A DNA stretch of 64,000 nt, from NCBI RefSeq assembly GCF_009668025.1, contig NZ_WJXZ01000001.1:425814-489813 (forward strand), read 5' to 3'. The translations under genes were made by a program, and so were the position numbers. The notes under the pieces were generated by a model, which was not told the origin of the DNA, did no database searches, and saw only the letters and a program-made list of their open reading frames with translations. This document shows, piece after piece, positions 1 through 64,000 of the stretch (position 1 is its first letter; each line of letters begins with the position of its first letter). This stretch comes from Larkinella terrae. Lineage in GTDB: Bacteria; Bacteroidota; Bacteroidia; Cytophagales; Spirosomataceae.

Positions 1-100
1 TTTTCCATTTCTACAAACCTTCAATCAATGTCCATAACATCAATTCCGATCAATTGTGTTCACGGATTCGATCAGACGGAGAAAGATTTTACCGAGGTCG

Positions 101-128
101 CGGTTTCAGCCCGGAAACCGTATCTTTG
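101..128 (+). promoter_or_regulatory. Promoter of the UbiA gene with adjacent inverted repeat
   Basis: TATCTTTG at 121-128 matches the Bacteroidota -7 consensus TAnnTTTG and sits 23 bases before the start codon at 152. Directly upstream is a perfect inverted repeat, CGGTTTC (101-107) and GAAACCG (114-120), which could be an operator or just another copy of the CGGTTT-type sequence common in this genome. No clear -33 TTG was seen. Confidence 0.55.
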
Positions 129-151
129 ATGAATAGAATCTCTTTACGGCT

Positions 152-1051
152 ATGACCCCAAAAGTCCGGAGCCAATCGGCCCGTGCGGGTAATCCGCCAT
201 TCTACGTCTACGTGCTGGGTTTCCTGCGGCTGATCCGGGTGCAAAACCTGCTGATCATCGTCGGAACGCAATATTTTGCGCGCGTTACGCTCATTGGCCC
301 GCGCGACAACTGGACCGGTTTATTGCTGGACCCCCAACTCTTTTTACTCTCACTCTCAACGGTTTGCATTGCGGCCGCCGGTTACATTATCAACGATTAT
401 TTTGACATCAAGATCGACATTGTCAACAAACCGGAGCGGGTCATCATCGGGCGGTATCTGAAACGGCAGATTGCGATGGGATTGCATCAGGCCCTGAATT
501 TTCTGGGTGTGGTGATCGGTTTTTACCTCAGCAAATGGGTGTTTGTGGTTAACGTGCTATCGGTGACGTTACTCTGGTTTTACTCGGCCAAATTCAAACG
601 GCAACCTTTCATCGGAAACTTCATCGTGGCTTTGCTCACGGCTTTATCGCTCATTGTGCTGGCGGTTTATTACCGGCAACAGGTGGATTTGCTGCTCATT
701 TACGCCTTGTTTTCGTTCGTGATCACGCTGGTCCGGGAAATCATCAAAGACATGGAAGATGTGAAAGGTGACGCCCGCTACGGCTGCCGGACGCTGCCGA
801 TTGTCTGGGGGCTGCGCCGAACCAAACAATTGCTCTACATTATCATCACAACCTTCATTATTTCGCTGTTTTCGATTGCGCATTCGCTCCGGAACGAGCA
901 ATTATTCTGGATGTTCGTGATTCTGCTGGTGCCGATTGCCTGGCTGGTTTACCGGCTGGTGCGGGCCGACACCCGGCGGGATTTTTCTTACCTCAGTTCC
1001 CTTTGTAAACTGATTATGCTGATTGGCGTCGTGAGTATGGCGTGGGTATAA
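152..1051 (+). CDS. UbiA-family prenyltransferase (geranylgeranylglycerol-phosphate geranylgeranyltransferase-like)
   Basis: An integral membrane prenyltransferase of 299 residues, the usual family length, with about eight or nine hydrophobic segments. Both Asp-rich prenyl-diphosphate/Mg sites are visible: N81-D82-YF-D85-IKI-D89 and D200-ME-D203-VKG-D207. UbiA enzymes transfer an isoprenoid from its diphosphate to an acceptor inside the membrane. Bacteroidota members of this subgroup are usually annotated as geranylgeranylglycerol-phosphate geranylgeranyltransferase by similarity to the archaeal enzyme; the acceptor cannot be read from sequence. A menaquinone, haem or other UbiA role is possible but the length and motif style fit the archaeal-like group better. 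It is monocistronic or co-transcribed with the secreted protein at 1,130. A perfect -7 box lies just upstream. Confidence 0.85.
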   Translation: MTPKVRSQSARAGNPPFYVYVLGFLRLIRVQNLLIIVGTQYFARVTLIGPRDNWTGLLLDPQLFLLSLSTVCIAAAGYIINDYFDIKIDIVNKPERVIIGRYLKRQIAMGLHQALNFLGVVIGFYLSKWVFVVNVLSVTLLWFYSAKFKRQPFIGNFIVALLTALSLIVLAVYYRQQVDLLLIYALFSFVITLVREIIKDMEDVKGDARYGCRTLPIVWGLRRTKQLLYIIITTFIISLFSIAHSLRNEQLFWMFVILLVPIAWLVYRLVRADTRRDFSYLSSLCKLIMLIGVVSMAWV

Positions 1052-1129
1052 CATCCGTTCGCTCAATTAGATGCTTTGGTCCGGCAAAATCTCCGTAGTT
1101 TTAGGCTGACACGAATCCCATCCTTAAGT

Positions 1130-1828
1130 ATGAAACCGCTGTTTCTCCTACTCATCTGCTGCCTTGCCCCATTCGTCCTTAACGCTCAGGATTGCCTGGG
1201 CATGAAATTCAAAACGGGAACCAGCTACGAAATGCAGTCCTTCAGTGCAAAAGACAAACTCGTCGGACGGATGGTGTATACCATCAAAAGTGTGAAAACC
1301 GAAGGCGGTTCCACCTTGATTAATGTTTCGGTGCAGTCGTTCGACGACAAAGACAAAGCGTCTCCGGAAATGACCGTCAATTACACCTGCACCGGCAACG
1401 AGCTCATTGCCGATTTGTCGGGCATGATGCTGGCCACGAACGAAGCCATGAAAAACATGGAAGTCCGCGTGAAAGCGAATAAGCTGATTTACCCCAAAAG
1501 TCTGAGTGAAGGCAGCAAACTACCCGACGGCGAGCTGGTTGCCGAAACGTATAACAATGGTGCCAAAATGATGGACATGGACTTTAAAGTCGTCAACCGG
1601 CAGGTCGAGAGCAAGGAAAGCCTGACCACGCCCGCCGGTACGTTCAGCGTTTACAAGATCAATTCCGAGATCAACATGACCAACCGGGCGATGGGCATCC
1701 CGATCCGGGCCACATTCCGTTCCATCAGCTACCGCGCCAGCGACGTCCTGTTCGACATCAAAACGGAAACGTATTCCAAGAACGACAAACTCCGGAGCTA
1801 TACGGTTTTGAGTAAACTGAGTAATTAA
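1130..1828 (+). CDS. Secreted DUF3108/TapB-like protein
   Basis: The frame opens at 1,076, but the start at 1,130 gives a clean signal peptide (MKPLFLLLICCLAPFVLNAQ, cleaved before the Asp-Cys) and is preferred. The mature protein of about 210 residues is predicted all-beta, with the repeated pattern seen in DUF3108/TapB-family periplasmic proteins: an N-terminal 'G-x-x-Y-E' strand pair, a central 'Y-P-x-x-L-x-x-G-x-x-L-P-D-G' segment and 'T-P-A-G-T-F-x-V-Y-K-I' near residue 180. The function of these proteins is unknown; they are thought to sit in the periplasm or on the outer membrane. The gene ends just before a seven-base repeat hairpin and converges on the lipoprotein gene at 1,958. Confidence 0.7.
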   Translation: MKPLFLLLICCLAPFVLNAQDCLGMKFKTGTSYEMQSFSAKDKLVGRMVYTIKSVKTEGGSTLINVSVQSFDDKDKASPEMTVNYTCTGNELIADLSGMMLATNEAMKNMEVRVKANKLIYPKSLSEGSKLPDGELVAETYNNGAKMMDMDFKVVNRQVESKESLTTPAGTFSVYKINSEINMTNRAMGIPIRATFRSISYRASDVLFDIKTETYSKNDKLRSYTVLSKLSN

Positions 1829-1834
1829 TGAAAT

Positions 1835-1953
1835 GACCATTGACGATTGACGATTGACCATTACCTGTCGGCGCTAGATAGTAAATCTATCTATATCTAT
1901 GGTCAATCGTCGATGGTCGATGGTCAATGGTCAATAGTCGATTGTCAATCGTC
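1835..1953. repeat. Heptamer hairpin element A
   Basis: Four exact seven-base units (GACCATT, GACGATT, GACGATT, GACCATT) run from 1,835 to 1,862. Eight units in the opposite orientation (TATGGTC, AATCGTC, GATGGTC, GATGGTC, AATGGTC, AATAGTC, GATTGTC, AATCGTC) run from 1,898 to 1,953. The arms can pair around a 35-base AT-rich loop. It lies between two convergent genes, so it may double as a bidirectional terminator. It is related in design, not sequence, to the elements at 11,556, 14,381, 16,574 and 20,585. Confidence 0.9.
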
Positions 1954-1957
1954 ATTT

Positions 1958-2521
1958 TCACTGCACCGTCAGGTCAAAATCCACGTTGACGTCGTCGCTG
2001 CCCGGTGTGGGTGTGCCATACTTCGCGTTCGGCTGGTGACGCAGTTGCACTTTTAATTTCCCCGTACCGGCTGCGTTCGTTTTGAGCGTTCCCTTCAACC
2101 CAATGGGCAGGTTTTTGGCGTCTTTATCGCCGTAAGTATACGTCGCCAGCGTGGTCGGATTGGGCGTGAAGACAAACAAATGCTCATTGCTTTTTTCGGC
2201 GACTTCCTTCGAAACATCGTCCACCGGCGTTTTGCTTTCGTCCAGCAACTCCACGGCCAGATCGTAAGTTTTGTTGGCTTTCAGCGTAATCTTGTCAAAT
2301 TTCGTCGGGGCCTGGCCCCCATCGCCGTCGGTATCGCGGTACGAAAACGTCTGTGTTGTCGTGGTTCCCGATTCCGTAAATTTCAGGTTAACCGTGGTGA
2401 TCAATTCATTTTCATCGGCCGGTTCGGGCTCGTCAGCCTTGTCGTTACAACCCGCTACCAGCGCCATCGACGCAACCAGCGCTACCATCCACAACCCGCG
2501 ACGTGTTCGTATTGCCTTCAT
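1958..2521 (-). CDS. Lipoprotein of a putative metal-uptake locus
   Basis: Start chosen at 2,521 (MKAIRTRRGLWMV...), not 2,554, because it places a lipobox (S-M-A-L-V-A-G-C) at a normal distance, after a positively charged n-region. The mature protein begins with an acidic linker (NDKADEPEPADENE) followed by about 150 residues of predicted beta structure with Asp-Gly rich turns (R-D-T-D-G-D-G-G), possibly a calcium- or metal-binding loop. I do not recognise the family with certainty. It is divergent from the MerC-like gene, and the shared 150-base promoter region carries GCAAC palindromes, which suggests both belong to one metal-responsive regulon. Many Bacteroidota TonB loci have a similar small lipoprotein. 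A surface or periplasmic metal-binding role is inference. Confidence 0.7.
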   Translation of the reverse strand: MKAIRTRRGLWMVALVASMALVAGCNDKADEPEPADENELITTVNLKFTESGTTTTQTFSYRDTDGDGGQAPTKFDKITLKANKTYDLAVELLDESKTPVDDVSKEVAEKSNEHLFVFTPNPTTLATYTYGDKDAKNLPIGLKGTLKTNAAGTGKLKVQLRHQPNAKYGTPTPGSDDVNVDFDLTVQ

Positions 2522-2572
2522 TTTTGTTACTGTTTTAGCTTTTTCGGTCGACAATTTTTATCGACCCGGTGG

Positions 2573-2580
2573 CAAAAATA
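2573..2580 (-). promoter_or_regulatory. -7 box of the divergent lipoprotein gene
   Basis: CAAAAATA on the plus strand reads TATTTTTG on the minus strand, a match to TAnnTTTG, 52 bases upstream of the lipoprotein start at 2,521. The expected -33 region falls inside the GCAAC palindromes, so a repressor bound there would block this promoter. Confidence 0.5.
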
Positions 2581-2587
2581 GATATTC

Positions 2588-2624
2588 GCAACAACGTTGC
2601 AAAAATAAATGCAACATAATTGCA
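2588..2624. promoter_or_regulatory. Candidate Fur/Zur-type operator (GCAAC palindromes)
   Basis: Two perfect inverted repeats lie in tandem: GCAAC-AAC-GTTGC at 2,588-2,600 and TGCAA-CATAA-TTGCA at 2,610-2,624. The half-sites between them also pair (GTTGCA at 2,596-2,601 with TGCAAC at 2,610-2,615). The block is in the intergenic region of the divergent lipoprotein and MerC-like genes. The arrangement is what a dimeric repressor of the Fur family would bind, and TGCAA-type half-sites with a MerC-like neighbour favour a zinc- or metal-dependent one. The regulator is not in the window. Confidence 0.6.
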
Positions 2625-2671
2625 AATAATCTTGTTCAGTACGGAACCATGCACTTATTTTGCATTGTCCA

Positions 2672-3070
2672 ATGAAAAAACAGGCTGCTATGAAACTGGA
2701 GGTACTAAACAGAAAGGCGGATTACATCGGAATCAGTGGGTCGGTATTGTGCATTATTCATTGTATGATTACGCCCATTTTGCTGGTCTCTTCCTCGTTT
2801 CTGACCAATGATACGGTGCGGTTTGGCTACCTGAGCCTCGATTACGTTTTCATTGGCGTCAACATCGTGGCGGTTTATTTTGCCACCCGGCATTTCACCA
2901 CGCCCGCCATCAAAGCCGGTTTGTGGTTTTTTCTGAGTGTTTTTGCCGTTGCTATTTTGCTCGAAGAGGTGAGCGAAACGTTTGAATACCTCGGGTATGC
3001 GGCTTCGTTAGGACTGGTTTTGACGCACCTCATCAACATCCGGTTTCACCGGCTGCGGCACTCGCATTAA
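2672..3070 (+). CDS. MerC-domain membrane protein
   Basis: A 132-residue protein with four hydrophobic helices, the topology and size of MerC. The start at 2,672 is the first ATG; a TTG four codons earlier is less likely. Helix 1 carries the metal-binding type motif C27-II-H30-C31 preceded by Asp17. MerC in mercury operons moves Hg(II) across the inner membrane; chromosomal Bacteroidota homologues usually lie next to Fur-family regulators and are thought to handle zinc or other soft metals. Here the upstream region has GCAAC palindromes, and the gene converges on the di-haem peroxidase gene with 16 bases between the stops. Mercury resistance is unlikely because merA, merP and merT are absent. 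Zinc or copper handling is inference. Confidence 0.8.
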   Translation: MKKQAAMKLEVLNRKADYIGISGSVLCIIHCMITPILLVSSSFLTNDTVRFGYLSLDYVFIGVNIVAVYFATRHFTTPAIKAGLWFFLSVFAVAILLEEVSETFEYLGYAASLGLVLTHLINIRFHRLRHSH

Positions 3071-3086
3071 AAACCCAATTTTTCGA

Positions 3087-4181
3087 TCAATCCGGCTGGA
3101 AACGGCGATCTTTCATAAAATCGCTGTCGGTCAGGGTTCGCAGGAAAGCCGCAATGTCCGCCTTTTCGTCGGTGGTAAACGAGAACCCGGTTTTTCCGTT
3201 TTTCTTCAACAACGGGTCCAGTTGGGGCGTATCCTGCACGTCGTTCATGTAGTGATCCAGCACTTTTTCCAGCGTCGTGAAGCGGCCGTCGTGCATATAC
3301 GGTGGGGTCAGTTCGACGTTCCGCAGGCTCGGCACCCGGAATTTATTGTAGTCATTCTGATTGAGCGTAATCTGATACCGTCCCAAATCAAAGTCCTTGC
3401 TGTTAGCGAGTTGCATCCGCAATCCGTTGTTCCGGTAACTCTGATCGGTAAACTGCTCACCCGCGTGACAGGCCGAACAATTCTGTTTGAACAGGGCCAG
3501 CCCGCGCAATTCCTGGTCCGTCAGGGTCGCACCGGCTTCTTTCCGGATGTATTTATCGTACCGGGATGTGGCCGAAACCATCGTCAGCATAAACTGCGAC
3601 AAGGCTTTCAAAAACCGCTCGGTCGTTACTTCTTCCGTTCCAAAAGCCGCTTTGAACAGCGCCGGATACTGCCCGCTCGACCGAACTTTCTTCAACACAT
3701 TCGCCAGGGAATCGCCCATTTCGACCGGGTTCTGAATCGGCGAAATGGGCAGTAAGTCGAGGTCGACAATGCCGCCATCCCAGAAAAACGCCTGTTTCCA
3801 GGCTACATTCTCAATGCCGGGGACGTTGCGGGTACCAATTTTATCGTTAATGCCGTGGCTCAGCGGATGGTCGGTATGGGCAAAACCGGCAAAGGGAGAA
3901 TGGCAGAAGGCACAGGTAATTTTACCGTCGCGCGACAGAATCCCGTCGTAAAACAGCGTTTTTCCCAGCGCAACACCTTCTACCGTGAGCGGATTTTTGG
4001 TGAAATCGTAATGCGGTTCCTCAAAATTAGCCGGTTTTTTCCAGTTGTAAGGCGTCGCCTTAAACTCAACCGGTTTGGGCTCCGGTTCGGGGTCACCCTT
4101 CCCGGAATCGTTCTGACAGCCGATCGCGAAGCCATAGAAAACAATTGCCGCCACTATTCCCGCATGTTGCCAACGCGTCAT
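3087..4181 (-). CDS. MbnH/MauG-like di-haem cytochrome c peroxidase, lipoprotein
   Basis: 364 residues with a lipobox (F-A-I-G-C22) and two c-type haem sites, C90-AF-C93-H94 and C235-SA-C238-H239, in the spacing of bacterial di-haem peroxidases and MauG. The segments 'G-T-R-N-V-P' (about 116-121), 'F-W-D-G' (133-136), 'S-P-I-Q-N-P-V-E-M' (147-155) and 'P-P-Y-M-H-D-G-R-F' near the C-terminus are family hallmarks. It is the last gene of a minus-strand run that includes an MbnP-like protein. In the characterised methanotroph pair, MbnH is such a di-haem protein and oxidises a tryptophan of its partner MbnP to kynurenine. A plain H2O2-scavenging peroxidase is the alternative. The pairing, rather than the sequence alone, argues for the MbnH role. 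Confidence 0.82.
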   Translation of the reverse strand: MTRWQHAGIVAAIVFYGFAIGCQNDSGKGDPEPEPKPVEFKATPYNWKKPANFEEPHYDFTKNPLTVEGVALGKTLFYDGILSRDGKITCAFCHSPFAGFAHTDHPLSHGINDKIGTRNVPGIENVAWKQAFFWDGGIVDLDLLPISPIQNPVEMGDSLANVLKKVRSSGQYPALFKAAFGTEEVTTERFLKALSQFMLTMVSATSRYDKYIRKEAGATLTDQELRGLALFKQNCSACHAGEQFTDQSYRNNGLRMQLANSKDFDLGRYQITLNQNDYNKFRVPSLRNVELTPPYMHDGRFTTLEKVLDHYMNDVQDTPQLDPLLKKNGKTGFSFTTDEKADIAAFLRTLTDSDFMKDRRFQPD

Positions 4182-4317
4182 ATCAATCTACCTCTACGCC
4201 CGAATTTAGAAAGCTAATTTACTACATTAAAACGTCCGAACGCTAATTAACGTATGACGGACTTCCCTGCTCCTTTCCAAAAGTATGCCAATTGTTACCC
4301 GAATTACCCAACTGGTC

Positions 4318-4785
4318 TCATTCTTTCAGATACTTTTCGGCATCGGCCATCTTGTTCCGCATCCGCTGGCTCAGGCTGGTCACTTTCAACTGTTGACTTC
4401 TCAGGTACGCCAGACCATTTTTCTCATCCAGTTGCTGCAGCGTATCGCCCTTATACTGGTGCATCCAGTCCGTCATCCGGTCATCGGTTTCCTTCAACTC
4501 CCGAATGATCTGCCAACCGCGTTCCTGCTCCTTGCCAGCGTTTTTTTGCACTTTTAACGAAACATCTTCCTGAAGTTGCATCAACGCGCCCATCCGGTCC
4601 ATCAGGCTGTCGTGAACCGCCAGCACTTCCTTTTCCAGATCAGCGACCGGCCCCGGCAACGCAGTCTGAACGGACGAATCGGGGTGATGGTGGTGATGGG
4701 TTTCGGCCTGTTTGTTGGATTCACAAGCCCCGTTGAACAAAACCAGAAAACCTATTACTAAAACCGTACTTATATCATTCTTCAT
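4318..4785 (-). CDS. Small His-rich lipoprotein
   Basis: Start placed at 4,785, which gives a short signal and the lipobox F-N-G-A-C21; the frame extends to 4,860 but the extra residues would spoil the signal peptide. Right after the lipid anchor comes a run of five histidines (residues 30-34) followed by Pro-Asp, a typical flexible metal-binding tail. The rest (about 50-155) is a predicted antiparallel helical pair rich in Lys, Glu and Gln with conserved-looking 'H-D-S-L-M-D-R-M-G' and 'D-W-M-H-Q-Y' patches. Similar Bacteroidota proteins are loosely annotated as viral A-type inclusion proteins because of the coiled coil; that name carries no function. It lies between the small Cys gene and the peroxidase gene. 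A periplasmic metal chaperone or buffer is plausible. Confidence 0.7.
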   Translation of the reverse strand: MKNDISTVLVIGFLVLFNGACESNKQAETHHHHHPDSSVQTALPGPVADLEKEVLAVHDSLMDRMGALMQLQEDVSLKVQKNAGKEQERGWQIIRELKETDDRMTDWMHQYKGDTLQQLDEKNGLAYLRSQQLKVTSLSQRMRNKMADAEKYLKE

Positions 4786-4865
4786 TGGTAACCAGCGATT
4801 TATCTGAAAATACAAAAATCCTACAGCGCTTTTTACCCGCACAAACCGGATAAAAGGCATACCGC

Positions 4866-4887
4866 CTGACCGCGTCCATGCGGTCAG
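4866..4887. repeat. Short hairpin between operon genes
   Basis: CTGACCGC (4,866-4,873) and GCGGTCAG (4,880-4,887) form a perfect 8-bp stem with a 6-base loop, between the small Cys gene and the His-rich lipoprotein gene. No U-run follows on either strand, so it is more likely an mRNA stability or processing hairpin than an intrinsic terminator. Confidence 0.5.
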
Positions 4888-4916
4888 CAGTCATTCGATT
4901 GCCTGTTGATTTTGCT

Positions 4917-5294
4917 TTACCGACAGGGCGGATGCATGACATCGGCTAAAGGCGCCGAATAGGAAAGGAGTTGATAAATGAAGCTGGCTTTTGTGCACAA
5001 AACCGGTACCCTGGGCCGGAACGCAAACCACAAAAGGGGCTGCGCATACAATTGAAGAACGGGCGTGTTCTGCACCCGTTCGTTGGTTTGCTGATCCTGT
5101 TTTTCCTGCTGCGCTTTCAGCCGTTTCGCGAGGTAACATTGTCCGTCGCAATGCAACTCGGGCCGGGAGCGGTTTTCGCACAACACCCGGGCAATGTACT
5201 CCCTGTTGAGCTGGAAATAGGCAATCGTTCCCCACCGACTGAACGTCGGCAGCAGAACGGCGAATAACCAGCTAAAAAGAAGTAATTTCCGCAT
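4917..5294 (-). CDS. Small conserved Cys-motif protein (copy 1)
   Basis: 125 residues from the start at 5,294, chosen because the longer frame would run into the MbnP gene. An N-terminal hydrophobic segment (residues 3-16) is a signal peptide or anchor. The key patch is C39-ENR-x-x-P-ELH-C49-DGQ-C53-YLAKRL, followed by a charged Gln/Lys/Glu helix. A paralogue at 9,849-10,223 keeps all three cysteines at identical positions. The C-terminal half is poorly conserved between copies. The three cysteines plus His48 could hold one soft metal ion. I know this only as an uncharacterised Bacteroidota family. Its place between MbnP and the His-rich lipoprotein suggests a metal-handling role. Confidence 0.75.
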   Translation of the reverse strand: MRKLLLFSWLFAVLLPTFSRWGTIAYFQLNREYIARVLCENRSRPELHCDGQCYLAKRLKAQQEKQDQQTNERVQNTPVLQLYAQPLLWFAFRPRVPVLCTKASFIYQLLSYSAPLADVMHPPCR

Positions 5295-5320
5295 AACCAC
5301 GGACCGCCGAGCGGCCCCGT

Positions 5321-6124
5321 TCAATCAACCTGAACCGTACCGACACTGAACATGGTCGCGTAATTATTCGCGACGTTCCGGGAGGAATCTGACACCATGA
5401 TGTCCGGGCTTTTCGCAATACTGAGCGGTTTGACTCCGTCGAACAGTTTCAGTACGTCCGCCTTGATCTGAACATTGGTTTTTCCATTCACAACCACCTG
5501 GGCAGTTTGCGGGTTGAACGCCAACTGAATGGTTTTCAGGTTATTGATGGTTTTGGTTTTATACCCGCCAAACAGGCCGATGTGGTACATAAAATTACGG
5601 CTTCCGGTCGCATCAACCGGCGCTTTGGCCGAAGTGCCTTCCAGTTTCAGGAAAATATAGCCCGAATTCCAGTCCCAGTACATGCCCGACGCCAGACCGC
5701 CGGGGTCCAGCGCGCCCGTCCGTTTTGCGATATCCATCGTATTCCGCAGACTATCCACCCCGACGACAAAGTCGATGCCCGTATATTCATCTGCGGGAAT
5801 ATTACGGAGCAAAATCGACTGGGAGGCCGCGTTGCTTTCCATTACCAGAAAATAACTGCTGTCCTGCGGCACTACGTACGACGAGCCATCCGCCTTTTTT
5901 AACTTGATGTTACTTACGAAGTAGTTCAGTTTCGTAACGGAAAAAGGCTCACCGCTGCCGTTCGTATAAGTCGTTCCATCGAGTTTTAAGTCACTGGCTC
6001 CGACCACGTTATCAAATCTCAACTGAACCGAACCGTATTCCGGTTCCAGCGGATCATCGTGGCAGGCAATCAGAACCAATATGAAGAAGAATACGCTCAT
6101 AACTGAAAGAAGGGAGTTTTTCAT
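5321..6124 (-). CDS. MbnP-family copper-binding lipoprotein
   Basis: 267 residues with lipobox L-V-L-I-A-C21. Family signatures are clear: 'V-T-K-L-N-Y-F-V-S-N-I' (63-73), 'I-D-F-V-V-G-V-D-S-L-R-N' (117-128) and 'M-Y-W-D-W-N-S-G-Y-I-F-L-K-L-E-G' (148-163), then 'Y-H-I-G-L-F-G'. MbnP was described as the periplasmic partner of MbnH in methanobactin operons of methanotrophs, where it binds copper after a tryptophan is oxidised. Trp150 and Trp152 are the only obvious candidates here. Apart from the lipid-anchor Cys there is no cysteine, so it is unlike the four-Cys members of the wider family. It is 13 bases from the upstream BNR gene and 26 bases from the small Cys gene, consistent with one transcript. 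Confidence 0.88.
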   Translation of the reverse strand: MKNSLLSVMSVFFFILVLIACHDDPLEPEYGSVQLRFDNVVGASDLKLDGTTYTNGSGEPFSVTKLNYFVSNIKLKKADGSSYVVPQDSSYFLVMESNAASQSILLRNIPADEYTGIDFVVGVDSLRNTMDIAKRTGALDPGGLASGMYWDWNSGYIFLKLEGTSAKAPVDATGSRNFMYHIGLFGGYKTKTINNLKTIQLAFNPQTAQVVVNGKTNVQIKADVLKLFDGVKPLSIAKSPDIMVSDSSRNVANNYATMFSVGTVQVD

Positions 6125-6137
6125 AATTCAACGTTGC

Positions 6138-7334
6138 TTAAAATGACTCAATCCATCTGCTTACTATAACGCTGTTTTGCTGGTTTTTCTGCTGTTCATA
6201 CGCGACTAAAAGCCCTTTTTTGGTCGCCAGCAGCACTGGGAAAACCGCATTCACGTCCGTCGGTGTCAGGTAAGTAATCGGCGAAGCCGTGCCGTTGACA
6301 ATCTTCCGCATGCCGATCCGCGAAATAAACCGACTCTCGCCAGCCGCGTTTTTCAGTTCCATCGACTCATCCCACACCCACACCAGTTGCCCGTTGACTG
6401 AAGCCACCTGAGGGTGCTTGGTCCGCTCGGAAACAATCCCCGAAACCAGTTGCGTCGAGCCCAGCTTCGCCAGTTTAATACCAGGCATTTTTTCGCCCCC
6501 CGAAAACCAGGTTACGAACAGATCGTTGCCAACCTGCGCCACGTCGGGGCCGGTGTGCGGACACGCATTCACTTTCCACTGGTCGTTAAAAACCACTTTC
6601 GGGCTGGTGAACGTCCGTCCGCCGTCGGTCGAAACCGCGTGACTGATGTCCCGCGCGCCGTCGTCCAGCAAATCGCGGTAGGCAACGTGAATCTGGTTTT
6701 TCGCATCGACGAACACGTTGGTCCGGCAGCACTGGCAGGCGTTGTCGTCCACCAGAACCTCCTTCCCAAAACCGCCCCCCGCCAGGGTTTGGGTAAACTT
6801 CACGGTCCGGCCTTCCTTGCTGGCGGCTTTTTCGTCGAGCCACACAATCCCGATTTCGCCATTGGGCAAGCGGTTCAAGTTGCTGAACGAGTGGCCTTTG
6901 CCCGCAGTCACGTCGCGGTGGACGGCTTTGGGGTCGGTCCAGGTTTGGCCACCGTTGGAGGAGGTTACAAACAGCAAATCTCCGGCGCGGGGGGCGTCAG
7001 TTGTCGGACGTGACACTTCAAAAGTGGCCAGAATCGTGCCGTCTTTCTTAAACGCTACTTTCGGCATGCCTTCGGCGTGGGTCGAAAAAACCGCCGGTGA
7101 ATTCACCCGGTTTTTCTCGCCGAACGTCCGACCGCCGTCTTCCGATACGGCAAAATAAAAATGAACCTTATCGCCTTCTTTTTCCGTCCAGCTCAACACC
7201 GGGTTGTTCCGGTGATCGGTAGTCAGGCGCGGGGTGGCCCCGACAAACTGCGGATTCGAAAGGCGGATCTCTCTGGCGGGCCGTTCGGCGAATCCAAACA
7301 ACAGGACGGCGGCAATGAGAAGGATGTTTTTCAT
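6138..7334 (-). CDS. Secreted BNR/sialidase-fold propeller protein with Cys cluster
   Basis: 398 residues with a signal peptide ending near A-E-R-P-A20. Three Asp-box repeats (S-x-D-G-G-x-T-[FW]) occur at about 64-71, 126-132 and 235-242, so a sialidase-like beta-propeller is expected. True sialidase activity is doubtful because the Arg triad and catalytic Tyr/Glu are not evident and the neighbours are metal genes. Instead a cysteine cluster is present, C200-Q-C202-C203-R-T, with C258-P-H260 in a later blade; together they could form a metal site. The gene lies 36 bases after the TonB receptor and 13 bases before MbnP. Annotation pipelines would call this an exo-alpha-sialidase; I think a metal- or MbnP-related periplasmic role is more likely. 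Confidence 0.75.
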   Translation of the reverse strand: MKNILLIAAVLLFGFAERPAREIRLSNPQFVGATPRLTTDHRNNPVLSWTEKEGDKVHFYFAVSEDGGRTFGEKNRVNSPAVFSTHAEGMPKVAFKKDGTILATFEVSRPTTDAPRAGDLLFVTSSNGGQTWTDPKAVHRDVTAGKGHSFSNLNRLPNGEIGIVWLDEKAASKEGRTVKFTQTLAGGGFGKEVLVDDNACQCCRTNVFVDAKNQIHVAYRDLLDDGARDISHAVSTDGGRTFTSPKVVFNDQWKVNACPHTGPDVAQVGNDLFVTWFSGGEKMPGIKLAKLGSTQLVSGIVSERTKHPQVASVNGQLVWVWDESMELKNAAGESRFISRIGMRKIVNGTASPITYLTPTDVNAVFPVLLATKKGLLVAYEQQKNQQNSVIVSRWIESF

Positions 7335-7370
7335 GGAAATAAAGATTTTCGGTTGGGGGCGCTATTATTG

Positions 7371-9737
7371 TTACTGTTTAGAAAAATTGTACTGAATTCC
7401 GCCCACCAGCGTCCGCGGAGCCGCAGGCGTGTAGGTCGTCCGGTCGGTGGCGTTGTTGCCGCGCGTGGCCGAGGTTGCGTAGAGTTCGTTGGTGGCATTC
7501 ATCAGGTTGGCAAACACCTCAAACCGCTTCAGCGCATAACCGGCCCGCAGGTTGACGACGCTGATGCCTCGCCCGCCAAACGCGCCCCGGTCGTTGTACG
7601 AAACCGTATTGACCTGATTCTGGTACCACGAACTGATCCGCTGCCATTCCGCCGAAATCCGGAAACCCTTCACCCAGCGCGGTTTATAGGTCAGTTCGGT
7701 ATTGGCCACCCAGCGCGGAGCCTGCGGCATATCGAACCCGTTCACGTTTTTCAGGGCATCCGACGCGCGGGTGCTCAGCGCAAAATCGATAAACCGGTGG
7801 ACGGAATTGGTGCCACCAAACCGGAAAAACCACTGGCTCGACGGGCGGTACGTCAAACTATACTCAACGCCCCGGTGCAGCGTCTGGCCCGCCGACTGGT
7901 AATCGGTGCTGTTATCGGGCAGGCGGATGTTGAGCAATTCGTTGCGACCATCCATCTGATAAAAAGCCACATCAACGTACACCTTCCGGTTCAGGAACGA
8001 GGCCCAACCGCCGACTTCGTAGTTATTGAAATACGCTGGCTGCAGATTGTAATAAAACAGCGGATCGCCCGGCTGAACGTTGACGCGTTTGGTAAAAACC
8101 GAAGTCAAAACCGGTGGCGAAAAACCCTGACTGTAATTTGCGTACAAACCCCGATCGTGACCCAGATCATACGTTAAACCGACTTTGGGCGTAAACCGGC
8201 TGTAGTCTTTCCGGCCGGTGCTTTTGTCCAGGTAATTGTCGTAATCAAACGCCATCCGGTCAAACCGCCCACCCAGCGAAATCCGCAGTGCAGGCAACGG
8301 ATTCAGGTCCAGTTGTGCGTAAACCGCCGAGTTGTGAACGTCGGCGGAATAATCAGCCAATTGAAGGTCAGTACGTTCCTTCACCAGCTTATACTGTTCC
8401 ACCGATTTTTTATCGGGCCGCAACTGAGCCTCCAGATCGATCTGGTAGGCATTATAGGTCGTTGGTGATTCGTCAATCACCAATCCGGCTAGCAACCGGC
8501 TATTCCAGAACGGCAACCGCTGGCTGTGCTGGGCAACCAGCCCGTAACTAGTGAATGCATTGACGTTGATCTGGCCTGTCGCTTTGGTAGCGCCACTCGT
8601 CCAGCGGATGCCGTAACTCGGATTCTGTCCAATTGAATTGTCGCGATAGAACGCCGTTACGAAGCTTTCGGAGCCGTTTTTCCAGGCATGATCGAGCGTC
8701 AGCCGCGAGCGAACAGCCCGTACTTTCCGGTACGTAAAATCGGAAGTCGACGTATATTGCCGGTTGTAAAACGCAATGCTGTCGACGCTGCCGCCGGTTT
8801 GCGAATAATAATCGTTGTACGAAAACGTGCCCGTCAGTCGCGTCCGGCCGGTAAACGCGTATTCGGCCCGGCCATTGAACGACACCTTGTCGTAGTCGGA
8901 ACGGGTCTGCCAGCTATTGCGTTGCCGGGCAAAAAAACCGCCCGCGTAAACGCCCAGCTTCCTGGTCAGCATGCCGCCCCCGCCGTATTGAATGCGGCCG
9001 TAATTCCACTGATCGCCTTGAATACCCAACCGAAACGTCGGCACGGCCGTCGGTCGCTGCGTGATGAAATTGATGGCACCCCCGACGGCTTCCGGGCCAT
9101 ACAGCGACGACGCCGGACCTTTCACAACCTCCACCGAACTGATGGTGAAGATGTTCATTTCGATCAGCGCATTATGGTTAAACACGCCCATCGGCCGGAT
9201 CGGCAGACCGTCTTCGAGGTACAGGAAATAGGCATTGGTCCCGAACGGCTGCCGGATGCCCATGCCGTGCTGCTCGTTGTTGTAATTGAGCATCACCACG
9301 CCCGGTGTTTTGTTGATCAGATCGGTCAGCAAGGTCGGCTTGGTTTCGTCAATTAACGTGGGCGAAAGCCGGGAAATGGCCACGGGCGCTTCGGTCCGTT
9401 TCTGCGCTTCGCGGTTGGCGGTAACGACAATCGTTTGCAGATTTTCCACGGCGGGTTCCAGCGCAATGCGCAGCGGTTTATCCGACGGTTTCAGTTCCTG
9501 CGACTGAAAACCGACCGCCGAAATCACCAGTTTTTCGGTGGCCGTATGGAATGAAAACTGACCATTGGCATCCGTAATGGTACCGGTTTTATGATCATCC
9601 GACGAAACCGTCACGCCCGCCAGGGGCTCTTTGGTTTTGGCGTCGAAAATAGTGCCTTGTATACTCGTTTGGGCGAACGCCCGAAAGGGTGTCATTACCA
9701 CGAAAACCGCAGCAATGAGCCGGTATAAAAATGTCAT
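7371..9737 (-). CDS. TonB-dependent outer-membrane receptor
   Basis: 788 residues: signal peptide 1-23 (cut after A-F-A-Q), a carboxypeptidase-like regulatory domain (about 26-100, 'G-T-I-F-D-A-K-T-K-E-P-L-A-G-V'), a plug (about 110-225, with 'V-E-V-V-K-G-P-A-S-S-L-Y-G-P-E-A-V-G-G-A-I-N') and a 22-strand barrel ending in aromatic 'Y-N-F' near the C-terminus. It imports a ligand across the outer membrane using TonB energy. There is no SusD partner, so this is not a glycan-utilisation pair; the classic siderophore/metallophore receptor layout and the MbnP/MbnH neighbours point to a metal or metal-chelate ligand. The gene heads the minus-strand cluster or follows the small Cys gene at 9,849 across a strong hairpin. 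Confidence 0.92.
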   Translation of the reverse strand: MTFLYRLIAAVFVVMTPFRAFAQTSIQGTIFDAKTKEPLAGVTVSSDDHKTGTITDANGQFSFHTATEKLVISAVGFQSQELKPSDKPLRIALEPAVENLQTIVVTANREAQKRTEAPVAISRLSPTLIDETKPTLLTDLINKTPGVVMLNYNNEQHGMGIRQPFGTNAYFLYLEDGLPIRPMGVFNHNALIEMNIFTISSVEVVKGPASSLYGPEAVGGAINFITQRPTAVPTFRLGIQGDQWNYGRIQYGGGGMLTRKLGVYAGGFFARQRNSWQTRSDYDKVSFNGRAEYAFTGRTRLTGTFSYNDYYSQTGGSVDSIAFYNRQYTSTSDFTYRKVRAVRSRLTLDHAWKNGSESFVTAFYRDNSIGQNPSYGIRWTSGATKATGQINVNAFTSYGLVAQHSQRLPFWNSRLLAGLVIDESPTTYNAYQIDLEAQLRPDKKSVEQYKLVKERTDLQLADYSADVHNSAVYAQLDLNPLPALRISLGGRFDRMAFDYDNYLDKSTGRKDYSRFTPKVGLTYDLGHDRGLYANYSQGFSPPVLTSVFTKRVNVQPGDPLFYYNLQPAYFNNYEVGGWASFLNRKVYVDVAFYQMDGRNELLNIRLPDNSTDYQSAGQTLHRGVEYSLTYRPSSQWFFRFGGTNSVHRFIDFALSTRASDALKNVNGFDMPQAPRWVANTELTYKPRWVKGFRISAEWQRISSWYQNQVNTVSYNDRGAFGGRGISVVNLRAGYALKRFEVFANLMNATNELYATSATRGNNATDRTTYTPAAPRTLVGGIQYNFSKQ

Positions 9738-9807
9738 GATTACGTTCAGGTTTGATCAAATGGAAGAATGAACCGCTGGACAAAACCCAGTGGTCTAAAC
9801 TTTCTAC

Positions 9808-9836
9808 ACCTGAAAGGTCTTCAAGACCTTTCAGGT
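9808..9836. repeat. Palindromic hairpin, 14-bp perfect stem
   Basis: ACCTGAAAGGTCTT (9,808-9,821) and its exact complement AAGACCTTTCAGGT (9,823-9,836) flank a single base. A run of five T follows on the plus strand at 9,836-9,840. It separates the small Cys gene (ends 9,849) from the TonB receptor (starts 9,737), so on the minus strand it would act as a partial terminator or processing site. CTGAAAGG palindromes of this kind are, from memory, dispersed repeats in several Bacteroidota. Confidence 0.75.
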
Positions 9837-9848
9837 TTTTATCTCAAA

Positions 9849-10223
9849 TCAAACCTGAGGAGGTTGCAGCCAATGAAGCAGTGGAGAGGAATAGGATTTC
9901 AGCAGATAATCCGGCAAATCGGCCGAGCGGTTTGGGGTAACCGGTTTAAATGAAAACGGCACCTCAATCTGGCAATACAGCTGAAAATCCGGCGTTTTCT
10001 GGACGCGTTCGGTGGTAGCCTTATCCTGCTGTTCCTGTTGGGCGTTCAGGCGTTTGGCCAGGTAACATTGCCCGTCGCAGTGCAACTCCGGTTTGGCGCG
10101 ATTTTCGCAGAGGACACTGGCAACGTAGTCTTTGTTGACGTGGTAATACGCAATCGTTCCCCACTGGCTGAAACTGGGCAGTAGGGTGGCAATCAGCAGG
10201 ATGTAAGCCAGAACGGTGCGCAT
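9849..10223 (-). CDS. Small conserved Cys-motif protein (copy 2)
   Basis: 124 residues, paralogue of the gene at 4,917. The N-terminal 60 residues align without gaps: hydrophobic leader, W21-GTIAY, then C39-ENR-A-K-P-ELH-C49-DGQ-C53-YLAKRL. The C-terminal half differs (ends in a Pro-rich, aromatic tail). It is the first gene of the minus-strand cluster, separated from the TonB receptor by a hairpin. Two copies at both ends of the receptor/MbnP block suggest duplication within the locus and possibly a role with different partners. Function is unknown; a thiol-based periplasmic metal chaperone is one idea. Confidence 0.75.
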   Translation of the reverse strand: MRTVLAYILLIATLLPSFSQWGTIAYYHVNKDYVASVLCENRAKPELHCDGQCYLAKRLNAQQEQQDKATTERVQKTPDFQLYCQIEVPFSFKPVTPNRSADLPDYLLKSYSSPLLHWLQPPQV

Positions 10224-10297
10224 ACCATTTTAAAAACCGCACAATAGTACAAAAAAATGTTGATACTGGCGAGTTGTTACCTATTGATTAAAATGGT
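10224..10297. promoter_or_regulatory. Wide-spaced inverted repeat between divergent genes
   Basis: ACCATTTTAA (10,224-10,233) is the exact complement of TTAAAATGGT (10,288-10,297), 54 bases apart. It begins one base upstream of the small Cys gene start and extends toward the divergent gene at 10,356. It could be two repressor half-sites or a long-range hairpin in the leader. No consensus -7 box was found here. Confidence 0.4.
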
Positions 10298-10355
10298 AAT
10301 AATTCGTTAATTCGCAAAGCCGACCGTATAATATATCGTAACTACTTTTCCTAAA

Positions 10356-11555
10356 ATGACATTATTACGTAATGCACTAATTTTTAGTGTATTTTATTTG
10401 TTTTCCTTAGCCGGTTTTTCGCAGTTGGCCGCTGTGGAAACCACCGCTGAGGTACTCGCTCATTCGTCTTCTTCCTTCGCAACTGCCGCGCCGGTAAGCC
10501 GCCAGCGTATCTCGGTTGTGGTGGGGATGGAACAGCAACTTTTTCCTTCCTATCTGCTGGCCCGAGCGACGGTCACTCCCAAAAACAAGACCTATAAACT
10601 GGGCGACGGCGACGGCAACGTGGCGATTCAGGTTCATAATCCCGGCGTAAACAAACCCGTTCGGGTGGAAGTCGGCGCAACGCCCTTCAGCGAAGCAACG
10701 GTTTTTGAAGGAACGATGCGGGAAGAAGGCAAAGACTACGAAATTGCGCCCCGGATCCTGTGGAATTTTGAAAAGTTACGCGGTTTGCTGCAACCGACGC
10801 CGGTAAATTTTACAGTTACTACCTATATTGACAACGAAAAAGTGGGCCATCGGACGGTTGTGGCCACCATGCGCTCCGTGAATGACTGCCCGTATTATTG
10901 GGAAGACGACGAAACCGGTACCGGCGATCTGGATTTGAATTACATGTACGTGGCCTACATCAACGAAGACGATCCGGTGGTGGACGAGGTGTTGACGCAG
11001 GCGCTGCAAACCGATATTGTGGACGGTTTCGACGGCTACCAGATGGGCGACAAAAAACGCGTCGACGATCAGGTTTTTTCCATCTGGTTTGCGCTTCAGA
11101 AACGCGGCATCCGCTACAGTTCGATCTCGACCAATTCGAGCACGGGCGTTTCACAGAACCTCTACAGCCAGCGGATTCGGACGATCGACCAGACCTGGAA
11201 TAACCGGCAGGCCAATTGCGTCGACGGCATGGTGCTGATGGCGTCGGTGCTGCGCTCGATTCACATCGACCCGGTTCTGGTGCTGATGGCCGACCACTGT
11301 GTGCTGGGCTATTACCGCGACGCCGAACACAAAGATCTGGCCTGTCTGGAAACCTCGATGATTGGTGACCTGGATTTCCGAAAAATCAGATCTGCGAATC
11401 GCCTGAAAGCTTCGCAAAAACTATTTACCGAAGCCCGCCAGCGCGCCCAGCGGCATTACCGAAGCTCGAAAGAATCGTTCGACAAAGACCCCCGCTACCG
11501 GTTTATCGTCGTCGCCGACGTCCGCAAATCCGGCATCCGGCCGATTGGAAGGTGA
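10356..11555 (+). CDS. Secreted transglutaminase/papain-fold-like protein
   Basis: 399 residues with a signal peptide (MTLLRNALIFSVFYLFSLAG, cut near F-S-Q). The C-terminal half carries the core of a transglutaminase-like cysteine-protease fold: C288 in 'N-C-V-D-G-M-V-L-M-A-S-V-L-R', H314 in 'M-A-D-H-C-V-L-G-Y-Y' and an acidic third residue, E332 in 'L-A-C-L-E-T-S'. The order Cys-His-acid and the roughly 26-residue spacing fit the family. The N-terminal half (about 50-175) looks like a beta-sandwich. Such proteins are periplasmic peptidases or cross-linking enzymes; the substrate is unknown. It is divergent from the metal cluster and probably unrelated. The stop codon is followed at once by heptamer repeats that open an accessory block. 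Confidence 0.7.
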   Translation: MTLLRNALIFSVFYLFSLAGFSQLAAVETTAEVLAHSSSSFATAAPVSRQRISVVVGMEQQLFPSYLLARATVTPKNKTYKLGDGDGNVAIQVHNPGVNKPVRVEVGATPFSEATVFEGTMREEGKDYEIAPRILWNFEKLRGLLQPTPVNFTVTTYIDNEKVGHRTVVATMRSVNDCPYYWEDDETGTGDLDLNYMYVAYINEDDPVVDEVLTQALQTDIVDGFDGYQMGDKKRVDDQVFSIWFALQKRGIRYSSISTNSSTGVSQNLYSQRIRTIDQTWNNRQANCVDGMVLMASVLRSIHIDPVLVLMADHCVLGYYRDAEHKDLACLETSMIGDLDFRKIRSANRLKASQKLFTEARQRAQRHYRSSKESFDKDPRYRFIVVADVRKSGIRPIGR

Positions 11556-11590
11556 GCGGTTTTCGGTTTATGGTATACGGTTTTCGGTGG
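11556..11590. repeat. Heptamer element B, left edge of an accessory block
   Basis: Five tandem seven-base units follow the stop codon without a gap: GCGGTTT, TCGGTTT, ATGGTAT, ACGGTTT, TCGGTGG. The same family appears in the opposite orientation at 14,421-14,455, so the two copies bracket the small-gene block between them. Confidence 0.8.
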
Positions 11591-11601
11591 GCTGACGGTA
11601 C

Positions 11602-11663
11602 GCTGAGGTTTCCAGCCCAGACTTCGTTAATTCCATTTCGGACACAAAGTCGGTAACCTCAGC
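11602..11663. terminator. Long imperfect hairpin between convergent genes
   Basis: GCTGAGGTT (11,602-11,610) pairs with AACCTCAGC (11,655-11,663), and inside it GACTT (11,620-11,624) pairs with AAGTC (11,647-11,651). It lies between the convergent genes ending at 11,555 and 11,674 and could stop transcription from either side. No U-run is present, so it may instead be a repeat remnant. Confidence 0.4.
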
Positions 11664-11673
11664 TAATAGCAAA

Positions 11674-11985
11674 CTACCTGGTTCGATGACTAATAAGATT
11701 TATAGCCAGGTGTAGTACGATAAAAGCAACTACAATATGGAGTCTTCGTAAAGAAATGGCTGGAATTAGAAGGCAAATGGCTGCCATTATCTTTCCAAGA
11801 TTTACAGAATTCTTTATGCCAAAATAATTTTCAAATTCAAATGTGTACAGGTAGAAAATCAGACATCCAACGCCTGCACTAAGAATAAATACGATCCAAA
11901 ACCTATAGTCATTTTGCGATAATGACCCTTCGATGTAATTCTCGTATTTAATTCTGAGACTCTCTGCCAATTTGCTTACGTTCAT
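11674..11985 (-). CDS. Small membrane protein, unknown
   Basis: 103 residues. A charged N-terminus (about 1-27, 'L-R-I-K-Y-E-N-Y-I') precedes three hydrophobic segments at roughly 29-47, 63-78 and 83-97. No motif is recognised. AT content is higher than in the flanking conserved genes, in line with an accessory gene. It lies downstream of a 45-base palindrome and belongs to the run of small minus-strand genes bracketed by inverted heptamers. Confidence 0.55.
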   Translation of the reverse strand: MNVSKLAESLRIKYENYIEGSLSQNDYRFWIVFILSAGVGCLIFYLYTFEFENYFGIKNSVNLGKIMAAICLLIPAISLRRLHIVVAFIVLHLAINLISHRTR

Positions 11986-11998
11986 GGTACGATCATTT

Positions 11999-12043
11999 AC
12001 TTCGCTCAGGGAAGAACAATAATTGTTCTTCCCTGAGCGAAGT
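11999..12043. terminator. Near-perfect 45-base palindrome
   Basis: A 22-bp perfect stem (11,999-12,020 with 12,022-12,043) closes on one base; the arms read ACTTCGCTCAGGGAAGAACA... and its complement. It sits 14 bases upstream of the gene starting at 11,985 and 82 bases downstream of the stop at 12,126, so it probably ends the transcript of the upstream gene or is a small mobile palindrome. No U-run follows. Confidence 0.6.
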
Positions 12044-12125
12044 TATCTTCTGGAAAGCCCAAGAAACGGGCCATAGCTCCTGTGGATAGCGGTCACCCAC
12101 AACAGGCGAGCGACAACGGAAAAAA

Positions 12126-12608
12126 TTAAGAAATAAGTACCCCCCATTTGGCTATAACCTGCCTCAACTCCTTTGGTTTTTGGGTTCCAATTAATAATTT
12201 GCTGCCCGTTTTTTTGTAAATCAGTAACCCGCTATTTCCTTTTGCGTTGTAAACCGTTCCATACTGGTTGGAATATCGAATGCCATAACCTACGAAATTA
12301 TACGTAATAATTTCCGCTTTTAAGACATCATTACGATCTATCTGTACATTGATAAAGGGAGTATACCGTATTGCTATTTTAGTGGATGTAACCGTTGTTT
12401 TGAGTGAAGCCAATCCCAAAAAGGCTATTAAGCCAAACGGGATAAGGCTTGAGATTACTAATCCCGCATTGGACACGGGTTTATCCCCGAAAGGCTGGCC
12501 CACTATCATCTGTTGAATAATTCCCCACACCCAGATTCCAGCCACGCCAATTAGGAGTAGCCATAGCCACCACTGTGTCATTCGTTGAACCTCTTTATAT
12601 TCCACCAT
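12126..12608 (-). CDS. Membrane protein with PH-like domain, unknown
   Basis: 160 residues. Two membrane segments (about 12-32 and 46-66) are followed by a soluble beta-rich region (70-160) with 'T-S-T-K-I-A-I-R-Y-T-P-F' and 'G-Y-G-I-R-Y' strands and 'K-K-T-G-S-K-L-L-I-G-T-Q-K-P-K-E-L', the pattern of bacterial PH-like (YdbS/YdbT type) domains. The last piece is typical of these: a strand, 'G-T-x-x-P-x-E-L', then a helix. No enzyme activity is expected. Low GC and its position among other orphan genes suggest an accessory gene. Confidence 0.6.
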   Translation of the reverse strand: MVEYKEVQRMTQWWLWLLLIGVAGIWVWGIIQQMIVGQPFGDKPVSNAGLVISSLIPFGLIAFLGLASLKTTVTSTKIAIRYTPFINVQIDRNDVLKAEIITYNFVGYGIRYSNQYGTVYNAKGNSGLLIYKKTGSKLLIGTQKPKELRQVIAKWGVLIS

Positions 12609-12680
12609 GTCTGTTGTATAAATCTGATAACTCTCGAAAAAGGATCAAACCCGTATGAAACGCAGAATAACCGAAGAAAT

Positions 12681-13088
12681 TCATCTTCGCATTAGCGTCA
12701 CTACCATATTGATACCATAGGCACATTGTCCTACCAGAAAAACTACTACACTCAGGGCCAGCCATTTCGTACCTGCCAACGTGTTGCTGTCCAATAAAGG
12801 CAGTTCAACAAGAATCAGCACACCAATAGTCAGCAAGAGATGGGTTACTGTAAGAGTACGGTTAAGGGTTTTACCGGTCAAACTTACTAACCAATAGCCG
12901 AATCCAATTGCCAACAGAAATGCTGATCCGACCAGCACGAAGTATGGGTTGCTGATCACGAAGTAGGTATCATAGAGCTGAAGATCGAAGGTACGCTGGC
13001 TAAAAAGAAGACCTGTAAAAACGAAAGCCGGACTAGTCAGCCAACTAATCAGATACGGTTTGCGAAAAGCAGTTCTTGTTTCTTCCAT
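12681..13088 (-). CDS. Small membrane protein resembling a piece of haem-copper oxidase subunit I
   Basis: 135 residues with four hydrophobic segments. The stretch 'F-D-L-Q-L-Y-D-T-Y-F-V-I-S-N-P-Y-F-V' (about 34-51) resembles the subunit I segment 'D-x-x-x-H-D-T-Y-F-V-V-A-H-F-H-Y-V' that carries haem ligands, but the ligand histidines are replaced (N-P-Y in place of H-F-H). It therefore cannot be an oxidase and is far shorter than the roughly 450 residues or more of subunit I. Similar short proteins appear in Bacteroidota as orphan membrane proteins of unknown role. A perfect minus-strand -7 box at 13,117-13,124 gives it its own promoter. Confidence 0.6.
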   Translation of the reverse strand: MEETRTAFRKPYLISWLTSPAFVFTGLLFSQRTFDLQLYDTYFVISNPYFVLVGSAFLLAIGFGYWLVSLTGKTLNRTLTVTHLLLTIGVLILVELPLLDSNTLAGTKWLALSVVVFLVGQCAYGINMVVTLMRR

Positions 13089-13116
13089 AGGTTGCTACGA
13101 TGGGCAGACGCACAGT

Positions 13117-13124
13117 CAAACGTA
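13117..13124 (-). promoter_or_regulatory. -7 box of the gene at 12,681-13,088
   Basis: CAAACGTA on the plus strand is TACGTTTG on the minus strand, a perfect TAnnTTTG, 29 bases upstream of the start codon at 13,088. Confidence 0.6.
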
Positions 13125-13162
13125 TTTAGCTTTAATTTCTTTAGTGTTACGATTGTTCCATT

Positions 13163-13606
13163 TTAAAGCCACTGTTTGACTTCTGTTATCAAATAATCAA
13201 TCAGCACTAAAAAGGAAGTTCGTGCAAAAGAATGATTGAGTCGACGAAAGCCGATTATTTCGGCCTCGCTATGAAGTACTTCTTCTTTTATTCTCTCTAG
13301 CTGTTTGACGAGCGTCTCAATATAAAGTTCTTTGATAGCCTCAACGATCGCTTCTGGCCAAAAGTCAAAAGCGTCAATTCCACAGCACCCAGCCACGCAG
13401 AACGTTTCCAGATTATTCCAAAATTGACTTAATGGACTTCTTACGTTACTGTATTTAAAGGTAATATCGCTGGAAAAAGGGCCTAATTGTTCTTTTATTT
13501 CCAGTACAGAATCAGTACCGCAATCAGAATCAAGTAAATATATCTTCTTTTCCGGGCCTATCGAAAGAGTTTTTAATTGGGTTACCATAACCATTTTTAA
13601 TAGCAA
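13163..13606 (-). CDS. Small soluble protein, possibly DUF6331 family
   Basis: 147 residues from 13,606; ATG codons at 13,594 and 13,588 are alternative starts. The notable patch is 'F-C-V-A-G-C-C-G-I-D-A-F-D-F' (about 69-82), which I recall from DUF6331, a small family of unknown function; this is from memory and not checked. The C-terminal half is helical ('E-L-Y-I-E-T-L-V-K-Q-L-E-R-I-K-E-E'). No signal peptide or membrane segment. The Cys-Cys-Gly-Ile-Asp motif could be structural or bind metal. Orphan-type small proteins of this kind are often immunity proteins, but no toxin gene is adjacent. Confidence 0.55.
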   Translation of the reverse strand: MLLKMVMVTQLKTLSIGPEKKIYLLDSDCGTDSVLEIKEQLGPFSSDITFKYSNVRSPLSQFWNNLETFCVAGCCGIDAFDFWPEAIVEAIKELYIETLVKQLERIKEEVLHSEAEIIGFRRLNHSFARTSFLVLIDYLITEVKQWL

Positions 13607-13671
13607 TATTTACTTGTACAAGCTTTTGTAATCGCAATCGAAGTCAATTCGATTCCGTTACTTCTACAAGC

Positions 13672-13851
13672 TCAAGGCAAAACAGTTTGCCCAAGCAGAC
13701 TGTCCAGGGGCATTCCTTGTTGAGAGGGTGCGCTGAGTTGCTCTAACTTCGAACGGGTAATGCCCGGCCACAATTTACTATACCCACTGCCAAAATCTTC
13801 TTCTAATAGCGCATAAAACCTATTTTCAGCATCCGGCTGATACCGAATCAA
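13672..13851 (-). CDS. Possible coupled 59-residue ORF with TTG start, or gene remnant
   Basis: An open frame begins with TTG at 13,851, whose last two bases overlap the TGA stop of the upstream SnoaL-like gene (TTGA overlap, the usual geometry of translational coupling), and ends in TGA at 13,674-13,672. The product looks protein-like: 'R-Y-Q-P-D-A-E-N-R-F-Y-A-L-L-E-E-D-F', then 'S-K-L-W-P-G-I-T-R-S-K-L-E-Q-L', with no low-complexity bias. I do not recognise it. It may be a real short gene or the tail of a decayed one. Confidence 0.3.
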   Translation of the reverse strand: MIRYQPDAENRFYALLEEDFGSGYSKLWPGITRSKLEQLSAPSQQGMPLDSLLGQTVLP

Positions 13852-14222
13852 TTAGCAGGGCTATCCAGATAGAGATATAATTCTTTAATGACGCCGTTTT
13901 CAATAATGGCAATATCCATTCCGGTGGCGGCAGGTGCCGCATGAGCTACGCCAAGTGTCCAGGTGACACAACTAACGCCGTGATTGATTACGGCAGGTTT
14001 GGTCAAAGTAAATACGAATTCAGGTGGCCACTGGCTTTGCAGCTTTTTTATGAGTGAATCAATTTCTTCATGGCCTTTGATGGCTGGCCCATTATCGGTT
14101 TCGTAAAAAACAATGTCGGCTGCATAAATCCGTTTCATCATTTCCATCCGCTGCTGATCGTCGCGTTCACTCCAAACTTTCAGGAGACTGTCTTCTAATA
14201 AATGTACCAGGGTATTATCCAT
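13848..14222 (-). CDS. SnoaL/NTF2-like protein
   Basis: 124 residues, the usual size of NTF2-fold DUF4440/SnoaL-like proteins. Helices at the N-terminus ('L-E-D-S-L-L-K-V-W-S-E-R-D') precede 'Y-A-A-D-I-V-F-Y-E-T-D-N-G-P-A-I-K-G-H-E-E-I-D-S-L', the family's substrate-pocket strand and helix, and the closing strands 'G-V-S-C-V-T-W-T-L' and 'G-M-D-I-A-I-I-E-N-G-V-I-K-E-L-Y-L-Y-L-D'. These proteins bind small molecules or act as isomerases/hydratases; no substrate can be named. It is soluble and cytoplasmic. The stop overlaps a possible downstream ORF. Confidence 0.75.
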   Translation of the reverse strand: MDNTLVHLLEDSLLKVWSERDDQQRMEMMKRIYAADIVFYETDNGPAIKGHEEIDSLIKKLQSQWPPEFVFTLTKPAVINHGVSCVTWTLGVAHAAPAATGMDIAIIENGVIKELYLYLDSPAN

Positions 14223-14380
14223 CTTTATTTTTTATCTAATGCTCTGACCGATCAGGGAAATTGAAAAAACGCAGCAAATCTGCCTAAATACTTTGTTACG
14301 AAATCAGTGATTCCCTGAAGACAGAACGGAAATGTAAATAGAATTATGGGGCAGAAAGAGCAATCTCACATAAAAAATAG

Positions 14381-14455
14381 ACGGTTTTCGGATGATTGAC
14401 GTCTTATGAATGCGTCAGCCAACCGAAAACCGTATACTGAAAACCAAACCCGCAA
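14381..14455. repeat. Heptamer element C, right edge of the accessory block
   Basis: Units AACCGAA, AACCGTA, TACTGAA, AACCAAA, CCCGCAA run from 14,421 to 14,455 and are the reverse-complement family of the units at 11,556. A local inverted copy, ACGGTTTTCGG (14,381-14,391), pairs with CCGAAAACCGT (14,423-14,433). The element ends five bases before the stop of the M16 gene. Confidence 0.8.
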
Positions 14456-14459
14456 ACCG

Positions 14460-16556
14460 TTACTGCACGGTAAACTCCTTATCGTCCAGCCCCGTGTTCA
14501 CCACCAGCGACTGCGTTTCCATCTTCATGGTCATCGGCCCGAGGTTTTGCGTCAGGGTGTTAGGAAATTTAACTCCGTTCACTTCCTTGTAATTGCTCAG
14601 GCCGGTGTTGACGGCCATTTCACCCTGCGGGCCCTGCTCGATGGCCGTATACTGTACTTTCAGACCGGTTTCGACGTCGTAAAACTCCGAAATGGTTTTC
14701 TTGCCTAGCGTAACGTCAACTTTGTAGGCATCTTTGCCATTGATTTTCTCCGTTCCAACCAGGGCGGTTTTTGCCCCCATCGTCGCAAACAGCAGTTCAG
14801 GGAAAATGGCGTTTTTCAGAATCTCAATCTTGGCTTCGTCGTCGACGGAAGCTCTCGATTGGCCCCCGCCCCCTTCTTCTTTTACTTTCACCCCGTCGGA
14901 GGTAACTTTTTGCACCACCTGACCCATTGCCATCACCGATAGCTTAAACTTGGTCATGCCCTTTTGTTTGCTTTCGATATCGACCTTGGTGCCCTGCACT
15001 TCCGTCGTCATTTTCTGCGTCACATCCGTAATTTTGGCAATCGCATCCTTCCCGCCAATCGCCGTTAGATACTTATTGATCACCTGATCAGCTGAAAGTC
15101 CGGCAGGCACGGCCGATGTCGTCAGTTTACCCGGGGCCGGAGCTTCGACTTTATTCCCGTTCAGGTCATAATAGACAATGTCGCCAAACCGCTTCAGTTT
15201 GTCGGCAACTTCTGACGCTTTCCCAACTACCACAATGTAAGCGTGTTCCGGATCGATCAATTTGTTAGCCGACGCTTCCACCTGATCGACGGTAACCGCA
15301 TCGACATTTTTCAGGTAATTGGAGAAAAAGTCCTCCGGCAGGTGGTAGCGGGCGGTATTGATCGCGAAATCGGCAATCGTTTCCGGATCTTCCAGCGTAA
15401 AAATGAAATTTCCGGCAAAGGTGTTTTTTGTACTTTTCAACTCTTCCGCCGACGGTTTCGAACTCCGAATACTTTTCAACTCGTTGATAAATTCACCCAC
15501 TGCACTGTCGGTCACGGCGTTACGGACGCTGGCATTGGCCCGGAATCGTCCCACCAGCCGGTCGCTCGTCAGGGTCGAATAGGCCCCGTAGGTATAGCCG
15601 TGTTTTTCGCGCAGATTGTTAAATAAACGGGCATTGCCACCGCTGCCGCCCAGAATGTCGTTCGTCAGGCTGGCCTGGATCGACTCGGTCGTATACGGTT
15701 TTAGCTGCACCGGATGCGTAATATACACCATCGACTGCACCGAACTTGGCTTGTCCACCATTACAATGGTCGTTTTGGCGGGCGGTTTTGGCATTTCGTA
15801 GGTCGGTTTCGGAACTTCGCCCGGTTGCCATTTGCCAAAGTATTTCTCAACCATCGGGCGCGCTTCTTCCGGCGTAATATCGCCCACTACAGCCAGATAA
15901 CCGATGTTGGGACGGTAATAGGTTTCGTAGAATTTCCGGCAATCGTCCAGCGTAATCCGGTCGACGGTTTCTTCGGAATCCGGTTCGCCGTACGGATGAT
16001 CTTTGCCGTACACCAGAATGCTGCTTACGCGGGTGGCAATGGCCGCCGGATTGTCTTTCTGCGACGCCAGCCCCGATTTGGTCTGCTTTTTCAGTTTATC
16101 CAGCTCTTCCTGCGTAAACTTCGGATTCAGCACCACGTCCGACATCACTTCGAGCATTTTCGGCGTGTGTTTTTTCAGCGACATCGCATAAACGCCGGTC
16201 GGCGTGGTGTTCAGACTCCCGCCAATGAAATCCACGGCCTCGTCAATCTGGTCTTTCGTCCGGGTTTTGGTACCGGTTTTGATCAATTGACTGGCAATGC
16301 TGACGTAACCGGCCTTTTCGCCTTCGCGGATGGGCAGGTAATCGAACAGCAGACTGAAGGCCACGCGGGGCAGTTTATTGTTCTGGACCACAAATACTTT
16401 CAGTCCGTTTGCGAGCGTGAAGGAAACCGGTTTTCCGATTTTAATCGCCGGAGCCGGCGCATCGACGGGTAATTTGGTCCGATCAAGCGTTTGGGCCTGC
16501 GTCGACAGACCGAGGGCCATCAGCCCCGCGGCCAATATATATTTTGCTTTCATCAT
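14460..16556 (-). CDS. M16-family peptidase-like protein, non-catalytic subunit
   Basis: 698 residues with signal peptide 1-21 (cut after T-Q-A-Q). Two M16-fold repeats cover about 35-460. The zinc motif HxxEH is absent: the corresponding segment reads 'L-L-F-D-Y-L-P-I-R-E-G-E-K-A-G-Y', so this is the degenerate partner, as in mitochondrial processing peptidase alpha-type subunits. A C-terminal beta domain (about 470-698) resembles outer-membrane lipoprotein-sorting (LolA/LolB-like) folds, common in Bacteroidota M16 proteins. It lies directly downstream of the active subunit gene with a 93-base gap filled by heptamer repeats. The pair probably forms a periplasmic heterodimer that degrades peptides. 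ATG codons at 16,556 and 16,553 are both possible starts. Confidence 0.85.
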   Translation of the reverse strand: MMKAKYILAAGLMALGLSTQAQTLDRTKLPVDAPAPAIKIGKPVSFTLANGLKVFVVQNNKLPRVAFSLLFDYLPIREGEKAGYVSIASQLIKTGTKTRTKDQIDEAVDFIGGSLNTTPTGVYAMSLKKHTPKMLEVMSDVVLNPKFTQEELDKLKKQTKSGLASQKDNPAAIATRVSSILVYGKDHPYGEPDSEETVDRITLDDCRKFYETYYRPNIGYLAVVGDITPEEARPMVEKYFGKWQPGEVPKPTYEMPKPPAKTTIVMVDKPSSVQSMVYITHPVQLKPYTTESIQASLTNDILGGSGGNARLFNNLREKHGYTYGAYSTLTSDRLVGRFRANASVRNAVTDSAVGEFINELKSIRSSKPSAEELKSTKNTFAGNFIFTLEDPETIADFAINTARYHLPEDFFSNYLKNVDAVTVDQVEASANKLIDPEHAYIVVVGKASEVADKLKRFGDIVYYDLNGNKVEAPAPGKLTTSAVPAGLSADQVINKYLTAIGGKDAIAKITDVTQKMTTEVQGTKVDIESKQKGMTKFKLSVMAMGQVVQKVTSDGVKVKEEGGGGQSRASVDDEAKIEILKNAIFPELLFATMGAKTALVGTEKINGKDAYKVDVTLGKKTISEFYDVETGLKVQYTAIEQGPQGEMAVNTGLSNYKEVNGVKFPNTLTQNLGPMTMKMETQSLVVNTGLDDKEFTVQ

Positions 16557-16573
16557 TTTTGTTTTAGAATAAA

Positions 16574-16650
16574 GATGTGAGATCAGAGAAGTGAGATTCT
16601 CAATTGGTGAATTTGTCTATCCTCTCTTGTCTATTCTCTTTTATCTCAAT
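16574..16650. repeat. Heptamer hairpin element D
   Basis: Eleven consecutive seven-base units fill the gap between the two M16 genes: GATGTGA, GATCAGA, GAAGTGA, GATTCTC, AATTGGT, GAATTTG, TCTATCC, TCTCTTG, TCTATTC, TCTTTTA, TCTCAAT. The first arm follows a GAnnnnA pattern and the last five units a TCTnnnn pattern, so the arms are inverted around a short loop. It could attenuate expression of the downstream subunit. Confidence 0.75.
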
Positions 16651-18086
16651 TATTTCCCCTTATCTTCCTTCTTCGGCTCCATCGCCTTTGGCAGGTAATA
16701 CAAAACTACCCGGTTTTCCTTCGTAAGGTATTTGTTGGCCACCCGACGCAGGTCTTCTTTCGTTACTTTGTTGTAACGCGCCAGTTCCGTATTGATCAGG
16801 TTGGCGTCGCCCAGGTACATTTTGTAGTTCGCCAGGCTCTCGGCAATACCGGCGACGCCCGCGTTCTGGTTCACAAAATTGGTTTCGATCTGGTTTTTCA
16901 CCTTCTGGAATTCAGCGTCGGACACCAGGTTTTTCTTCACTTTTTCGATCTCCGCGTTCATGCCCGCTTCCAGGTCTTCGGCTTTTACGCCCATGTTGGC
17001 AATCCCGATGGCGATGAATAAACCGGGGTCTTCGGTCGAGAGCGGGAACACACCGGTTTGCACGGCTTTTTGCTGTTTATCAACCAGTTCCTTGTTCATC
17101 CGGGAACTTTCGCCCGCGGCCAGCAAGGTTTGCAAAACGTCCAGCGCGTAATAATCCGGATCGCCCTGCGCGGGCATGTGGTAGGCCTGAAACACGCCCG
17201 GCAGCGAAACGTTGTCGTACACAATATCCCGAACTTCGGCTTTCTGCACTGGTTCTTTCACATTCGGGCGATACGGCGTTTTCGTTCCTTTCGGAATCTC
17301 GCCGAAATACTTGTCAATCAGCTTCTTCGCATCTTCGGGATTGATATCACCGGCAATTGACAGAATGGCGTTACCCGGAATATAAAACTCCTTGTAGAAA
17401 TCGCGAAACTCGTCGATTTTGGCCGCATTGAGGTCTTCCATCGAGCCGATGGGCGCCCATTTATACGGGTGAACTTTGAACGCATGGCTCAAAACCTGCG
17501 GAAAAAAGCTCCCATAAGGCTGGTTTTCGTACCGTTGCCGGCGTTCCTCCTTTACGACTTCGCGCTGGGTTTCAACACCTTTTTCGTCAACCCGGGCGTG
17601 CAAAAGCCGCTCCGATTCCATGTATAACCCCAATTCCAGCTTGTTGGAAGGCAGCAGTTCGTAGTAGAACGTCCGGTCATTGGACGTATTGGCGTTCAAC
17701 TGCCCACCGGCACCTTTGACAATCTTCATGTATTCGCCCCGCTTGATGTTGTCAGACCCTTCAAACATCAGGTGTTCGAAGAAGTGCGCAAATCCCGACC
17801 GGCCCGGCTGTTCGTTTTTCGATCCCACGTGGTACATCATCGTCACGGCCACCAGCGGTGTCGTATTGTCCTGATGCAGAATGACATGCAAACCGTTCGG
17901 CAGATCGTATTCGGTGAATTTGATGCGCGCGGCAGGTTGTTCGGCTGGTGTGGAAACGGGGGCTTTCGAAACCGCTGCGGCCGGTTTGGCTGCGGGCCGG
18001 GTGGGTGCGGTTTTCCTGGGCGTTTGCGCCACCGCCGACCAGAGCAGGCACTGGCTTAACGCAACATAAAGCACGGTTCTTTTCAT
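16650..18086 (-). CDS. M16-family zinc peptidase, catalytic subunit
   Basis: 478 residues with signal peptide 1-21 (cut after S-A-V-A-Q) and a Pro/Ala-rich linker (22-55). The inverted zinc motif H101-FF-E104-H105 is intact and is followed by 'L-M-F-E-G-S'; the downstream Glu ligand is expected about 75 residues later in the 'R-E-V-V-K-E-E-R-R' helix. This is a processing-peptidase-like periplasmic protease that cleaves peptides in a closed chamber. The C-terminal basic tail (K-E-D-K-G-K) is short. It is upstream of the non-catalytic partner gene in the same operon. A TATATTTG -7 box on the minus strand at 18,139-18,146 is 53 bases before the start. Confidence 0.9.
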   Translation of the reverse strand: MKRTVLYVALSQCLLWSAVAQTPRKTAPTRPAAKPAAAVSKAPVSTPAEQPAARIKFTEYDLPNGLHVILHQDNTTPLVAVTMMYHVGSKNEQPGRSGFAHFFEHLMFEGSDNIKRGEYMKIVKGAGGQLNANTSNDRTFYYELLPSNKLELGLYMESERLLHARVDEKGVETQREVVKEERRQRYENQPYGSFFPQVLSHAFKVHPYKWAPIGSMEDLNAAKIDEFRDFYKEFYIPGNAILSIAGDINPEDAKKLIDKYFGEIPKGTKTPYRPNVKEPVQKAEVRDIVYDNVSLPGVFQAYHMPAQGDPDYYALDVLQTLLAAGESSRMNKELVDKQQKAVQTGVFPLSTEDPGLFIAIGIANMGVKAEDLEAGMNAEIEKVKKNLVSDAEFQKVKNQIETNFVNQNAGVAGIAESLANYKMYLGDANLINTELARYNKVTKEDLRRVANKYLTKENRVVLYYLPKAMEPKKEDKGK

Positions 18087-18138
18087 AAATAGTTTACTAA
18101 AATGTAGAATATGTTAACTCCGGTTCGCCGGTCATTTT

Positions 18139-18146
18139 CAAATATA
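18139..18146 (-). promoter_or_regulatory. -7 box of the M16 operon
   Basis: CAAATATA on the plus strand reads TATATTTG on the minus strand, a perfect TAnnTTTG, 53 bases upstream of the M16 catalytic subunit start at 18,086. Confidence 0.5.
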
Positions 18147-18325
18147 CAATGTTTTTTATAGCGGGAAATAGTTCAGAAATTGTTGGTTGTGAAAGTTTGT
18201 TAAAAGGCTGGAAATGAAGGGTGAACGGTTTGGTGCTGTAAGATGGGGCACTTTCAGCGAATTCCGATAAATCGACGATGGCTATTTCTCCGGAAGACGG
18301 TATCTTCGTTTTTCGAAAACCGCTT

Positions 18326-18670
18326 ATGATCGTCGTTCGGGTGCCGTTTTTGTGGGTGAGTGGCATGGCCTTATTTCCGTTTGTGCTGGTTCGGACGAAA
18401 CGGCCGGATGCGGTTTTGCTCCACCACGAACGCATTCACCTCCGGCAACAACTCGAGTTAGGAGTCATCCCGTTTTACGTCTGGTATCTGCTGGAATACC
18501 TCGTCCGGCGCTGGCAGTTCCGCGACCATTACGAAGCTTATCGGAACATCAGTTTCGAACGGGAAGCGTTTGAAAATGAGCACGATCTAACGTATTGGAA
18601 GACAAGAAAGTGGTACGGTTTTCTGAATTACCGAAACCGTACCCATGAACCGCCGGGCGGCCCCGTTTAA
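18326..18670 (+). CDS. Small membrane-associated HExxH protein
   Basis: 114 residues from 18,326 (the frame opens at 18,278). A hydrophobic segment (about 8-23) is followed by H33-H34-E35-R-I-H38-L-R-Q-Q-L-E, a zinc-metalloprotease HExxH motif, then a second hydrophobic helix ('G-V-I-P-F-Y-V-W-Y-L-L-E-Y-L') and 'Y-E-A-Y-R-N-I-S-F-E-R-E-A-F-E-N-E', where Glu residues could supply the third ligand (HExxH...E type). It is much shorter than known membrane metalloproteases. Similar short Bacteroidota proteins are annotated hypothetical. The zinc site and protease activity are inference. It converges on the antiporter gene with a 4-base overlap. Confidence 0.65.
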   Translation: MIVVRVPFLWVSGMALFPFVLVRTKRPDAVLLHHERIHLRQQLELGVIPFYVWYLLEYLVRRWQFRDHYEAYRNISFEREAFENEHDLTYWKTRKWYGFLNYRNRTHEPPGGPV

Positions 18671-19845
18671 AGCGGTTCGGTTTCTTTATAGCTGATGACG
18701 CCCGCCATCATCACGAGAGCGGTTAGCAGCACCACGGCCATCAGAATGCCGTCGCGGAAACCAACCAGTTTGAGATTTTCCGGAATACTGAGGTACAATA
18801 AAATCGTAATCAGCCCGCGAGGGGCGATGAAAACCACCGGATTGATGCTGCCCGGCAACGATAACCGCAGAATGCCCGTCCGGACGCTGTACAAAATCAG
18901 CAGCAACAAGAAGCTGACAATCAACGCATCCGGTTCAATGAGTGTGTAGACATCGGACGCGTACCCAAACAAGAGGAAGAAAAACGTTCGGACAATGAAT
19001 GCCCCTTCGGCGGTCAGGTTTTTGAACTGATCCAGTTCTTTTTCAAACAGATCGTTCTTGAAAATCCGGTCGAGCCGACCCCGAATGAAGAGTTCGGTGT
19101 TGTTCAGAAACAGGCCAAAAACCAGAATCAGCAGCAGCGGAGAAAGCTGGTAAATCCGGCTGACGGCGTAGACGAGGAAAAGAACGGAAATGATCGGCAG
19201 GAATTTGATGTGATGATTGATTTTACTGATCAAATACAGCAGAAAAAAGCAGCAGATCAGGGAGAGAATCACCATGATCAGCGTGTCTTTGGCAAACGAC
19301 AGAATCGATAGAATACCGCCGGACGCGTTGTAAACCAGAAAGTTAAAAATCATAACACCCAGAATATCCGACAGCGAGGATTCATAGACGACAAACTCGC
19401 GACTCGCCAGATTCAGGTTTTTACTTCCCGGAATAGCCACGGCGCTGCTGATGATCGCGAACGGCATGGCAGCCACCAGACACTTGAAAAAAGACGCTTC
19501 CATCAGCACGTAAAACAGCGCGGCCATGAGCAGCGAGGTCACCAGAATGGACGAAAGCGACGCCCAGAATGCCCGCCGAATCATGCCCAGTTTATCGCCC
19601 GTCAGTTCCAACTCCAGCGCACCTTCCAATACGATCAGAATCAGGCCCAGCGTGCCGAGCGTGGGCAAAATGGTATCGACGTACGGCAGTTGAAACGCGA
19701 AATAATTCGTGACCTGACGCAGCAGCATGCCCGACGCCAGCAGCAAAATCACCGACGGCGTTTTATAACGACTACTCAATAAGTCGAAAACATACGAAAT
19801 CAGAACCGATAAACTGAAGATGATAATCAGGTACGAGGTATCCAT
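18667..19845 (-). CDS. Cation/proton antiporter (CPA family)
   Basis: 392 residues with 11-13 hydrophobic helices and no C-terminal TrkA-type nucleotide domain. The N-terminal half has 'L-L-A-S-G-M-L-L-R-Q' and 'L-I-L-I-V-L-E-G-A-L-E-L', the latter at the position of the family's 'LIVFEAGLE' helix. The central helix reads 'F-A-I-I-S-S-A-V-A-I-P-G-S', where many NhaP/NhaK members have 'A-T-D-P'; the acidic ion-site residues should therefore be checked in an alignment. It likely exchanges Na+ or K+ for protons across the inner membrane. The neighbours do not add functional information. The start at 19,845 gives a hydrophobic first helix (M-D-T-S-Y-L-I-I-I-F-S-L). Confidence 0.8.
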   Translation of the reverse strand: MDTSYLIIIFSLSVLISYVFDLLSSRYKTPSVILLLASGMLLRQVTNYFAFQLPYVDTILPTLGTLGLILIVLEGALELELTGDKLGMIRRAFWASLSSILVTSLLMAALFYVLMEASFFKCLVAAMPFAIISSAVAIPGSKNLNLASREFVVYESSLSDILGVMIFNFLVYNASGGILSILSFAKDTLIMVILSLICCFFLLYLISKINHHIKFLPIISVLFLVYAVSRIYQLSPLLLILVFGLFLNNTELFIRGRLDRIFKNDLFEKELDQFKNLTAEGAFIVRTFFFLLFGYASDVYTLIEPDALIVSFLLLLILYSVRTGILRLSLPGSINPVVFIAPRGLITILLYLSIPENLKLVGFRDGILMAVVLLTALVMMAGVISYKETEPL

Positions 19846-19864
19846 GCCAGCGGATTTCGGTACA

Positions 19865-19885
19865 AAAACCGCAATATACGGTTTT
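19865..19885. repeat. CGGTTTT inverted pair between antiporter and desaturase
   Basis: AAAACCG (19,865-19,871) and CGGTTTT (19,879-19,885) flank CAATATA, upstream of the antiporter start. The following bases (TCAGTCT, TTCGGTC) continue a seven-base rhythm like the elements at 11,556 and 14,421. Confidence 0.5.
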
Positions 19886-19923
19886 CAGTCTTTCGGTCGG
19901 CAGCTACGGGAATTGCCAACCCG

Positions 19924-21468
19924 TTAAATCAGGTCTGTTGCAATTTTGGCCGACAGCAGACAGAGCGGAATGCCGCCCCCCGGGTGAACGCTGCCGCCGA
20001 CAAAATACAGATTCCGAAACTGGTGCGAAAAATTGGCGTGACGCAAAAAAGCCGCAAACCGGTTGTTGGAACTGTTGCCATACAACGCGCCCTGCGAACT
20101 CGAAGTACGGATTTCGATCGAACGGGGATCCAGAACCGATTCGCAAACGATCAGGGAAGACACCTCGACGCCCAGATTTTGGCTCAGTTTTCGAATCACG
20201 TTCTGCCGGGTTTTCGCAATCAGTTCGTCCCAATCCTGCCCGGAATTATTCGGCGCATTGATCAGCAAAAACCAGTTTTCGCAGCCCGCTGGCGCATCGT
20301 CGGGTTTATGTTTCGACGTGATATTGAGGTAAACCGTTGGGTCGTCCAACAGGGTTTTCCGGTTAAAAATAGCCTCGAACTCAGCGCGGTAATCGCTGCT
20401 GAAAAAGATATTATGCAGTCCCAACTCCGAAAATTCGCGCCGGATTCCCCAATAATAAATCAACCCGGAACTGGACTTCGGCTGCCGCAAAATCCGCTCC
20501 GGCTGCCGGGCGTTCGGCAATAACTTGCGAAATGCGCTGACAATGTCCATGTTGGAAACGACGACGTCGTAAGCGTTGGGCAGCGGGCATGGGGCAGAGG
20601 GCGGTGAGTCGGGAGTGACCAATGCATCTTTTTCCCTCTGCCCCATGCCCTCTGCCCCATGCCCCATGCCCTCTGCCCGAACCCCAACCACCCGGTTTCC
20701 TTCCGTTACCAGCTCCGTAACGCGGGTGTTATACAGAAACCGCACCCCGAGTTCTTCCGCCAGCCGCACCAGGCTATTGGTGATGCCAATCATGCCGTCT
20801 TTCGGGAAAAAAGCGCCGATGTTGTATTCCAGATGCGGAATGATGTTCATCGTTGCGGGCGTCTGGTAGGGATCGGAGCCGTTGTAGGTCGCGTACCGGT
20901 TGAAAAGCTGAACCAGTTTCGGGTTCTGAAACCGCTGTTCGTTGGCCCGGTTCATGGTTTTGAAAACCTCCAGTTTGGGCAGATTCCAATACCCGTGAAG
21001 CGCGTCGCGGTTGAACCAGGTTGCCAGTTTATGCAGCGAACGGTGCAGAAAAAGCTTTTCGGTAATCGCGTATTTAGCCGCACTGTCGTCCAGGTGCGCC
21101 AGCAAATGCCCGGCGGGTTCGCCCAGTCGGGTGGCGACTTCCTTCGCAAACGCGTCGCGGTCGGCCCAGGCCGTTAGTCGCGTGTGGTCATCCCAGAAAT
21201 AGCGGCAGGTTTCCGCCAGCCGGATGTAGTTGAATTCGTTTTTGGGATTGCGACCGGCGAGCTGAAACAATTCGTCCACCAGCTGCGGCATCGTAAACAG
21301 CGACGGCCCGGCGTCGAACCGAAAACCGTCCTGCGAAAAACCGGATAATTTACCGCCGGGATATGCATTGGCTTCGAACACATTGACCTGATACCCCTTG
21401 ACCGCCAATCGGATAGCGGCTGCAATTCCGGCAATTCCGGCTCCAATAACGGCAGCGGTTTTGGACAA
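19924..21468 (-). CDS. CrtI/CrtD-type carotenoid desaturase (phytoene desaturase family)
   Basis: 514 residues. The dinucleotide-binding motif G9-A-G-I-A-G-I-A-A-A-I-R-L near the N-terminus, 'E-A-N-A-Y-P-G-G-K-L' and 'F-D-A-G-P-S-L-F-T-M-P' mark the CrtI family, as does the C-terminal 'L-Y-F-V-G-G-S-V-H-P-G-G-G-I-P'. The enzyme removes hydrogens from a carotenoid chain using FAD. Whether it is CrtI (phytoene) or CrtD (hydroxycarotenoid 3,4-desaturase) is not settled; the lack of a neighbouring crtB leaves both open. An odd insertion of about 30 residues (Gly-Met-Gly-rich, then Pro-Ser-Ala-Pro-rich) sits between 'V-V-G-V-R' and 'Y-D-V-V-V-S-N', encoded by heptamer repeats at 20,585-20,678. It keeps the frame and probably forms a surface loop. 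Confidence 0.88.
   Translation of the reverse strand: MSKTAAVIGAGIAGIAAAIRLAVKGYQVNVFEANAYPGGKLSGFSQDGFRFDAGPSLFTMPQLVDELFQLAGRNPKNEFNYIRLAETCRYFWDDHTRLTAWADRDAFAKEVATRLGEPAGHLLAHLDDSAAKYAITEKLFLHRSLHKLATWFNRDALHGYWNLPKLEVFKTMNRANEQRFQNPKLVQLFNRYATYNGSDPYQTPATMNIIPHLEYNIGAFFPKDGMIGITNSLVRLAEELGVRFLYNTRVTELVTEGNRVVGVRAEGMGHGAEGMGQREKDALVTPDSPPSAPCPLPNAYDVVVSNMDIVSAFRKLLPNARQPERILRQPKSSSGLIYYWGIRREFSELGLHNIFFSSDYRAEFEAIFNRKTLLDDPTVYLNITSKHKPDDAPAGCENWFLLINAPNNSGQDWDELIAKTRQNVIRKLSQNLGVEVSSLIVCESVLDPRSIEIRTSSSQGALYGNSSNNRFAAFLRHANFSHQFRNLYFVGGSVHPGGGIPLCLLSAKIATDLI
20585..20678. repeat. Heptamer hairpin element E, in frame inside the desaturase gene
   Basis: A 17-base arm (20,585-20,601) is the exact complement of 20,634-20,650, with a 32-base loop. 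The right arm continues as pure seven-base units: CCCTCTG, CCCCATG, CCCTCTG, CCCCATG, CCCCATG, CCCTCTG, ending in CCC. It adds roughly 30 codons without breaking the reading frame. Confidence 0.92.
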
Positions 21469-21518
21469 AACGAGTAGTATTTATAGTGGAAAAACGGTTG
21501 CCTTTCGTCTTCGATCCA

Positions 21519-22397
21519 CTATAACCGTTTGTAATAGTTTAAAGTTACGGAAGCCTGGTTACCTTTTTCGGGCAGGGTGTAATAGCCATTGCTATTCTTA
21601 TCGAAACAAATCGCTTCGCTCTGCGTCCCGATGGGGTCGGTTGCCAGAGAAGTGTAACTGTTTTTTTGCAAGGCATCCGCCAGCGACTGACCGCTTTTCC
21701 GGCGCCAGTGATACGCCCCCAGGTACGATATCAGGGCGATTTCGTTGCCGTCGGCCGAAACGCTCCCGCCCGTAATCAGGTTCAGCGGCAATTCGCCGTA
21801 ATAATCCGCCTTGATGACATCGGTTGTGCTTTGGGGATAGGATAATCGGTACATGTGCACTTTTTCTTCTGCCTTGCTGACAATCCAGAGATCGCGGGTC
21901 TGGGGATCAAGTAAAATCGCTTCGGCGTCGCGCGGGCCGTCGGAATACCGAAAGCTGATTCGCTCGATACCGGTGATATTTTCGTTCGTATTTTTCGGTT
22001 CGGGAAACCGGTAAATGTAGCTAACGTCGTTTTGCTTGAGGTTATCGCCGATATCGGCCATGTATAGGTACGAAACGCCACTTTGTGGTCCCGGCCCAAT
22101 TGCCAGATCTTCCCAGTCGCGGTTGGAAATGCCTGCCAACGGAAACCGCTTTTCCAGTTTGCCGTCGGTGGTCATCAGGTTGATTTCGGCCGGATTACCA
22201 CTGTCTTCTTCCACCCACAACCGCCCGTCCATCGTGCTGCTGGCCACGATTCCGGATGCTTCATCGACCAGCCCCGGCTGAACGGGAAACTTCTCCGGAC
22301 TGGTCGAAAACTTGTCGGATTTGGAAGAGCCGGGCGAAATGATCCCGCAGGAACTGAGGAAAAGAAGCAGGCTGAGAGCCAGATAACGGTAGTGCAT
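21519..22397 (-). CDS. Lipoprotein with beta-propeller-like repeats, unknown
   Basis: 292 residues from 22,397; the longer frame to 22,529 would include a palindromic repeat and lacks a signal. The start at 22,397 gives the lipobox L-F-L-S-S-C17. The mature part has repeated strand pairs such as 'V-D-E-A-S-G-I-V-A-S-S-T-M-D-G-R-L-W', 'R-D-W-E-D-L-A-I-G-P-G', 'Y-L-Y-M-A-D-I-G-D-N' and 'D-A-E-A-I-L-L-D-P', which recall SdiA-regulated/TolB-like six-bladed propellers. No catalytic residues are evident. It is probably an outer-membrane-anchored periplasmic protein of unknown role, transcribed alone between the desaturase and the PadR operon. Confidence 0.7.
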   Translation of the reverse strand: MHYRYLALSLLLFLSSCGIISPGSSKSDKFSTSPEKFPVQPGLVDEASGIVASSTMDGRLWVEEDSGNPAEINLMTTDGKLEKRFPLAGISNRDWEDLAIGPGPQSGVSYLYMADIGDNLKQNDVSYIYRFPEPKNTNENITGIERISFRYSDGPRDAEAILLDPQTRDLWIVSKAEEKVHMYRLSYPQSTTDVIKADYYGELPLNLITGGSVSADGNEIALISYLGAYHWRRKSGQSLADALQKNSYTSLATDPIGTQSEAICFDKNSNGYYTLPEKGNQASVTLNYYKRL

Positions 22398-22480
22398 GCG
22401 GTTGGTTGCGAGCTTGTACGCTACAAATAACGTGAAAACCGGCGCTTCTGATTGGCGCACCACTGATTTTTTGTGTAAAC

Positions 22481-22568
22481 GTACCCACGGACTGTTAGTC
22501 CGTGGGGTCCCGTCATATACGAACACCATGAACTAACAGGCTCACACGGACTAACAGTCCGTGGGTAC
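22481..22568. repeat. Nested palindrome, REPIN-like element
   Basis: Two 24-base arms, 22,481-22,504 and 22,545-22,568, are perfect reverse complements separated by 40 bases. Each arm is itself a palindrome, CACGGACT-GTT-AGTCCGTG and CACGGACT-AAC-AGTCCGTG. Two inverted REP-like units around a spacer is the design of a REPIN, a non-autonomous element mobilised by a RAYT transposase, none of which is in the window. Confidence 0.85.
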
Positions 22569-22570
22569 AA

Positions 22571-23230
22571 TTAGGCGGTTTTATAGCGGAAATTTTCGTT
22601 GTAAACTTGAACGAAACTGAACAGATAGACAATCACAATACATTCCAAAATACATAAAATAGTGGCATGCGTTTGAAAAAAATGCACCTTAGCTGCACCT
22701 TCCCCTTGAAATGAAATGCTAAGCGAAGCATGAAAAATATTCACAAAAAAAGCCACACGTGCGTTTAAATGTGTCCATATAATCTTACGGCTATCGCTAC
22801 CTTGCCCACGCCTTTTTAAGTAGGAATAATATAAAATTCCTATCGGAGTCAAGATGGTAAAATAGATACCAGTTAGAATAAACCGTGCCGGAATCAAGGG
22901 AGTTATATAATGAAGTAATACTCCAATTAAAACTGTCGTCACAACCGTCGGCCAACGGAAATAACTCTTCAAAATTTCCAGATGCCGGGCTGAGATTTGC
23001 TTTCTGATATTCTTTTCAAAATCGCGCTGAATGGCGTTCAAACCGGCGCCCGCACCCAACTCCGCCCAGGCATACGAACTGGCTTGCTCAAAATCGTGCC
23101 CTTCCGCCATTTTCTGCTCGGTCAGCGTGGCATAATGGTCCAGAAGCTCGTTTTCGACTTCTTCGTATTCGATGTGAGCCAGCGTACGGAGATCCTGGCG
23201 GAGAATGGCAAGTTGGTGTGGCGTCAGCAT
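22571..23230 (-). CDS. Membrane protein with N-terminal permease-prefix-like domain (copy 1)
   Basis: 219 residues. Residues 1-75 form a soluble helical head ('L-T-P-H-Q-L-A-I-L-R-Q-D-L', 'E-V-E-N-E-L-L-D-H-Y-A-T-L-T-E-Q-K-M'), followed by four hydrophobic segments. The head resembles the prefix domain seen on Bacteroidota ABC permeases encoded beside PadR regulators. Here no MacB-type core domain is present, so it is a stand-alone membrane protein. It shares this layout with the next gene upstream, 23,300-23,884. Both follow a PadR gene and probably respond to the same signal. Role unknown. Confidence 0.65.
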   Translation of the reverse strand: MLTPHQLAILRQDLRTLAHIEYEEVENELLDHYATLTEQKMAEGHDFEQASSYAWAELGAGAGLNAIQRDFEKNIRKQISARHLEILKSYFRWPTVVTTVLIGVLLHYITPLIPARFILTGIYFTILTPIGILYYSYLKRRGQGSDSRKIIWTHLNARVAFFVNIFHASLSISFQGEGAAKVHFFQTHATILCILECIVIVYLFSFVQVYNENFRYKTA

Positions 23231-23299
23231 GGGCGAAGATTATACGGTTTTTACCCGTTTTTTGGTGTATTTCATAAAGAGCTCCAATGTGCTCATCTC

Positions 23300-23884
23300 T
23301 TATAAAAAGAACACCATACAAATCAGCGTCGTAAAAACCGGGTGAAATCCCTGAACCAATTTTTCGGGCAAAAACAGTTGCGAATAATAGCCGATAAACA
23401 AAGCAGAATTTAGCCCCTGCAATCCCATTCGGCCAACACCGGATTTATTCCAGTAAGCCAATTGCCGAAATGCCAGAATATAAGAAAGGGCAAGGATGAC
23501 CAGAAACACTCCGCCCAGGTATATGGATTTTAAAAAGAGCGGATACGTCGCGTTTAAAAGATAAATGGCAATCGTAACAAAAACCGTCAGATAAAGTCGT
23601 GGAAATCGAAAATAACTACCCAGAATCGATTTAAAATTCCGGAAATATCCCCGGCTTTGGTTCGTGTAGTAATCCTCTTCCATCTTCAGCAATCCCTTTC
23701 GCCCGCCGAATCCTTTGTGAATATCGAGAATGGCGAGTTCAAACGGAATACCGCTGGCTATTCGTTCTTCTACGCCATTCGCGTAGTGGTCGGCCAGTTC
23801 GGCAATCAGGTCTTCGTTGAGCAGCCAGTTGTCTTTCCGCAGGTGGCGGTCGATCGCCCGGAGTTGGTCGGTGGTCAGTGTCAT
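23300..23884 (-). CDS. Membrane protein with N-terminal permease-prefix-like domain (copy 2)
   Basis: 194 residues, same design as the gene at 22,571: a helical head ('L-T-T-D-Q-L-R-A-I-D-R-H-L', 'D-L-I-A-E-L-A-D-H-Y-A-N-G-V-E-E-R-I') then 'F-R-N-F-K-S-I-L-G-S-Y-F-R-F-P' leading into three or four membrane segments. The matching 'S-Y-F-R-[FW]-P' junction in both proteins supports a duplication. It starts one base before the PadR stop codon region (ends 23,884 against 23,886), so the two are probably co-translated. Unknown function. Confidence 0.65.
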   Translation of the reverse strand: MTLTTDQLRAIDRHLRKDNWLLNEDLIAELADHYANGVEERIASGIPFELAILDIHKGFGGRKGLLKMEEDYYTNQSRGYFRNFKSILGSYFRFPRLYLTVFVTIAIYLLNATYPLFLKSIYLGGVFLVILALSYILAFRQLAYWNKSGVGRMGLQGLNSALFIGYYSQLFLPEKLVQGFHPVFTTLICMVFFL

Positions 23885-23885
23885 G

Positions 23886-24239
23886 TCAAATAGCCGGTTT
23901 TAGCGGGTCCAGTCCTCGATTCAAAAGCCGTTGCAAGTTTTCCAGCATAACGCCCAGTTCCGAAATCCGGCTGACGGCTTCGGTATGCCCTTCTTTCGTC
24001 AGCGAATAATATTTCCGCGCCCGGCCTTCCACCACCTGCGTCTCAGTCGTCAGCAAACCCTCCGCTTCCAGTTTGTGTAACGCCGGGTACAGCGCGCCCT
24101 CCGTAATGGTCATCTCGCCCGCCGTCAGGGCCTTTACTTTCTGCGTGATTTCGTAGCCATACATGCGTTCCTGCTCCTCGAGTAATCTCAGGATTATGAC
24201 GGACAAACTTCCTTTAAGTAACTGCTGATTGCTGCTCAT
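23886..24239 (-). CDS. PadR-family transcriptional regulator
   Basis: 117 residues, the short class of PadR. The winged-helix is clear: 'L-L-K-G-S-L-S-V-I-I-L-R-L-L-E-E-Q-E-R-M-Y-G-Y-E-I' at 8-32, 'T-E-G-A-L-Y-P-A-L-H-K-L-E-A-E-G-L-L' (about 60-77) and the wing 'R-A-R-K-Y-Y-S-L-T-K-E-G'. Such proteins repress nearby membrane-protein or exporter genes until a hydrophobic ligand binds. It leads an operon with two prefix-domain membrane proteins and probably controls it through the palindrome at 24,270-24,284. The near-consensus -7 box TATACTTG at 24,245-24,252 (minus) is 6 bases upstream of the start. Confidence 0.88.
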   Translation of the reverse strand: MSSNQQLLKGSLSVIILRLLEEQERMYGYEITQKVKALTAGEMTITEGALYPALHKLEAEGLLTTETQVVEGRARKYYSLTKEGHTEAVSRISELGVMLENLQRLLNRGLDPLKPAI

Positions 24240-24244
24240 GAGGA

Positions 24245-24284
24245 CAAGTATACAAATAAAAACAATATACCTAAGATTCTTAGG
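24245..24284 (-). promoter_or_regulatory. PadR operon promoter and candidate operator
   Basis: CAAGTATA at 24,245-24,252 reads TATACTTG on the minus strand, one mismatch from the -7 consensus. Upstream is a perfect palindrome, CCTAAG-ATT-CTTAGG (24,270-24,284), in the -33 region and so well placed for repression by PadR. Confidence 0.5.
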
Positions 24285-24399
24285 CTATGATTATTGTGAT
24301 TAATTTTGATTGCGGTGAGGGGAATCATTAGGCACGGTGTTCTGCCATAATTGAACGATGATTCACCATCCCCATTATCGGAATCAAGTTAATCACTGT

Positions 24400-24447
24400 A
24401 ATCATAGTCCATCACTCCAATCATAGTCCATCACCGTAATCATAGTC
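24400..24447. repeat. Three direct repeats, 19-base period
   Basis: AATCATAGTC occurs at 24,400-24,409, 24,419-24,428 and 24,438-24,447, each separated by nine bases of the form CATCACnnn. The array ends four bases before the -7 box of the ABC exporter gene, so it may hold binding sites for a regulator. Three short units are too few and too close for a CRISPR. Confidence 0.75.
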
Positions 24448-24451
24448 TGTG

Positions 24452-24459
24452 TATCTTTG
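24452..24459 (+). promoter_or_regulatory. -7 box of the ABC exporter gene, leaderless candidate
   Basis: TATCTTTG is a perfect TAnnTTTG only six bases before the ATG at 24,466. Transcription from this box should begin at or next to the start codon, implying a leaderless mRNA. The 19-base repeats occupy the expected -33 region. Confidence 0.55.
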
Positions 24460-24465
24460 CACCAC

Positions 24466-26292
24466 ATGAAGACCTATTTTCGCTTACTTTCCTACGCTCG
24501 ACCGCTGGGCCGCTTTCTGACGCCGTTTTTACTGACGTCGTTGTTAGCCAGCGTGTTCGGCGTGTTGAACTTTACGCTGCTGATTCCGTTACTGGACGTT
24601 CTTTTCGATAAAGTGGACCCGGCCAAGTTGCAGGCACTCCTCAACCAACCAGCCCCGAAGTTGTCATTTGACACCACGCCCAGGGAAATCTTTCAATATT
24701 ATTTCGCGCATTTTTTCCGGCAATACGGCAAATTGGGCGCCCTGCAGTTCGTCTGCGTGATCGTGGTTACGACGGTTTTGCTCAACAACGTTTTCAAGTA
24801 CCTGTCGGTCCGGCAACTGGAAGGATTCAAGGCCCGGATGGTGGCGCGGTTGCGGGAGACGGTTTTTACCAAAGCCATTCAGTTGCACCTCGGTTTTTTC
24901 TCGAGCGAACGCAAAGGTAACCTCATTGCCCGCACCATCACCGACGTGCAGGAAGTCGAGAATTCCATCGCCAACAGCCTTTCGGCGGCTTCCAAGGAGC
25001 TTTTTCTGCTGGTTGCCTACGTCATTACCCTGTTCAGCATTTCGGTTAACCTGACGTTTTTTGCCTTGCTGGTCATCCCGGTTTCGGGCGGTTTTATTGC
25101 CATGCTCGTCCGGCGGATGAAGCGGGATGCGCAGGCCGGGCAACAGCGGCTAAGCGGGATTCTGAGCCTCCTCGACGAAACCTTCGGCGGCATGCGCGTC
25201 GTGAAAGGCTTCAACGCCGAACCCTTCGTGACCCAAAAATTCCAGACCGAAAATGATGGTTATCGCAAAGCCGTACGGTCACTGGCCAACCGGCGCGAGC
25301 TGGCGTCTCCTTTTTCTGAATTCATGGGCATTTCGGTGGTCGCCATTATTCTGCTTTACGGCGGTTCGCTCGTCCTGACGCACCAATCGGATCTTTCCGC
25401 TTCGGACTTCATTACGTTTCTGCTCATTTTCTCGCAGGTAACGCGCCCGGCCAAGGAAATTTCCAACGCCTTCAGCGGATCGCAGCGCGGGATTGCGTCG
25501 GGCGAACGCGTGCTGGAACTGATCGATACCGTACCGGTTATTCAGGATAAACCCAACGCGGTTGAACTGCCCGGTTTTAAACAGAAGGTTGAGGTTCAGA
25601 ATGTTTCCTTCGCCTACAACCCCGATCGACCGGTTTTGAAAGGCATTACGTTTACGCTCGAAAAAGGAAAAACCATTGCGCTCGTCGGTTCGTCGGGGGG
25701 TGGAAAATCGACGATTGCCGACCTGATTCCGCGCTTCTACGATCCCTCCGAAGGCCGGATTCTGATCGACGGCGTGGATTTACGGGATTGCACGATGCAT
25801 TCGCTCCGCAACCTGATGGGCATCGTGACGCAGGAAAGCATTCTGTTCAACGATACCATTTTCAACAACATCGCGTTCGGCAGCACGGCCACGGAAAAAG
25901 AAGTGATGCGGGCGGCCGAAATTGCCAACGCCCATGCGTTTATCATGGCCCAGCCGCAGGGCTACCAAACCGTAATCGGCGACCGGGGTGGCCGGTTGTC
26001 GGGCGGGCAACGGCAGCGCATCAGCATTGCCCGGGCGGTTTTGAAAAATCCGCCCATTCTGATTCTGGACGAAGCCACTTCGGCGCTGGATACCGAATCG
26101 GAAAAGCTGGTGCAGGAAGCATTGACCCGGCTGATGGCCAATCGCACGACACTGGTGATTGCCCACCGGCTCAGCACGATTCAGCACGCAGACGAAATTC
26201 TGGTGGTGCAGAACGGCGAAATCGTCGAGCGCGGAACGCACCAGGATTTGCTGGAACTGGAGGAGGGTTTTTACCGGCGACTGACGGTTTAG
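24466..26292 (+). CDS. ABC transporter, fused permease/ATPase (MsbA-like)
   Basis: 608 residues from the ATG at 24,466. Six membrane helices (about 20-320) are followed by one nucleotide-binding domain: Walker A G408-SSGGGKST, signature L511-SGGQ-RQR, Walker B 'L-I-L-D535-E536-A-T-S-A-L-D' and an H-loop 'I-A-H-R-L-S-T'. It is a half-transporter that works as a homodimer and exports a lipid or amphiphile; the length and helix pattern match lipid A flippase MsbA, but multidrug exporters look the same. The gene is not linked to lipid A genes. It converges on the zinc peptidase gene with a 4-base overlap. Confidence 0.9.
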   Translation: MKTYFRLLSYARPLGRFLTPFLLTSLLASVFGVLNFTLLIPLLDVLFDKVDPAKLQALLNQPAPKLSFDTTPREIFQYYFAHFFRQYGKLGALQFVCVIVVTTVLLNNVFKYLSVRQLEGFKARMVARLRETVFTKAIQLHLGFFSSERKGNLIARTITDVQEVENSIANSLSAASKELFLLVAYVITLFSISVNLTFFALLVIPVSGGFIAMLVRRMKRDAQAGQQRLSGILSLLDETFGGMRVVKGFNAEPFVTQKFQTENDGYRKAVRSLANRRELASPFSEFMGISVVAIILLYGGSLVLTHQSDLSASDFITFLLIFSQVTRPAKEISNAFSGSQRGIASGERVLELIDTVPVIQDKPNAVELPGFKQKVEVQNVSFAYNPDRPVLKGITFTLEKGKTIALVGSSGGGKSTIADLIPRFYDPSEGRILIDGVDLRDCTMHSLRNLMGIVTQESILFNDTIFNNIAFGSTATEKEVMRAAEIANAHAFIMAQPQGYQTVIGDRGGRLSGGQRQRISIARAVLKNPPILILDEATSALDTESEKLVQEALTRLMANRTTLVIAHRLSTIQHADEILVVQNGEIVERGTHQDLLELEEGFYRRLTV

Positions 26293-27350
26293 TAGCTTTT
26301 CCGGGCCTGGTAACAAACCCGGTGGATAAAACTCAGCTTTTCCATGACGCCCGGCGGAATCACGAACGGGTACAGATCCGAATGGCCCATGCTGCGGTTT
26401 AAGTTGTTCATGGCAAACGACAACGGCCCCCACAAATCCATCAGCGTTTTGAAATCTTCGGGATCATACGGGTCGATTTTTTCTTCCTGAACGACATTCA
26501 TCGAATCAATAACCGACTGAAATTGAACGCTTAACCCAAAGGCATAAGCGGTTTCCAGCGTATCCAGAATGTGCAGGTAATGCGCCCAGGTTTCGGCCCA
26601 GTCTTCCCAGGGGTGGGCGCTGGCGTAGGCGCTGATGTAGTTCAGATTCCAGCCCGCCGGAGGGCCCTGCTGGTAATGGTTCCGCAGCGCATCCTTGTAA
26701 CTCTGGCGCTCGTCGCCAAACAGCTCGCGGTAATTGTCGATTCGGTCGGAGTTCCGGATCAGGCGATCCCAGTAATAATGACCTATTTCGTGCCGGAAAT
26801 GGCCCAACACGGTTCGGTACGGCTCGTCCATTTTCTGACGGGTCATTTCCCGCTCAATGTCGTCCGCTTCCACAATATTGATGGTAATCAAGCCCCGCAT
26901 GTGGCCGGTTCGGACGCGTTTCTGGGTGCCGTCGGCCAGAAAATCAAACGAAAGTCCGCGCTCCGGATCGGCCGATTTGCCGACGATTGGCAGTTTCATG
27001 CGCCGGAGCGAATAAATCAGGCGGTGTTTGGCGGTTTCAATGACTTTCCAACGCTGCAAATACGCCGGTTTACTCAAATTGGGAATCGTTCTGTTCAGCT
27101 TACAGGCTTCGCAATACCGTGAGTGACCGTCTTCCACCAGCCAGTTACAAACACCGTACTGGTGATTGGCGCAAAAGCGGTAAAGCGTTTCGTCCCGACC
27201 GTAAATCTGGAATGTCTCGGTATCCTGCGCGACCAGCGGCAACAATTCCAGTTCGCGGGCCACAAAACCGAGTGGATATTCGCAGTGCGTACACCGGCTA
27301 TTCTCGAAATAGTTCGGTTCTCCGCAATGCGTACACTTAAAATGTTTCAT
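26289..27350 (-). CDS. Zinc-ribbon metallopeptidase (COG4307-like)
   Basis: 353 residues, no signal peptide. The N-terminus is a zinc ribbon, C6-TH-C9 and C20-TH-C23, followed by a second Cys set (C60, C68, C80, C83) typical of this family. The peptidase core has H187-EIG-H191-YYWD, the HExxH zinc site, and acidic residues in 'F-G-D-E-R-Q-S-Y' and 'W-E-D-W-A-E-T-W-A-H-Y' that likely supply the third ligand. Members are annotated as putative zinc-binding metallopeptidases; a cytoplasmic, perhaps housekeeping role is likely. It is transcribed alone, with a 680-base upstream region. Confidence 0.85.
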   Translation of the reverse strand: MKHFKCTHCGEPNYFENSRCTHCEYPLGFVARELELLPLVAQDTETFQIYGRDETLYRFCANHQYGVCNWLVEDGHSRYCEACKLNRTIPNLSKPAYLQRWKVIETAKHRLIYSLRRMKLPIVGKSADPERGLSFDFLADGTQKRVRTGHMRGLITINIVEADDIEREMTRQKMDEPYRTVLGHFRHEIGHYYWDRLIRNSDRIDNYRELFGDERQSYKDALRNHYQQGPPAGWNLNYISAYASAHPWEDWAETWAHYLHILDTLETAYAFGLSVQFQSVIDSMNVVQEEKIDPYDPEDFKTLMDLWGPLSFAMNNLNRSMGHSDLYPFVIPPGVMEKLSFIHRVCYQARKSY

Positions 27351-28030
27351 ACCTAAACAGACAGGAATAGTACGTTTCCAGTCCTAAATTTTCAGCTAAG
27401 TAATTGATCCGGTTCAAGTTTATTGATTTACAAAGCAAACTATAAAGTCAATTGACCATAAACCGGTTAAGTGCCACAGGCCCGACATGTTTGTAGAAAA
27501 TTAGATCGCTTGTGTGATTTATAATTTCATAAAATCATAGAAACGACTTACTGACAGTCTGAACACGCCAAATTATTTTCAACTTTATTTGTAACGCCTT
27601 CCCGATAAAATGGTTCGCTTTCCGGTGGTTTATCCTGCGTAGGAATACAAAAAACCGGCCAGACTCAAAAGTCCTTACCGATTTGTAGTCAGCAAGTTAC
27701 TACAATATCTAACGAAGAAACATTCAAAACCAGGCCAGCACGGCGTCTGTCAGCGCAGCGGGCTGGGTAGCGGTTGCGCCAGCAGAACCCAGGACGGCAA
27801 CTCGTCGTCTTTTCGGGCATCGTTTGTAAATCAAAGGAAAAGAAAACCGACTGTCAATTATTTGAATTATAAAATTATATACTGGCTATCAATCAGTTAG
27901 TACCTATTACTATTTACGCTTTGCTGGTTACACCGCTAAAGGAAACAAGTAAATTTATAATTATTTTATTAGTAAATAAACGTTTACTTATTTACCTTTG
28001 TTACTTCACTGAACCTCGAAAAAGCGCCTG
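27351..28030. other. 680-base intergenic region
   Basis: AT-rich, no gene-length open frame. It contains a GC-rich patch at about 27,735-27,830 that looks like degraded coding sequence but has no start, and at its right end the TetR operator and promoter described separately. I see no RNA gene or terminator. Confidence 0.6.
27971..28000 (+). promoter_or_regulatory. TetR-gene promoter with overlapping palindromic operator
   Basis: TACCTTTG (27,993-28,000) is a perfect -7 box, 30 bases before the TetR start. It overlaps an inverted repeat, GTAAATAA (27,972-27,979) and TTATTTAC (27,988-27,995); nested inside are AGTAAA (27,971-27,976) with TTTACT (27,983-27,988) and the self-complementary TAAACGTTTA (27,977-27,986). 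This is a classic autoregulatory TetR-type site. Confidence 0.72.
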
Positions 28031-28627
28031 ATGCGACCGAAGAATTTAGCGAAAGAAGAAGCCATCCGAACCGTTGCGCTGCAAATCATTACGGAGGAAG
28101 GGCTGGAAAATCTGAGCATGCAACGGCTGGCCAAAGCCGCCAACGTTTCCCCGCGCACGATCTACATCAAGTACGAGAACAAGGAAGATTTTCTGATCAA
28201 ACTCTTCATCGAAGAAGTGCTGGGGGCGTACGAACAAGCGGTTTTGGAAAACTTCAGCCCGGAGCTGGGTTTTGCCGAAGGCGTGAAAAAAATCTGGCTA
28301 AACACATTTCAGTATCTGACCCAAAACCGCCCTTCGTTTGCTCTGCTGCAGTACGGCAAATCCTCGCCTTTGCTGAATCAGGCTTACCAGAAAGCCGGTA
28401 TCCGACAAGGGCAGTTCTTTGCGCCGATTCACCGGTTTCTGGAATCGCACACGGCCGCCGGTTTGATCCGGAATTTCCCGCCCGATGTCCACCGAGCCCT
28501 GCTGTTTTCGCCCCTGCTTGACCTAATCAGTGAGTATTTTGATTACCAGTCCCGCCCGACGCAACTCATCACGGAAGACCTGGTGCTGGCGTGCTGCGAA
28601 GCCGTAACGAAAGGAATGTTGACGTAA
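28031..28627 (+). CDS. TetR/AcrR-family transcriptional regulator
   Basis: 198 residues. The N-terminal helix-turn-helix is well conserved ('A-L-Q-I-I-T-E-E-G-L-E-N-L-S-M-Q-R-L-A-K', about 16-35, then 'A-N-V-S-P-R-T-I-Y-I-K-Y-E-N-K-E-D-F'), while the C-terminal ligand domain is diverse, as usual. It represses until a small molecule binds. The operator candidate is just upstream and overlaps its -7 box. The flavin monooxygenase gene starts 11 bases after its stop, so the two form a likely operon and the substrate of the oxygenase may be the inducer. Confidence 0.9.
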   Translation: MRPKNLAKEEAIRTVALQIITEEGLENLSMQRLAKAANVSPRTIYIKYENKEDFLIKLFIEEVLGAYEQAVLENFSPELGFAEGVKKIWLNTFQYLTQNRPSFALLQYGKSSPLLNQAYQKAGIRQGQFFAPIHRFLESHTAAGLIRNFPPDVHRALLFSPLLDLISEYFDYQSRPTQLITEDLVLACCEAVTKGMLT

Positions 28628-28638
28628 AAAACAAAACC

Positions 28639-29781
28639 ATGAATGCGATTAAAAAGAAGAAAATAGCGGTCGTGGGCGGTGGCCCCGGCGGATTGACGCT
28701 CGCCCGGTTGCTGCAACTGCGCGGGGCCGACGTAACGGTTTACGAACGGGATGCCCACAAGGACGCCCGGCCCAAAGGCGCAACCTTGGATTTGCACGAA
28801 GAATCGGGCTTGCTGGCGTTGCAGGAAGCCGGTTTGATAGCTGCGTTTCGGGCGAATTACCGACCCGGCGCTGACAAACTGCGGATTGTCGATAAAACCG
28901 CTACGATTGTTTTCGACGATCACGCCAACGCAACCGACGAAGCCACCCGGCCGGAAATTGATCGTGGGCCGTTGCAGACCATTCTCCTGGAGTCGCTACA
29001 GCCCGGCACGGTGGTTTGGGACAGTCAATTGATTGCTTTATCTCCACAAAATGACGCCTGGCAACTGGAATTTAAAAACCGCCCGTCGGTCGTTGCCGAT
29101 CTGGTGATTGCGGCCGATGGCGCCAACTCGAAAATTCGCCCGTACATCACGTCCATCAAGCCATTTTATTCCGGTATTACGATCGTGGAAGGGGCGATTT
29201 ATCAGTCGAAAACCGCCAGCCCCCGCGTGCACAAGCTCCTGAATGGCGGAAAAATCTTCGCGATGGGCGACGAAAAAAGCCTGATTGTCAGCTCAAAAGG
29301 CGACGAAAGTCTGGTTTTTTATACGGGCACAAAAACCGCTGAAAACTGGAGTCGGGAAAGCGGAATTGATTTTTCAAACAAAGCGCAGGTGCTGGCCTGG
29401 TTCAGAACCGAATTTGCGGATTGGGACGAAATCTGGCAGGAACTGTTCGAAAACGCAAGTACGGATTTTGTACCCCGCCCGCAGTATTGCATGCCGTTCG
29501 ACCAGACCTGGGACGCTTTGCCGAACCTGACGATGCTGGGTGATGCTGCGCACCTGATGCCGCCGTACGCGGGCGAGGGCGTTAACATGGCGATGCTGGA
29601 TGCGCTCGAACTCAGCCAGTGCCTGACCAGCGACGATTTTCCGGATGTTCAGTCGGCCATTGCCGCCTACGAAAACCGGATGCGGCTCCGGGCCAGCGAA
29701 ACCGCCCGCCAGACGATGGAATCGACAGCGGCACTGCACGCGCCGGATGCGATTTCTTTCCTGCTCGCAGTGATCAGTTAG
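28639..29781 (+). CDS. FAD-dependent monooxygenase, Tet(X)-like family
   Basis: 380 residues from the ATG at 28,639 (the open frame extends upstream into the TetR gene). FAD sites are intact: G13-GGPGG near the N-terminus, the NADPH-side 'A-D-G-A-N-S-K-I-R' motif and 'G-D302-A-A-H-L-M-P-P-Y-A-G-E-G-V-N'. The N-terminal 'R-P-K-G-A-T-L-D-L-H', 'S-G-L-L-A-L' and 'E-I-D-R-G-P-L' track Tet(X), the tetracycline-inactivating enzyme first found in Bacteroides, but many environmental relatives act on other aromatic compounds. Cytoplasmic, soluble. Induction by the upstream TetR protein is likely. Resistance should not be assumed from this. Confidence 0.82.
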   Translation: MNAIKKKKIAVVGGGPGGLTLARLLQLRGADVTVYERDAHKDARPKGATLDLHEESGLLALQEAGLIAAFRANYRPGADKLRIVDKTATIVFDDHANATDEATRPEIDRGPLQTILLESLQPGTVVWDSQLIALSPQNDAWQLEFKNRPSVVADLVIAADGANSKIRPYITSIKPFYSGITIVEGAIYQSKTASPRVHKLLNGGKIFAMGDEKSLIVSSKGDESLVFYTGTKTAENWSRESGIDFSNKAQVLAWFRTEFADWDEIWQELFENASTDFVPRPQYCMPFDQTWDALPNLTMLGDAAHLMPPYAGEGVNMAMLDALELSQCLTSDDFPDVQSAIAAYENRMRLRASETARQTMESTAALHAPDAISFLLAVIS

Positions 29782-30734
29782 TCCGGTTTTGCCTCGTTCT
29801 GCGCGATGAACTGGGTGATGAATCCATCGAAAGGCCCGTCGACGTTGAACCCCAGTCCGAGCGCCCGGCTGTTGTCGATGGCGCCCGGCCAGCTGCTGAC
29901 AATGGCATTGATGGCCGGATCGGGCCGGAATTCGACCCGCGCCCGCGTTTCTTTGCCCGCAATCCGTTCCAGCGAGTCGAGCATTTCCTGCACCGTTACG
30001 CCCACGGCGGGCATGTTGACGGTGCGCCATCCGCCGAAATCTGCGCCCGCCAGCGTCGCGCCTTTGAGAATATTTTCGATGATCGTATCCGGACTTGCCA
30101 ACAAAACGGGCAGGTCGGGCGAGACGGGACAAACCGCTTTTTCGCCGTTGATCGGTTCGCGAATGATGCTGCTCAGAAACGAAGAGGCTGCCAGATTGGG
30201 TCGGCCGGGCCGAACGCAGATGGTTGGCAAGCGTAAAACCCGCCCATCGACAAAATTTTTCCGGCTGTAATCGTTGATGAGCAATTCGGCAATCGCTTTC
30301 TGGGTGCCGTACGACGACTGCGGAGTAACCACCGTTGCTTCATTGATGACGGGCGGCAGCTGACCGCCGTAAACCGCCATGCCGCTGGCAAACACAAACC
30401 GGATGCCCGGATGCTGATGGCGACACGCTTCCAGCAAATTCCGGGTCGTATCGAGGTTCACTTTCCAGCCCAGATCAAATTCTTTTTCGGCCTGACTGCT
30501 CACGACCGCGGCCAGATGAAAAACGAAACCGGTTTCGGGCTGGATCAGTTTTTGGGCCGCTCCTTCTTTCGACAGGTCCGCCTGAAGACAGCTTATCCGG
30601 TTGTCATTTCCCGGATTGTCCGGCAGTACAATATCGACCAGTACCAACTCATCGAAGGCCAGTGAGCTCTTCAAAAGTGCTTTCGCCAGCCGCTGGCCCA
30701 GAAAACCGGCTCCGCCCGTAATAATGATCTGCAT
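29778..30734 (-). CDS. denD: NAD-dependent epimerase/dehydratase, D-erythronate dehydrogenase-like
   Basis: 318 residues, extended short-chain dehydrogenase fold. N-terminal 'G-G-A-G-F-L-G-Q-R-L-A' binds NAD; the active site is 'S-S-Y-G-T-Q-K' (Tyr-x-x-x-Lys) with an upstream Ser in 'F-A-S-G-M-A-V-Y-G'. The C-terminal 'V-R-P-G-R-P-N-L-A-A-S-S-F' and 'D-T-I-I-E-N-I' patches match DenD, which oxidises D-erythronate in a four-carbon acid pathway. The partner kinase and isomerase genes (denK/otnK, otnI) are not nearby, so other SDR substrates remain possible. It overlaps the flavin monooxygenase gene by 4 bases, tail to tail. Confidence 0.72.
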   Translation of the reverse strand: MQIIITGGAGFLGQRLAKALLKSSLAFDELVLVDIVLPDNPGNDNRISCLQADLSKEGAAQKLIQPETGFVFHLAAVVSSQAEKEFDLGWKVNLDTTRNLLEACRHQHPGIRFVFASGMAVYGGQLPPVINEATVVTPQSSYGTQKAIAELLINDYSRKNFVDGRVLRLPTICVRPGRPNLAASSFLSSIIREPINGEKAVCPVSPDLPVLLASPDTIIENILKGATLAGADFGGWRTVNMPAVGVTVQEMLDSLERIAGKETRARVEFRPDPAINAIVSSWPGAIDNSRALGLGFNVDGPFDGFITQFIAQNEAKPD

Positions 30735-30874
30735 AGATTTGTAGCGCTAATCGGGAAATACGGTAAAGAGCGGGAAGTCGGCGGTTTTTACTCGAACAGA
30801 AGGCTATTCATTTGTCCAAAAGTCAATCGCCCACCGGTTTTTGTTCGGGACAAGAACCGGAGCGGTTTCGGGCT

Positions 30875-31711
30875 TTAATTCGAACGGGAACGGTTTGATT
30901 CGGCCGCAACCCGGCCCGAGGTGTAGGTGTGCCGACTCCGCAACTCCCGTAGTTTCGCGTATTTCACCACCGGATACATCCCTGAAAACAGCGACCAGAT
31001 AAAACCGGGGTAGCCGTTGAGGAAATTGCGCTTGATCAGGTATTCTTTGATGAACGTAATCGGAAACCGGAAAATCATCTGGGTGATGAACCCCCGTTTT
31101 CCCCGGGCCTGCAGGTCGTGCGCTCCGGCGGTGGTGTAGCGATTGAACTTCTCGAAATACTCGTGAATGCTCCCGTAACTGTCGTGCAGCATGTGGTTCG
31201 TCAGCTTGCCAACGGTGCCGTTCAGCACCACGTCTTCGTGCACCCGGGCGGTGTTGTAGTTGCCAAACCGCTTGTCGAAAAGCCGCAGGTGGGGCATTTT
31301 GTATTCACCCCCGTACCGCATCAGCCGCCCCAGAAAAACCAGCGAGATCGGCACCTCGAACCCCCGGAAGGAAAGTCGACCGGTTTCCACTTCCGTGAGC
31401 CGAAGCTGGATTTCCGCCCGGAGTTCATCGGTCATGATTTCATCGGCGTCGACCACCAGCACCCAGTGGTTGCGGGCCTGGTTCACGGCAAATCCTTTCT
31501 GCGAACCGAAACCGTCGAAATCGCGGTGGAGCGTGCGACAACCGAATTCCCGGGCTATCGAGAGGGTTTCGTCGGCGCTGCCCGAATCGACCACCACAAT
31601 TTCGTCACACCAGGTTAACGCACTCAGCACGTCCGGCAAAATGCGGGCGGAGTTGAGCGTAATCATCACGGCACTGACGAAGGGCGGGCTGGGCACAGGC
31701 ATTGAAGACAT
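30875..31711 (-). CDS. Glycosyltransferase family 2 (KdtX/WaaE-like)
   Basis: 278 residues with a GT-A fold: 'V-S-A-V-M-I-T-L-N-S-A-R-I-L-P-D-V-L' at the start, D-x-D-type metal site 'V-V-D-A-D-E-I' (about 92-98) and an upstream 'V-V-D-S-G-S-A-D-E-T'. Residues 'R-V-H-E-D-V-V-L-N-G' (about 158-167) mark the KdtX/WaaE subgroup, which adds a hexose to the lipopolysaccharide inner core; C-terminal hydrophobic helices probably tether it to the inner membrane. It is transcribed singly. No other LPS genes are near. Confidence 0.78.
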   Translation of the reverse strand: MSSMPVPSPPFVSAVMITLNSARILPDVLSALTWCDEIVVVDSGSADETLSIAREFGCRTLHRDFDGFGSQKGFAVNQARNHWVLVVDADEIMTDELRAEIQLRLTEVETGRLSFRGFEVPISLVFLGRLMRYGGEYKMPHLRLFDKRFGNYNTARVHEDVVLNGTVGKLTNHMLHDSYGSIHEYFEKFNRYTTAGAHDLQARGKRGFITQMIFRFPITFIKEYLIKRNFLNGYPGFIWSLFSGMYPVVKYAKLRELRSRHTYTSGRVAAESNRSRSN

Positions 31712-31904
31712 AAAAGACTCTTTAAATCGAGATGGCGGTACAAATGACTGTTTTTCAATGCAAAAATCAAATTTTAGCAGATTTCCAAGAAGTTATTATT
31801 TCGTTATTTCAACAACTGTTTGATAGCTATGTAGTTATTCCATAAGCGGTTGGCGATTTACTTTCACCACACATTTTTTCGATTGCATTCCTCCGGTAAT
31901 CCGA

Positions 31905-31912
31905 TAACTTTG
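31905..31912 (+). promoter_or_regulatory. -7 box of the ribonucleotide reductase gene
   Basis: TAACTTTG is a perfect TAnnTTTG with a possible TTG -33 about 20 bases upstream (CGATTG). It is 56 bases before the nrdB start codon. No NrdR-type box was recognised in this 256-base leader. Confidence 0.55.
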
Positions 31913-31967
31913 TTAGCTCGCTTTTTAATTTTCTGCTCGTTACTCATACAAATAAGTCAATAAGCTC

Positions 31968-32957
31968 ATGGCTCAACCTGAAGCAATCGAACCGATCTTA
32001 CAAGATGATCCGCTCCGGTTCGTTCTTTTCCCTATCCGGCACCACGACATCTGGAAAATGTACAAACAGCACGAAGCGTCGTTCTGGACAGCGGAAGAAA
32101 TTGACCTCTCGCTCGACCAGCGCGACTGGGAAAATATGAACGACGGAGAGCGGCATTTCATCTCCAACGTCCTGGCTTTTTTTGCGGCTTCCGACGGTAT
32201 CGTCAACGAAAATCTGGCGGTCGGTTTTCTGTCGCAGGTGCAGTACGCGGAGGCCAAATGCTTCTACGGTTTTCAGATCATGATGGAAAACATCCACTCG
32301 GAAACCTATTCGCTGCTGATCGATACGTACATCAAAAATCCGGTCGAGAAAGATAAAATGCTCCGGGCGGTTGATACCATTCCGTGCGTGAAACGGAAAG
32401 CGGAGTGGGCCATGCGGTGGATAGAAAACGGCACGTTTGTAGAGCGTTTGCTGGCGTTCGCGGCTGTGGAAGGTATTTTCTTCTCCGGCTCATTCTGCTC
32501 GATTTTCTGGTTGAAAAAACGCGGTCTGATGCCCGGTCTGTCGTTCTCGAACGAGCTGATTTCGCGCGACGAAGGGCTGCACCGCGATTTTGCCTGCATG
32601 CTCTACACGGATCACATCAAGAACAAACTGCCGGAGTCGGAGGTGTACGCGATGATCAAAGATGCCGTCAGCATCGAGCAGGAATTCGTCAGCGAATCGC
32701 TGCCGGTTTCGCTCATCGGGATGAACGCCGATCTGATGAAGCAATACATCGAATTCGTGGCCGATCACCTGCTGGTTTCGCTTGGTTTGCAGAAGGTCTA
32801 TAACTCCACCAATCCGTTCGATTTCATGGATATGATTTCGCTGCAGGGCAAAACCAACTTCTTCGAAAAACGCGTGGGTGAATACCAGAAAGCGGGCGTC
32901 ATGTCGTCTACGAAAGAAAAAGAAGACCAGAAAATTACGTTCGACGCTGATTTTTAA
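31968..32957 (+). CDS. nrdB: Class I ribonucleotide reductase beta subunit
   Basis: 329 residues. The di-metal carboxylate site is complete: D46 in 'E-E-I-D-L-S', E107 and H110 in 'M-E-N-I-H-S', and the later E-x-x-x-x-H helices ('V-E-G-I-F-F-S', 'D-E-G-L-H-R-D'). Y114 aligns with the radical tyrosine Y122 of E. coli NrdB, so a tyrosyl radical (class Ia-type) is likely. The protein makes the radical used by NrdA to convert ribonucleotides to deoxyribonucleotides. The alpha subunit gene is not in the window. A strong terminator follows at 32,981. Cytoplasmic. Confidence 0.95.
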
Positions 32958-32980
32958 CCGGTTATATAATCCATTACCAA

Positions 32981-33017
32981 ATGAGCCTGCCGGTTTTTCC
33001 GACAGGCTCATTTTTTT
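32981..33017 (+). terminator. Rho-independent terminator after nrdB
   Basis: ATGAGCCTG (32,981-32,989) pairs with CAGGCTCAT (33,003-33,011), with extra G-C pairs toward the T-rich loop, and is followed by six T (33,012-33,017). It lies 24 bases after the nrdB stop. Confidence 0.9.
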
Positions 33018-33122
33018 GGAAGGCGTTGGATTCCGTCAACCGGAATTGGCTCATTTACAATTTATCCCGATAGTTAGTACCTTAAAGGCCGAAAACCCGT
33101 CAATCTTTATCAAGTAACAACC

Positions 33123-35135
33123 ATGAAAATAGTAGGGTATTGCGCGCTGGTTCTGTTACTGGCAGGAGCCTGTCAGCACGTTTCGGAAACCAGACGGGTT
33201 GTCATCACCGGAATTGATACGACCCGAAAACCGGGGGATGATTTTTTCACGTACGTCAACGGCATCTGGTCCGATACCGCCCGTATACCGGCCAGTCAAA
33301 CCGGCGTCGGTTCATATTCTTTTCTGAATTACCCGCAGCGCATTCGGTTGCAGGGCATTCTGGACAGCCTTTCTGCCAGCCAGAATCCGGCCGGAAGCAT
33401 CGAACAAAAGGTGGGCGACTTTTACGCGTCCGGCATGGACACCGTCGCGATCAACAAACGCGGGTACGAACCCATCAAACCGGTGCTCGCCCGCATCGAT
33501 GCTTTGACCGATGTGCCTTCGCTGCTGAAGCTGGTGGCCGAAGAACAGAAAACCGGCGATGGTTCGCTGATCGGTTTTTCGGTTGGCCCCGACGACAAAC
33601 AGAGTACGATCAACATTGCGCAGTTTTACCAAACCGGAATCGGTTTGCCTGAAAGAGACTATTACTTCAAAACCGATTCCTCGACGCTTGCGATTCAAAA
33701 CGCGTATAAAAAATACCTCAGCCGCTTATTTGAGCTGACCGGGACGGATGCCACGACGGCGGAGAAAAATGCAGCTACTGCCTACGCCATTGAAAAACAG
33801 CTGGCCACCGCCCACCGGACGAATGTGGAGCTCCGGGATGTCAAGGCGAATTACAACAAGCTGGCGGTGGCGGTTCTGGCCAGAAAACACCCAACTCTCG
33901 GTTGGTCGAGCCTGTTAAACAACCTGGGCGTCAGGGCGGATTCCGTCAACGTCGGACAACCGGCGTATTACGACCAGTTGAATAAGCTGTTGAAATCGGT
34001 TTCCCTCAACGATTGGAAAGTGTATTTAAAAGCCCACGCGCTGACTAACTACGCGAATTTCCTGAGCCAGCCATTTGGCGATGCGGCTTTTGCGTACACG
34101 AAAATTCTGACCGGTCAGGCGGTGAAGAAACCGCGGGGCGAGGAAATGACGCAGGCGGTTGATAACTCGCTGGGCGAGGCCCTGGCTCAGGTGTACGTAA
34201 AAAAATATTTTCCGGAAACCGCCAGGAAACGAATGGCGGTTTTGGTCGACAACCTCAAGAAAGCTTTTGAAGCCCGCATCAGCCGTCTGAATTGGATGAG
34301 TGATTCCACCAAGGCCAAAGCGAAAGAAAAGCTACATGCGTTCACGGAAAAAATCGGTTATCCCGATAAATGGCGGGATTATTCGAAAGTGGACGTCAAA
34401 CGCGATGCTTATTTTGAAAACCGCCTGTCGGCCACAAAAAACGAATACCTCTACAACCTGGCGAAAGTCGGGCAGCGGGTCGACCGAACGGAATGGCTGA
34501 CGACTCCGCCCACGGTAACGGCGTACAACAATCCTCCGCTCAACGAAATCGTGTTTCCGGCGGGCATCCTGCAATCGCCCTATTTCGATGTGTACGCCGA
34601 TGATGCGCTGAACTACGGCGGCATCGGCATGGTGATCGGCCACGAAATAACGCACTCCTTCGACGATCAGGGCGCCCAGTACGACAAAGTGGGCAACGTC
34701 AAAAACTGGTGGAACAAAGCGGATTTTGCCAAATTCAAAGCGAAAACCCAGCAGGTCATCGATCAGTACAATTCGTTTACCGTTCTGGATTCCGTTCACG
34801 TCAAAGGTGCTTTGACCGTGGGGGAAAATACCGCCGATCTGGCCGGGGTTGCCATCGCGTACGATGCCTTTAAACTGACGGAACAGGGCAAAGACACCAC
34901 GAAACTGGACGGTTTTACGCCTGATCAGCGTTTCTTTATCTCGGTAGCCCGCATCTGGCGCGTCAAAACCCGGGATGAATATTTGCGCATGTACGTCAAC
35001 ACGAACCCGCACTCCCCGGCCAAGTGGCGGGTGAACGGCCCGTTGATGAACTTCACGCCGTTTTACAAAGCATTTCATGTGCAGCCGGGCGATAAAATGT
35101 ATAAACCCGAAAACGAACGGATAACGGTTTGGTAA
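33123..35135 (+). CDS. M13-family zinc endopeptidase (neprilysin-like) lipoprotein
   Basis: 670 residues. A lipobox, 'L-L-A-G-A-C', follows a short hydrophobic leader. The zinc site is H507-EIT-H511, with the third ligand E568 in 'G-E-N-T-A-D-L-A-G'; the flanking 'P-A-G-I-L-Q-S-P-Y-F' and 'G-A-L-T-V-G-E-N' motifs and the C-terminal 'N-P-H-S-P-A-K-W-R-V-N-G-P-L-M-N' are standard M13. Anchored in the outer membrane facing the periplasm or outside, it cuts small peptides. Length matches bacterial PepO-like enzymes. It is monocistronic; a GC-rich hairpin overlaps its stop codon. Confidence 0.92.
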   Translation: MKIVGYCALVLLLAGACQHVSETRRVVITGIDTTRKPGDDFFTYVNGIWSDTARIPASQTGVGSYSFLNYPQRIRLQGILDSLSASQNPAGSIEQKVGDFYASGMDTVAINKRGYEPIKPVLARIDALTDVPSLLKLVAEEQKTGDGSLIGFSVGPDDKQSTINIAQFYQTGIGLPERDYYFKTDSSTLAIQNAYKKYLSRLFELTGTDATTAEKNAATAYAIEKQLATAHRTNVELRDVKANYNKLAVAVLARKHPTLGWSSLLNNLGVRADSVNVGQPAYYDQLNKLLKSVSLNDWKVYLKAHALTNYANFLSQPFGDAAFAYTKILTGQAVKKPRGEEMTQAVDNSLGEALAQVYVKKYFPETARKRMAVLVDNLKKAFEARISRLNWMSDSTKAKAKEKLHAFTEKIGYPDKWRDYSKVDVKRDAYFENRLSATKNEYLYNLAKVGQRVDRTEWLTTPPTVTAYNNPPLNEIVFPAGILQSPYFDVYADDALNYGGIGMVIGHEITHSFDDQGAQYDKVGNVKNWWNKADFAKFKAKTQQVIDQYNSFTVLDSVHVKGALTVGENTADLAGVAIAYDAFKLTEQGKDTTKLDGFTPDQRFFISVARIWRVKTRDEYLRMYVNTNPHSPAKWRVNGPLMNFTPFYKAFHVQPGDKMYKPENERITVW

Positions 35136-35168
35136 GGGTGGGGATCGCTTATTTCCCCCACTTTTACC
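35131..35168 (+). terminator. Probable terminator overlapping the M13 stop codon
   Basis: GTGGGG (35,138-35,143) pairs with CCCCAC (35,156-35,161), with outer bases GGTAA/TTACC extending the stem into the stop codon. The T-run is short (TTTT), so the strength is moderate. Confidence 0.5.
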
Positions 35169-35317
35169 AAACCGTACCCCTGCCGATTGATCCCGTTTAA
35201 ATACCAATTCAACCGGCGAAACTTACCGTTCAGTCAAACCATCCTGCTTGCGCGTAGGGGTAAAGACCTCCTGCGCGGTCAATGCTGTACCTACCAACAG
35301 TAAACAACAAGCAGGAA

Positions 35318-37879
35318 ATGCATTCACGTTTTAATTCCCTCGTTCCCGGCTTCAGCCGGTTTTTTACGCTTACTCAGCTGATTCTTTCGGGATTGCTTCT
35401 GACGGGCCGTCCAACAACCGGCCAACCGGTTTCCGGTGCTCAAACGCTTTCGGGCCGCATCACCGAAACGCCGTCCGGAGTCGCCGTTCCTTTTGCTTCG
35501 GTCGCGGTGAAAGGCAAAGCCATTGGCACCGTGGCCGATGAAAATGGCCGGTTTACCCTAACGCTGACCCAGCGGGCCGACTCGCTGCTGGTTTCGGCGA
35601 TGGGTTACCAGCCAACCACCATAGCAATCAACCCCGCACAAACTCTTGAAATTGTGCTAAAACCGGCGGCAACGCAGTTGAATGAAGTCGTGATTCGGGC
35701 GGGCGAAAATCCGGCCTATCCAATCCTCCGCAACGTCCATGCACATCGGTTTAAGAATGATTTCCGGCAGACCGGGGCGTATGAATACCAGGCTTACAGC
35801 CAGCTTTCCATCAGCATCAGCCAGATGGCCGAACAGTTCCGCCAGCGAAAACCGGTGCAGGCCATTCTGCGGGCCATCGAGCAGAAACAAGGCGGAAAAC
35901 CGTCGGCTAACGTGCCCATCTTTTTCTCGGAAACCGTTTCGCAGCTCTACGCCCGGCGCCAGCCGGAACGCCAGAAGGAGCAAATTCTGAAAACCAACAT
36001 CAGCAGCGCCGGTTTGACCGACGACAGTTTCATTGCGCTCTTTACGGGGGCCGGTTTTAACACGCTCAATTTTTACCAGAACACCGTCAGTCTGTTCAAA
36101 AAAGAGTTTGTGTCGCCCCTGGCCGGGCACGGACGAACGGCCTACACCTATTTTCTGGCCGATACCGCGCTGGTCGGACTGCATCCCTGCTACGTCATCG
36201 ACTTTGATCCCAAAAACGAGCGTGATCTGGTATTTAAAGGAAAAATATGGATCGACACGCTCAGCTATGCCCTCGTACAGATAGAAGCGCAGGTGGGCGC
36301 GGCCGCCAATGTCAATTTCATCAAAGCGATTGCCATTCAGCAGACGTACGAAACCGCCAGCGACACCTCAACTGTCTGGTTTCCGGAAGTTACCCGCCTG
36401 ACAATTCAGGCGAGCGAAATCGTCCGGAACACGTTCGGCGCCACGGTAGAATACCTCACCACGGTTCGCCAGCCACGGCTGGGAAATCCCCGACCCACCG
36501 ATTTTTTTGACAGCGAGGTGCAGCTGGCCGAGGATGCCAAAGCGGCTTCGGCGGAATACTGGCAGGCCCAACGGCAGAGCGTACCCGAAACCGCAGCCAG
36601 CGAGGAGACGCGCGCGCTGCTGGACACGGTGCGAAACCTGCCGGTTTTCAAATTCGTCCGGCGGTCGGGCCAGTTTGTGCTCAACGGCGGCTATGCACCA
36701 CTCACCAAAGGCGTCGATATCGGATCGGTTTTTTCGCTCTGGGCCTATAACCGGATCGAAGGACACCGCCTGCGGCTGGGACTACAGACCAACAATGACT
36801 TCAGCCGCAACTGGCAACTGTCGGCGTACGGGGCCTACGGAACCCGCGATCAGGTCTGGAAGATGGGCGGAGAAATCAATTTCGTACCCACCCGCCACCC
36901 GCTGACCCTGATTACGTTAAAGAGCAGCTACGACCTGGAACAACTCGGTTTTCGGACGGAGGATCTGGCCGACAATCCGTTTCTGCGGACCACCAGCCGG
37001 TTTAGTCAATACCGACACGCGTACTACCAGAACGAAACGAGTTTGTCCGTTCAACGCGATTGGAGCGCCGATTTCATCCAGACCGCCGGTATTCGCTACC
37101 GTCACATCGACCCGCTTTTCCCTTTTGCTTTCCGCCCATCTCTTCAGGATACGCAGCAAACGGCGCTCAGTTCCAGCTTCTGGGGCACTGAAGCCTTTCT
37201 GGAACTGCGGTATGTCCCGGGCCGGATTCCCAGCCGTCGGGTTACAAAACGCCGGATTCAGCGCCGGGCCACCGAAACCGCTCCAATCATCAGCCTCCGC
37301 TACACCTACGGCACGGCCGCTTTCGACGGTGGTTCGTTCGGCGGGTACCACAAATGGCAGTTTCAGCTGGATCATACGCTGCGGTGGGGGTTGTTCGGGC
37401 GGACGCAGTTCACCGTTCAGGCCGGTTTTACGCCCTCCACCCTGCCCTATCCGCTGTTGCAGGTCCACGTCGGCAACCAGTCGCCGTTTTACAACCGCAA
37501 CGCGTTTAACCTCATGAATTACGCCGAGTTTGTCAGTGACCGGTACGCATCGGTTTCGCTGGAACACAAATTCGAGGGTTTGCTCACCAACCGGGTGCCG
37601 CTGATCCGGCGGCTGGGCTGGCGCAGCTTCGTCAATTCTCGGGTGTTATGGGGGAGTTTAAGCCCGGAAAACCGCAACCTGATGGCCACGCACGATGCCT
37701 CCGGCCGGGCGCTGGCCCCGATTTATTCGCTCCAGCGTGATCCGTACGTGGAGGTCGGCTACGGTTTCGAGAATATTTTCAAACTGGTTCGCGTGGAAGG
37801 GATTCACCGGCTGACCTACCGGCAACATCCGAATGTGACGCCGTTTGCCGTTAAGGTATCGTTCCAGTTGGGTCTGTAA
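35318..37879 (+). CDS. DUF5686 outer-membrane protein with carboxypeptidase-like N-domain
   Basis: 853 residues from 35,318 (the frame opens 12 codons earlier). A signal peptide precedes a carboxypeptidase-like regulatory domain (about 45-130, 'G-R-I-T-E-T-P-S-G-V-A-V-P-F-A-S-V'). The middle has the DUF5686 pattern ('Y-P-I-L-R-N-V-H-A-H-R' and following helices), and the C-terminal third consists of alternating aromatic strands, consistent with an outer-membrane barrel; the last residues 'F-A-V-K-V-S-F-Q-L-G-L' fit a barrel C-terminus. The role of DUF5686 proteins is unknown. The gene lies between peptidase and reductase genes without obvious functional link. Confidence 0.85.
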   Translation: MHSRFNSLVPGFSRFFTLTQLILSGLLLTGRPTTGQPVSGAQTLSGRITETPSGVAVPFASVAVKGKAIGTVADENGRFTLTLTQRADSLLVSAMGYQPTTIAINPAQTLEIVLKPAATQLNEVVIRAGENPAYPILRNVHAHRFKNDFRQTGAYEYQAYSQLSISISQMAEQFRQRKPVQAILRAIEQKQGGKPSANVPIFFSETVSQLYARRQPERQKEQILKTNISSAGLTDDSFIALFTGAGFNTLNFYQNTVSLFKKEFVSPLAGHGRTAYTYFLADTALVGLHPCYVIDFDPKNERDLVFKGKIWIDTLSYALVQIEAQVGAAANVNFIKAIAIQQTYETASDTSTVWFPEVTRLTIQASEIVRNTFGATVEYLTTVRQPRLGNPRPTDFFDSEVQLAEDAKAASAEYWQAQRQSVPETAASEETRALLDTVRNLPVFKFVRRSGQFVLNGGYAPLTKGVDIGSVFSLWAYNRIEGHRLRLGLQTNNDFSRNWQLSAYGAYGTRDQVWKMGGEINFVPTRHPLTLITLKSSYDLEQLGFRTEDLADNPFLRTTSRFSQYRHAYYQNETSLSVQRDWSADFIQTAGIRYRHIDPLFPFAFRPSLQDTQQTALSSSFWGTEAFLELRYVPGRIPSRRVTKRRIQRRATETAPIISLRYTYGTAAFDGGSFGGYHKWQFQLDHTLRWGLFGRTQFTVQAGFTPSTLPYPLLQVHVGNQSPFYNRNAFNLMNYAEFVSDRYASVSLEHKFEGLLTNRVPLIRRLGWRSFVNSRVLWGSLSPENRNLMATHDASGRALAPIYSLQRDPYVEVGYGFENIFKLVRVEGIHRLTYRQHPNVTPFAVKVSFQLGL

Positions 37880-37967
37880 ATCCGTATATATTGACACGAG
37901 AAGCATAGATTTTGTTACGTCTCCGGCTGGGTAATTGGCGACTTTTGTACCTGTAAAAAGCAATCGT

Positions 37968-38867
37968 ATGAAAATCATTGTCACAGGTTCATTAGGACAC
38001 ATTAGTAAACCGCTCACCGAAGAGCTGGTACAAAAAGGACACGACGTAACGGTCATCAGCAGCAATCCGGAGAAACGGGATGCGATTCAGGCCATGGGCG
38101 CGACGGCGGCAATTGGCTCCGTTAAAGATGCCGGTTTTCTGGCCGGGGCGTTTAAAGGGGCCGATGCGGTCTACACGATGGTGCCACCGGTAAGTTACTT
38201 TGATCCCAATCTGGACCCGATTCCTTATTTCCGGGCAATCGGCACCAATTACGCGGAAGCCATTCGCCAAACCGGCGTAAAACGGGTGGTGAATTTAAGC
38301 AGTTGGGGCGCCCATCTGGATCACGGGAACGGCGGAATTGCGGGCGCTCACCACCTGGAACAGATCCTGAACGAACTTCCCGACGAGGTAAGCCTGACGC
38401 ACCTTCGCCCGACTTCGTTTTACTACAATCTTTTTAGTTTTATCCCGGCCATCAAAACCGCCGGGATCATGGCGGCCAATTACGGTGGGGAAGACCGCAC
38501 TGTCCTGGTAGCGCCGTCGGATATTGCCGCGGTCGTGGCCGAAGAACTGGAAACCCCGGCCGTGGGGCGCTCCGTGCGGTATGTGGCCAGCGACGAGCTG
38601 ACCTGTAACGAAGTAGCCCGGATTTTAGGCGAAGCCATCGGCCAGCCGGATTTGCAGTGGATCGTGGTCCCGGCCGAACAGGTGCTGAGCCGCCTGGAAA
38701 CCGCTGGCATGCCCCCGCGCATGGCCCGAAGTCTGGTGGAATTGCAGGCCGGACATCACAGCGGCCTCATTGCGGAAGATTATTACCAAAACCGGCCGGC
38801 CGTGTTGGGCAAGGTGAAAACAACGGAATTTGCCCGGGAATTTGCGGCCGCATTTCATCAGAAATAA
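37968..38867 (+). CDS. NmrA-type NAD(P)-binding reductase
   Basis: 299 residues from the ATG at 37,968. The Rossmann motif 'V-T-G-S-L-G-H-I-S-K' is near the N-terminus; the SDR catalytic Tyr-x-x-x-Lys is not evident, as in NmrA/quinone-oxidoreductase-like atypical SDRs ('S-S-W-G-A-H-L' in its place). Such proteins sense or reduce quinones or act as NADP sensors. It is followed after 12 bases by an AraC regulator, which probably forms one unit with it. Confidence 0.8.
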   Translation: MKIIVTGSLGHISKPLTEELVQKGHDVTVISSNPEKRDAIQAMGATAAIGSVKDAGFLAGAFKGADAVYTMVPPVSYFDPNLDPIPYFRAIGTNYAEAIRQTGVKRVVNLSSWGAHLDHGNGGIAGAHHLEQILNELPDEVSLTHLRPTSFYYNLFSFIPAIKTAGIMAANYGGEDRTVLVAPSDIAAVVAEELETPAVGRSVRYVASDELTCNEVARILGEAIGQPDLQWIVVPAEQVLSRLETAGMPPRMARSLVELQAGHHSGLIAEDYYQNRPAVLGKVKTTEFAREFAAAFHQK

Positions 38868-38879
38868 GGATATTGCAGG

Positions 38880-39800
38880 ATGATAAACCAGCCGCCCCAT
38901 CACATCCGCACCATCAGCGAGTTCCACCAGTTCCGGCAATTGCCCGGACCGGCGCATCCGCTGGTTAGCGTGGTCCAGTTTGAGCAGATGCGCGAAATGG
39001 CCCCCAATCGCCCCCGGAGTTGGGTGCTGGATTTTTACGCCATTGCGCTGAAACGGAACTTTGGTGCCAAATTAAAGTACGGCCAGCAGGTCTACGATTT
39101 CGACGAGGGCATCATGACCTTCATGGCACCGGGCCAGAAAATCGGCATCGAAGCGGGGTCGGATGAGCCGCTGGAGCATTCGGGATGGTTACTGATTTTT
39201 CATCCCGACTTCCTGTGGCACACCCCGCTCGCGACAACGATCAGGCAGTACGAGTTCTTCGATTACGCGGTGAATGAAGCCCTGTTTCTTTCCGAACCGG
39301 AAGAAACCATCATTACCGGTATCATGCAGAACATCCGCCAGGAATACCACACCCACATCGACCGGTTTACCCAAAACATCATTATTGGGCAGCTGGAGGT
39401 ACTGCTGAACTACGCCCAGCGGTTTTATCAGCGTCAATTTACAACCCGTAAAATCAGCTCCCACGACATTCTGACCCGGCTCGAAGACCTGCTGACGGAC
39501 CGGTTTAAAAGCGACGCAGTGGCCAAAAATGGGCTACCAACGGTTTTGGACATTGCCGAAGCCCTGAACGTTTCGCCCAATTACCTGAGCGGTTTGCTGA
39601 AAACCCTGACGGGAAAAAGCACGCAGCAGCACCTGCACGATCGGATCATTGCGAAAGCCAAGGAAAAACTTTCCGGCACGAATTTATCGGTGAGCGAAAT
39701 TGCGTATGAACTCGGTTTTGATTACCCGCAGACGTTCAGTAAACTGTTTAAAGCCAACACCCAGTTGTCGCCGGTTGAATTTCGCCAGTCCTTTAATTGA
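38880..39800 (+). CDS. AraC-family transcriptional regulator
   Basis: 306 residues. The N-terminal cupin-like sensor (about 30-180) includes 'A-I-A-L-K-R-N-F-G-A-K-L-K-Y-G-Q-Q-V-Y-D-F'. The C-terminal double HTH (about 205-305) shows 'D-I-A-E-A-L-N-V-S-P-N-Y-L-S-G-L-L-K' and 'S-V-S-E-I-A-Y-E-L-G-F-D-Y-P-Q-T-F-S-K-L-F-K'. This Bacteroidota subgroup is often next to NAD(P)-dependent reductases, as here. It likely activates or represses the upstream reductase gene. Cytoplasmic. Confidence 0.9.
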   Translation: MINQPPHHIRTISEFHQFRQLPGPAHPLVSVVQFEQMREMAPNRPRSWVLDFYAIALKRNFGAKLKYGQQVYDFDEGIMTFMAPGQKIGIEAGSDEPLEHSGWLLIFHPDFLWHTPLATTIRQYEFFDYAVNEALFLSEPEETIITGIMQNIRQEYHTHIDRFTQNIIIGQLEVLLNYAQRFYQRQFTTRKISSHDILTRLEDLLTDRFKSDAVAKNGLPTVLDIAEALNVSPNYLSGLLKTLTGKSTQQHLHDRIIAKAKEKLSGTNLSVSEIAYELGFDYPQTFSKLFKANTQLSPVEFRQSFN

Positions 39801-39831
39801 GAAAACCGACGAAAACCGGTTGCGCCCGAAC

Positions 39832-42714
39832 TCACGGTTCCTGAGCTACCTGAAGCCGCACCGGACCTAACAGACCCGACTTTTCCAGTTTCCAGTCGGG
39901 CCGGACCGTCACATTTGTCCGGGTCAGTTGTTGTTCTTTGGATTTGTCGCGGTCGCCGATGAGTCGGTTTCGCCAGCTATTGATCACCTCGATTTCCAAC
40001 TGATTCCCCTGAGCTTTCACCGCATTGCCCAGCGCGACCCGGAATGGCGGGGCCCAGACGATGCCGAGGTCGTTCCCGTTCAGCCGAACCCGGGCCACGC
40101 CCACGTCCTGAATCGCGCCCAAGTCCAGGTACAGGGGCTGGCTCCCATTGGCGGGGAGGTCAAACGTTTTCCGGTAAGTAGCTTTGCCCGAATAAAAATG
40201 AATTCCCGCTTCGGGCCGGTCCGTCCAGCTGATCAGCGTATCAAACGTGACGGCTGCCGAACGTCCTGCCATTAGTTTCGGACTGACCCAGGCGGAGTCA
40301 AATTCCACCTGCCAGGCACCTGTCAGCGTTTGTACGGGCCGGTAAACCGGTGAATTCTGAGTCGCCGTGCCCTGTTGCGTCGGCGGTATGGTTTTCCGAA
40401 ACACGACGAACACGGAGCCATACGGGTCGAGAGTCAGCGGCACGGTGGTTTGATCCTTCGTTTGCTGGAAAGCGGCTGCCGGTTTTACTTCACCCGTAAC
40501 GGGATTCCAAAGTTCGGGCTGGCGTCCTGCGGTGCGGAACGTCGCCCTGAATTGAGCCGCGTTGGGGTTCTGGTTACTGATAAAATAGATATCGTTCCCG
40601 TTCAGCGTTTTATGAAAATAATCAACCGAATCACGGCTGAACAGCGCGTCCGGTTTCACCCCATCGGCCAGTAATACCTCGCGGGCGGTTTTGCCCCAGA
40701 TGATGCGGCCGGTACCGGTTTTATGCTCCCCGGATGCCGTCGCGGCCTGCCCCCAAAGACCGTCCGCAATCGCCTTCCGTTCCGATTCACTCGCCGGATA
40801 ACCGACCAGACTGGCGGTCGAAACCGGCTTGGGACCAATCACCGTGCCGCCCGCTTTCACGAGTTCGGCCACTTTTCGCAGGGCTTTCAGCGATAAGATC
40901 CGATGATCGGGCAGTACCAAAACCCGGTAAGACAATCCGTGGGGCAGCGCGATCCGGCCATTTTTCACGCTCAGACTCAGTAACCGGTCTTCATTGATGA
41001 CGTCATAGTCGAAATCGGGTAAGGCGTGGGCGGGGTCGTCGGCCTTCTGCCGGGCGATATTCGGAACGTGATCGCCGTAGTAATACAAAACATCCGACAC
41101 GGATTGGCCCTGCTGCAGAATGTACTGGCAGCGCGTCAGGTACTGAATAAAGCCGCCGGAAAGATCCCACCAGGTAACGTTAGGATTGAAATGCGTACCG
41201 GCAAAATACTCCTGGCCGGGCAAGCCCATTTCTTTCGGGGAGCAGGTGAAGGTATGCAGGTAAACCAGATTCAGACCCGCGCAAAATTCGTGATCGGCGC
41301 TGGACTTCATCGCCGACCAGATGACATCGTTCCAGTGGGGGCCGATGGTTGTAAAGGATTCGGCACCCACCAGCGGTTTGTTATAAATATGGGCCGCACT
41401 GGCCGCCTGTTTGACAAAAAACCGGTTGACCGGCGTGGGCCGGTGGGGTGAGGGCGACCAGAATTCGCTCATCATGATCTCACTGTACCCGTAATTCTTG
41501 AGTCCGTCGAACGGTCCGGCGTGCGGCCCCGCCGATTCGGGTTGCAAACCGATGCCATACGGCCGCGATCGCCGGGCAAAAACCGCATAGTGGTTTTCGG
41601 CTACGCAGTCGCTGATCGTTTTACGCAGATCCGCCAAAAACCGGTTACTCATTTCGCGGTCTCCGATAATTTTTCCGGCCACCACTGGCAGAAACGGAAC
41701 GATGTCATACCCGCGTCGTTTCCGGAACTCCTGGGCAAACTGCTCGGTCCAGTTGCAGCCCCCCGCTTCCCAGCTATCGGTTTGCAGGTATTTCAGGGTC
41801 TTGCCCGCCAGCGGGCCGATCAGCTTCAACATCGGCTCGACGTGCGTATCCCAGTACCGGTTGAAGGTTCGGGCGTTGAGCGGATCGAGCACGGCGCCCT
41901 GCCATTTTCCGCTGGACGTCGAAACCTCAGCCCCGGTGGGTGTGTAGCCAAACCGCATAATGGTCCATTCACCGGCGGGAACCTGCCAGTCGAGCCTGCC
42001 CTGCGGACTCAATTTAGCGGTCAGATTCTGAACGGTTTTCGGTGAAGCGTCCGCTTCGCCGGGCGTTGCGGTCGTATCGGTGAGCAGGAAGCGCGTATCG
42101 GGTGCGGAGCCGCCTAACTCAATCGTACCGGCTTTGGCCGCCAGATTTTTGATGGGCGGATGCGTGTGAGCGGGCTTGGGAAACGCCAGCACGGCCACCT
42201 CGCGGTAGTAGTCGTCCTTCGTCGCCGGTTGCGGCAATTCCTGCTGGAAGTGCATTGGCCCTTTTACGGTTATTTCCGACCAGGTCAGTTTCTTGGCGGC
42301 TTCGGCGGGGGTAATATCCGGACCGCCCAGATTCCAGCCACTTTGGATGCTCATGCTGAGCACCAGACCGAGTCGGTCGGCTTCCCGAACGGCATGGAGG
42401 TATAATTCGCGCCAGGCCGGGGAGCTAAACAACGGTCCTTCGGGAACCTGGCTATTGCCCCGCTGTTCGGCACCGCCCGCGTCGAAAATACAGGCCCCGC
42501 TGAACCCTTTGGCTTTCATCGCTTCCAGATCGCGGGTAATGGCGGCTTTGGTCACGTTACCGTTCAGCCACCACCACCAGCAGCGAATGCCGTAGGTAGC
42601 GGGAGGAGCCGCAAATGTCGTTTCGGAAAGGTTTCGGGGAGAAGGGGCCGGTTGGGCCACCAATGTCGATTGGAACCAGATCAGGAGAACCCAGGAAGCG
42701 AGTAATTTTCCCAT
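39832..42714 (-). CDS. GH106-like alpha-L-rhamnosidase, secreted
   Basis: 960 residues with a signal peptide (cut after V-A-Q). The N-terminal catalytic part has the GH106 opening 'R-C-W-W-W-W-L-N-G-N-V-T', the 'L-E-A-M-K-A-K-G-F-S-G-A' segment and 'S-M-S-I-Q-S-G-W-N-L-G-G-P'; the C-terminal region includes a sugar-binding (GH2-like) domain ('A-R-V-R-L-N-G-N-D-L-G-I-V-W-A-P-P-F'). GH106 enzymes remove alpha-L-rhamnose from plant polysaccharides. There is no SusC/SusD pair or regulator beside it, so it appears stand-alone, though the AraC gene is close by. The substrate is inferred from family only. Confidence 0.82.
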   Translation of the reverse strand: MGKLLASWVLLIWFQSTLVAQPAPSPRNLSETTFAAPPATYGIRCWWWWLNGNVTKAAITRDLEAMKAKGFSGACIFDAGGAEQRGNSQVPEGPLFSSPAWRELYLHAVREADRLGLVLSMSIQSGWNLGGPDITPAEAAKKLTWSEITVKGPMHFQQELPQPATKDDYYREVAVLAFPKPAHTHPPIKNLAAKAGTIELGGSAPDTRFLLTDTTATPGEADASPKTVQNLTAKLSPQGRLDWQVPAGEWTIMRFGYTPTGAEVSTSSGKWQGAVLDPLNARTFNRYWDTHVEPMLKLIGPLAGKTLKYLQTDSWEAGGCNWTEQFAQEFRKRRGYDIVPFLPVVAGKIIGDREMSNRFLADLRKTISDCVAENHYAVFARRSRPYGIGLQPESAGPHAGPFDGLKNYGYSEIMMSEFWSPSPHRPTPVNRFFVKQAASAAHIYNKPLVGAESFTTIGPHWNDVIWSAMKSSADHEFCAGLNLVYLHTFTCSPKEMGLPGQEYFAGTHFNPNVTWWDLSGGFIQYLTRCQYILQQGQSVSDVLYYYGDHVPNIARQKADDPAHALPDFDYDVINEDRLLSLSVKNGRIALPHGLSYRVLVLPDHRILSLKALRKVAELVKAGGTVIGPKPVSTASLVGYPASESERKAIADGLWGQAATASGEHKTGTGRIIWGKTAREVLLADGVKPDALFSRDSVDYFHKTLNGNDIYFISNQNPNAAQFRATFRTAGRQPELWNPVTGEVKPAAAFQQTKDQTTVPLTLDPYGSVFVVFRKTIPPTQQGTATQNSPVYRPVQTLTGAWQVEFDSAWVSPKLMAGRSAAVTFDTLISWTDRPEAGIHFYSGKATYRKTFDLPANGSQPLYLDLGAIQDVGVARVRLNGNDLGIVWAPPFRVALGNAVKAQGNQLEIEVINSWRNRLIGDRDKSKEQQLTRTNVTVRPDWKLEKSGLLGPVRLQVAQEP

Positions 42715-42748
42715 AGAAAAAGTATGCGACGGTCAAAAAAAAGGTTCG

Positions 42749-44422
42749 TTACCGTTCAACAGGTAAGTAGATCACAAACGTGCTACCCTGATTCGGTTCG
42801 CTGCGTACTGTGAGATAACCCTGGTGATTGTCCGCAACTTTTTTACAGATCGCCAGGCCCATTCCCGTGCCCTCGTACTGACTGTGCCCGTGTAAACGCT
42901 GGAATAACCGGAAAATGCGATCTTCAAATTTCTGTTCAAAACCAATCCCGTTGTCCGCAACCGAGATAGAAACGTAAGAAGATGAGCCAGTTCGGGGCAC
43001 AAAAGCGGGCAGTTCCCCGGCAGTTAGTACCGAACCCGCCACCTGGATCACCGGTTGTTGGCCGGATTTGGAAAATTTCAGGGCATTCGACAGCAGGTTC
43101 TGAAAGAGCTGCCGTAATTGCAATGGATCGCCCTGAATCGCAGGCAGTTCGGCGGCAACGATCGTGGCCTTTTTCTCCTGAATGCTGGTTTCAAGATCAA
43201 TGAGGATTTCCGAAAGCAACTGGTTCAGGTTCAGTAATTCAAAAGGCTGTTGCTTGGTTGTCAACCGGGAGTACGAGAGCAGATCCTTGACCAGTACTTT
43301 CATCCGGTTGGCAGCCGTCTGCATCCGATTGATCAAATCCGTACCGGTATGGTCCAGTTGAGGGGCGTACTGGTTGACAAGAATTTCACCGAACGCCTGG
43401 ATCTTCCGCAGGGGCTCCTGCAAGTCGTGCGATGCGACGTAGGCAAACTGGCTTAACTCCGCATTGCTGCGGTTCAATTCACTAACCGTCGCCTGGAGGT
43501 CGCGCTCCGACTGTTCCAGCTTTGTTTTGGCCTGCGCCAGTTCTTCCTTTTCCTGGATCGTTTGCCCCACAATTTTCTGGGCATGAATATTCACGACAAA
43601 ACCGGACCAGGCGGTTACTTTTACCGGTTCGTTTTTGACCGGTACGGCCGAAAACAGGTGCCATTCGTAAGCCTGTTTGGTCTGTTCTTTCAGCCGACAT
43701 TCGTAGAGGAACGGAAGGCTGTTATCGGCCTTTCGGACCCATTCCTTCCAGAAATCCGTAAAATCGTCGGGATGCATGACCTTCGCCCATCTGGTCTGGT
43801 TCAGGGACTGAATGGAAAATCCCGTGAAATCGGTCACCCAGGCGTTGGCGTACAGGAGCTGACCCGCCTGATTGGCGGTAAAAATCATCAGCGGCAGCGA
43901 ATCGGTTACGCGTTTATAATGCTGCTCACTGTCGTGCAGTCGCCCGGCCAGTTCCTGCAACTGATCGTTTTTCCGCTTGATTTCATCATAGGTTGATAAC
44001 GGCTGATCGACCACGAATTGCGACCGCCAGTTCGCAAACCGGTCCGTGCTGATTTTACGGGAACTGGGCAAACCGCAGTACAACGTAATCCGGCTGCCGA
44101 CGTCGGTCGTGGCAATTTCCAGTTTCTCGACCAGCCGCTGAGCGTATAACAAACCCTGGTTGAGCGGATTGGCCACCGGCAGATGCTCATCTTCCACCGT
44201 GACCACCAGGTACTGTTTTTTCGGAGAAATTAACGCACTGAGCGTGAGTTGCGGCCGGGTCCCCAACTCAATGGCATACCGGGCCACTTCCGACACCGCC
44301 GTGGCAAATGTCGTTTGGGCCGCTAAGGACAAACCCGCCAGTTCTGCCAGTTTCATGGTCCGTTTATGGGCCAGAATCAGGTCCATCTCGTTGTCGAGTG
44401 ATACTTTAGCAAGGTCCTCCAT
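42749..44422 (-). CDS. Histidine kinase with N-terminal anti-sigma-type ATPase domain
   Basis: 557 residues, no membrane segment. An N-terminal GHKL-type domain (about 1-130) is followed by a PAS domain (about 165-290), a coiled coil (290-330), the dimerisation/phosphoacceptor box 'F-A-Y-V-A-S-H-D-L-Q-E-P-L-R-K-I' (about 330-345) and the ATPase domain with N box 'N-L-L-S-N-A-L-K-F-S', G1 'D-N-G-I-G-F-E' and G2 'G-T-G-M-G-L-A-I'. It is the last gene of the stressosome operon and is probably the output kinase. The extra N-terminal ATPase resembles RsbT/RsbW and is unusual. No response regulator is in the operon. Confidence 0.85.
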   Translation of the reverse strand: MEDLAKVSLDNEMDLILAHKRTMKLAELAGLSLAAQTTFATAVSEVARYAIELGTRPQLTLSALISPKKQYLVVTVEDEHLPVANPLNQGLLYAQRLVEKLEIATTDVGSRITLYCGLPSSRKISTDRFANWRSQFVVDQPLSTYDEIKRKNDQLQELAGRLHDSEQHYKRVTDSLPLMIFTANQAGQLLYANAWVTDFTGFSIQSLNQTRWAKVMHPDDFTDFWKEWVRKADNSLPFLYECRLKEQTKQAYEWHLFSAVPVKNEPVKVTAWSGFVVNIHAQKIVGQTIQEKEELAQAKTKLEQSERDLQATVSELNRSNAELSQFAYVASHDLQEPLRKIQAFGEILVNQYAPQLDHTGTDLINRMQTAANRMKVLVKDLLSYSRLTTKQQPFELLNLNQLLSEILIDLETSIQEKKATIVAAELPAIQGDPLQLRQLFQNLLSNALKFSKSGQQPVIQVAGSVLTAGELPAFVPRTGSSSYVSISVADNGIGFEQKFEDRIFRLFQRLHGHSQYEGTGMGLAICKKVADNHQGYLTVRSEPNQGSTFVIYLPVER

Positions 44423-44427
44423 TGATT

Positions 44428-45438
44428 TTATAAACGCCCGATAAATAAAGAGATGTCATCCGTTTGCCGGTTATAATCTTTATACAAGGCAGCGGCCAAA
44501 ATTGTTAGATCATACCGTTGGATGGATGGATATTTAGAATGATCCCAGCGGGACTGCACTCCATCCGAACACATGACCAGCAGTTGCCCCCGCTCGACGG
44601 ATAACGTGTGGTTGTTCATCGTACCGGGCACGTTCATGCCAATAATCCCGTTGTAAGACAGGATGTTTTTTGTGGTCATTGGACCGATGAGCCGGGTCGA
44701 GATGTTGCCCACGCCACACCAGCTCCATTGCTGACTCGCTACCTCATAAACCGCTACGGACCCAACCAGCCCCCGGGTTTTGTTGACCGACTGGTGGATA
44801 AACCGGATGATATCGACGGGCCGGTGGTGCGGACAGGTGCGAAAGGCCTTAATCGCTTCCTGAACCGCGCGGTGAGCCTCGGGGCCGTGGCCCAGCCCGT
44901 CGCCCAGCAACAGTTTGATGTAGTCCGGGGTCCGCTTGACGTAACAGCCGTCTCCGCAGAACGTTTCACCCGATTTGGGTACCAGCAGGGAGCGAAATTC
45001 GATACCGCCAGCCGGTTGCAGGTCACTCGCGGGGTTTTCAAAGACCCGGGCCAGGAGGATAGTTCCCCAACCTTTGATGGAGTACAGCTGGAACTGGTCG
45101 GCCAACCGTTTGATGGACCCCAGACCGGTTCCCATCGTGCCGGTCGTCGACATGCCATCCTGCATCATTCGGGCCGGATCGGCAATGCCCGGCCCGCTGT
45201 CGATGCTGATCAATTCCAGCCCGGCGCTACTGGCGGTTTTAAAGTGCCGGACCAGCATCTCACCCCCTCCGCCGTGTTTGACCAGATTTGAGGTCATTTC
45301 GGCAACAATCAGATCAATCTCACTTAAACGTTGGGGACGAAATCCCACCTGACTGGCAATTTGGCTGATTCCTTTTTTGGTGAGTGCCAGATAACTCCGA
45401 TCGGTAGCCTGAAATCGCACATGCGGGGAGTTATCCAT
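44428..45438 (-). CDS. RsbT-type ATPase fused to SpoIIE/RsbX-type phosphatase
   Basis: 336 residues. Residues 1-130 are a GHKL anti-sigma-type ATPase ('L-I-V-A-E-M-T-S-N-L-V-K-H-G-G-G-G-E' N box, 'I-D-S-G-P-G-I' and 'G-T-G-L-G-S-I-K-R'). Residues 150-336 are a PP2C-like serine phosphatase of RsbX type, with 'L-L-G-D-G-L-G-H-G-P-E-A' and 'V-M-C-S-D-G-V-Q-S-R-W'. In Bacillus the separate RsbX removes phosphate from stressosome RsbR/RsbS; the fusion would couple kinase-like binding and reset. It overlaps the RsbT gene by 8 bases and follows it in the operon. Confidence 0.85.
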   Translation of the reverse strand: MDNSPHVRFQATDRSYLALTKKGISQIASQVGFRPQRLSEIDLIVAEMTSNLVKHGGGGEMLVRHFKTASSAGLELISIDSGPGIADPARMMQDGMSTTGTMGTGLGSIKRLADQFQLYSIKGWGTILLARVFENPASDLQPAGGIEFRSLLVPKSGETFCGDGCYVKRTPDYIKLLLGDGLGHGPEAHRAVQEAIKAFRTCPHHRPVDIIRFIHQSVNKTRGLVGSVAVYEVASQQWSWCGVGNISTRLIGPMTTKNILSYNGIIGMNVPGTMNNHTLSVERGQLLVMCSDGVQSRWDHSKYPSIQRYDLTILAAALYKDYNRQTDDISLFIGRL

Positions 45439-45838
45439 TTTTCCATTTTAAAATCATGACGGTGGTCCCCTGACCAACGGTACTTTTGAGGTCAAATTCA
45501 TTGACCAACCGCTTCGCACCCGGCAGTCCCAGACCCAGGCTTTTGCCGGTGGAATAGCCGTCCTGCATCGCCAGATCGAGGTTTGCAATACCCGGTCCCT
45601 TGTCCGCAAAGGTGAGCCGAACACCGGATTCGCGCCCCTTACTGACGATTTCAATCAGCACTTCGCCCCCACCGGCGTAGCGAAACATGTTACGAACCAG
45701 TTCGCTGGCTGCGGTGATGAGCTTCGTCTGATTGACGATTCCCATGCCGATTTTAACTGCTGCTTCTTTAACGCGGTTTCGAAACGGAACCAGGTCCTGT
45801 TCCCGCGTAATGGACATGGAGTCCTTACTCAATGTCAT
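45431..45838 (-). CDS. rsbT: RsbT-like switch kinase
   Basis: 135 residues from the ATG at 45,838, which overlaps the RsbS stop by 14 bases; the ATG at 45,817 is also possible. A GHKL serine kinase with N box 'A-S-E-L-V-R-N50-M-F-R-Y-A-G-G-G-E', G1 'D-K-G-P-G-I' and G2 'S-L-G-L-G-L-P-G-A-K-R'. In the Bacillus stressosome RsbT is held by RsbR/RsbS and, on stress, phosphorylates them, then leaves to activate downstream RsbU. Translational coupling with RsbS fits the conserved S-T pair. Confidence 0.9.
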   Translation of the reverse strand: MTLSKDSMSITREQDLVPFRNRVKEAAVKIGMGIVNQTKLITAASELVRNMFRYAGGGEVLIEIVSKGRESGVRLTFADKGPGIANLDLAMQDGYSTGKSLGLGLPGAKRLVNEFDLKSTVGQGTTVMILKWKNG

Positions 45839-46223
45839 CAGCATCGTCGTCGGCCATTTCGTAGTCCAGATCAAGCTTGGTTTGCAACAGGGCCATTCCT
45901 CGTTCAACGTCGAGGGCCGTATGCACGCCTTTTAATGATAAACCAAGCTCGATCAGCGTAATGGCGACGGCTGGCTGCATACCGACAACAACGGTTTCGG
46001 CATCCAGCACACGGGTCATACTAGCGATGTTACCCAGAATCCGACCCATAAATGAGTCGACGATTGATACGGCCGAGATGTCGATGAGGACACCCCGGGC
46101 GCCGGTTTGGTGGACCTTCTGGACCAGATCAGCTTCCAGGTTCAGGGCCAGACGGTCGTAGAGATCAATTTGAATGGTGACCAGTAAAAATGGTCCCATC
46201 CGAAGGATAGGTATTTTATCCAT
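45825..46223 (-). CDS. rsbS: RsbS-like stressosome STAS protein
   Basis: 132 residues, one STAS domain. The phosphoacceptor segment 'D-I-S-A-V-S-I-V-D-S57-F-M-G-R' matches that around Ser59 of B. subtilis RsbS. RsbS is the scaffold of the stressosome core, binding RsbT until phosphorylated. It lies 6 bases from the RsbR-like gene and overlaps RsbT. The acidic tail (D-D-D-A-D-D-I-E) is longer than usual. Confidence 0.9.
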   Translation of the reverse strand: MDKIPILRMGPFLLVTIQIDLYDRLALNLEADLVQKVHQTGARGVLIDISAVSIVDSFMGRILGNIASMTRVLDAETVVVGMQPAVAITLIELGLSLKGVHTALDVERGMALLQTKLDLDYEMADDDADDIE

Positions 46224-46229
46224 ATTTCA

Positions 46230-47093
46230 TTAAAAAGTCTTCTTCTCGACCTCCAACCGCCTGACAACCATGCGGTTCATGGCAAACGCGTGTTTAAGCG
46301 CACTGGCTAATGAAGCCTTGGTAACGATGTTCGACAAATCGATTCCCAGGTGAACAACGGTCTGGGCAATTTCGGGGCGAATACCGCTAATGATGCATTC
46401 GGCTCCCATTAACCGGGTGGCGCTGACGGTTTTGATCAGGTGCTGGGCGACCAGCGAATCGACGGCAGGAACCCCGGAAATATCCAGAATGGCGATGCTG
46501 CTGCCGGTATCCACAATTTTCTGAAGCAGGCTTTCCATCACGACCTGCGTCCGCGAACTATCGAGCGTCCCGATGATGGGCAGGGCCAGAATGCCTTCCC
46601 AGATTTGAATCACCGGAGTCGATATGTCGCTGATTTCCTCGGTTTGCCGCAGAATGACCTCCTCACGGCCCTTGATAAACGTTTCAAACGTGACCACCCC
46701 TAAACTGTCGAGCAGCCGGTTTATTTTCAGAACGGCCGTCAACAGCTCACCGGTATCTTTTATTTCCTGCTGGAGCAGTTCCAGAATAGCTTCTTTCAGG
46801 CTGAAAATGTACAAACCGGTTTCGCGGGGCGTAAAACCCTGCTGAGCGCGGGCAAGGGAAATACCGGAAAGGATCTCAAAAACCTCGTCGAATTGATTGG
46901 ATTCGACCTGATCAATGTTCTCCTCCGTTATATTTTTAGTCAGTGCCCCGATTAAATCTTCGGATTGCCCCCGCAGCTCATCGTTCGTCATTAAATCGTC
47001 CCGAAGGTTCTCACTGGCTAATTGTTTCTGAATCCATAAATCAAGCAGCCGTGCTTTGTTTGATTTGAGAAGTTGGGAGACACTACTGGCCAT
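46230..47093 (-). CDS. rsbR: RsbR-like stressosome sensor protein
   Basis: 287 residues: an N-terminal helical RsbRD-type sensor domain (about 1-150; not a globin, no proximal haem His motif seen) and a C-terminal STAS domain (160-275). Candidate phosphosites are T176 in 'L-P-I-I-G-T-L' (aligns with T171 of B. subtilis RsbR) and S213 in 'G-V-P-A-V-D-S-L-V-A' (the T205 position). It is the first gene of the minus-strand rsb operon. The signal sensed is unknown. Confidence 0.88.
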   Translation of the reverse strand: MASSVSQLLKSNKARLLDLWIQKQLASENLRDDLMTNDELRGQSEDLIGALTKNITEENIDQVESNQFDEVFEILSGISLARAQQGFTPRETGLYIFSLKEAILELLQQEIKDTGELLTAVLKINRLLDSLGVVTFETFIKGREEVILRQTEEISDISTPVIQIWEGILALPIIGTLDSSRTQVVMESLLQKIVDTGSSIAILDISGVPAVDSLVAQHLIKTVSATRLMGAECIISGIRPEIAQTVVHLGIDLSNIVTKASLASALKHAFAMNRMVVRRLEVEKKTF

Positions 47094-47461
47094 GAACGCT
47101 AAATTTGAAGGTGAAATTTGTCAGGTACAATATTAACAGAATATTTTAATATGCTTCTTATGTTACCAAAGTAGGCTACTCTGAAAACCGGACTCGCCGG
47201 CCCGGCCTCTGCAACCGGAATCCTCGAAAACCCATCCGCAAAGGCAAATCCCTGACGGAAACGAAGCAAAATTCAGCGTCCATACGTTGCGGTTTAACCG
47301 GCATTTCCGATCAAATTTCTGCCATACTCTTTTCAAACTTTAATGTTATGTTAATTCTTCCGGCACCGACTTCTTCGAGCCTTTATCTACAGGTAATCCC
47401 CGAGTAACAGGCAAGCGGGTTCTTTGTGATTCAATAACCTATTTCACTTAGCATCTGATTC
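47094..47461. other. 368-base divergent intergenic region
   Basis: Between the rsbR start and the PhoX-like gene. It holds the inverted repeat ATATTAA (47,130-47,136) and TTAATAT (47,146-47,152) near the rsb start, with the near-consensus -7 TAATATTG (minus, 47,128-47,135). For the plus gene only a weak GTTCTTTG is seen at about 47,418. No gene-length frame or RNA motif. Confidence 0.5.
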
Positions 47462-48925
47462 ATGAAAATTTCTCCACGCTGGTTTTCCACCAAAGCTTCG
47501 GCGCTGGTGGCATTGGCCCTGTACGGCTGCACCCTCCAGGATCACGTTCAACAGCCTTCGGAGGTTGCCCTCAAAAGTCACTCGGTAACCCCGACATTGG
47601 TTAAAAAACTGCCCGGTTTTGAAAATCTGGACGTGTTTGCCCTGCTCAGTTCGGATGACAAACTGGACCAGTCACCGAATTACGTCTTTGGCGGATCGGC
47701 CGACGGTGCCGGTTTGCTCAAAAATAACGACAATACCTTCACCTTTCTGGTCAACAACGAAGACAATTTTGCCGTGTCCCGGCTGACGTTCGACAAAACC
47801 TTCAAACCGGTTAAAGGGGAATACCTGCTCAATTCAGACGGGGCGCAGTGGCGGCTTTGTTCGGCCACCATGGCCACCCCCGAGGAACACGGTTTTGGTC
47901 CTTTGTTTCTGACCTGCGGTGAAAGTGGCGAAGAATCCCGTATCCACGCCCTGAATCCGTACGGTGATCCGGCTTCGGCGGGCGTTACCAAAGAAAAACC
48001 GGCTCTGGGTCGTCAGAGCGCCGAGAATGCCGTGCCGCTGCCCAAAACCGCCTTCCCGGGCAAAACCGTCATCATCATTGGCGACGATGACAGCGCTGTT
48101 TACGGCGGTCAGATTCTGGTGTACATTAGCAACACGGTGGGCGATCTCGACAACGGCAGCTATTACATCATGCGCCGGAAAGACCTGAACCAGAAGGAGA
48201 TGAACATGAAAGTCGGTGAATTTCACGACGTAGAGTTCATCAAAATCGAGAATCAGGCGACCTTGACGGGGTTGCAGATCAACCAGAAAGTTGACGAACT
48301 GAAAGCCATCCGTTTTGGCCGGGTTGAAGACGTCGACTACCGGAAAGGCAGTGCAGCGAATGGCCGGGAAGTTTATTTTACCGTAACGGGACAAAACAAT
48401 ACCGGAGTCAACGCCGATTATTCCCGTTCGAAATACGGCCGTATTTACCGCCTGAAACTGGATGCCAGCGATCCGACCAAGGGTAAACTCGAAGTCGTGA
48501 TCGACGGCGACGACCGCAACGGAATGGCCAAAACCTTTCAGGACCCGGACAACATTCTGGTTACTGAAAACTACGCTTACATTCAGGAAGACCCCAACGG
48601 ATACGGTGACGAAACGCACGACGCCTACGTCTACCAGTATAACCTGAATACCGGCGCGCTGAAAGCGGTTTTCGAGCTTGATCACCGCCGGAATCAGCCC
48701 GATGCCGCCAAATACAACGTGGGTGGCGTGTCGAAATTCGGCGATTGGGAAAGCAGCGGAATCATCGACATTTCCGACATCATCGGCGTTCCCAACACCT
48801 TTGTTTTCGGGGTTCAGGCGCACACCTGGACGGACGACAAATACAAAGGCGTCGATGGTGGTTCGAAACGGACCAGCGAGAAGCAGGCCAGCCAACTGGT
48901 TATCGTGAAAGGTCTTCCCCGTTAA
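47462..48925 (+). CDS. PhoX/DUF839-like secreted protein, lipoprotein
   Basis: 487 residues with lipobox 'L-A-L-Y-G-C23'. The body has the DUF839/PhoX pattern 'N-E-D-N-F-A-V-S-R-L-T-F-D', 'W-R-L-C-S-A-T-M-A-T-P-E-E-H-G-F-G-P' and 'T-C-G-E-S-G-E-E-S-R'. PhoX enzymes are calcium/iron alkaline phosphatases; the conservation of the metal-binding residues needs an alignment, so phosphatase activity is only likely. It is followed by a strong terminator, and the peroxidase fusion gene begins right after it. Confidence 0.7.
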   Translation: MKISPRWFSTKASALVALALYGCTLQDHVQQPSEVALKSHSVTPTLVKKLPGFENLDVFALLSSDDKLDQSPNYVFGGSADGAGLLKNNDNTFTFLVNNEDNFAVSRLTFDKTFKPVKGEYLLNSDGAQWRLCSATMATPEEHGFGPLFLTCGESGEESRIHALNPYGDPASAGVTKEKPALGRQSAENAVPLPKTAFPGKTVIIIGDDDSAVYGGQILVYISNTVGDLDNGSYYIMRRKDLNQKEMNMKVGEFHDVEFIKIENQATLTGLQINQKVDELKAIRFGRVEDVDYRKGSAANGREVYFTVTGQNNTGVNADYSRSKYGRIYRLKLDASDPTKGKLEVVIDGDDRNGMAKTFQDPDNILVTENYAYIQEDPNGYGDETHDAYVYQYNLNTGALKAVFELDHRRNQPDAAKYNVGGVSKFGDWESSGIIDISDIIGVPNTFVFGVQAHTWTDDKYKGVDGGSKRTSEKQASQLVIVKGLPR

Positions 48926-48947
48926 TTTTTTCAACTCTACTCAGTCG

Positions 48948-48979
48948 ATTCCTGCCGAAGTCTTTCGGCAGGAATTTTT
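48948..48979 (+). terminator. Rho-independent terminator abutting the next start codon
   Basis: ATTCCTGCCGAA (48,948-48,959) pairs with TTCGGCAGGAAT (48,964-48,975) around GTCT, followed by TTTT. It ends the PhoX-like transcript and lies only 3 bases before the ATG at 48,983 of the next gene, so read-through RNA would fold at the ribosome-binding region. Confidence 0.9.
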
Positions 48980-48982
48980 CAT

Positions 48983-50821
48983 ATGCCCAGCATGAAACGT
49001 ATTGCGATCATCGGTTTTGTGGCGTCGGTTTTGCTGGCGACTTATTTTGGTTTTCAGCGGGTTAAGCAACCGGTTCTGACGCCGGTTGAACAGGTGACGG
49101 CGCAGTTTCAGCGGGATGTTGCCGCGCTGGATTCGGCGGTCCGGTTTTTGCAAACCGTGGTGAAAAAGGGCAGTACGTCGTCCCGGCAGGCGGCTTTTCG
49201 GCAGGCCCGCTTGCGGTGGAAACAGGTCGAATGGCTGGCCGAATACTATTTCCCGGCCACCGCCAAAGCCATCAACGGCGCGGCCGTGCCGGAGTATGAG
49301 GAGTCCGATGCCAAAACGATTGAGCCCGAAGGGTTTCAGGTCATCGAGCCGCTCTTATTTCCCACACCGGACCCGCAGCAGGCCGACGAGTTGGCCCGGC
49401 AAACCGCCACGCTGGTGGTCAATGTCAAGCGGTTGGTCATCGTTGCGCAGAATAATCCAACCACCGACGCCCATATTTTTGATGCGCTCCGGCTGGAAGT
49501 ATTCCGAATCATTACGCTGGGAATCACCGGTTTTGATTCACCCGTTGCGCTGCATTCACTCCCCGAAACCCAAACCGCCCTCCAAAGCCTGGAGCAGTAT
49601 CTGGCTTATTATCAGCCCGTTTTACTGACAAAAAGGGTGTCGATCGCGGATTCCCTACAGGCGGTTTTCAGACAAGCGCCAAGCCGGTTGAGGTCGAATC
49701 CGGATGCTTTTAATTCGTTCGATCGGCTGGCCTTTATTACCGAAATCGCGAATCCCCTCAGCAGCCTTCTGCTGGACGCCCAGAACGCACTGGACATTAA
49801 ACCTTTCCAGGAATCACGCGGGCTGCGTTCCGACGCCCGGACGCTTTTTGCGGCCAATGTGTTTGACGTCAACCATTATACGCCCGGAACGGATTACCGG
49901 ACGACACCCGGGCGCATTGCCCTGGGCAAGATGCTGTTTGCGGACCCCATTCTGTCCGGCGACGGCCGTCGGTCGTGCCTCAGCTGCCACCAGCCCGAGC
50001 GGGCTTTTACGGACGCGATGCCCCAAAACCGTACCCTGGATGGCCGCAAGGCGGTTTTACGCAACACCCCAACCCTCTGGAATGTTGGCTTGCAGCGGGC
50101 GTTGTTTGCGGATTCGCGGGTGGCATTTCTGGAAGATCAGGCCACGGATGTGGTTACTAACGTGAACGAAATGCACGGTTCGCTCGAAAAAGCCGCTAAC
50201 CTTTTGAAAGCCAATCCGGTATACACCCGGCAGTTTGCCGCTTCGTACGCCGACGGCATTACGCCGTTCACGATTCGCAATGCCCTGGCCAGCTACGAGC
50301 GTTCGCGGGTCAGCCTCAACAGCCGGTTTGACCGGTATGTTCGGGGAGAGCGGGCGGCTTTGGATGAGCAGGAAATCCGGGGCTTCAATCTGTTTGCGGG
50401 AAAAGCCAAATGCGCCACCTGCCACTTTCTGCCCCTGACCAACGGGCTGGTTCCGCCCCATTTTGAGAAAAGCGAAAGCGAGAATCTGGGAGTTCCGCAA
50501 CGGTTCGTCCAGAAAGGCGCCGTGCTGGATGCTGATTTGGGCAAATTCAATCACACGGGCGGAGAGATTCACCGACGTTCCTTTAAAACGCCCACCGTCC
50601 GGAATGTCGAATTAACCGCCCCGTACATGCACAACGGCGCATTTCAGACGCTGGAAGAAGTCATTGATTTTTACGATCAGGGGGGCGGAAAAGGACTCGG
50701 CCTGGACCCGGAATTCCAGACCTTACCCGAAGACCGGCTCCAACTGACCCAATCGGACAAAGCCGCCTTAATTGCCTTCCTAAAAAGCCTGACTGATTCA
50801 AAATCGGCTACGAATCTGTAA
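48983..50821 (+). CDS. Imelysin-like domain fused to di-haem cytochrome c peroxidase
   Basis: 612 residues; ATG at 48,983 or 48,992. A signal anchor (about 8-24) precedes an N-terminal helical domain (about 35-260) with 'E-P-E-G-F-Q-V-I-E' and helix pairs similar to imelysin/EfeO iron-uptake domains. The C-terminal part (about 280-612) is a di-haem peroxidase with C332-LS-C335-H336 and C477-AT-C480-H481, plus 'T-V-R-N-V-E-L-T-A-P-Y-M-H-N-G'. Imelysin domains bind iron or other metals in the periplasm; the fusion suggests oxidation linked to metal handling. It is paralogous in the haem half to the enzyme at 3,087. The PhoX-like gene precedes it. Confidence 0.82.
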   Translation: MPSMKRIAIIGFVASVLLATYFGFQRVKQPVLTPVEQVTAQFQRDVAALDSAVRFLQTVVKKGSTSSRQAAFRQARLRWKQVEWLAEYYFPATAKAINGAAVPEYEESDAKTIEPEGFQVIEPLLFPTPDPQQADELARQTATLVVNVKRLVIVAQNNPTTDAHIFDALRLEVFRIITLGITGFDSPVALHSLPETQTALQSLEQYLAYYQPVLLTKRVSIADSLQAVFRQAPSRLRSNPDAFNSFDRLAFITEIANPLSSLLLDAQNALDIKPFQESRGLRSDARTLFAANVFDVNHYTPGTDYRTTPGRIALGKMLFADPILSGDGRRSCLSCHQPERAFTDAMPQNRTLDGRKAVLRNTPTLWNVGLQRALFADSRVAFLEDQATDVVTNVNEMHGSLEKAANLLKANPVYTRQFAASYADGITPFTIRNALASYERSRVSLNSRFDRYVRGERAALDEQEIRGFNLFAGKAKCATCHFLPLTNGLVPPHFEKSESENLGVPQRFVQKGAVLDADLGKFNHTGGEIHRRSFKTPTVRNVELTAPYMHNGAFQTLEEVIDFYDQGGGKGLGLDPEFQTLPEDRLQLTQSDKAALIAFLKSLTDSKSATNL

Positions 50822-50848
50822 ATTGCCCGTCAAAAAATGGGTAGAAAG

Positions 50849-51154
50849 ATGGCGATCATAACGAAGATTTACAACCAATTGCAGCACCAGTTCCAGCAGG
50901 GTTCGGGGTTTGGGCCCGCCAACCGACTGATTCAGAACGTCGAACAGAACAGCGCTGGTGAGATTACGGTTGTTTTTAATGGCCTGTTGCTTTTGCTGGA
51001 AGAAGTCGGTGGACGAATTATCGTCAAAATACCGGGTGGAGTCCGGAGCGTCAACAACGACCTTCCCGCCGATTTGGGCGAACTGTGTGATCACTTTATT
51101 ACCCTGGTGAAAGCCGAGGCCGGCAACGTTCCGGTTGATGAAATGCTGGTCTAA
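50849..51154 (+). CDS. Small conserved-looking protein, unknown
   Basis: 101 residues from 50,849 (the frame opens four codons earlier). Mixed alpha/beta, no signal or membrane segment, with 'V-V-F-N-G-L-L-L-L-L-E-E-V-G-G-R-I-I-V-K' in the middle. No family recognised. It follows the peroxidase fusion by 27 bases and could share its transcript, but the soluble character argues against a common compartment. Confidence 0.5.
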   Translation: MAIITKIYNQLQHQFQQGSGFGPANRLIQNVEQNSAGEITVVFNGLLLLLEEVGGRIIVKIPGGVRSVNNDLPADLGELCDHFITLVKAEAGNVPVDEMLV

Positions 51155-51181
51155 CGTGCAGCGGTTTTATTAGAGACCGGT

Positions 51182-52300
51182 TTATGGCCAGTTCGTTATC
51201 CGAACGAAATAGGGCCGATACCGATCCGCACTGCCCGGAACGCTGAAATTGTCGGCAAAATCCGACGCGTTGACGCAATACGAAATCAGCAAATCGCCGT
51301 TTTTTGACAGTTCAGGATGCACCAGGGCGTTGTAGGTAATTACCTTGCCCGTGCCGTGTTCCGGCGGAACGGTGTAGAGCAGTCTTTTAGCCGTCCAGGG
51401 GCCAACCGGGCTGTTGGATTCCGACAGAAACAGCCGCCGGCCGAACACGATTTCCTGCGTGAAAAGATAGTATTTGGCACCGTACCGGAACACGCTGAAC
51501 TGATCGGAAGCATCTTTATAGATCGAATAATCGTCTGGCTGACGACCCCACTGGCGGCCGTTCCAGTACTGCCAGGTCGCGGTCAGGTCGCCTTTCGGAG
51601 CGCGGGCGACGACAACATCCGTCGTGAGGTTGCCGTGAATAACGCCGTAGAGGTAGGTATACCCGTCAGCCGCTTCACAGAGGGCTCCGCCGTAGCCCCA
51701 CTTCCCCTGGTATTTATTGGCGATCATTTTTTCGATGGCCCCCGTCTTCGGCGAACAGATCGCAATATCGATCGAGGCATTCTTGAAATCCCAGGAACCG
51801 GACCCGGTTTTCTGGATATGACTCAGTACGACCTGCAGCTTCTGGTTGTAAACGGTGGCATCCAGTGGCCAATACCAGTCCTTGCCGCCCTGCTGTTTCG
51901 CATGAATAAAATAAGTCTGGCCCGCCGTGGTGGTCGTAGCGCCCTGATTGAGCGTCGTAAAGCCGTCGAAGGTTTCGCCCTTTTGAATCATCGTCGAGTT
52001 CCGGACCATAACGTTCTGATCGGATGGTCGAGTCCGGTCCGGTTTTACAAGCCCCAGAAACGTATCGCCGAACGTCCAGAAAATACGCCCATCCGGGAGA
52101 AGCGTCGAATAAACCCCATCGCCACCGTTCCAGCCCGCGTAGCGGGTAAAAAAATGGTTGTACTGCGTATCGACCCGGGCCACTGGCTCTGAAATGCCCA
52201 AACGTGCCCCGGTTTTCAGATTGGGTGAGGAGCGTTCAGGCTGACGGGTCGCCAGGCCCGCCAGCAGCAAACCGGCCAATAGGTACGCAGGAATTTTCAT
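51182..52300 (-). CDS. Secreted DUF5005/DUF4185-like five-bladed propeller protein
   Basis: 372 residues from the ATG at 52,300 (the longer frame to 52,375 has no signal peptide). A signal peptide is followed by blades with 'W-T-F-G-D-T-F-L-G', 'N-S-T-M-I-Q', 'W-Y-W-P-L-D-A-T-V' and 'W-G-Y-G-G-A-L-C-E-A'. This matches DUF5005/DUF4185 proteins, which have a glycosidase-like propeller and are often found in glycan loci. Substrate and activity are unknown. It is close to the OmpA-like gene on the same strand but with a 93-base gap. Confidence 0.68.
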   Translation of the reverse strand: MKIPAYLLAGLLLAGLATRQPERSSPNLKTGARLGISEPVARVDTQYNHFFTRYAGWNGGDGVYSTLLPDGRIFWTFGDTFLGLVKPDRTRPSDQNVMVRNSTMIQKGETFDGFTTLNQGATTTTAGQTYFIHAKQQGGKDWYWPLDATVYNQKLQVVLSHIQKTGSGSWDFKNASIDIAICSPKTGAIEKMIANKYQGKWGYGGALCEAADGYTYLYGVIHGNLTTDVVVARAPKGDLTATWQYWNGRQWGRQPDDYSIYKDASDQFSVFRYGAKYYLFTQEIVFGRRLFLSESNSPVGPWTAKRLLYTVPPEHGTGKVITYNALVHPELSKNGDLLISYCVNASDFADNFSVPGSADRYRPYFVRITNWP

Positions 52301-52393
52301 GTTAGTGGATAACTGGTTTCGGGTGATGTTGCCCCAGCGGACCGTCGCCAAACCGACAATGGTTCCCCTAAGCACTCAACCCGTTTCGCGGTT

Positions 52394-53683
52394 TTATTTG
52401 GCACCAAATCGGATAACAACCCGGCGGTTTTTAGCCTTATTTTCTTCGGTCGTATTCGGAGCCGCTGGCGCATCAGAACCCTTCCACGAGGCTAAAAGCT
52501 GACCCGGCGAAATTCCTTTTTGTTGTAAATAGGTGGCCACTACCCGCGTGCGGTATTCCGACAGGGTCATGTTTAAATCCCGCCGACCGACGTTGTCGGT
52601 ATGCCCCGTCAACCGGGCCATTACATCCCGCTGTTTGATCAACTGCCAGGAAATAGAATCCAGCTTCAACCTGACATCTTTCCGCAACGAATAGTCGCTT
52701 TGATCAAAGTATAAAACCGTGCTGTCGAATAACTTACCCGCTCCGTCGCTGACCGGTTTTGATTGTGCCGGACGGCTCAGCCGAAACACCCTGAAATTAA
52801 AGCCCGGTTTCATCCGGAATGTTTCATTGGCGACAAGCTGCCCATCCGCCGTTGTAGCCAGAAACGTGTAGACCTCCTCCGGTTTAAAAATATTCCATTC
52901 AAAAAATGGCACCGGGACATTCATTTGGGAAACCTGGCGCGTATTGCTGGCGTTCCGGAATTCATACTGAAATTTCAGGTTAGCCGGAACCGCGTAGGAA
53001 ACGGCCAGAACGTTGTAAAGACGTAACAATTTAATTTGGTACAGGGCGTCTTCCGCACCCTGCTGACCGGCAAGCAACTCACCCCGGTACGATTGATAGC
53101 CCTCGGCACGAACTTCGAAACGAATCTTCTCCTTGGCGTTCAGGTTAACGAAGGAAGGTACTTTGGCCGAATCGACCTCAACGCATTGGGTGCGGCCTGA
53201 CAGGGCATAAATGAAGCAAACCGTCGCCCGGATTCTTTTGAATGTCCGCGCGTCCTGCACCCGAAAATACACCATTTCAGTTTTGCTGCTGCGGGAAACC
53301 CGGTCGGCAGCCGGGTAGGTTTTGACAACCTGCTGGGAGTCTTTGGCGATTAAAGGCAGATGAATTCTGAACCGGGCACTTGTATCCATTTTTCCACCTA
53401 TGTTGACCGGCACGGTCGTTGCGGGATAACCGGCGACCTCAAAAGTCAGGGCCTGGGTTGAATCCGCAATCCGAAGCTTAAATTGTCCGCTTGCATCACT
53501 TTGACCAACCTGGCTTTTTTTACCGTAACTCCAGGCCGTAACGCTGGCTTTTAAATCCATTCCCGTCGTAACGTCCCAGCACGTGCCCGTGATGGTAATG
53601 GTATCTGTTGCCGCTGCTATTTCCGTCGGAAAAGCGTTTGTTGGCGAAAGGCAAAACAGCCAGGAAAGGATAGTCGAAAGCAT
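52394..53683 (-). CDS. OmpA-family protein with N-terminal carboxypeptidase-like repeats
   Basis: 429 residues with a signal peptide. The first part has carboxypeptidase-like regulatory/beta-sandwich pieces ('I-T-G-T-C-W-D-V-T-T-G-M-D-L'), then a less clear middle, and a C-terminal OmpA peptidoglycan-binding domain (about 320-429) with 'L-T-G-H-T-D-N-V-G' and 'L-S-E-Y-R-T-R-V-V-A-T-Y-L'. It probably links the outer membrane to peptidoglycan. It is transcribed alone. Confidence 0.85.
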   Translation of the reverse strand: MLSTILSWLFCLSPTNAFPTEIAAATDTITITGTCWDVTTGMDLKASVTAWSYGKKSQVGQSDASGQFKLRIADSTQALTFEVAGYPATTVPVNIGGKMDTSARFRIHLPLIAKDSQQVVKTYPAADRVSRSSKTEMVYFRVQDARTFKRIRATVCFIYALSGRTQCVEVDSAKVPSFVNLNAKEKIRFEVRAEGYQSYRGELLAGQQGAEDALYQIKLLRLYNVLAVSYAVPANLKFQYEFRNASNTRQVSQMNVPVPFFEWNIFKPEEVYTFLATTADGQLVANETFRMKPGFNFRVFRLSRPAQSKPVSDGAGKLFDSTVLYFDQSDYSLRKDVRLKLDSISWQLIKQRDVMARLTGHTDNVGRRDLNMTLSEYRTRVVATYLQQKGISPGQLLASWKGSDAPAAPNTTEENKAKNRRVVIRFGAK

Positions 53684-53955
53684 AACCGCTGGTGAAGATT
53701 AGTAAGGATAATTCATGAGGTTTGATTCATTTAAGGAAGCGAATAAAAAATAGAAAACCAAAAATAGCGATTCCAGTGCATTGGATGCCATCGCCCGGTT
53801 GAGCCAAACCACAGGCGGATCTGGCCTGCCAGTAGATGCCCCCTACCAGAGCGCTCGTTATTCTGTAAGAGCTTATAAAGAAATGATTTACCTAAAAAAG
53901 TAACATAAAAGAATTTGTTGTTACTTTGGACAGTTGCGCCGGTCTGAAGTGCTGT

Positions 53956-56900
53956 ATGAAGCAGAGGTACGTTCCGCTATGCTGGTTTTTTTTAGTCGTT
54001 TTTTGGGGATTTTTATGGTCTCCAACGATTTTGCCTGCCCAGACGAACCGACTCCCAGACCCCGAATTGCTCACCGACCGCCAGGGACTGCCCCAGGCGT
54101 TCGTACCCGAAATTGTGCAAGACCGGCAGGGTTTCATCTGGATGGCGACCCGCGACGGGCTGGCGCGCTACGATGGCAACCGGTTTAAAGTTTTTCAGCC
54201 TGATCCCGACGGACGGCCATCGATTTCCTTCGTCGATATCACCCGATTGATCATCGATCACCACGGAAAACTCTGGCTGATTTCCGAGCGGGGTGACATT
54301 GACCAGCTTGATCCGGTTACCGAACAATTTACCCCCATTTCGAAACTCCCGGCGTTTCAAAAGCTGGCGGGCGATTTCTGGCCCATCAGTTTACACATCG
54401 ATGCAAAGGACCGGTTATGGTTTATGCGCAAAGATGGTCGAATGGCTTCGTTCGATTTACGGTCGCACCGGTGGACCCAATCGCAGTCGACGGTTCCGTA
54501 TGTCCGCTTTCGAATTTGTTCGGATCGGAACGGCTATTACTGGGTGGTGACCGAAAACGGGATTGCCGGTTTTGAGGAACGAACCGGCAAGTTCCTCCGG
54601 TATGAATACCAGCCCGGAAAACCCGGCTCCCTGCCCGATCGGCAAGTGAAGGGGTTGTTTACCCGACCCAACGGCGACTTGATCCTTACTTACGACCGCT
54701 TATTAACCGTGCGGGAAGCGTCTACCGGCACCTTTCGCACCTATCCGCTCCCGCCGACCCCGCATCCGAATGGCCACGCCCATTTTACGACCGACCGCCA
54801 GGGGGCGGTTTATTTTTCCCGACACGATCAACTCTTCCGCTTCACCGACGCTGAAGGGCCGGTTATGCTGAAGTCCGGCGACCCCGCAGACCCGCTTTCT
54901 TACTTAGGTGTCTGCATTGATCAGTCCGATGTGCTCTGGGTCGGCACAACCGGTTCGGGGGTTCGCAAATACGATTTGCGGATCATCCCGTTTCAGGCGA
55001 ATCGATACCAGGCCAATTTTGTGCCCGATTTAATGAGCAACGGCTGGCTCAATGGTTCACCCAACAATCCGATTCCCTTCAATCCCCGCTTATCGAGCTA
55101 TAATTTTCGCTACACCTTCGACGGACAGGGGCGGTTTTGGTACAATTCGGGCAGTTCGGAGCTGTACCGGGTCGATTTGAAGGCTAAAAAAAATGAAAAA
55201 ATTCCGTTCCCGGTCACGTTCCTGAGCCTTGACATTGGGACGATGACCTGTCCACTGACGACTGATCCCGAGGGAAAGGTATGGGCGGTTTTTGACTCCC
55301 TGGCATATCGCTACAGTGAGTCGCAACAACGATGGGAAACCTTCCCGTTTCAGCTTCCGTCAGCCATCAGGGGGGAGATCCGAATGCTGACCGTCGATGA
55401 AATGGCTTTGTGGCTGATTACCTCCAAACAGGGTTTATGGCGAATAGATCGAAAAACCGGTCAATCTACGGTGTATAAACACATGCCCCAAAACCCGACC
55501 TCGCTGACAAGTAACGAGTTACTGAGTATTGCCACCGACCCGGACGACCCAAATCTGCTCTGGATCGGTACGTACGGGAGTGGAATCTGTCTCTTCAACA
55601 AAAAAACCGGCGCCTGCCGACGCATTCGGCAGACGGATGGATTGCCCAATAATGTCATTTATTCGGTGATTCCCGATCAGCACGGCGACGTCTGGGCGGG
55701 CACGAACAAAGGCCTGACCCGCATCAACCGCCGAACCCTGCAAATCCGGAATTACACCACCGAAGATGGTATTCTGGCCGACGAGTTTAACCGCTACCAT
55801 TTTGTACACCTGCCGGACGACCAGATTCTGATGGGCGGACTGGAAGGCATTACGGCGTTTTACCCCAGCCAGGTTCAACTCGATCCCTTTCGGCCTAATG
55901 TGGAAATTACCAGCCTGCAAATCAACAATACGCTTGTTCTACCCGGTCCCGAATCGCCCCTCCGCGAGCTGCCACCGCAAGCGCTTGAGCGATTGGAACT
56001 GCCGTACGATCAGAACTTTTTGACCTTCGAGTTTTCAGCTCTTCAGTTTAACAAGCATACCAAAAACCGGTACCGCTACCAGCTGACGGGCCTCAACACT
56101 GGCTGGGTGGAGAATAGCCGCCCCATCGCGGTTTTTACGGATTTACGGCCCGGCAGCTATACATTGCGGCTGAATACCACCAACACCTCGGGCATCTGGA
56201 GTCCGCACATCCGAACCCTGCACATTACCATTCGGCCGCCCTGGTGGGCCAGTTGGTGGGCGTACATTCTCTACGGGCTGGTAATCGGCGGAATTGCCTA
56301 CGCGTTGTTCCAAAATTATGCCAACCGCCTGCGGATGGAGCAGCGGATGCTTTCCAACCAACGGGAAGCCGAGCAGCTCCGGGCGCTCGACGCCATGAAA
56401 AGCCGGTTTTTCGCCAACGTTACCCACGAGTTCCGAACCCCCTTGACGCTGATTCTGTCGCCGATGGAACAGCTCCTGCACGAAGAGCTCGAACCCCGCA
56501 TCCAGCGCCGGGTGTCCGTTGCCGAAACGCAGGCCCGGCAACTCTTGCGACTGATCAATCAGTTGATGGATTTCTCCAAACTGGAAGCCAACATGATGAC
56601 AATCACCGAGTCGCGGGGCAATCCGGGGCAGTGTGTCGAACAATGGCTGTTGCCCTTTCGCGATCAGGCCAATAGTCTGGAAATTGATCTGAATTGCGAC
56701 AACCAGATCAGGCAAGACTATTGGTTTGACCTCGACAAACTGGAACAAATCGTCTACAATCTGGTTTCGAATGCCATTAAGTTCACCCCGAAAATGGGGG
56801 AAATCCGGGTCAGTATCAGACCGCAGGAACCGGAGTCCTGCGGTTTTATGCTGGATGTCACCGACACCGGTATTGGCATTCCGGACGCCAGCATTCCGCT

Positions 56901-57912
56901 GATTTTCAACCGGTACTACCAGGTTGATGCCGGAGCCACGGCCATGCCCAATCGCCCGGCCGGAACCGGCATCGGGCTGTCGCTGGTGAAAGAGCTGGTT
57001 GATTGTCAGCAGGGTCAGATTGAGGTCGAAAGCCGCGAAGGGTTCGGCACGACGTTCCTGATTCGTTTACCGGGGCGGCTGGCCGAGCCCGCCGAAGAGG
57101 CTGAAAAAGCCGAACTACCTTCAACCGACGCCGTTGAGACCGCAACCGACGAAACCATCCAGCTATTACTGGTGGAAGACAACGCCGAACTGACCCGGTT
57201 TATCACCGAAAGCCTGCCCGATTCCTACCAGGTTCGCGCGGTCAGCAACGGCCTGGAAGGATTGAATGAGGCCCTGAAATGGATGCCGGATCTGATCATC
57301 AGCGATGTGATGATGCCCGTTATGGATGGGTACACGCTCTGCCAGAACCTGAAAACCGACCTGCGCACCAACCACATCCCGATCATTCTGCTGACGGCCA
57401 AAGTTTCCTTCAGCGACCGCATCGAGGGCCTGACGCAGGGCGCTGACGATTACATCACCAAGCCGTTCCACGTGCTGGAATTGCAGTTGCGGGTGCGGAA
57501 TCTGCTCGAAAGCAAGCGCCGGTTGCGCGAACGGATTCATGCCGAACTGACTCAGACGGAAGGGTTTCCAGGTTCGGCCCCGGCCGAAAGCGATCCCTTT
57601 TTGGAACAGATTACGGCCCTGCTGGAAGCCAATCTGGATAAATCCGGTTTCCGGGTGGAGGAGGTCATGAGGCAGACCAGCATGAGCCGCATGAGTCTGC
57701 ACCGGAAGATGAAGACCCTGACGGGTATGTCACCGGGTGATTTTATCCGGTTATACCGCCTGAAACGTGCCACCCAATTACTGACAAAAGGCCATACCAT
57801 TGCCGAAACCGCCTACATGGTGGGGTTTGAAACGCCCGCCCATTTCTCCAAGATGTTCCGCGCTCAGTATCAGATCACGCCCAGCCAGTTTATGACTCAG
57901 GGCAAGGGGTAA
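53956..57912 (+). CDS. Hybrid two-component system sensor with AraC output
   Basis: 1,318 residues from the ATG at 53,956 (longer frame from 53,926 lacks a clean signal). Signal peptide, then two seven-bladed-type regulator propeller repeats (about 45-640), a Y_Y_Y strand domain (about 660-770), one membrane helix, a histidine kinase (His824 in 'V-T-H-E-F-R-T-P-L'), a receiver (Asp1117 in 'I-S-D-V-M-M-P') and a C-terminal AraC HTH (about 1,220-1,315). These one-protein regulators sense a periplasmic glycan or similar ligand and switch on nearby genes. The downstream VCBS-repeat gene is the obvious target. Confidence 0.93.
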   Translation: MKQRYVPLCWFFLVVFWGFLWSPTILPAQTNRLPDPELLTDRQGLPQAFVPEIVQDRQGFIWMATRDGLARYDGNRFKVFQPDPDGRPSISFVDITRLIIDHHGKLWLISERGDIDQLDPVTEQFTPISKLPAFQKLAGDFWPISLHIDAKDRLWFMRKDGRMASFDLRSHRWTQSQSTVPYVRFRICSDRNGYYWVVTENGIAGFEERTGKFLRYEYQPGKPGSLPDRQVKGLFTRPNGDLILTYDRLLTVREASTGTFRTYPLPPTPHPNGHAHFTTDRQGAVYFSRHDQLFRFTDAEGPVMLKSGDPADPLSYLGVCIDQSDVLWVGTTGSGVRKYDLRIIPFQANRYQANFVPDLMSNGWLNGSPNNPIPFNPRLSSYNFRYTFDGQGRFWYNSGSSELYRVDLKAKKNEKIPFPVTFLSLDIGTMTCPLTTDPEGKVWAVFDSLAYRYSESQQRWETFPFQLPSAIRGEIRMLTVDEMALWLITSKQGLWRIDRKTGQSTVYKHMPQNPTSLTSNELLSIATDPDDPNLLWIGTYGSGICLFNKKTGACRRIRQTDGLPNNVIYSVIPDQHGDVWAGTNKGLTRINRRTLQIRNYTTEDGILADEFNRYHFVHLPDDQILMGGLEGITAFYPSQVQLDPFRPNVEITSLQINNTLVLPGPESPLRELPPQALERLELPYDQNFLTFEFSALQFNKHTKNRYRYQLTGLNTGWVENSRPIAVFTDLRPGSYTLRLNTTNTSGIWSPHIRTLHITIRPPWWASWWAYILYGLVIGGIAYALFQNYANRLRMEQRMLSNQREAEQLRALDAMKSRFFANVTHEFRTPLTLILSPMEQLLHEELEPRIQRRVSVAETQARQLLRLINQLMDFSKLEANMMTITESRGNPGQCVEQWLLPFRDQANSLEIDLNCDNQIRQDYWFDLDKLEQIVYNLVSNAIKFTPKMGEIRVSIRPQEPESCGFMLDVTDTGIGIPDASIPLIFNRYYQVDAGATAMPNRPAGTGIGLSLVKELVDCQQGQIEVESREGFGTTFLIRLPGRLAEPAEEAEKAELPSTDAVETATDETIQLLLVEDNAELTRFITESLPDSYQVRAVSNGLEGLNEALKWMPDLIISDVMMPVMDGYTLCQNLKTDLRTNHIPIILLTAKVSFSDRIEGLTQGADDYITKPFHVLELQLRVRNLLESKRRLRERIHAELTQTEGFPGSAPAESDPFLEQITALLEANLDKSGFRVEEVMRQTSMSRMSLHRKMKTLTGMSPGDFIRLYRLKRATQLLTKGHTIAETAYMVGFETPAHFSKMFRAQYQITPSQFMTQGKG

Positions 57913-58000
57913 AGCCATTTCGTCGGGCTTTTTTCGGTCTGCTGGTACAAAAACGATCGTCGTTGGTACAAAAGCGACAGCCTTTTCGTGACGTCCAGTC

Positions 58001-58008
58001 TACGTTTG
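58001..58008 (+). promoter_or_regulatory. -7 box of the VCBS-repeat gene
   Basis: TACGTTTG is a perfect TAnnTTTG 33 bases before the start at 58,042. It may be the site controlled by the hybrid sensor upstream. Confidence 0.55.
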
Positions 58009-58041
58009 CGCCGGTAGAACACAAACCCATCTACCGTCGTC

Positions 58042-60981
58042 ATGAAAAAACTACTACACCAATTGCGCAGCCGCTGGCGCTATCAACCCGTATTCGTCCG
58101 GCTTCTCTACCAGCTTCTGCTTTTCACCCTGACCGTCTCCCCGGCCTTCGTCCGGGGGCAGTGTACCTACGAGGGCGATTCGTATACGCTTGCCTTGGGC
58201 AACCGGAAAATTCAATCGGGCGATTTCAACAAGGATGGACAGGCCGATGTGGTCATCTTTGACCGGTTTCCGGCGAGCTTCTCCATTTTCCTGAACAAAG
58301 GCGATCAGTCCGGCCAGTTGGCGGCACCTTTCTCCTATACGATCGGCTACTTATCGGATTATGCGGTCGTCGCTGATTTTAACAAGGATGGCTACCTGGA
58401 TATCATCGCGGGCGTGGACGATGCGCCCAATTCAAACCTGATCCTTTTTCGGAATAAAGCCGACAACACCGGCACCTTTCAGAACCCCGTTACCTACACT
58501 TACAACGACCGGATGGAGGGCCTGTTCACCGGGGATTTTAACAACGACGGCTACCCGGATCTGGTGGTCAAAAGTTTCGAAACCGCCCGCGTTCTGCTGA
58601 ACGATGCCAGCCAGCCCGGTACATTTACTACTCCTTCGCCCTTGCCGCACACGTTCCTGCAATCCGTCCATATAACCGTCGGTGATTTCAACAACGATGG
58701 GTTCGACGATCTGATCACTGCGGGTGCGGGCGACGAGAACTTAAAAGTATGGCTTCGGAAAAGCGACGGAACGGATTTTCTGGCACCCGTCGTCACCGGG
58801 AATGACAACTACATTGAGCCTCTTTCCGCCGGGGATCTGAACAACGACGGTTTTCCGGATCTGGCCACCAACATCGACTATCAGCTGGCGGTATTGCTGA
58901 ATGACGGGACCGGCCGCTTTGGCCCGGCAACGCTGTATCCAACCACCAACAGCCCCGAAACACCCCTGATCGGTGATATGAACGGCGATGGATTGCCCGA
59001 TTTGCTGGTGCCCGACACGTACGATTATTACATGTTTATTTATACGAACAAGCCCACCAATCCCGGAACCTTTGACGACGAATATCTTTCCAACTTTTCG
59101 ATTGATGACAGTAATGCCGGTTCAGTCCTCCTTGACCTGAATCATGATTCGGCCCTCGATGTTGCGATGGCGAATTCAAGCTCACTAACGACGGAGTTTC
59201 AGTGCGTTAATAATGTCGAAATCGATCCATTGACTTCGGAGACGGAGTGTGCAGGCAGTTCGATTAACCCCACCACCCGGACTTCCAACTTTCCGGCGGT
59301 TACGTACGTGTGGAGCAGCCAGCCCGCCGGTTTCACCGGCACCGGTGATGCCCCTACCCTGATCACGCCCACGGTCAGCAGTCCCACCATTTTTACGCTC
59401 ACGGTTGCGGCTTCTTCCGCCGGAGGCTATACCACCCGAACGGCCTCCGTCACGTTGCTGGTGACGCCCAGCTTTTCAGAAGCCCCAACCTTGACCCAAA
59501 ACGGTTCTTCCAACCTAACGGTTATTCAAAACACGCCCTCTGTTTCGTTAACGGCCTCCACCTGCAGCGGAACAATCTCCTGGACTGGCTCCAACGGAAC
59601 CAGCGGAACGGGCACAAGTATCTCTGTCCCCACCTCCACCACCGGAACACTGGTGTATCAGGCCACCTGTTCGCAGGGGAAATGCACCAGCCCGGTGGGT
59701 TCGGCAACCGTCGTAGTCACTTCCCCGCTGGTGACGGGCAGTTTCGACGGTTTTATCAACGGGGCGGATTGTGAAAGTTTCCGGGGCTGGGCCTGGGATC
59801 GCAACAAACCCAACACTCCGGTTTCCATTGAAATTCTGGACGGTTCAACGATCGTCGATACGATTCCGGCGGGCGATTTCCGGCAGGATCTGCTGGATGC
59901 GGGCAAAGGCAACGGCAAACATGCCTTTCGGTGGAAGATTCCCGAATCGTTCAAGGACTATAACACGTCCCACCTGCTCTCGGCCCGCGTGACCGGCAGC
60001 CAGTTCATCCTGAAAGACTCGCCCAAAGCCCTGATTTGCGTGAGCACTGTGCCCGGAAACAAACCGCCGGTGCCTCCAACCCCCACAATTCTGATTGCTC
60101 CGCTGGCGGCTCAGGTCGGCGTTCCGTTCTCGGCGACGCTGGTTCCCTTCACCGACCCGGAAGGCGATGAGATTTACTACGAACTGAGAGGCCTGCCCGC
60201 CGGGTTACATCCGGATGAGGTTGAAACCGTCCATTCCCGGTTTATTTCCGGAATTCCCCGGCAGGCGGGTACCTTCCAGCTCACCTACCTGGCGAACGAT
60301 GCAGCCGGGAACGTCAACAGCATCAGTTTTCCGCTGGTGGTCAATCCGGCTTCCACGACGGCCCCTGTCACCGGGAATTTTGAAGGCTACCTGGACAAAG
60401 TCGAATGCGGCACGATTCGCGGCTGGGTCTGGGATCGCAACAAACCCAACGCGCCCGTCACTGTCGAATTTTACTCGAAAACCGCCGGGGGTGCCGAAAC
60501 CGTCTGGGGCAGTACGGTCGCCAACATCTACCGGGATGACTTGAAAAATGCCGGAAAAGGCAACGGCGCCCATGCGTATAGTTTCACGGTGCCTAATAGC
60601 CTCAAAGACGGCGTTACCCGAGTGATCTACGGGCGGATACTGGGCAGTACGTATGGGCTGAAAGATTCAGGAAAACCGCTGACGTGTTCCTCCCCCGCCC
60701 CGGCCCGCTTATCGGCCGAAACCGGTTCGGAGCTGCAGGTAACGGTGTTAGGCAACCCGGTTTCGGACCGGATTGAGGTGGAAATTCGGGGCGCCGAAGG
60801 AAAACCGCTCCAACTGCAACTGACCGATGCCAGTGGGCGGGCGCTCGACCAGCGGCAGATTGGAGCCGCTCAGGCCGTTGAGCTGCAGCACTTTTCGGTA
60901 CACCAACAACCGGCGGGTTTGTTAGTCCTGCGGGTAACGAGCGGCCTGAAAAATGTGACTCTGAAAATGCTGAAACGATAA
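58042..60981 (+). CDS. VCBS/FG-GAP repeat protein with duplicated GW-D domain and T9SS tail
   Basis: 979 residues with a signal peptide (cut after V-R-G-Q). Six or more VCBS/FG-GAP calcium-binding repeats of the form 'G-D-F-N-N-D-G-[YF]-x-D-L' occupy 60-330. Next is an Ig-like region (to about 570), then two copies of an unnamed domain (about 575-670 and 775-885) that share 'C-x-[ST]-[FI]-R-G-W-x-W-D-R-N-K-P-N-x-P-V', separated by a cadherin-like Ig domain. The last 80 residues are a type IX sorting domain ending in 'K-M-L-K-R'. Secreted and cell-surface attached, probably adhesive or glycan-binding. A terminator follows. Confidence 0.85.
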   Translation: MKKLLHQLRSRWRYQPVFVRLLYQLLLFTLTVSPAFVRGQCTYEGDSYTLALGNRKIQSGDFNKDGQADVVIFDRFPASFSIFLNKGDQSGQLAAPFSYTIGYLSDYAVVADFNKDGYLDIIAGVDDAPNSNLILFRNKADNTGTFQNPVTYTYNDRMEGLFTGDFNNDGYPDLVVKSFETARVLLNDASQPGTFTTPSPLPHTFLQSVHITVGDFNNDGFDDLITAGAGDENLKVWLRKSDGTDFLAPVVTGNDNYIEPLSAGDLNNDGFPDLATNIDYQLAVLLNDGTGRFGPATLYPTTNSPETPLIGDMNGDGLPDLLVPDTYDYYMFIYTNKPTNPGTFDDEYLSNFSIDDSNAGSVLLDLNHDSALDVAMANSSSLTTEFQCVNNVEIDPLTSETECAGSSINPTTRTSNFPAVTYVWSSQPAGFTGTGDAPTLITPTVSSPTIFTLTVAASSAGGYTTRTASVTLLVTPSFSEAPTLTQNGSSNLTVIQNTPSVSLTASTCSGTISWTGSNGTSGTGTSISVPTSTTGTLVYQATCSQGKCTSPVGSATVVVTSPLVTGSFDGFINGADCESFRGWAWDRNKPNTPVSIEILDGSTIVDTIPAGDFRQDLLDAGKGNGKHAFRWKIPESFKDYNTSHLLSARVTGSQFILKDSPKALICVSTVPGNKPPVPPTPTILIAPLAAQVGVPFSATLVPFTDPEGDEIYYELRGLPAGLHPDEVETVHSRFISGIPRQAGTFQLTYLANDAAGNVNSISFPLVVNPASTTAPVTGNFEGYLDKVECGTIRGWVWDRNKPNAPVTVEFYSKTAGGAETVWGSTVANIYRDDLKNAGKGNGAHAYSFTVPNSLKDGVTRVIYGRILGSTYGLKDSGKPLTCSSPAPARLSAETGSELQVTVLGNPVSDRIEVEIRGAEGKPLQLQLTDASGRALDQRQIGAAQAVELQHFSVHQQPAGLLVLRVTSGLKNVTLKMLKR

Positions 60982-61005
60982 ATGAGAGTAAACTGATAAA
61001 ATAGA

Positions 61006-61040
61006 AAAGGCGCGGGTTCCTGACCGGCGCCTTTCTTCTT
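61006..61040 (+). terminator. Rho-independent terminator after the VCBS gene
   Basis: AAAGGCGC (61,006-61,013) pairs with GCGCCTTT (61,027-61,034), followed by a pyrimidine-rich CTTCTT run, 24 bases after the stop at 60,981. Confidence 0.8.
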
Positions 61041-61112
61041 TCAACTCACCTGGAAATACTAAACAACCCGGTTAAAGCATTGGGCTACTACTAAACCGGT
61101 TTTCAAGCAACT

Positions 61113-62585
61113 CTACTTCAACATCCGCTCCAGGACGTTTTTCCCATTCTGATTGTCAGGATTTAACTCGACTGATTTCCGGTACATGCTAATCGCTTCG
61201 TCTTTCCTCCCGTTTTTCAACAGGGCTTCGCCGAGGCTGTCATATGCGTTCCAGCTTTTGGGATACAGGCTAACGATGAGCCTGAAAACCTCCAGTGCTT
61301 CCTTGACCTGCCCCATCCCATTCATCATCCGGTAACCCCAGTCGTTCAGGTCGTTCTCGGTTGGCCAGCTATTTTTCTCCTTTCTTTTTAGTTCATCGCC
61401 AATGGCGAGTGCCTGCGCATACCCACGCTGCTGAAGCTGCATCCGTAAGGCCGTCAACGGATCGGCCAGCGGTATTTCGGGTTTAAAGAAACCGGCCAGT
61501 TCATCGATGAATTCTTCCGGATAGGAACCGGACAGATTGGTGAGTGCAATGATGGCCAAATCATCCTCCGGATACACGAAAATCGCCGATACCGATCCGC
61601 CCGTAATCATCACCGCGCTGTGGCTGGGACGCGGTTTGGTCACCCAGCCAAGGGCCCATTGGGTCGGATTCCCGTTTTTATAGTTCCCAGCGGTCCACAG
61701 CGTAGTGAGCGCCGATTTTGTTTTCAGAAGCTTACCCTGTTGCAGCGCAATCACCCAATGCGCGATGTCTTCAGCGGTACTGTTCAGACCCGAAGCGGCT
61801 CGTTTAAACGGCGGATGTTCCCCGTAGCTAGTGATCAGTTTTTCGGAGTCATACGCTTTCCCATCCAGACGCGTTACATACCGGTACGACTGCACCTTAT
61901 TCGGAATGACATCGCGGGAATCGCCAAAAACCGTTCCGGGCATTCCGACTACGTCAAACTGGCGTTCCTGATACACCTGCGTAAAAGGCCTTCCGCTGAA
62001 TTTATCGATCATTTTCCCCAGTAACACGTAGTTGGTCTGGTTATAGGCAAACTGTTCTCCGGTCGGGAAATCCATCGGCATTGTCTGCACTTTCGCCCAG
62101 GCGGCCTCCTCGCTTCCAACCCCCTGAAGTCCGTACGTGCTGGGATTCAGGATTCGATTGATATCGGGCAGTCCCGAAACGTGCGTCAATAACTGCCGGA
62201 TGGTAACGGGTCGCCAGGATTCCGGCAGTCCCTCCAGGTACCGGGATACCGGGGCCGCCAGATCCACCTTTCCTTCTTCCACCAATTGCATTATGGCAAC
62301 CCCCGTAAATGCCTTCGTGCAGGAGTAAATCGGAAAAATGCTGCGATTGGTAACCGGCAGCGAATCCTGAACATTCGCCAGTCCGTAGGAGTTGAGCAAC
62401 ACAATTTTTCCACCTTGCACCACCGCCAGTTGCAGCCCCGTAATCCGGCGTTCCTGCATCTGCTTACGCAGAAATGCGTCGATGCTCTTTGATGCAGATT
62501 TAGGCTGACTATATGAAAATGAGCTAATTAGTAAGATAAGCCAGGCCGATAGGCCGATCGAAACAGGAAGTCGGTTGCCGTTCAT
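61113..62585 (-). CDS. Beta-lactamase-related serine hydrolase with C-terminal TPR
   Basis: 490 residues with a signal peptide (cut after S-Y-S-Q). The class C fold is clear: S88-CT-K91 in the S-x-x-K box; the second motif is Y181-N-Q183, where Tyr-x-Asn is usual, so the third residue is Gln. A family relative of penicillin-binding and D-aminopeptidase-type enzymes, not a known beta-lactamase. Two TPR-like helix pairs (about 395-485, 'A-Y-D-S-L-G-E-A-L-L-K-N-G') close the protein. Periplasmic. Downstream is the terminator of the convergent VCBS gene. Confidence 0.85.
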   Translation of the reverse strand: MNGNRLPVSIGLSAWLILLISSFSYSQPKSASKSIDAFLRKQMQERRITGLQLAVVQGGKIVLLNSYGLANVQDSLPVTNRSIFPIYSCTKAFTGVAIMQLVEEGKVDLAAPVSRYLEGLPESWRPVTIRQLLTHVSGLPDINRILNPSTYGLQGVGSEEAAWAKVQTMPMDFPTGEQFAYNQTNYVLLGKMIDKFSGRPFTQVYQERQFDVVGMPGTVFGDSRDVIPNKVQSYRYVTRLDGKAYDSEKLITSYGEHPPFKRAASGLNSTAEDIAHWVIALQQGKLLKTKSALTTLWTAGNYKNGNPTQWALGWVTKPRPSHSAVMITGGSVSAIFVYPEDDLAIIALTNLSGSYPEEFIDELAGFFKPEIPLADPLTALRMQLQQRGYAQALAIGDELKRKEKNSWPTENDLNDWGYRMMNGMGQVKEALEVFRLIVSLYPKSWNAYDSLGEALLKNGRKDEAISMYRKSVELNPDNQNGKNVLERMLK

Positions 62586-63156
62586 CAGGTTGAAATTTTC
62601 CCGGAAACTTCAATCTGACAAAAAGGTTACAGAATGGGCAAAAAAATGTTTCCCAAAACCGGTCGGGGCGGTTTTTACCTTGTCCGCCCGAAAACCGCTT
62701 TCGTGGCAGCCTTTGAATTTCCCGTGTCCATTGCCCAGCAGCAGTGTTCCTTTCGAGGCATCGTGCCAGCCGCCGATGGTTTCCGAAGCGTAGGCGTTGC
62801 CGATGAGCAAGGCAGACGGAAAAACGAGTCCATCAACACTGGAAAAAGTCAGGAATAACCCGTATGTCAGGCTGACTGATCTGCCCGGCTGAGAACACCG
62901 CATTGAGGTGCGTTACAAATAATTCCGGTTCCTCCCATACCGGCGTTGAAGGCGGACCTCGACGCTCTTTTTTTATTGCATTATTATCAGCAAAACCGCT
63001 TATTTAGGAGCTAATTATTCAATTATTTTGTTATTTTAGTGGTCTGTGCTTCATCTCCTTTTCTGAACGAAGTTGCCTCAAGCAGCAGCACTTATGTACA
63101 GAAAACCGCTTGGGCGGAGCACCCTGTGCACTCCTATTTTACCGACAACAGATACC
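62586..63156. other. 571-base intergenic region with a decayed gene
   Basis: Holds the VCBS-like pseudogene fragment and an AT-rich stretch with TTATTTTG near 63,023-63,030, one base off the -7 consensus, upstream of the small gene at 63,157. No intact gene of usual length is seen here. Confidence 0.5.
62670..62834 (-). pseudogene. Remnant of a VCBS/ASPIC-UnbV-type repeat protein
   Basis: A 97-residue open frame (62,903-62,610) contains, over this interval, the pattern 'D-G-L-V-F-P-S-A-L-L-I-G-N-A-Y-A-S', 'G-x-x-D-A-S-K-G-T-L-L-L-G-N-G-H-G-K-F' and 'S-G-F-R-A-D'. The same order, 'L-x-G-N-x-Y, D-A-x-x-G-x-x-L-L-G-x-G-x-G-x-F, S-G-F', is typical of the C-terminal part of VCBS/UnbV-like secreted proteins. 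Start and both flanks are missing, so it is a fragment, perhaps of a deleted neighbour. Confidence 0.6.
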
Positions 63157-63336
63157 ATGAAAAAACAAATTGCCCTGGAATTAACCGAAAGTGAAGCGCA
63201 AATGCTGGCTTTTTTATTGCACACGGCCACAGATCAGTTCTACGCCAGTAAAGTTCTGCGGGACCGTGCCAAAATCAGCTTAAAAGATTTACGAACTGCT
63301 GAAACCGTACGCAGGAAATTAACCCATTCCAGATAA
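63157..63336 (+). CDS. Small helical protein, unknown
   Basis: 59 residues from the ATG at 63,157 (the frame opens at 63,073). 'M-K-K-Q-I-A-L-E-L-T-E-S-E-A-Q-M-L-A-F-L-L-H' is a helix that looks like the start of a DNA-binding or dimerisation segment, ending in a basic tail. No family recognised. It is 19 bases from the next gene. Confidence 0.45.
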   Translation: MKKQIALELTESEAQMLAFLLHTATDQFYASKVLRDRAKISLKDLRTAETVRRKLTHSR

Positions 63337-63355
63337 TCCGGTAGATAAGCCGCAG

Positions 63356-63670
63356 GTGCATTTTGAGAACATCTGCATGGCCGGATCGAAAATCACAAAC
63401 GCCGACCTGAGTGATTTAGAGATTGACGGCGCTCAGTTGGGTGGCGCGTATATTCACAACATTGGAATGCCCCCGGAAAGCCACCCCAACTACGACCCGG
63501 CGGCTAGACAAAGGCCGTTACGGTTTGAAAATTGTCACCTGGAGGGCAGCACGCTCACGGGGGGCAGCCTGAAGGATGTGGAGGTAACTGACTGCGCCCT
63601 GACCGGAATGCGAATCAACGGAATCCTGGTCGAAAAGCTGTTAGAAGCGTACGCCAAATCAATAGGATAA
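63356..63670 (+). CDS. Pentapeptide-like repeat protein, small
   Basis: 104 residues from a GTG at 63,356; an ATG at 63,377 is an alternative and the frame stays open back to 63,323. Loose five-residue repeats ('N-A-D-L-S-D-L-E-I-D', 'F-E-N-C-H-L-E-G-S-T-L-T-G-G-S-L') suggest a right-handed beta-helix of about two turns on each side of a 'G-M-P-P-E-S-H-P-N-Y' loop. Function unknown. It may be translated with the small gene upstream. Confidence 0.5.
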   Translation: MHFENICMAGSKITNADLSDLEIDGAQLGGAYIHNIGMPPESHPNYDPAARQRPLRFENCHLEGSTLTGGSLKDVEVTDCALTGMRINGILVEKLLEAYAKSIG

Positions 63671-63839
63671 TCCGGCCCGGTTACCCGTTGACGCTGTTTG
63701 TCAGAGACGATAAGACCCTAACCTGAATCCACTTCCCTCGCCTTGTTTTTTTAAACTTCTCTGAATGGGTTTAGTTATTCACGAAACTGGTAAAGAATTG
63801 CACTTGCAAAACCTATGAAAACGTTTAACTCCAGACCAT

Positions 63840-64000
63840 ATGGAAGATGCTATTTTGGAAATTCAGGGGAATTTAGTGGTGGTTAGGGAAATGATGAACC
63901 GTTGTGCCGAACATCCCGAACAACTCGACAATCACTTGCTTGGTCAGATCAAGGTACAATTACTGGACTTGATCACGGTTACCGAGCTTTTGATTGTGAA
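63840..64000 (+). CDS. Partial CDS at the window end, unknown
   Basis: ATG at 63,840 opens a frame of 53 full codons that is still open at the last base. The peptide ('M-E-D-A-I-L-E-I-Q-G-N-L-V-V-V-R-E', then 'L-G-Q-I-K-V-Q-L-L-D-L-I') looks helical and protein-like. It continues past the window, so no function is assigned. Confidence 0.5.
   Translation, partial: MEDAILEIQGNLVVVREMMNRCAEHPEQLDNHLLGQIKVQLLDLITVTELLIV

Follow-up and report, generated by a model that had tools for sequence, protein, structure and literature searches.

In Bordetella pertussis, CruR heads the operon of a TonB-dependent receptor (TBDT), senses copper through a CXXC motif and requires a C-terminal RAPP sequence, and its homologues are described as leading TBDT, SCO and MbnPH-like operons (PMC9426467). 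Arrest of CruR was later demonstrated in vitro (PMC12992588), and in more than 75% of crtA loci, arranged as cruR-crtA-PepSY_TM, the third gene is reported to be PepSY_TM (PMC12914433). CutF of Rhodobacter carries a CxxxC motif and a Pro-rich C-terminus; a stalled form was not detected in the work described there (PMC9973294). The CutF-like filter given in the same source selects proteins of <150 aa that have Pro-Pro among their final 15 residues and a same-strand gene within 1000 nt. Its catalogue of 29 clusters includes many proteins from Bacteroidota, and TonB-like genes are frequent neighbours. A 2025 survey confined to RAPP and RGPP described leader ORFs of copper genes as missing from Bacteroidota (PMC12992588), and Sec-linked uORFs ending in Pro are described as found only in Bacteroidota (PMC10987492). 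MbnP/MbnH pairs outside methanobactin operons, some of them near TBDTs, have been reported since 2013 (PMC3621798).

The window, i.e., the whole stretch of 64,000 nucleotides that was analysed, belongs to a 7.85-Mb genome of Larkinella type. The gene content given in the original prediction stands: all nine ORFs (a TonB receptor, a propeller with a Cys cluster, MbnP, two small Cys proteins, a His-rich lipoprotein, a di-haem peroxidase, MerC and a further lipoprotein) were confirmed in place, with Pfam support wherever a family exists (MerC, 61.7 bits; CCP_MauG, 174.6; MbnP, 185.2; BNR_2, 34.8; TonB barrel, 115.4, plus plug). No Pfam family was found for lip1, hisL, cysS1 or cysS2. Several listed ORF starts are over-long, and the likely starts, corrected from the sequence, are 2521 for lip1, 2672 for merC, 5294 for cysS1 and 4785 for hisL. 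Transcription of the minus strand follows the order cysS2, TBDT, propeller, mbnP, cysS1, hisL and mbnH. The stretch probably holds two units, this run from cysS2 to mbnH and a zinc unit formed by merC and lip1, and on sequence and analogy we judge it reasonably likely that the run is an operon for copper acquisition under the control of two copper sensors that act as nascent chains. Between two gene ends, at 1831-1957, lie nested direct and inverted repeats of the TGACGATTGACC type.

The receptor module

The TBDT (788 aa; 7371..9737, minus strand) is followed by a secreted BNR beta-propeller (6138..7334, minus strand). We collected 58 distinct loci in which the propeller scores at least 300 bits, leaving out before counting nine duplicates whose contigs had been fetched twice (L044, L045, L047, L149, L150 and L157-L160). 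A same-strand TBDT lies upstream of the propeller in 55 of these loci, and in 52 of the 55 a cysS gene lies upstream of the TBDT. The loci lacking a TBDT are L135 (contig end), L153, where cysS and shorter ORFs occupy its expected place, and L156; those with a TBDT and no cysS are L039 and L114 (both contig ends) and L163. Among weaker propellers (200-300 bits), one of four has both TBDT and cysS. An mbnP gene occurs within 3 kb downstream of the propeller in 18/58 loci, a share that is not an unbiased frequency, since the loci were chosen via MbnP or propeller hits. The trio also stands without mbnPH in the stretch (L109-L113, L115, L116 and L118). With a propeller of at least 400 bits as the marker of the receptor module in family genomes (n = 41), a listed MbnP lies within 1.5 kb in at least 15, and seven of the 41, several of them draft genomes, have no MbnP among the matches listed. 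Thus, the conserved core is cysS-TBDT-propeller, rather than the unit of receptor, MbnP and MbnH that had been proposed. Across the class, any propeller match was found in 61/295 genomes and one of at least 140 bits in 11/295. In a genome of another family (L126), a weaker CDCC propeller stands directly ahead of mbnP-mbnH-mbnH, without a TBDT.

Eight residues of the receptor, M149, H157, M159 and H188 in the plug and H404, H621, H647 and M670 in the barrel, are invariant in 55/55 related receptors, whereas a further 22 hits, including two that are not TBDTs, lack this Met/His set almost entirely at the equivalent positions. CrtA, to which the TBDT is only distantly similar (74 bits), differs in having two conserved His and no conserved Met or Cys, against three invariant Met and five invariant His here. 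In OprC of Pseudomonas aeruginosa, also a TBDT, Met/His residues have likewise been proposed for copper, but in the present receptor the HxM is located in the plug and no Cys is conserved among the 55 aligned receptors, so that an OprC-type CxxxM-HxM site, as described, is absent. Among solved structures, the PQQ receptor PqqU/YncD is the closest (119 bits), followed by assorted other receptors, as might be expected if the TBDT imported a non-copper ligand (siderophore, haem, PQQ or another) and the copper genes were its neighbours for other reasons. Both the invariant Met/His set and the partners, which include the cysS leader, MbnPH, SCO1-hisL and PepSY_TM, argue against such a ligand, and we consider it unlikely. 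A TBDT of this family is followed by PepSY_TM, in place of the propeller, in L073 (58.8 bits) and, weakly, in L210 and L220 (33 and 30 bits).

The Cys cluster of the propeller consists of CQCC (residues 200-203; codons 6726-6737) and CPH (residues 258-260; codons 6555-6563), i.e., C200, C202, C203, C258 and H260. The four Cys are invariant in 70/70 propellers; high-scoring ones also keep H260 (58/58), H86 (57/58) and E88 (58/58), and low-scoring ones have H260 in 4/12 and E88 in 1/12. The structural model of the propeller is of good quality (pLDDT 87.5), and similar folds are seen in propellers of the sialidase-like, lectin and CylK kinds. At the sequence level, the protein is 95% identical to the propeller of Larkinella rosea.

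Candidate leader ORFs

cysS2 (124 aa; 9849..10223, minus strand) and cysS1 (4917..5294, minus strand; 26 nt 3' of mbnP and ahead of hisL-mbnH) are homologues with 56% identity in the alignment, in agreement with the relationship predicted for the two small Cys proteins. Overlooked in that prediction was the Pro-Pro at both C-termini, QPPQV in cysS2 (Pro codons 9858-9863) and HPPCR in cysS1 (Pro codons 4926-4931), which makes both look like copper-responsive leader ORFs. cysS2 has a hydrophobic N-terminus and the motif C-x-N-x3-P-x3-C-x-G-x-C, which is present in 90 of 93 non-identical cysS; the three Cys are invariant. Pro-Pro lies within the final 12 residues in 93/93 cysS, compared with 1/342 other recognised genes and 6/1007 long ORFs, counts that carry a bias because the cysS profile was made from Pro-Pro-ending proteins, Pro-Pro columns included, and favours such hits. 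The spacing from the last Cys to Pro-Pro is 64-71 residues in all 93, H, Q or R immediately precedes Pro-Pro in 80 (mostly F[HQR]PP), and exactly two residues follow it in 60. The region between the last Cys and Pro-Pro varies in sequence; a low-confidence model leaves it without structure and places a hydrophobic helix at residues 2-29.

A profile of 57 cysS matched in 156/288 Bacteroidia genomes. Among 30 loci sampled across the class, 29 have a readable copy (L199 does not), and each of the 29 retains Pro-Pro and is followed within 300 nt by an ORF on the same strand; four of them are re-finds already among the 93 (L171, L172, L182 and L196). The genes next to these copies include TBDT, mbnP, hisL, c3-family and YtkA-like genes and also a ferredoxin-type (L173) and a kelch (L175) gene, so not every next gene is a proven copper gene. 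For the set of 93, a recognised same-strand gene lies within 700 nt in 91 cases, with median gaps of 76-126 nt, and cysS is found ahead of mbnP-mbnH, hisL-SCO1 and TBDT-PepSY_TM as well. The lipoprotein gene hisL (4318..4785, minus strand), whose product has an HHHHH run, belongs to a family that sits with SCO1/SenC in 7/12 distinct loci. A same-strand ORF occurs within 150 nt upstream in 37/93, and cysS is therefore not always first. In L205, L206 and L208, cysS stands directly ahead of a YtkA-like protein gene followed by a gene for a 682-aa protein, perhaps another copper block.

In the cysS-TBDT-propeller core, as in cruR-crtA-PepSY_TM, a small leader that looks exported and has both a Cys motif and a Pro-Pro at its C-terminus is encoded ahead of the TBDT, and one more gene comes after the receptor; CruR homologues and cysS are alike in also heading MbnPH-like and SCO genes (the former as described in PMC9426467). 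The third gene here, however, is usually a CxCC propeller rather than PepSY_TM, and cysS differs from CruR in its lack of a DUF2946 match, in CxGxC instead of CXXC, in F[HQR]PP instead of RAPP and in a spacing of 64-71 residues instead of 45. PF11162 (DUF2946) gave no match in cysS1 or cysS2 of the window (E 0.1) or in the cysS of L068 (E 0.05), and in the 291 class genomes searched it matched two, with no cysS hit at either locus. One of these two matches (L169:1399-1794) is a His-rich DUF2946-type ORF of a Bacteroidia genome; it ends in SLRGPPSYFLAV, with RGPP, and is a candidate RGPP leader distinct from cysS. With respect to CutF, cysS falls within the filter published in PMC9973294, some ORFs as called exceeding 150 aa through over-long starts, and the family may already lie within the catalogue given there. 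CutF is described as using a stem-loop, with expression that rises with copper (PMC9973294). In the gap between cysS2 and the TBDT (9738..9848, minus strand), a perfect stem-loop follows soon 3' of the cysS2 stop (z -2.7), but structure of this kind is hardly peculiar to cysS gaps: z is below -2 in 47/74 of them and in 31/80 controls (means -2.35 and -2.19; p 0.017), which is barely beyond the controls. An excess of C over G in the 3' part of cysS is modest, being positive in 81/93 but in 51/70 TBDT ends too.

Several of these features could also be read differently: (i) the three Cys are invariant, (ii) metal-gene neighbours are common and (iii) some copies, such as cysS1, are internal to operons, all of which would suit an ordinary periplasmic Cu(I) carrier that binds through its Cys motif and uses Pro-Pro for anchoring or partner binding, with no translational arrest. 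We regard such a carrier as somewhat unlikely, since Pro-Pro is kept in 93/93 at a near-fixed distance across a stretch that is variable and modelled, at low confidence, as unstructured, and since the layout is that of CruR and CutF. As judged from these sequence features and from the analogy, cysS is probably a leader family, unlike DUF2946, that governs a copper-acquisition operon; this is the best reading of the data.

MbnP, MbnH and the merC unit

MbnP (5321..6124, minus strand) is a lipoprotein that retains W150-D-W152 (5669-5677) and H181, which align with the WxW motif and His of the solved MbnP 7l6g in a weak match (20.5 bits). Its score against PF20243 exceeds the cut-off of 27 bits, whereas that against TIGR04052 (MbnP-like) is 58 bits, below the curated cut-off of 140. 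The MbnH-like di-haem enzyme (3087..4181, minus strand; CAFCH and CSACH motifs) scores 226 bits against TIGR04039 (MbnH family), below the cut-off of 363, yet this is its best NCBIfam match; among solved structures, ordinary di-haem peroxidases match it best (153 and 149 bits), with MbnH 6e1c behind at 139. By sequence, then, both proteins are relatives scoring under the curated TIGR cut-offs. They resemble the described MbnP/MbnH pairs (PMC3621798; PDB 7l6g, 6e1c) as an adjacent-type pair, sometimes near a TBDT, with a WxW motif and a di-haem partner. They differ in these scores, in the absence from MbnP of any Cys beyond that of the lipobox, in the loss of its C-terminal His motif, in the placement of cysS1-hisL between mbnP and mbnH, and in the absence of an MbnB-family gene. 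With regard to the last point, PF05114 (MbnB/TglH/ChrH) has no match in the 7.85-Mb genome, and the same search as a control matched in 2/14 genomes; the claim that methanobactin genes are lacking thus holds for the MbnB family, PF05114 being the family searched.

MbnP is ordinary in Bacteroidia, with PF20243 matches in 112/150 family genomes and 218/295 class genomes, and the MbnP/MbnH pair is likewise ordinary here. In 38 distinct family loci, mbnH lies within 2 kb downstream for 50 of 52 mbnP, and cysS within 2.5 kb upstream for only 30 of the 52. Downstream of MbnP with a C-terminal DHVH-type His motif, c3 is found in 28/29 cases, compared with 3/41 for MbnP without the motif, a pattern in the sequences that suggests two working types of MbnP. 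The MbnP of the window has neither this motif nor c3 downstream. The c3 proteins (~302 aa; e.g., L060:7320-8234, in a cluster of 30, duplicates included) are encoded 3' of mbnP-mbnH and have no Pfam match; the L060 member has ACDICGC after the signal. A third MbnP-like type, in which SW[MA]W[HQ]xSY replaces WxWNSGY and ETG replaces HIG, was seen at L034:12601-13434, L077:6375-7166, L079:9759-10670 and L064:12131-12931, each adjoining its own mbnH-like gene.

The proximity of MbnH to ordinary di-haem peroxidases would fit a role of the MbnPH part in copper or peroxide defence instead of uptake, and leaders of the CutF-like type are reported to head efflux genes too (PMC9973294). Against this, mbnP comes after the uptake module in 18/58 propeller loci, and MbnPH-like genes are described in CruR-led operons (PMC9426467); we find defence quite unlikely. 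MbnP and MbnH are indeed accompanied by a receptor and accessory genes of their own, as originally proposed, and metal uptake remains the best reading. The system was also predicted to be uncharacterised; MbnP/MbnH pairs beyond methanobactin operons had been reported in 2013 (PMC3621798).

Convergent with mbnH is merC (2672..3070, plus strand), which encodes a MerC-family membrane protein recognised by Pfam and is probably part of a separate, Zur-like unit; lip1, a lipoprotein gene without a family (1958..2521, minus strand), diverges from it. The predicted GCAAC palindromes between the two are real and take the form of a 15-mer, TGCAAY-N3-RTTGCA, present once with one mismatch (2587-2601, CGCAACAACGTTGCA) and once perfectly (2610-2624, TGCAACATAATTGCA) within 38 bases, with a weaker third site at 2650-2664. 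Boxes with 0-1 mismatch also occur at merC in L037, L046, L041 and L051 (L044 and L037 being one contig); within the part scanned, none was seen for L032, where the called ORF start is over-long, or for L033, a short stretch. One-mismatch sites alone mean little, as the genome has 41 boxes with at most one mismatch compared with 26 for the reversed pattern. Of the five perfect boxes in the genome, one is that at merC/lip1, one precedes a ZnuD-like TBDT, one separates a further pair of genes and the remaining two fall within ORFs. The ZnuD-like receptor (L101:67-2427, contig C14 of the same genome) has ZnuD as its best solved relative (63 bits) and a perfect box 13 nt before its called start, and is a likely partner of merC/lip1. 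The palindromic boxes at merC/lip1 and at this TBDT recall Zur regulons with ZnuD receptors, and from these sequences merC and lip1 are probably a Zur-like zinc unit.

The original prediction had placed MerC and a Fur-like operator within the system, which is now doubtful. The merC gene adjoins mbnH convergently in six distinct loci (the window, L032, L037, L046, L041 and L051), in only four of which lip1 is recognised as well, and this recurrence speaks for some link. If the whole stretch were one metal-import system, including MerC and the Fur-like operator, the boxes would not be expected to mark merC while none of the five perfect ones precedes cysS2, nor would another perfect box precede the ZnuD-like receptor. 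Moreover, the operon occurs without merC in the stretch in L034, L035 and L036, and in L033 merC is 7.7 kb away. A single system is accordingly improbable, and two units are the preferred reading.

A possible copper circuit

The ribosome tunnel holds ~30-35 residues, and about as many span the Sec channel. Together with the spacing of 64-71 residues, these lengths would put the Cys cluster of a nascent cysS at the periplasmic face, which would suit the sensing of periplasmic copper. For the copper-acquisition operon that we favour, the following can be envisaged. In copper shortage, a ribosome on cysS2 would be held at the C-terminal Pro-Pro, and the TBDT and propeller genes would stay on. With copper in plenty, the metal would bind CxN...CxGxC of the exported nascent chain and release the stall, and downstream expression would drop, as reported for CruR; the reverse sign, as for CutF, could apply. 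The TBDT would bring in copper or a copper chelate past the Met/His residues of its plug, and the propeller, with CQCC and CPH, may take up or relay periplasmic copper. MbnH would oxidise Trp in the WxW motif of MbnP to generate a copper site, and cysS1 may tune hisL and mbnH separately. MerC and lip1 next door would act as a Zur-like zinc unit.

More tentatively, and with a little less confidence than in the operon itself, we suggest that a family of nascent-chain copper sensors exists that is peculiar to Bacteroidota, marked by CxN...CxGxC and by F[HQR]PP near the stop, unlike DUF2946 and present in over half of the sampled Bacteroidia genomes. Given its spacing, the Cys cluster would sit at the periplasmic opening of the Sec channel once the ribosome has reached Pro-Pro, and several leaders per operon could set separate copper thresholds for the receptor, MbnP/MbnH and SCO1 blocks. 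CutF-like proteins of Bacteroidota had been catalogued before; what is added here stays within a known category and consists of a TBDT operon that has new parts and lies under ORFs resembling copper leaders.

If the leader reading is true, the cysS family would fill the Bacteroidota gap of the 2025 survey, as described there, with a different stalling sequence (PMC12992588). Because F-[HQR]-P-P differs from the RAPP/RGPP sequences tested for arrest, cysS would also readily allow arrest to be tested in the absence of Arg-Ala. Outer-membrane copper import is poorly known, and the family would name a likely copper receptor, its propeller and its MbnP/MbnH partners in a major phylum.
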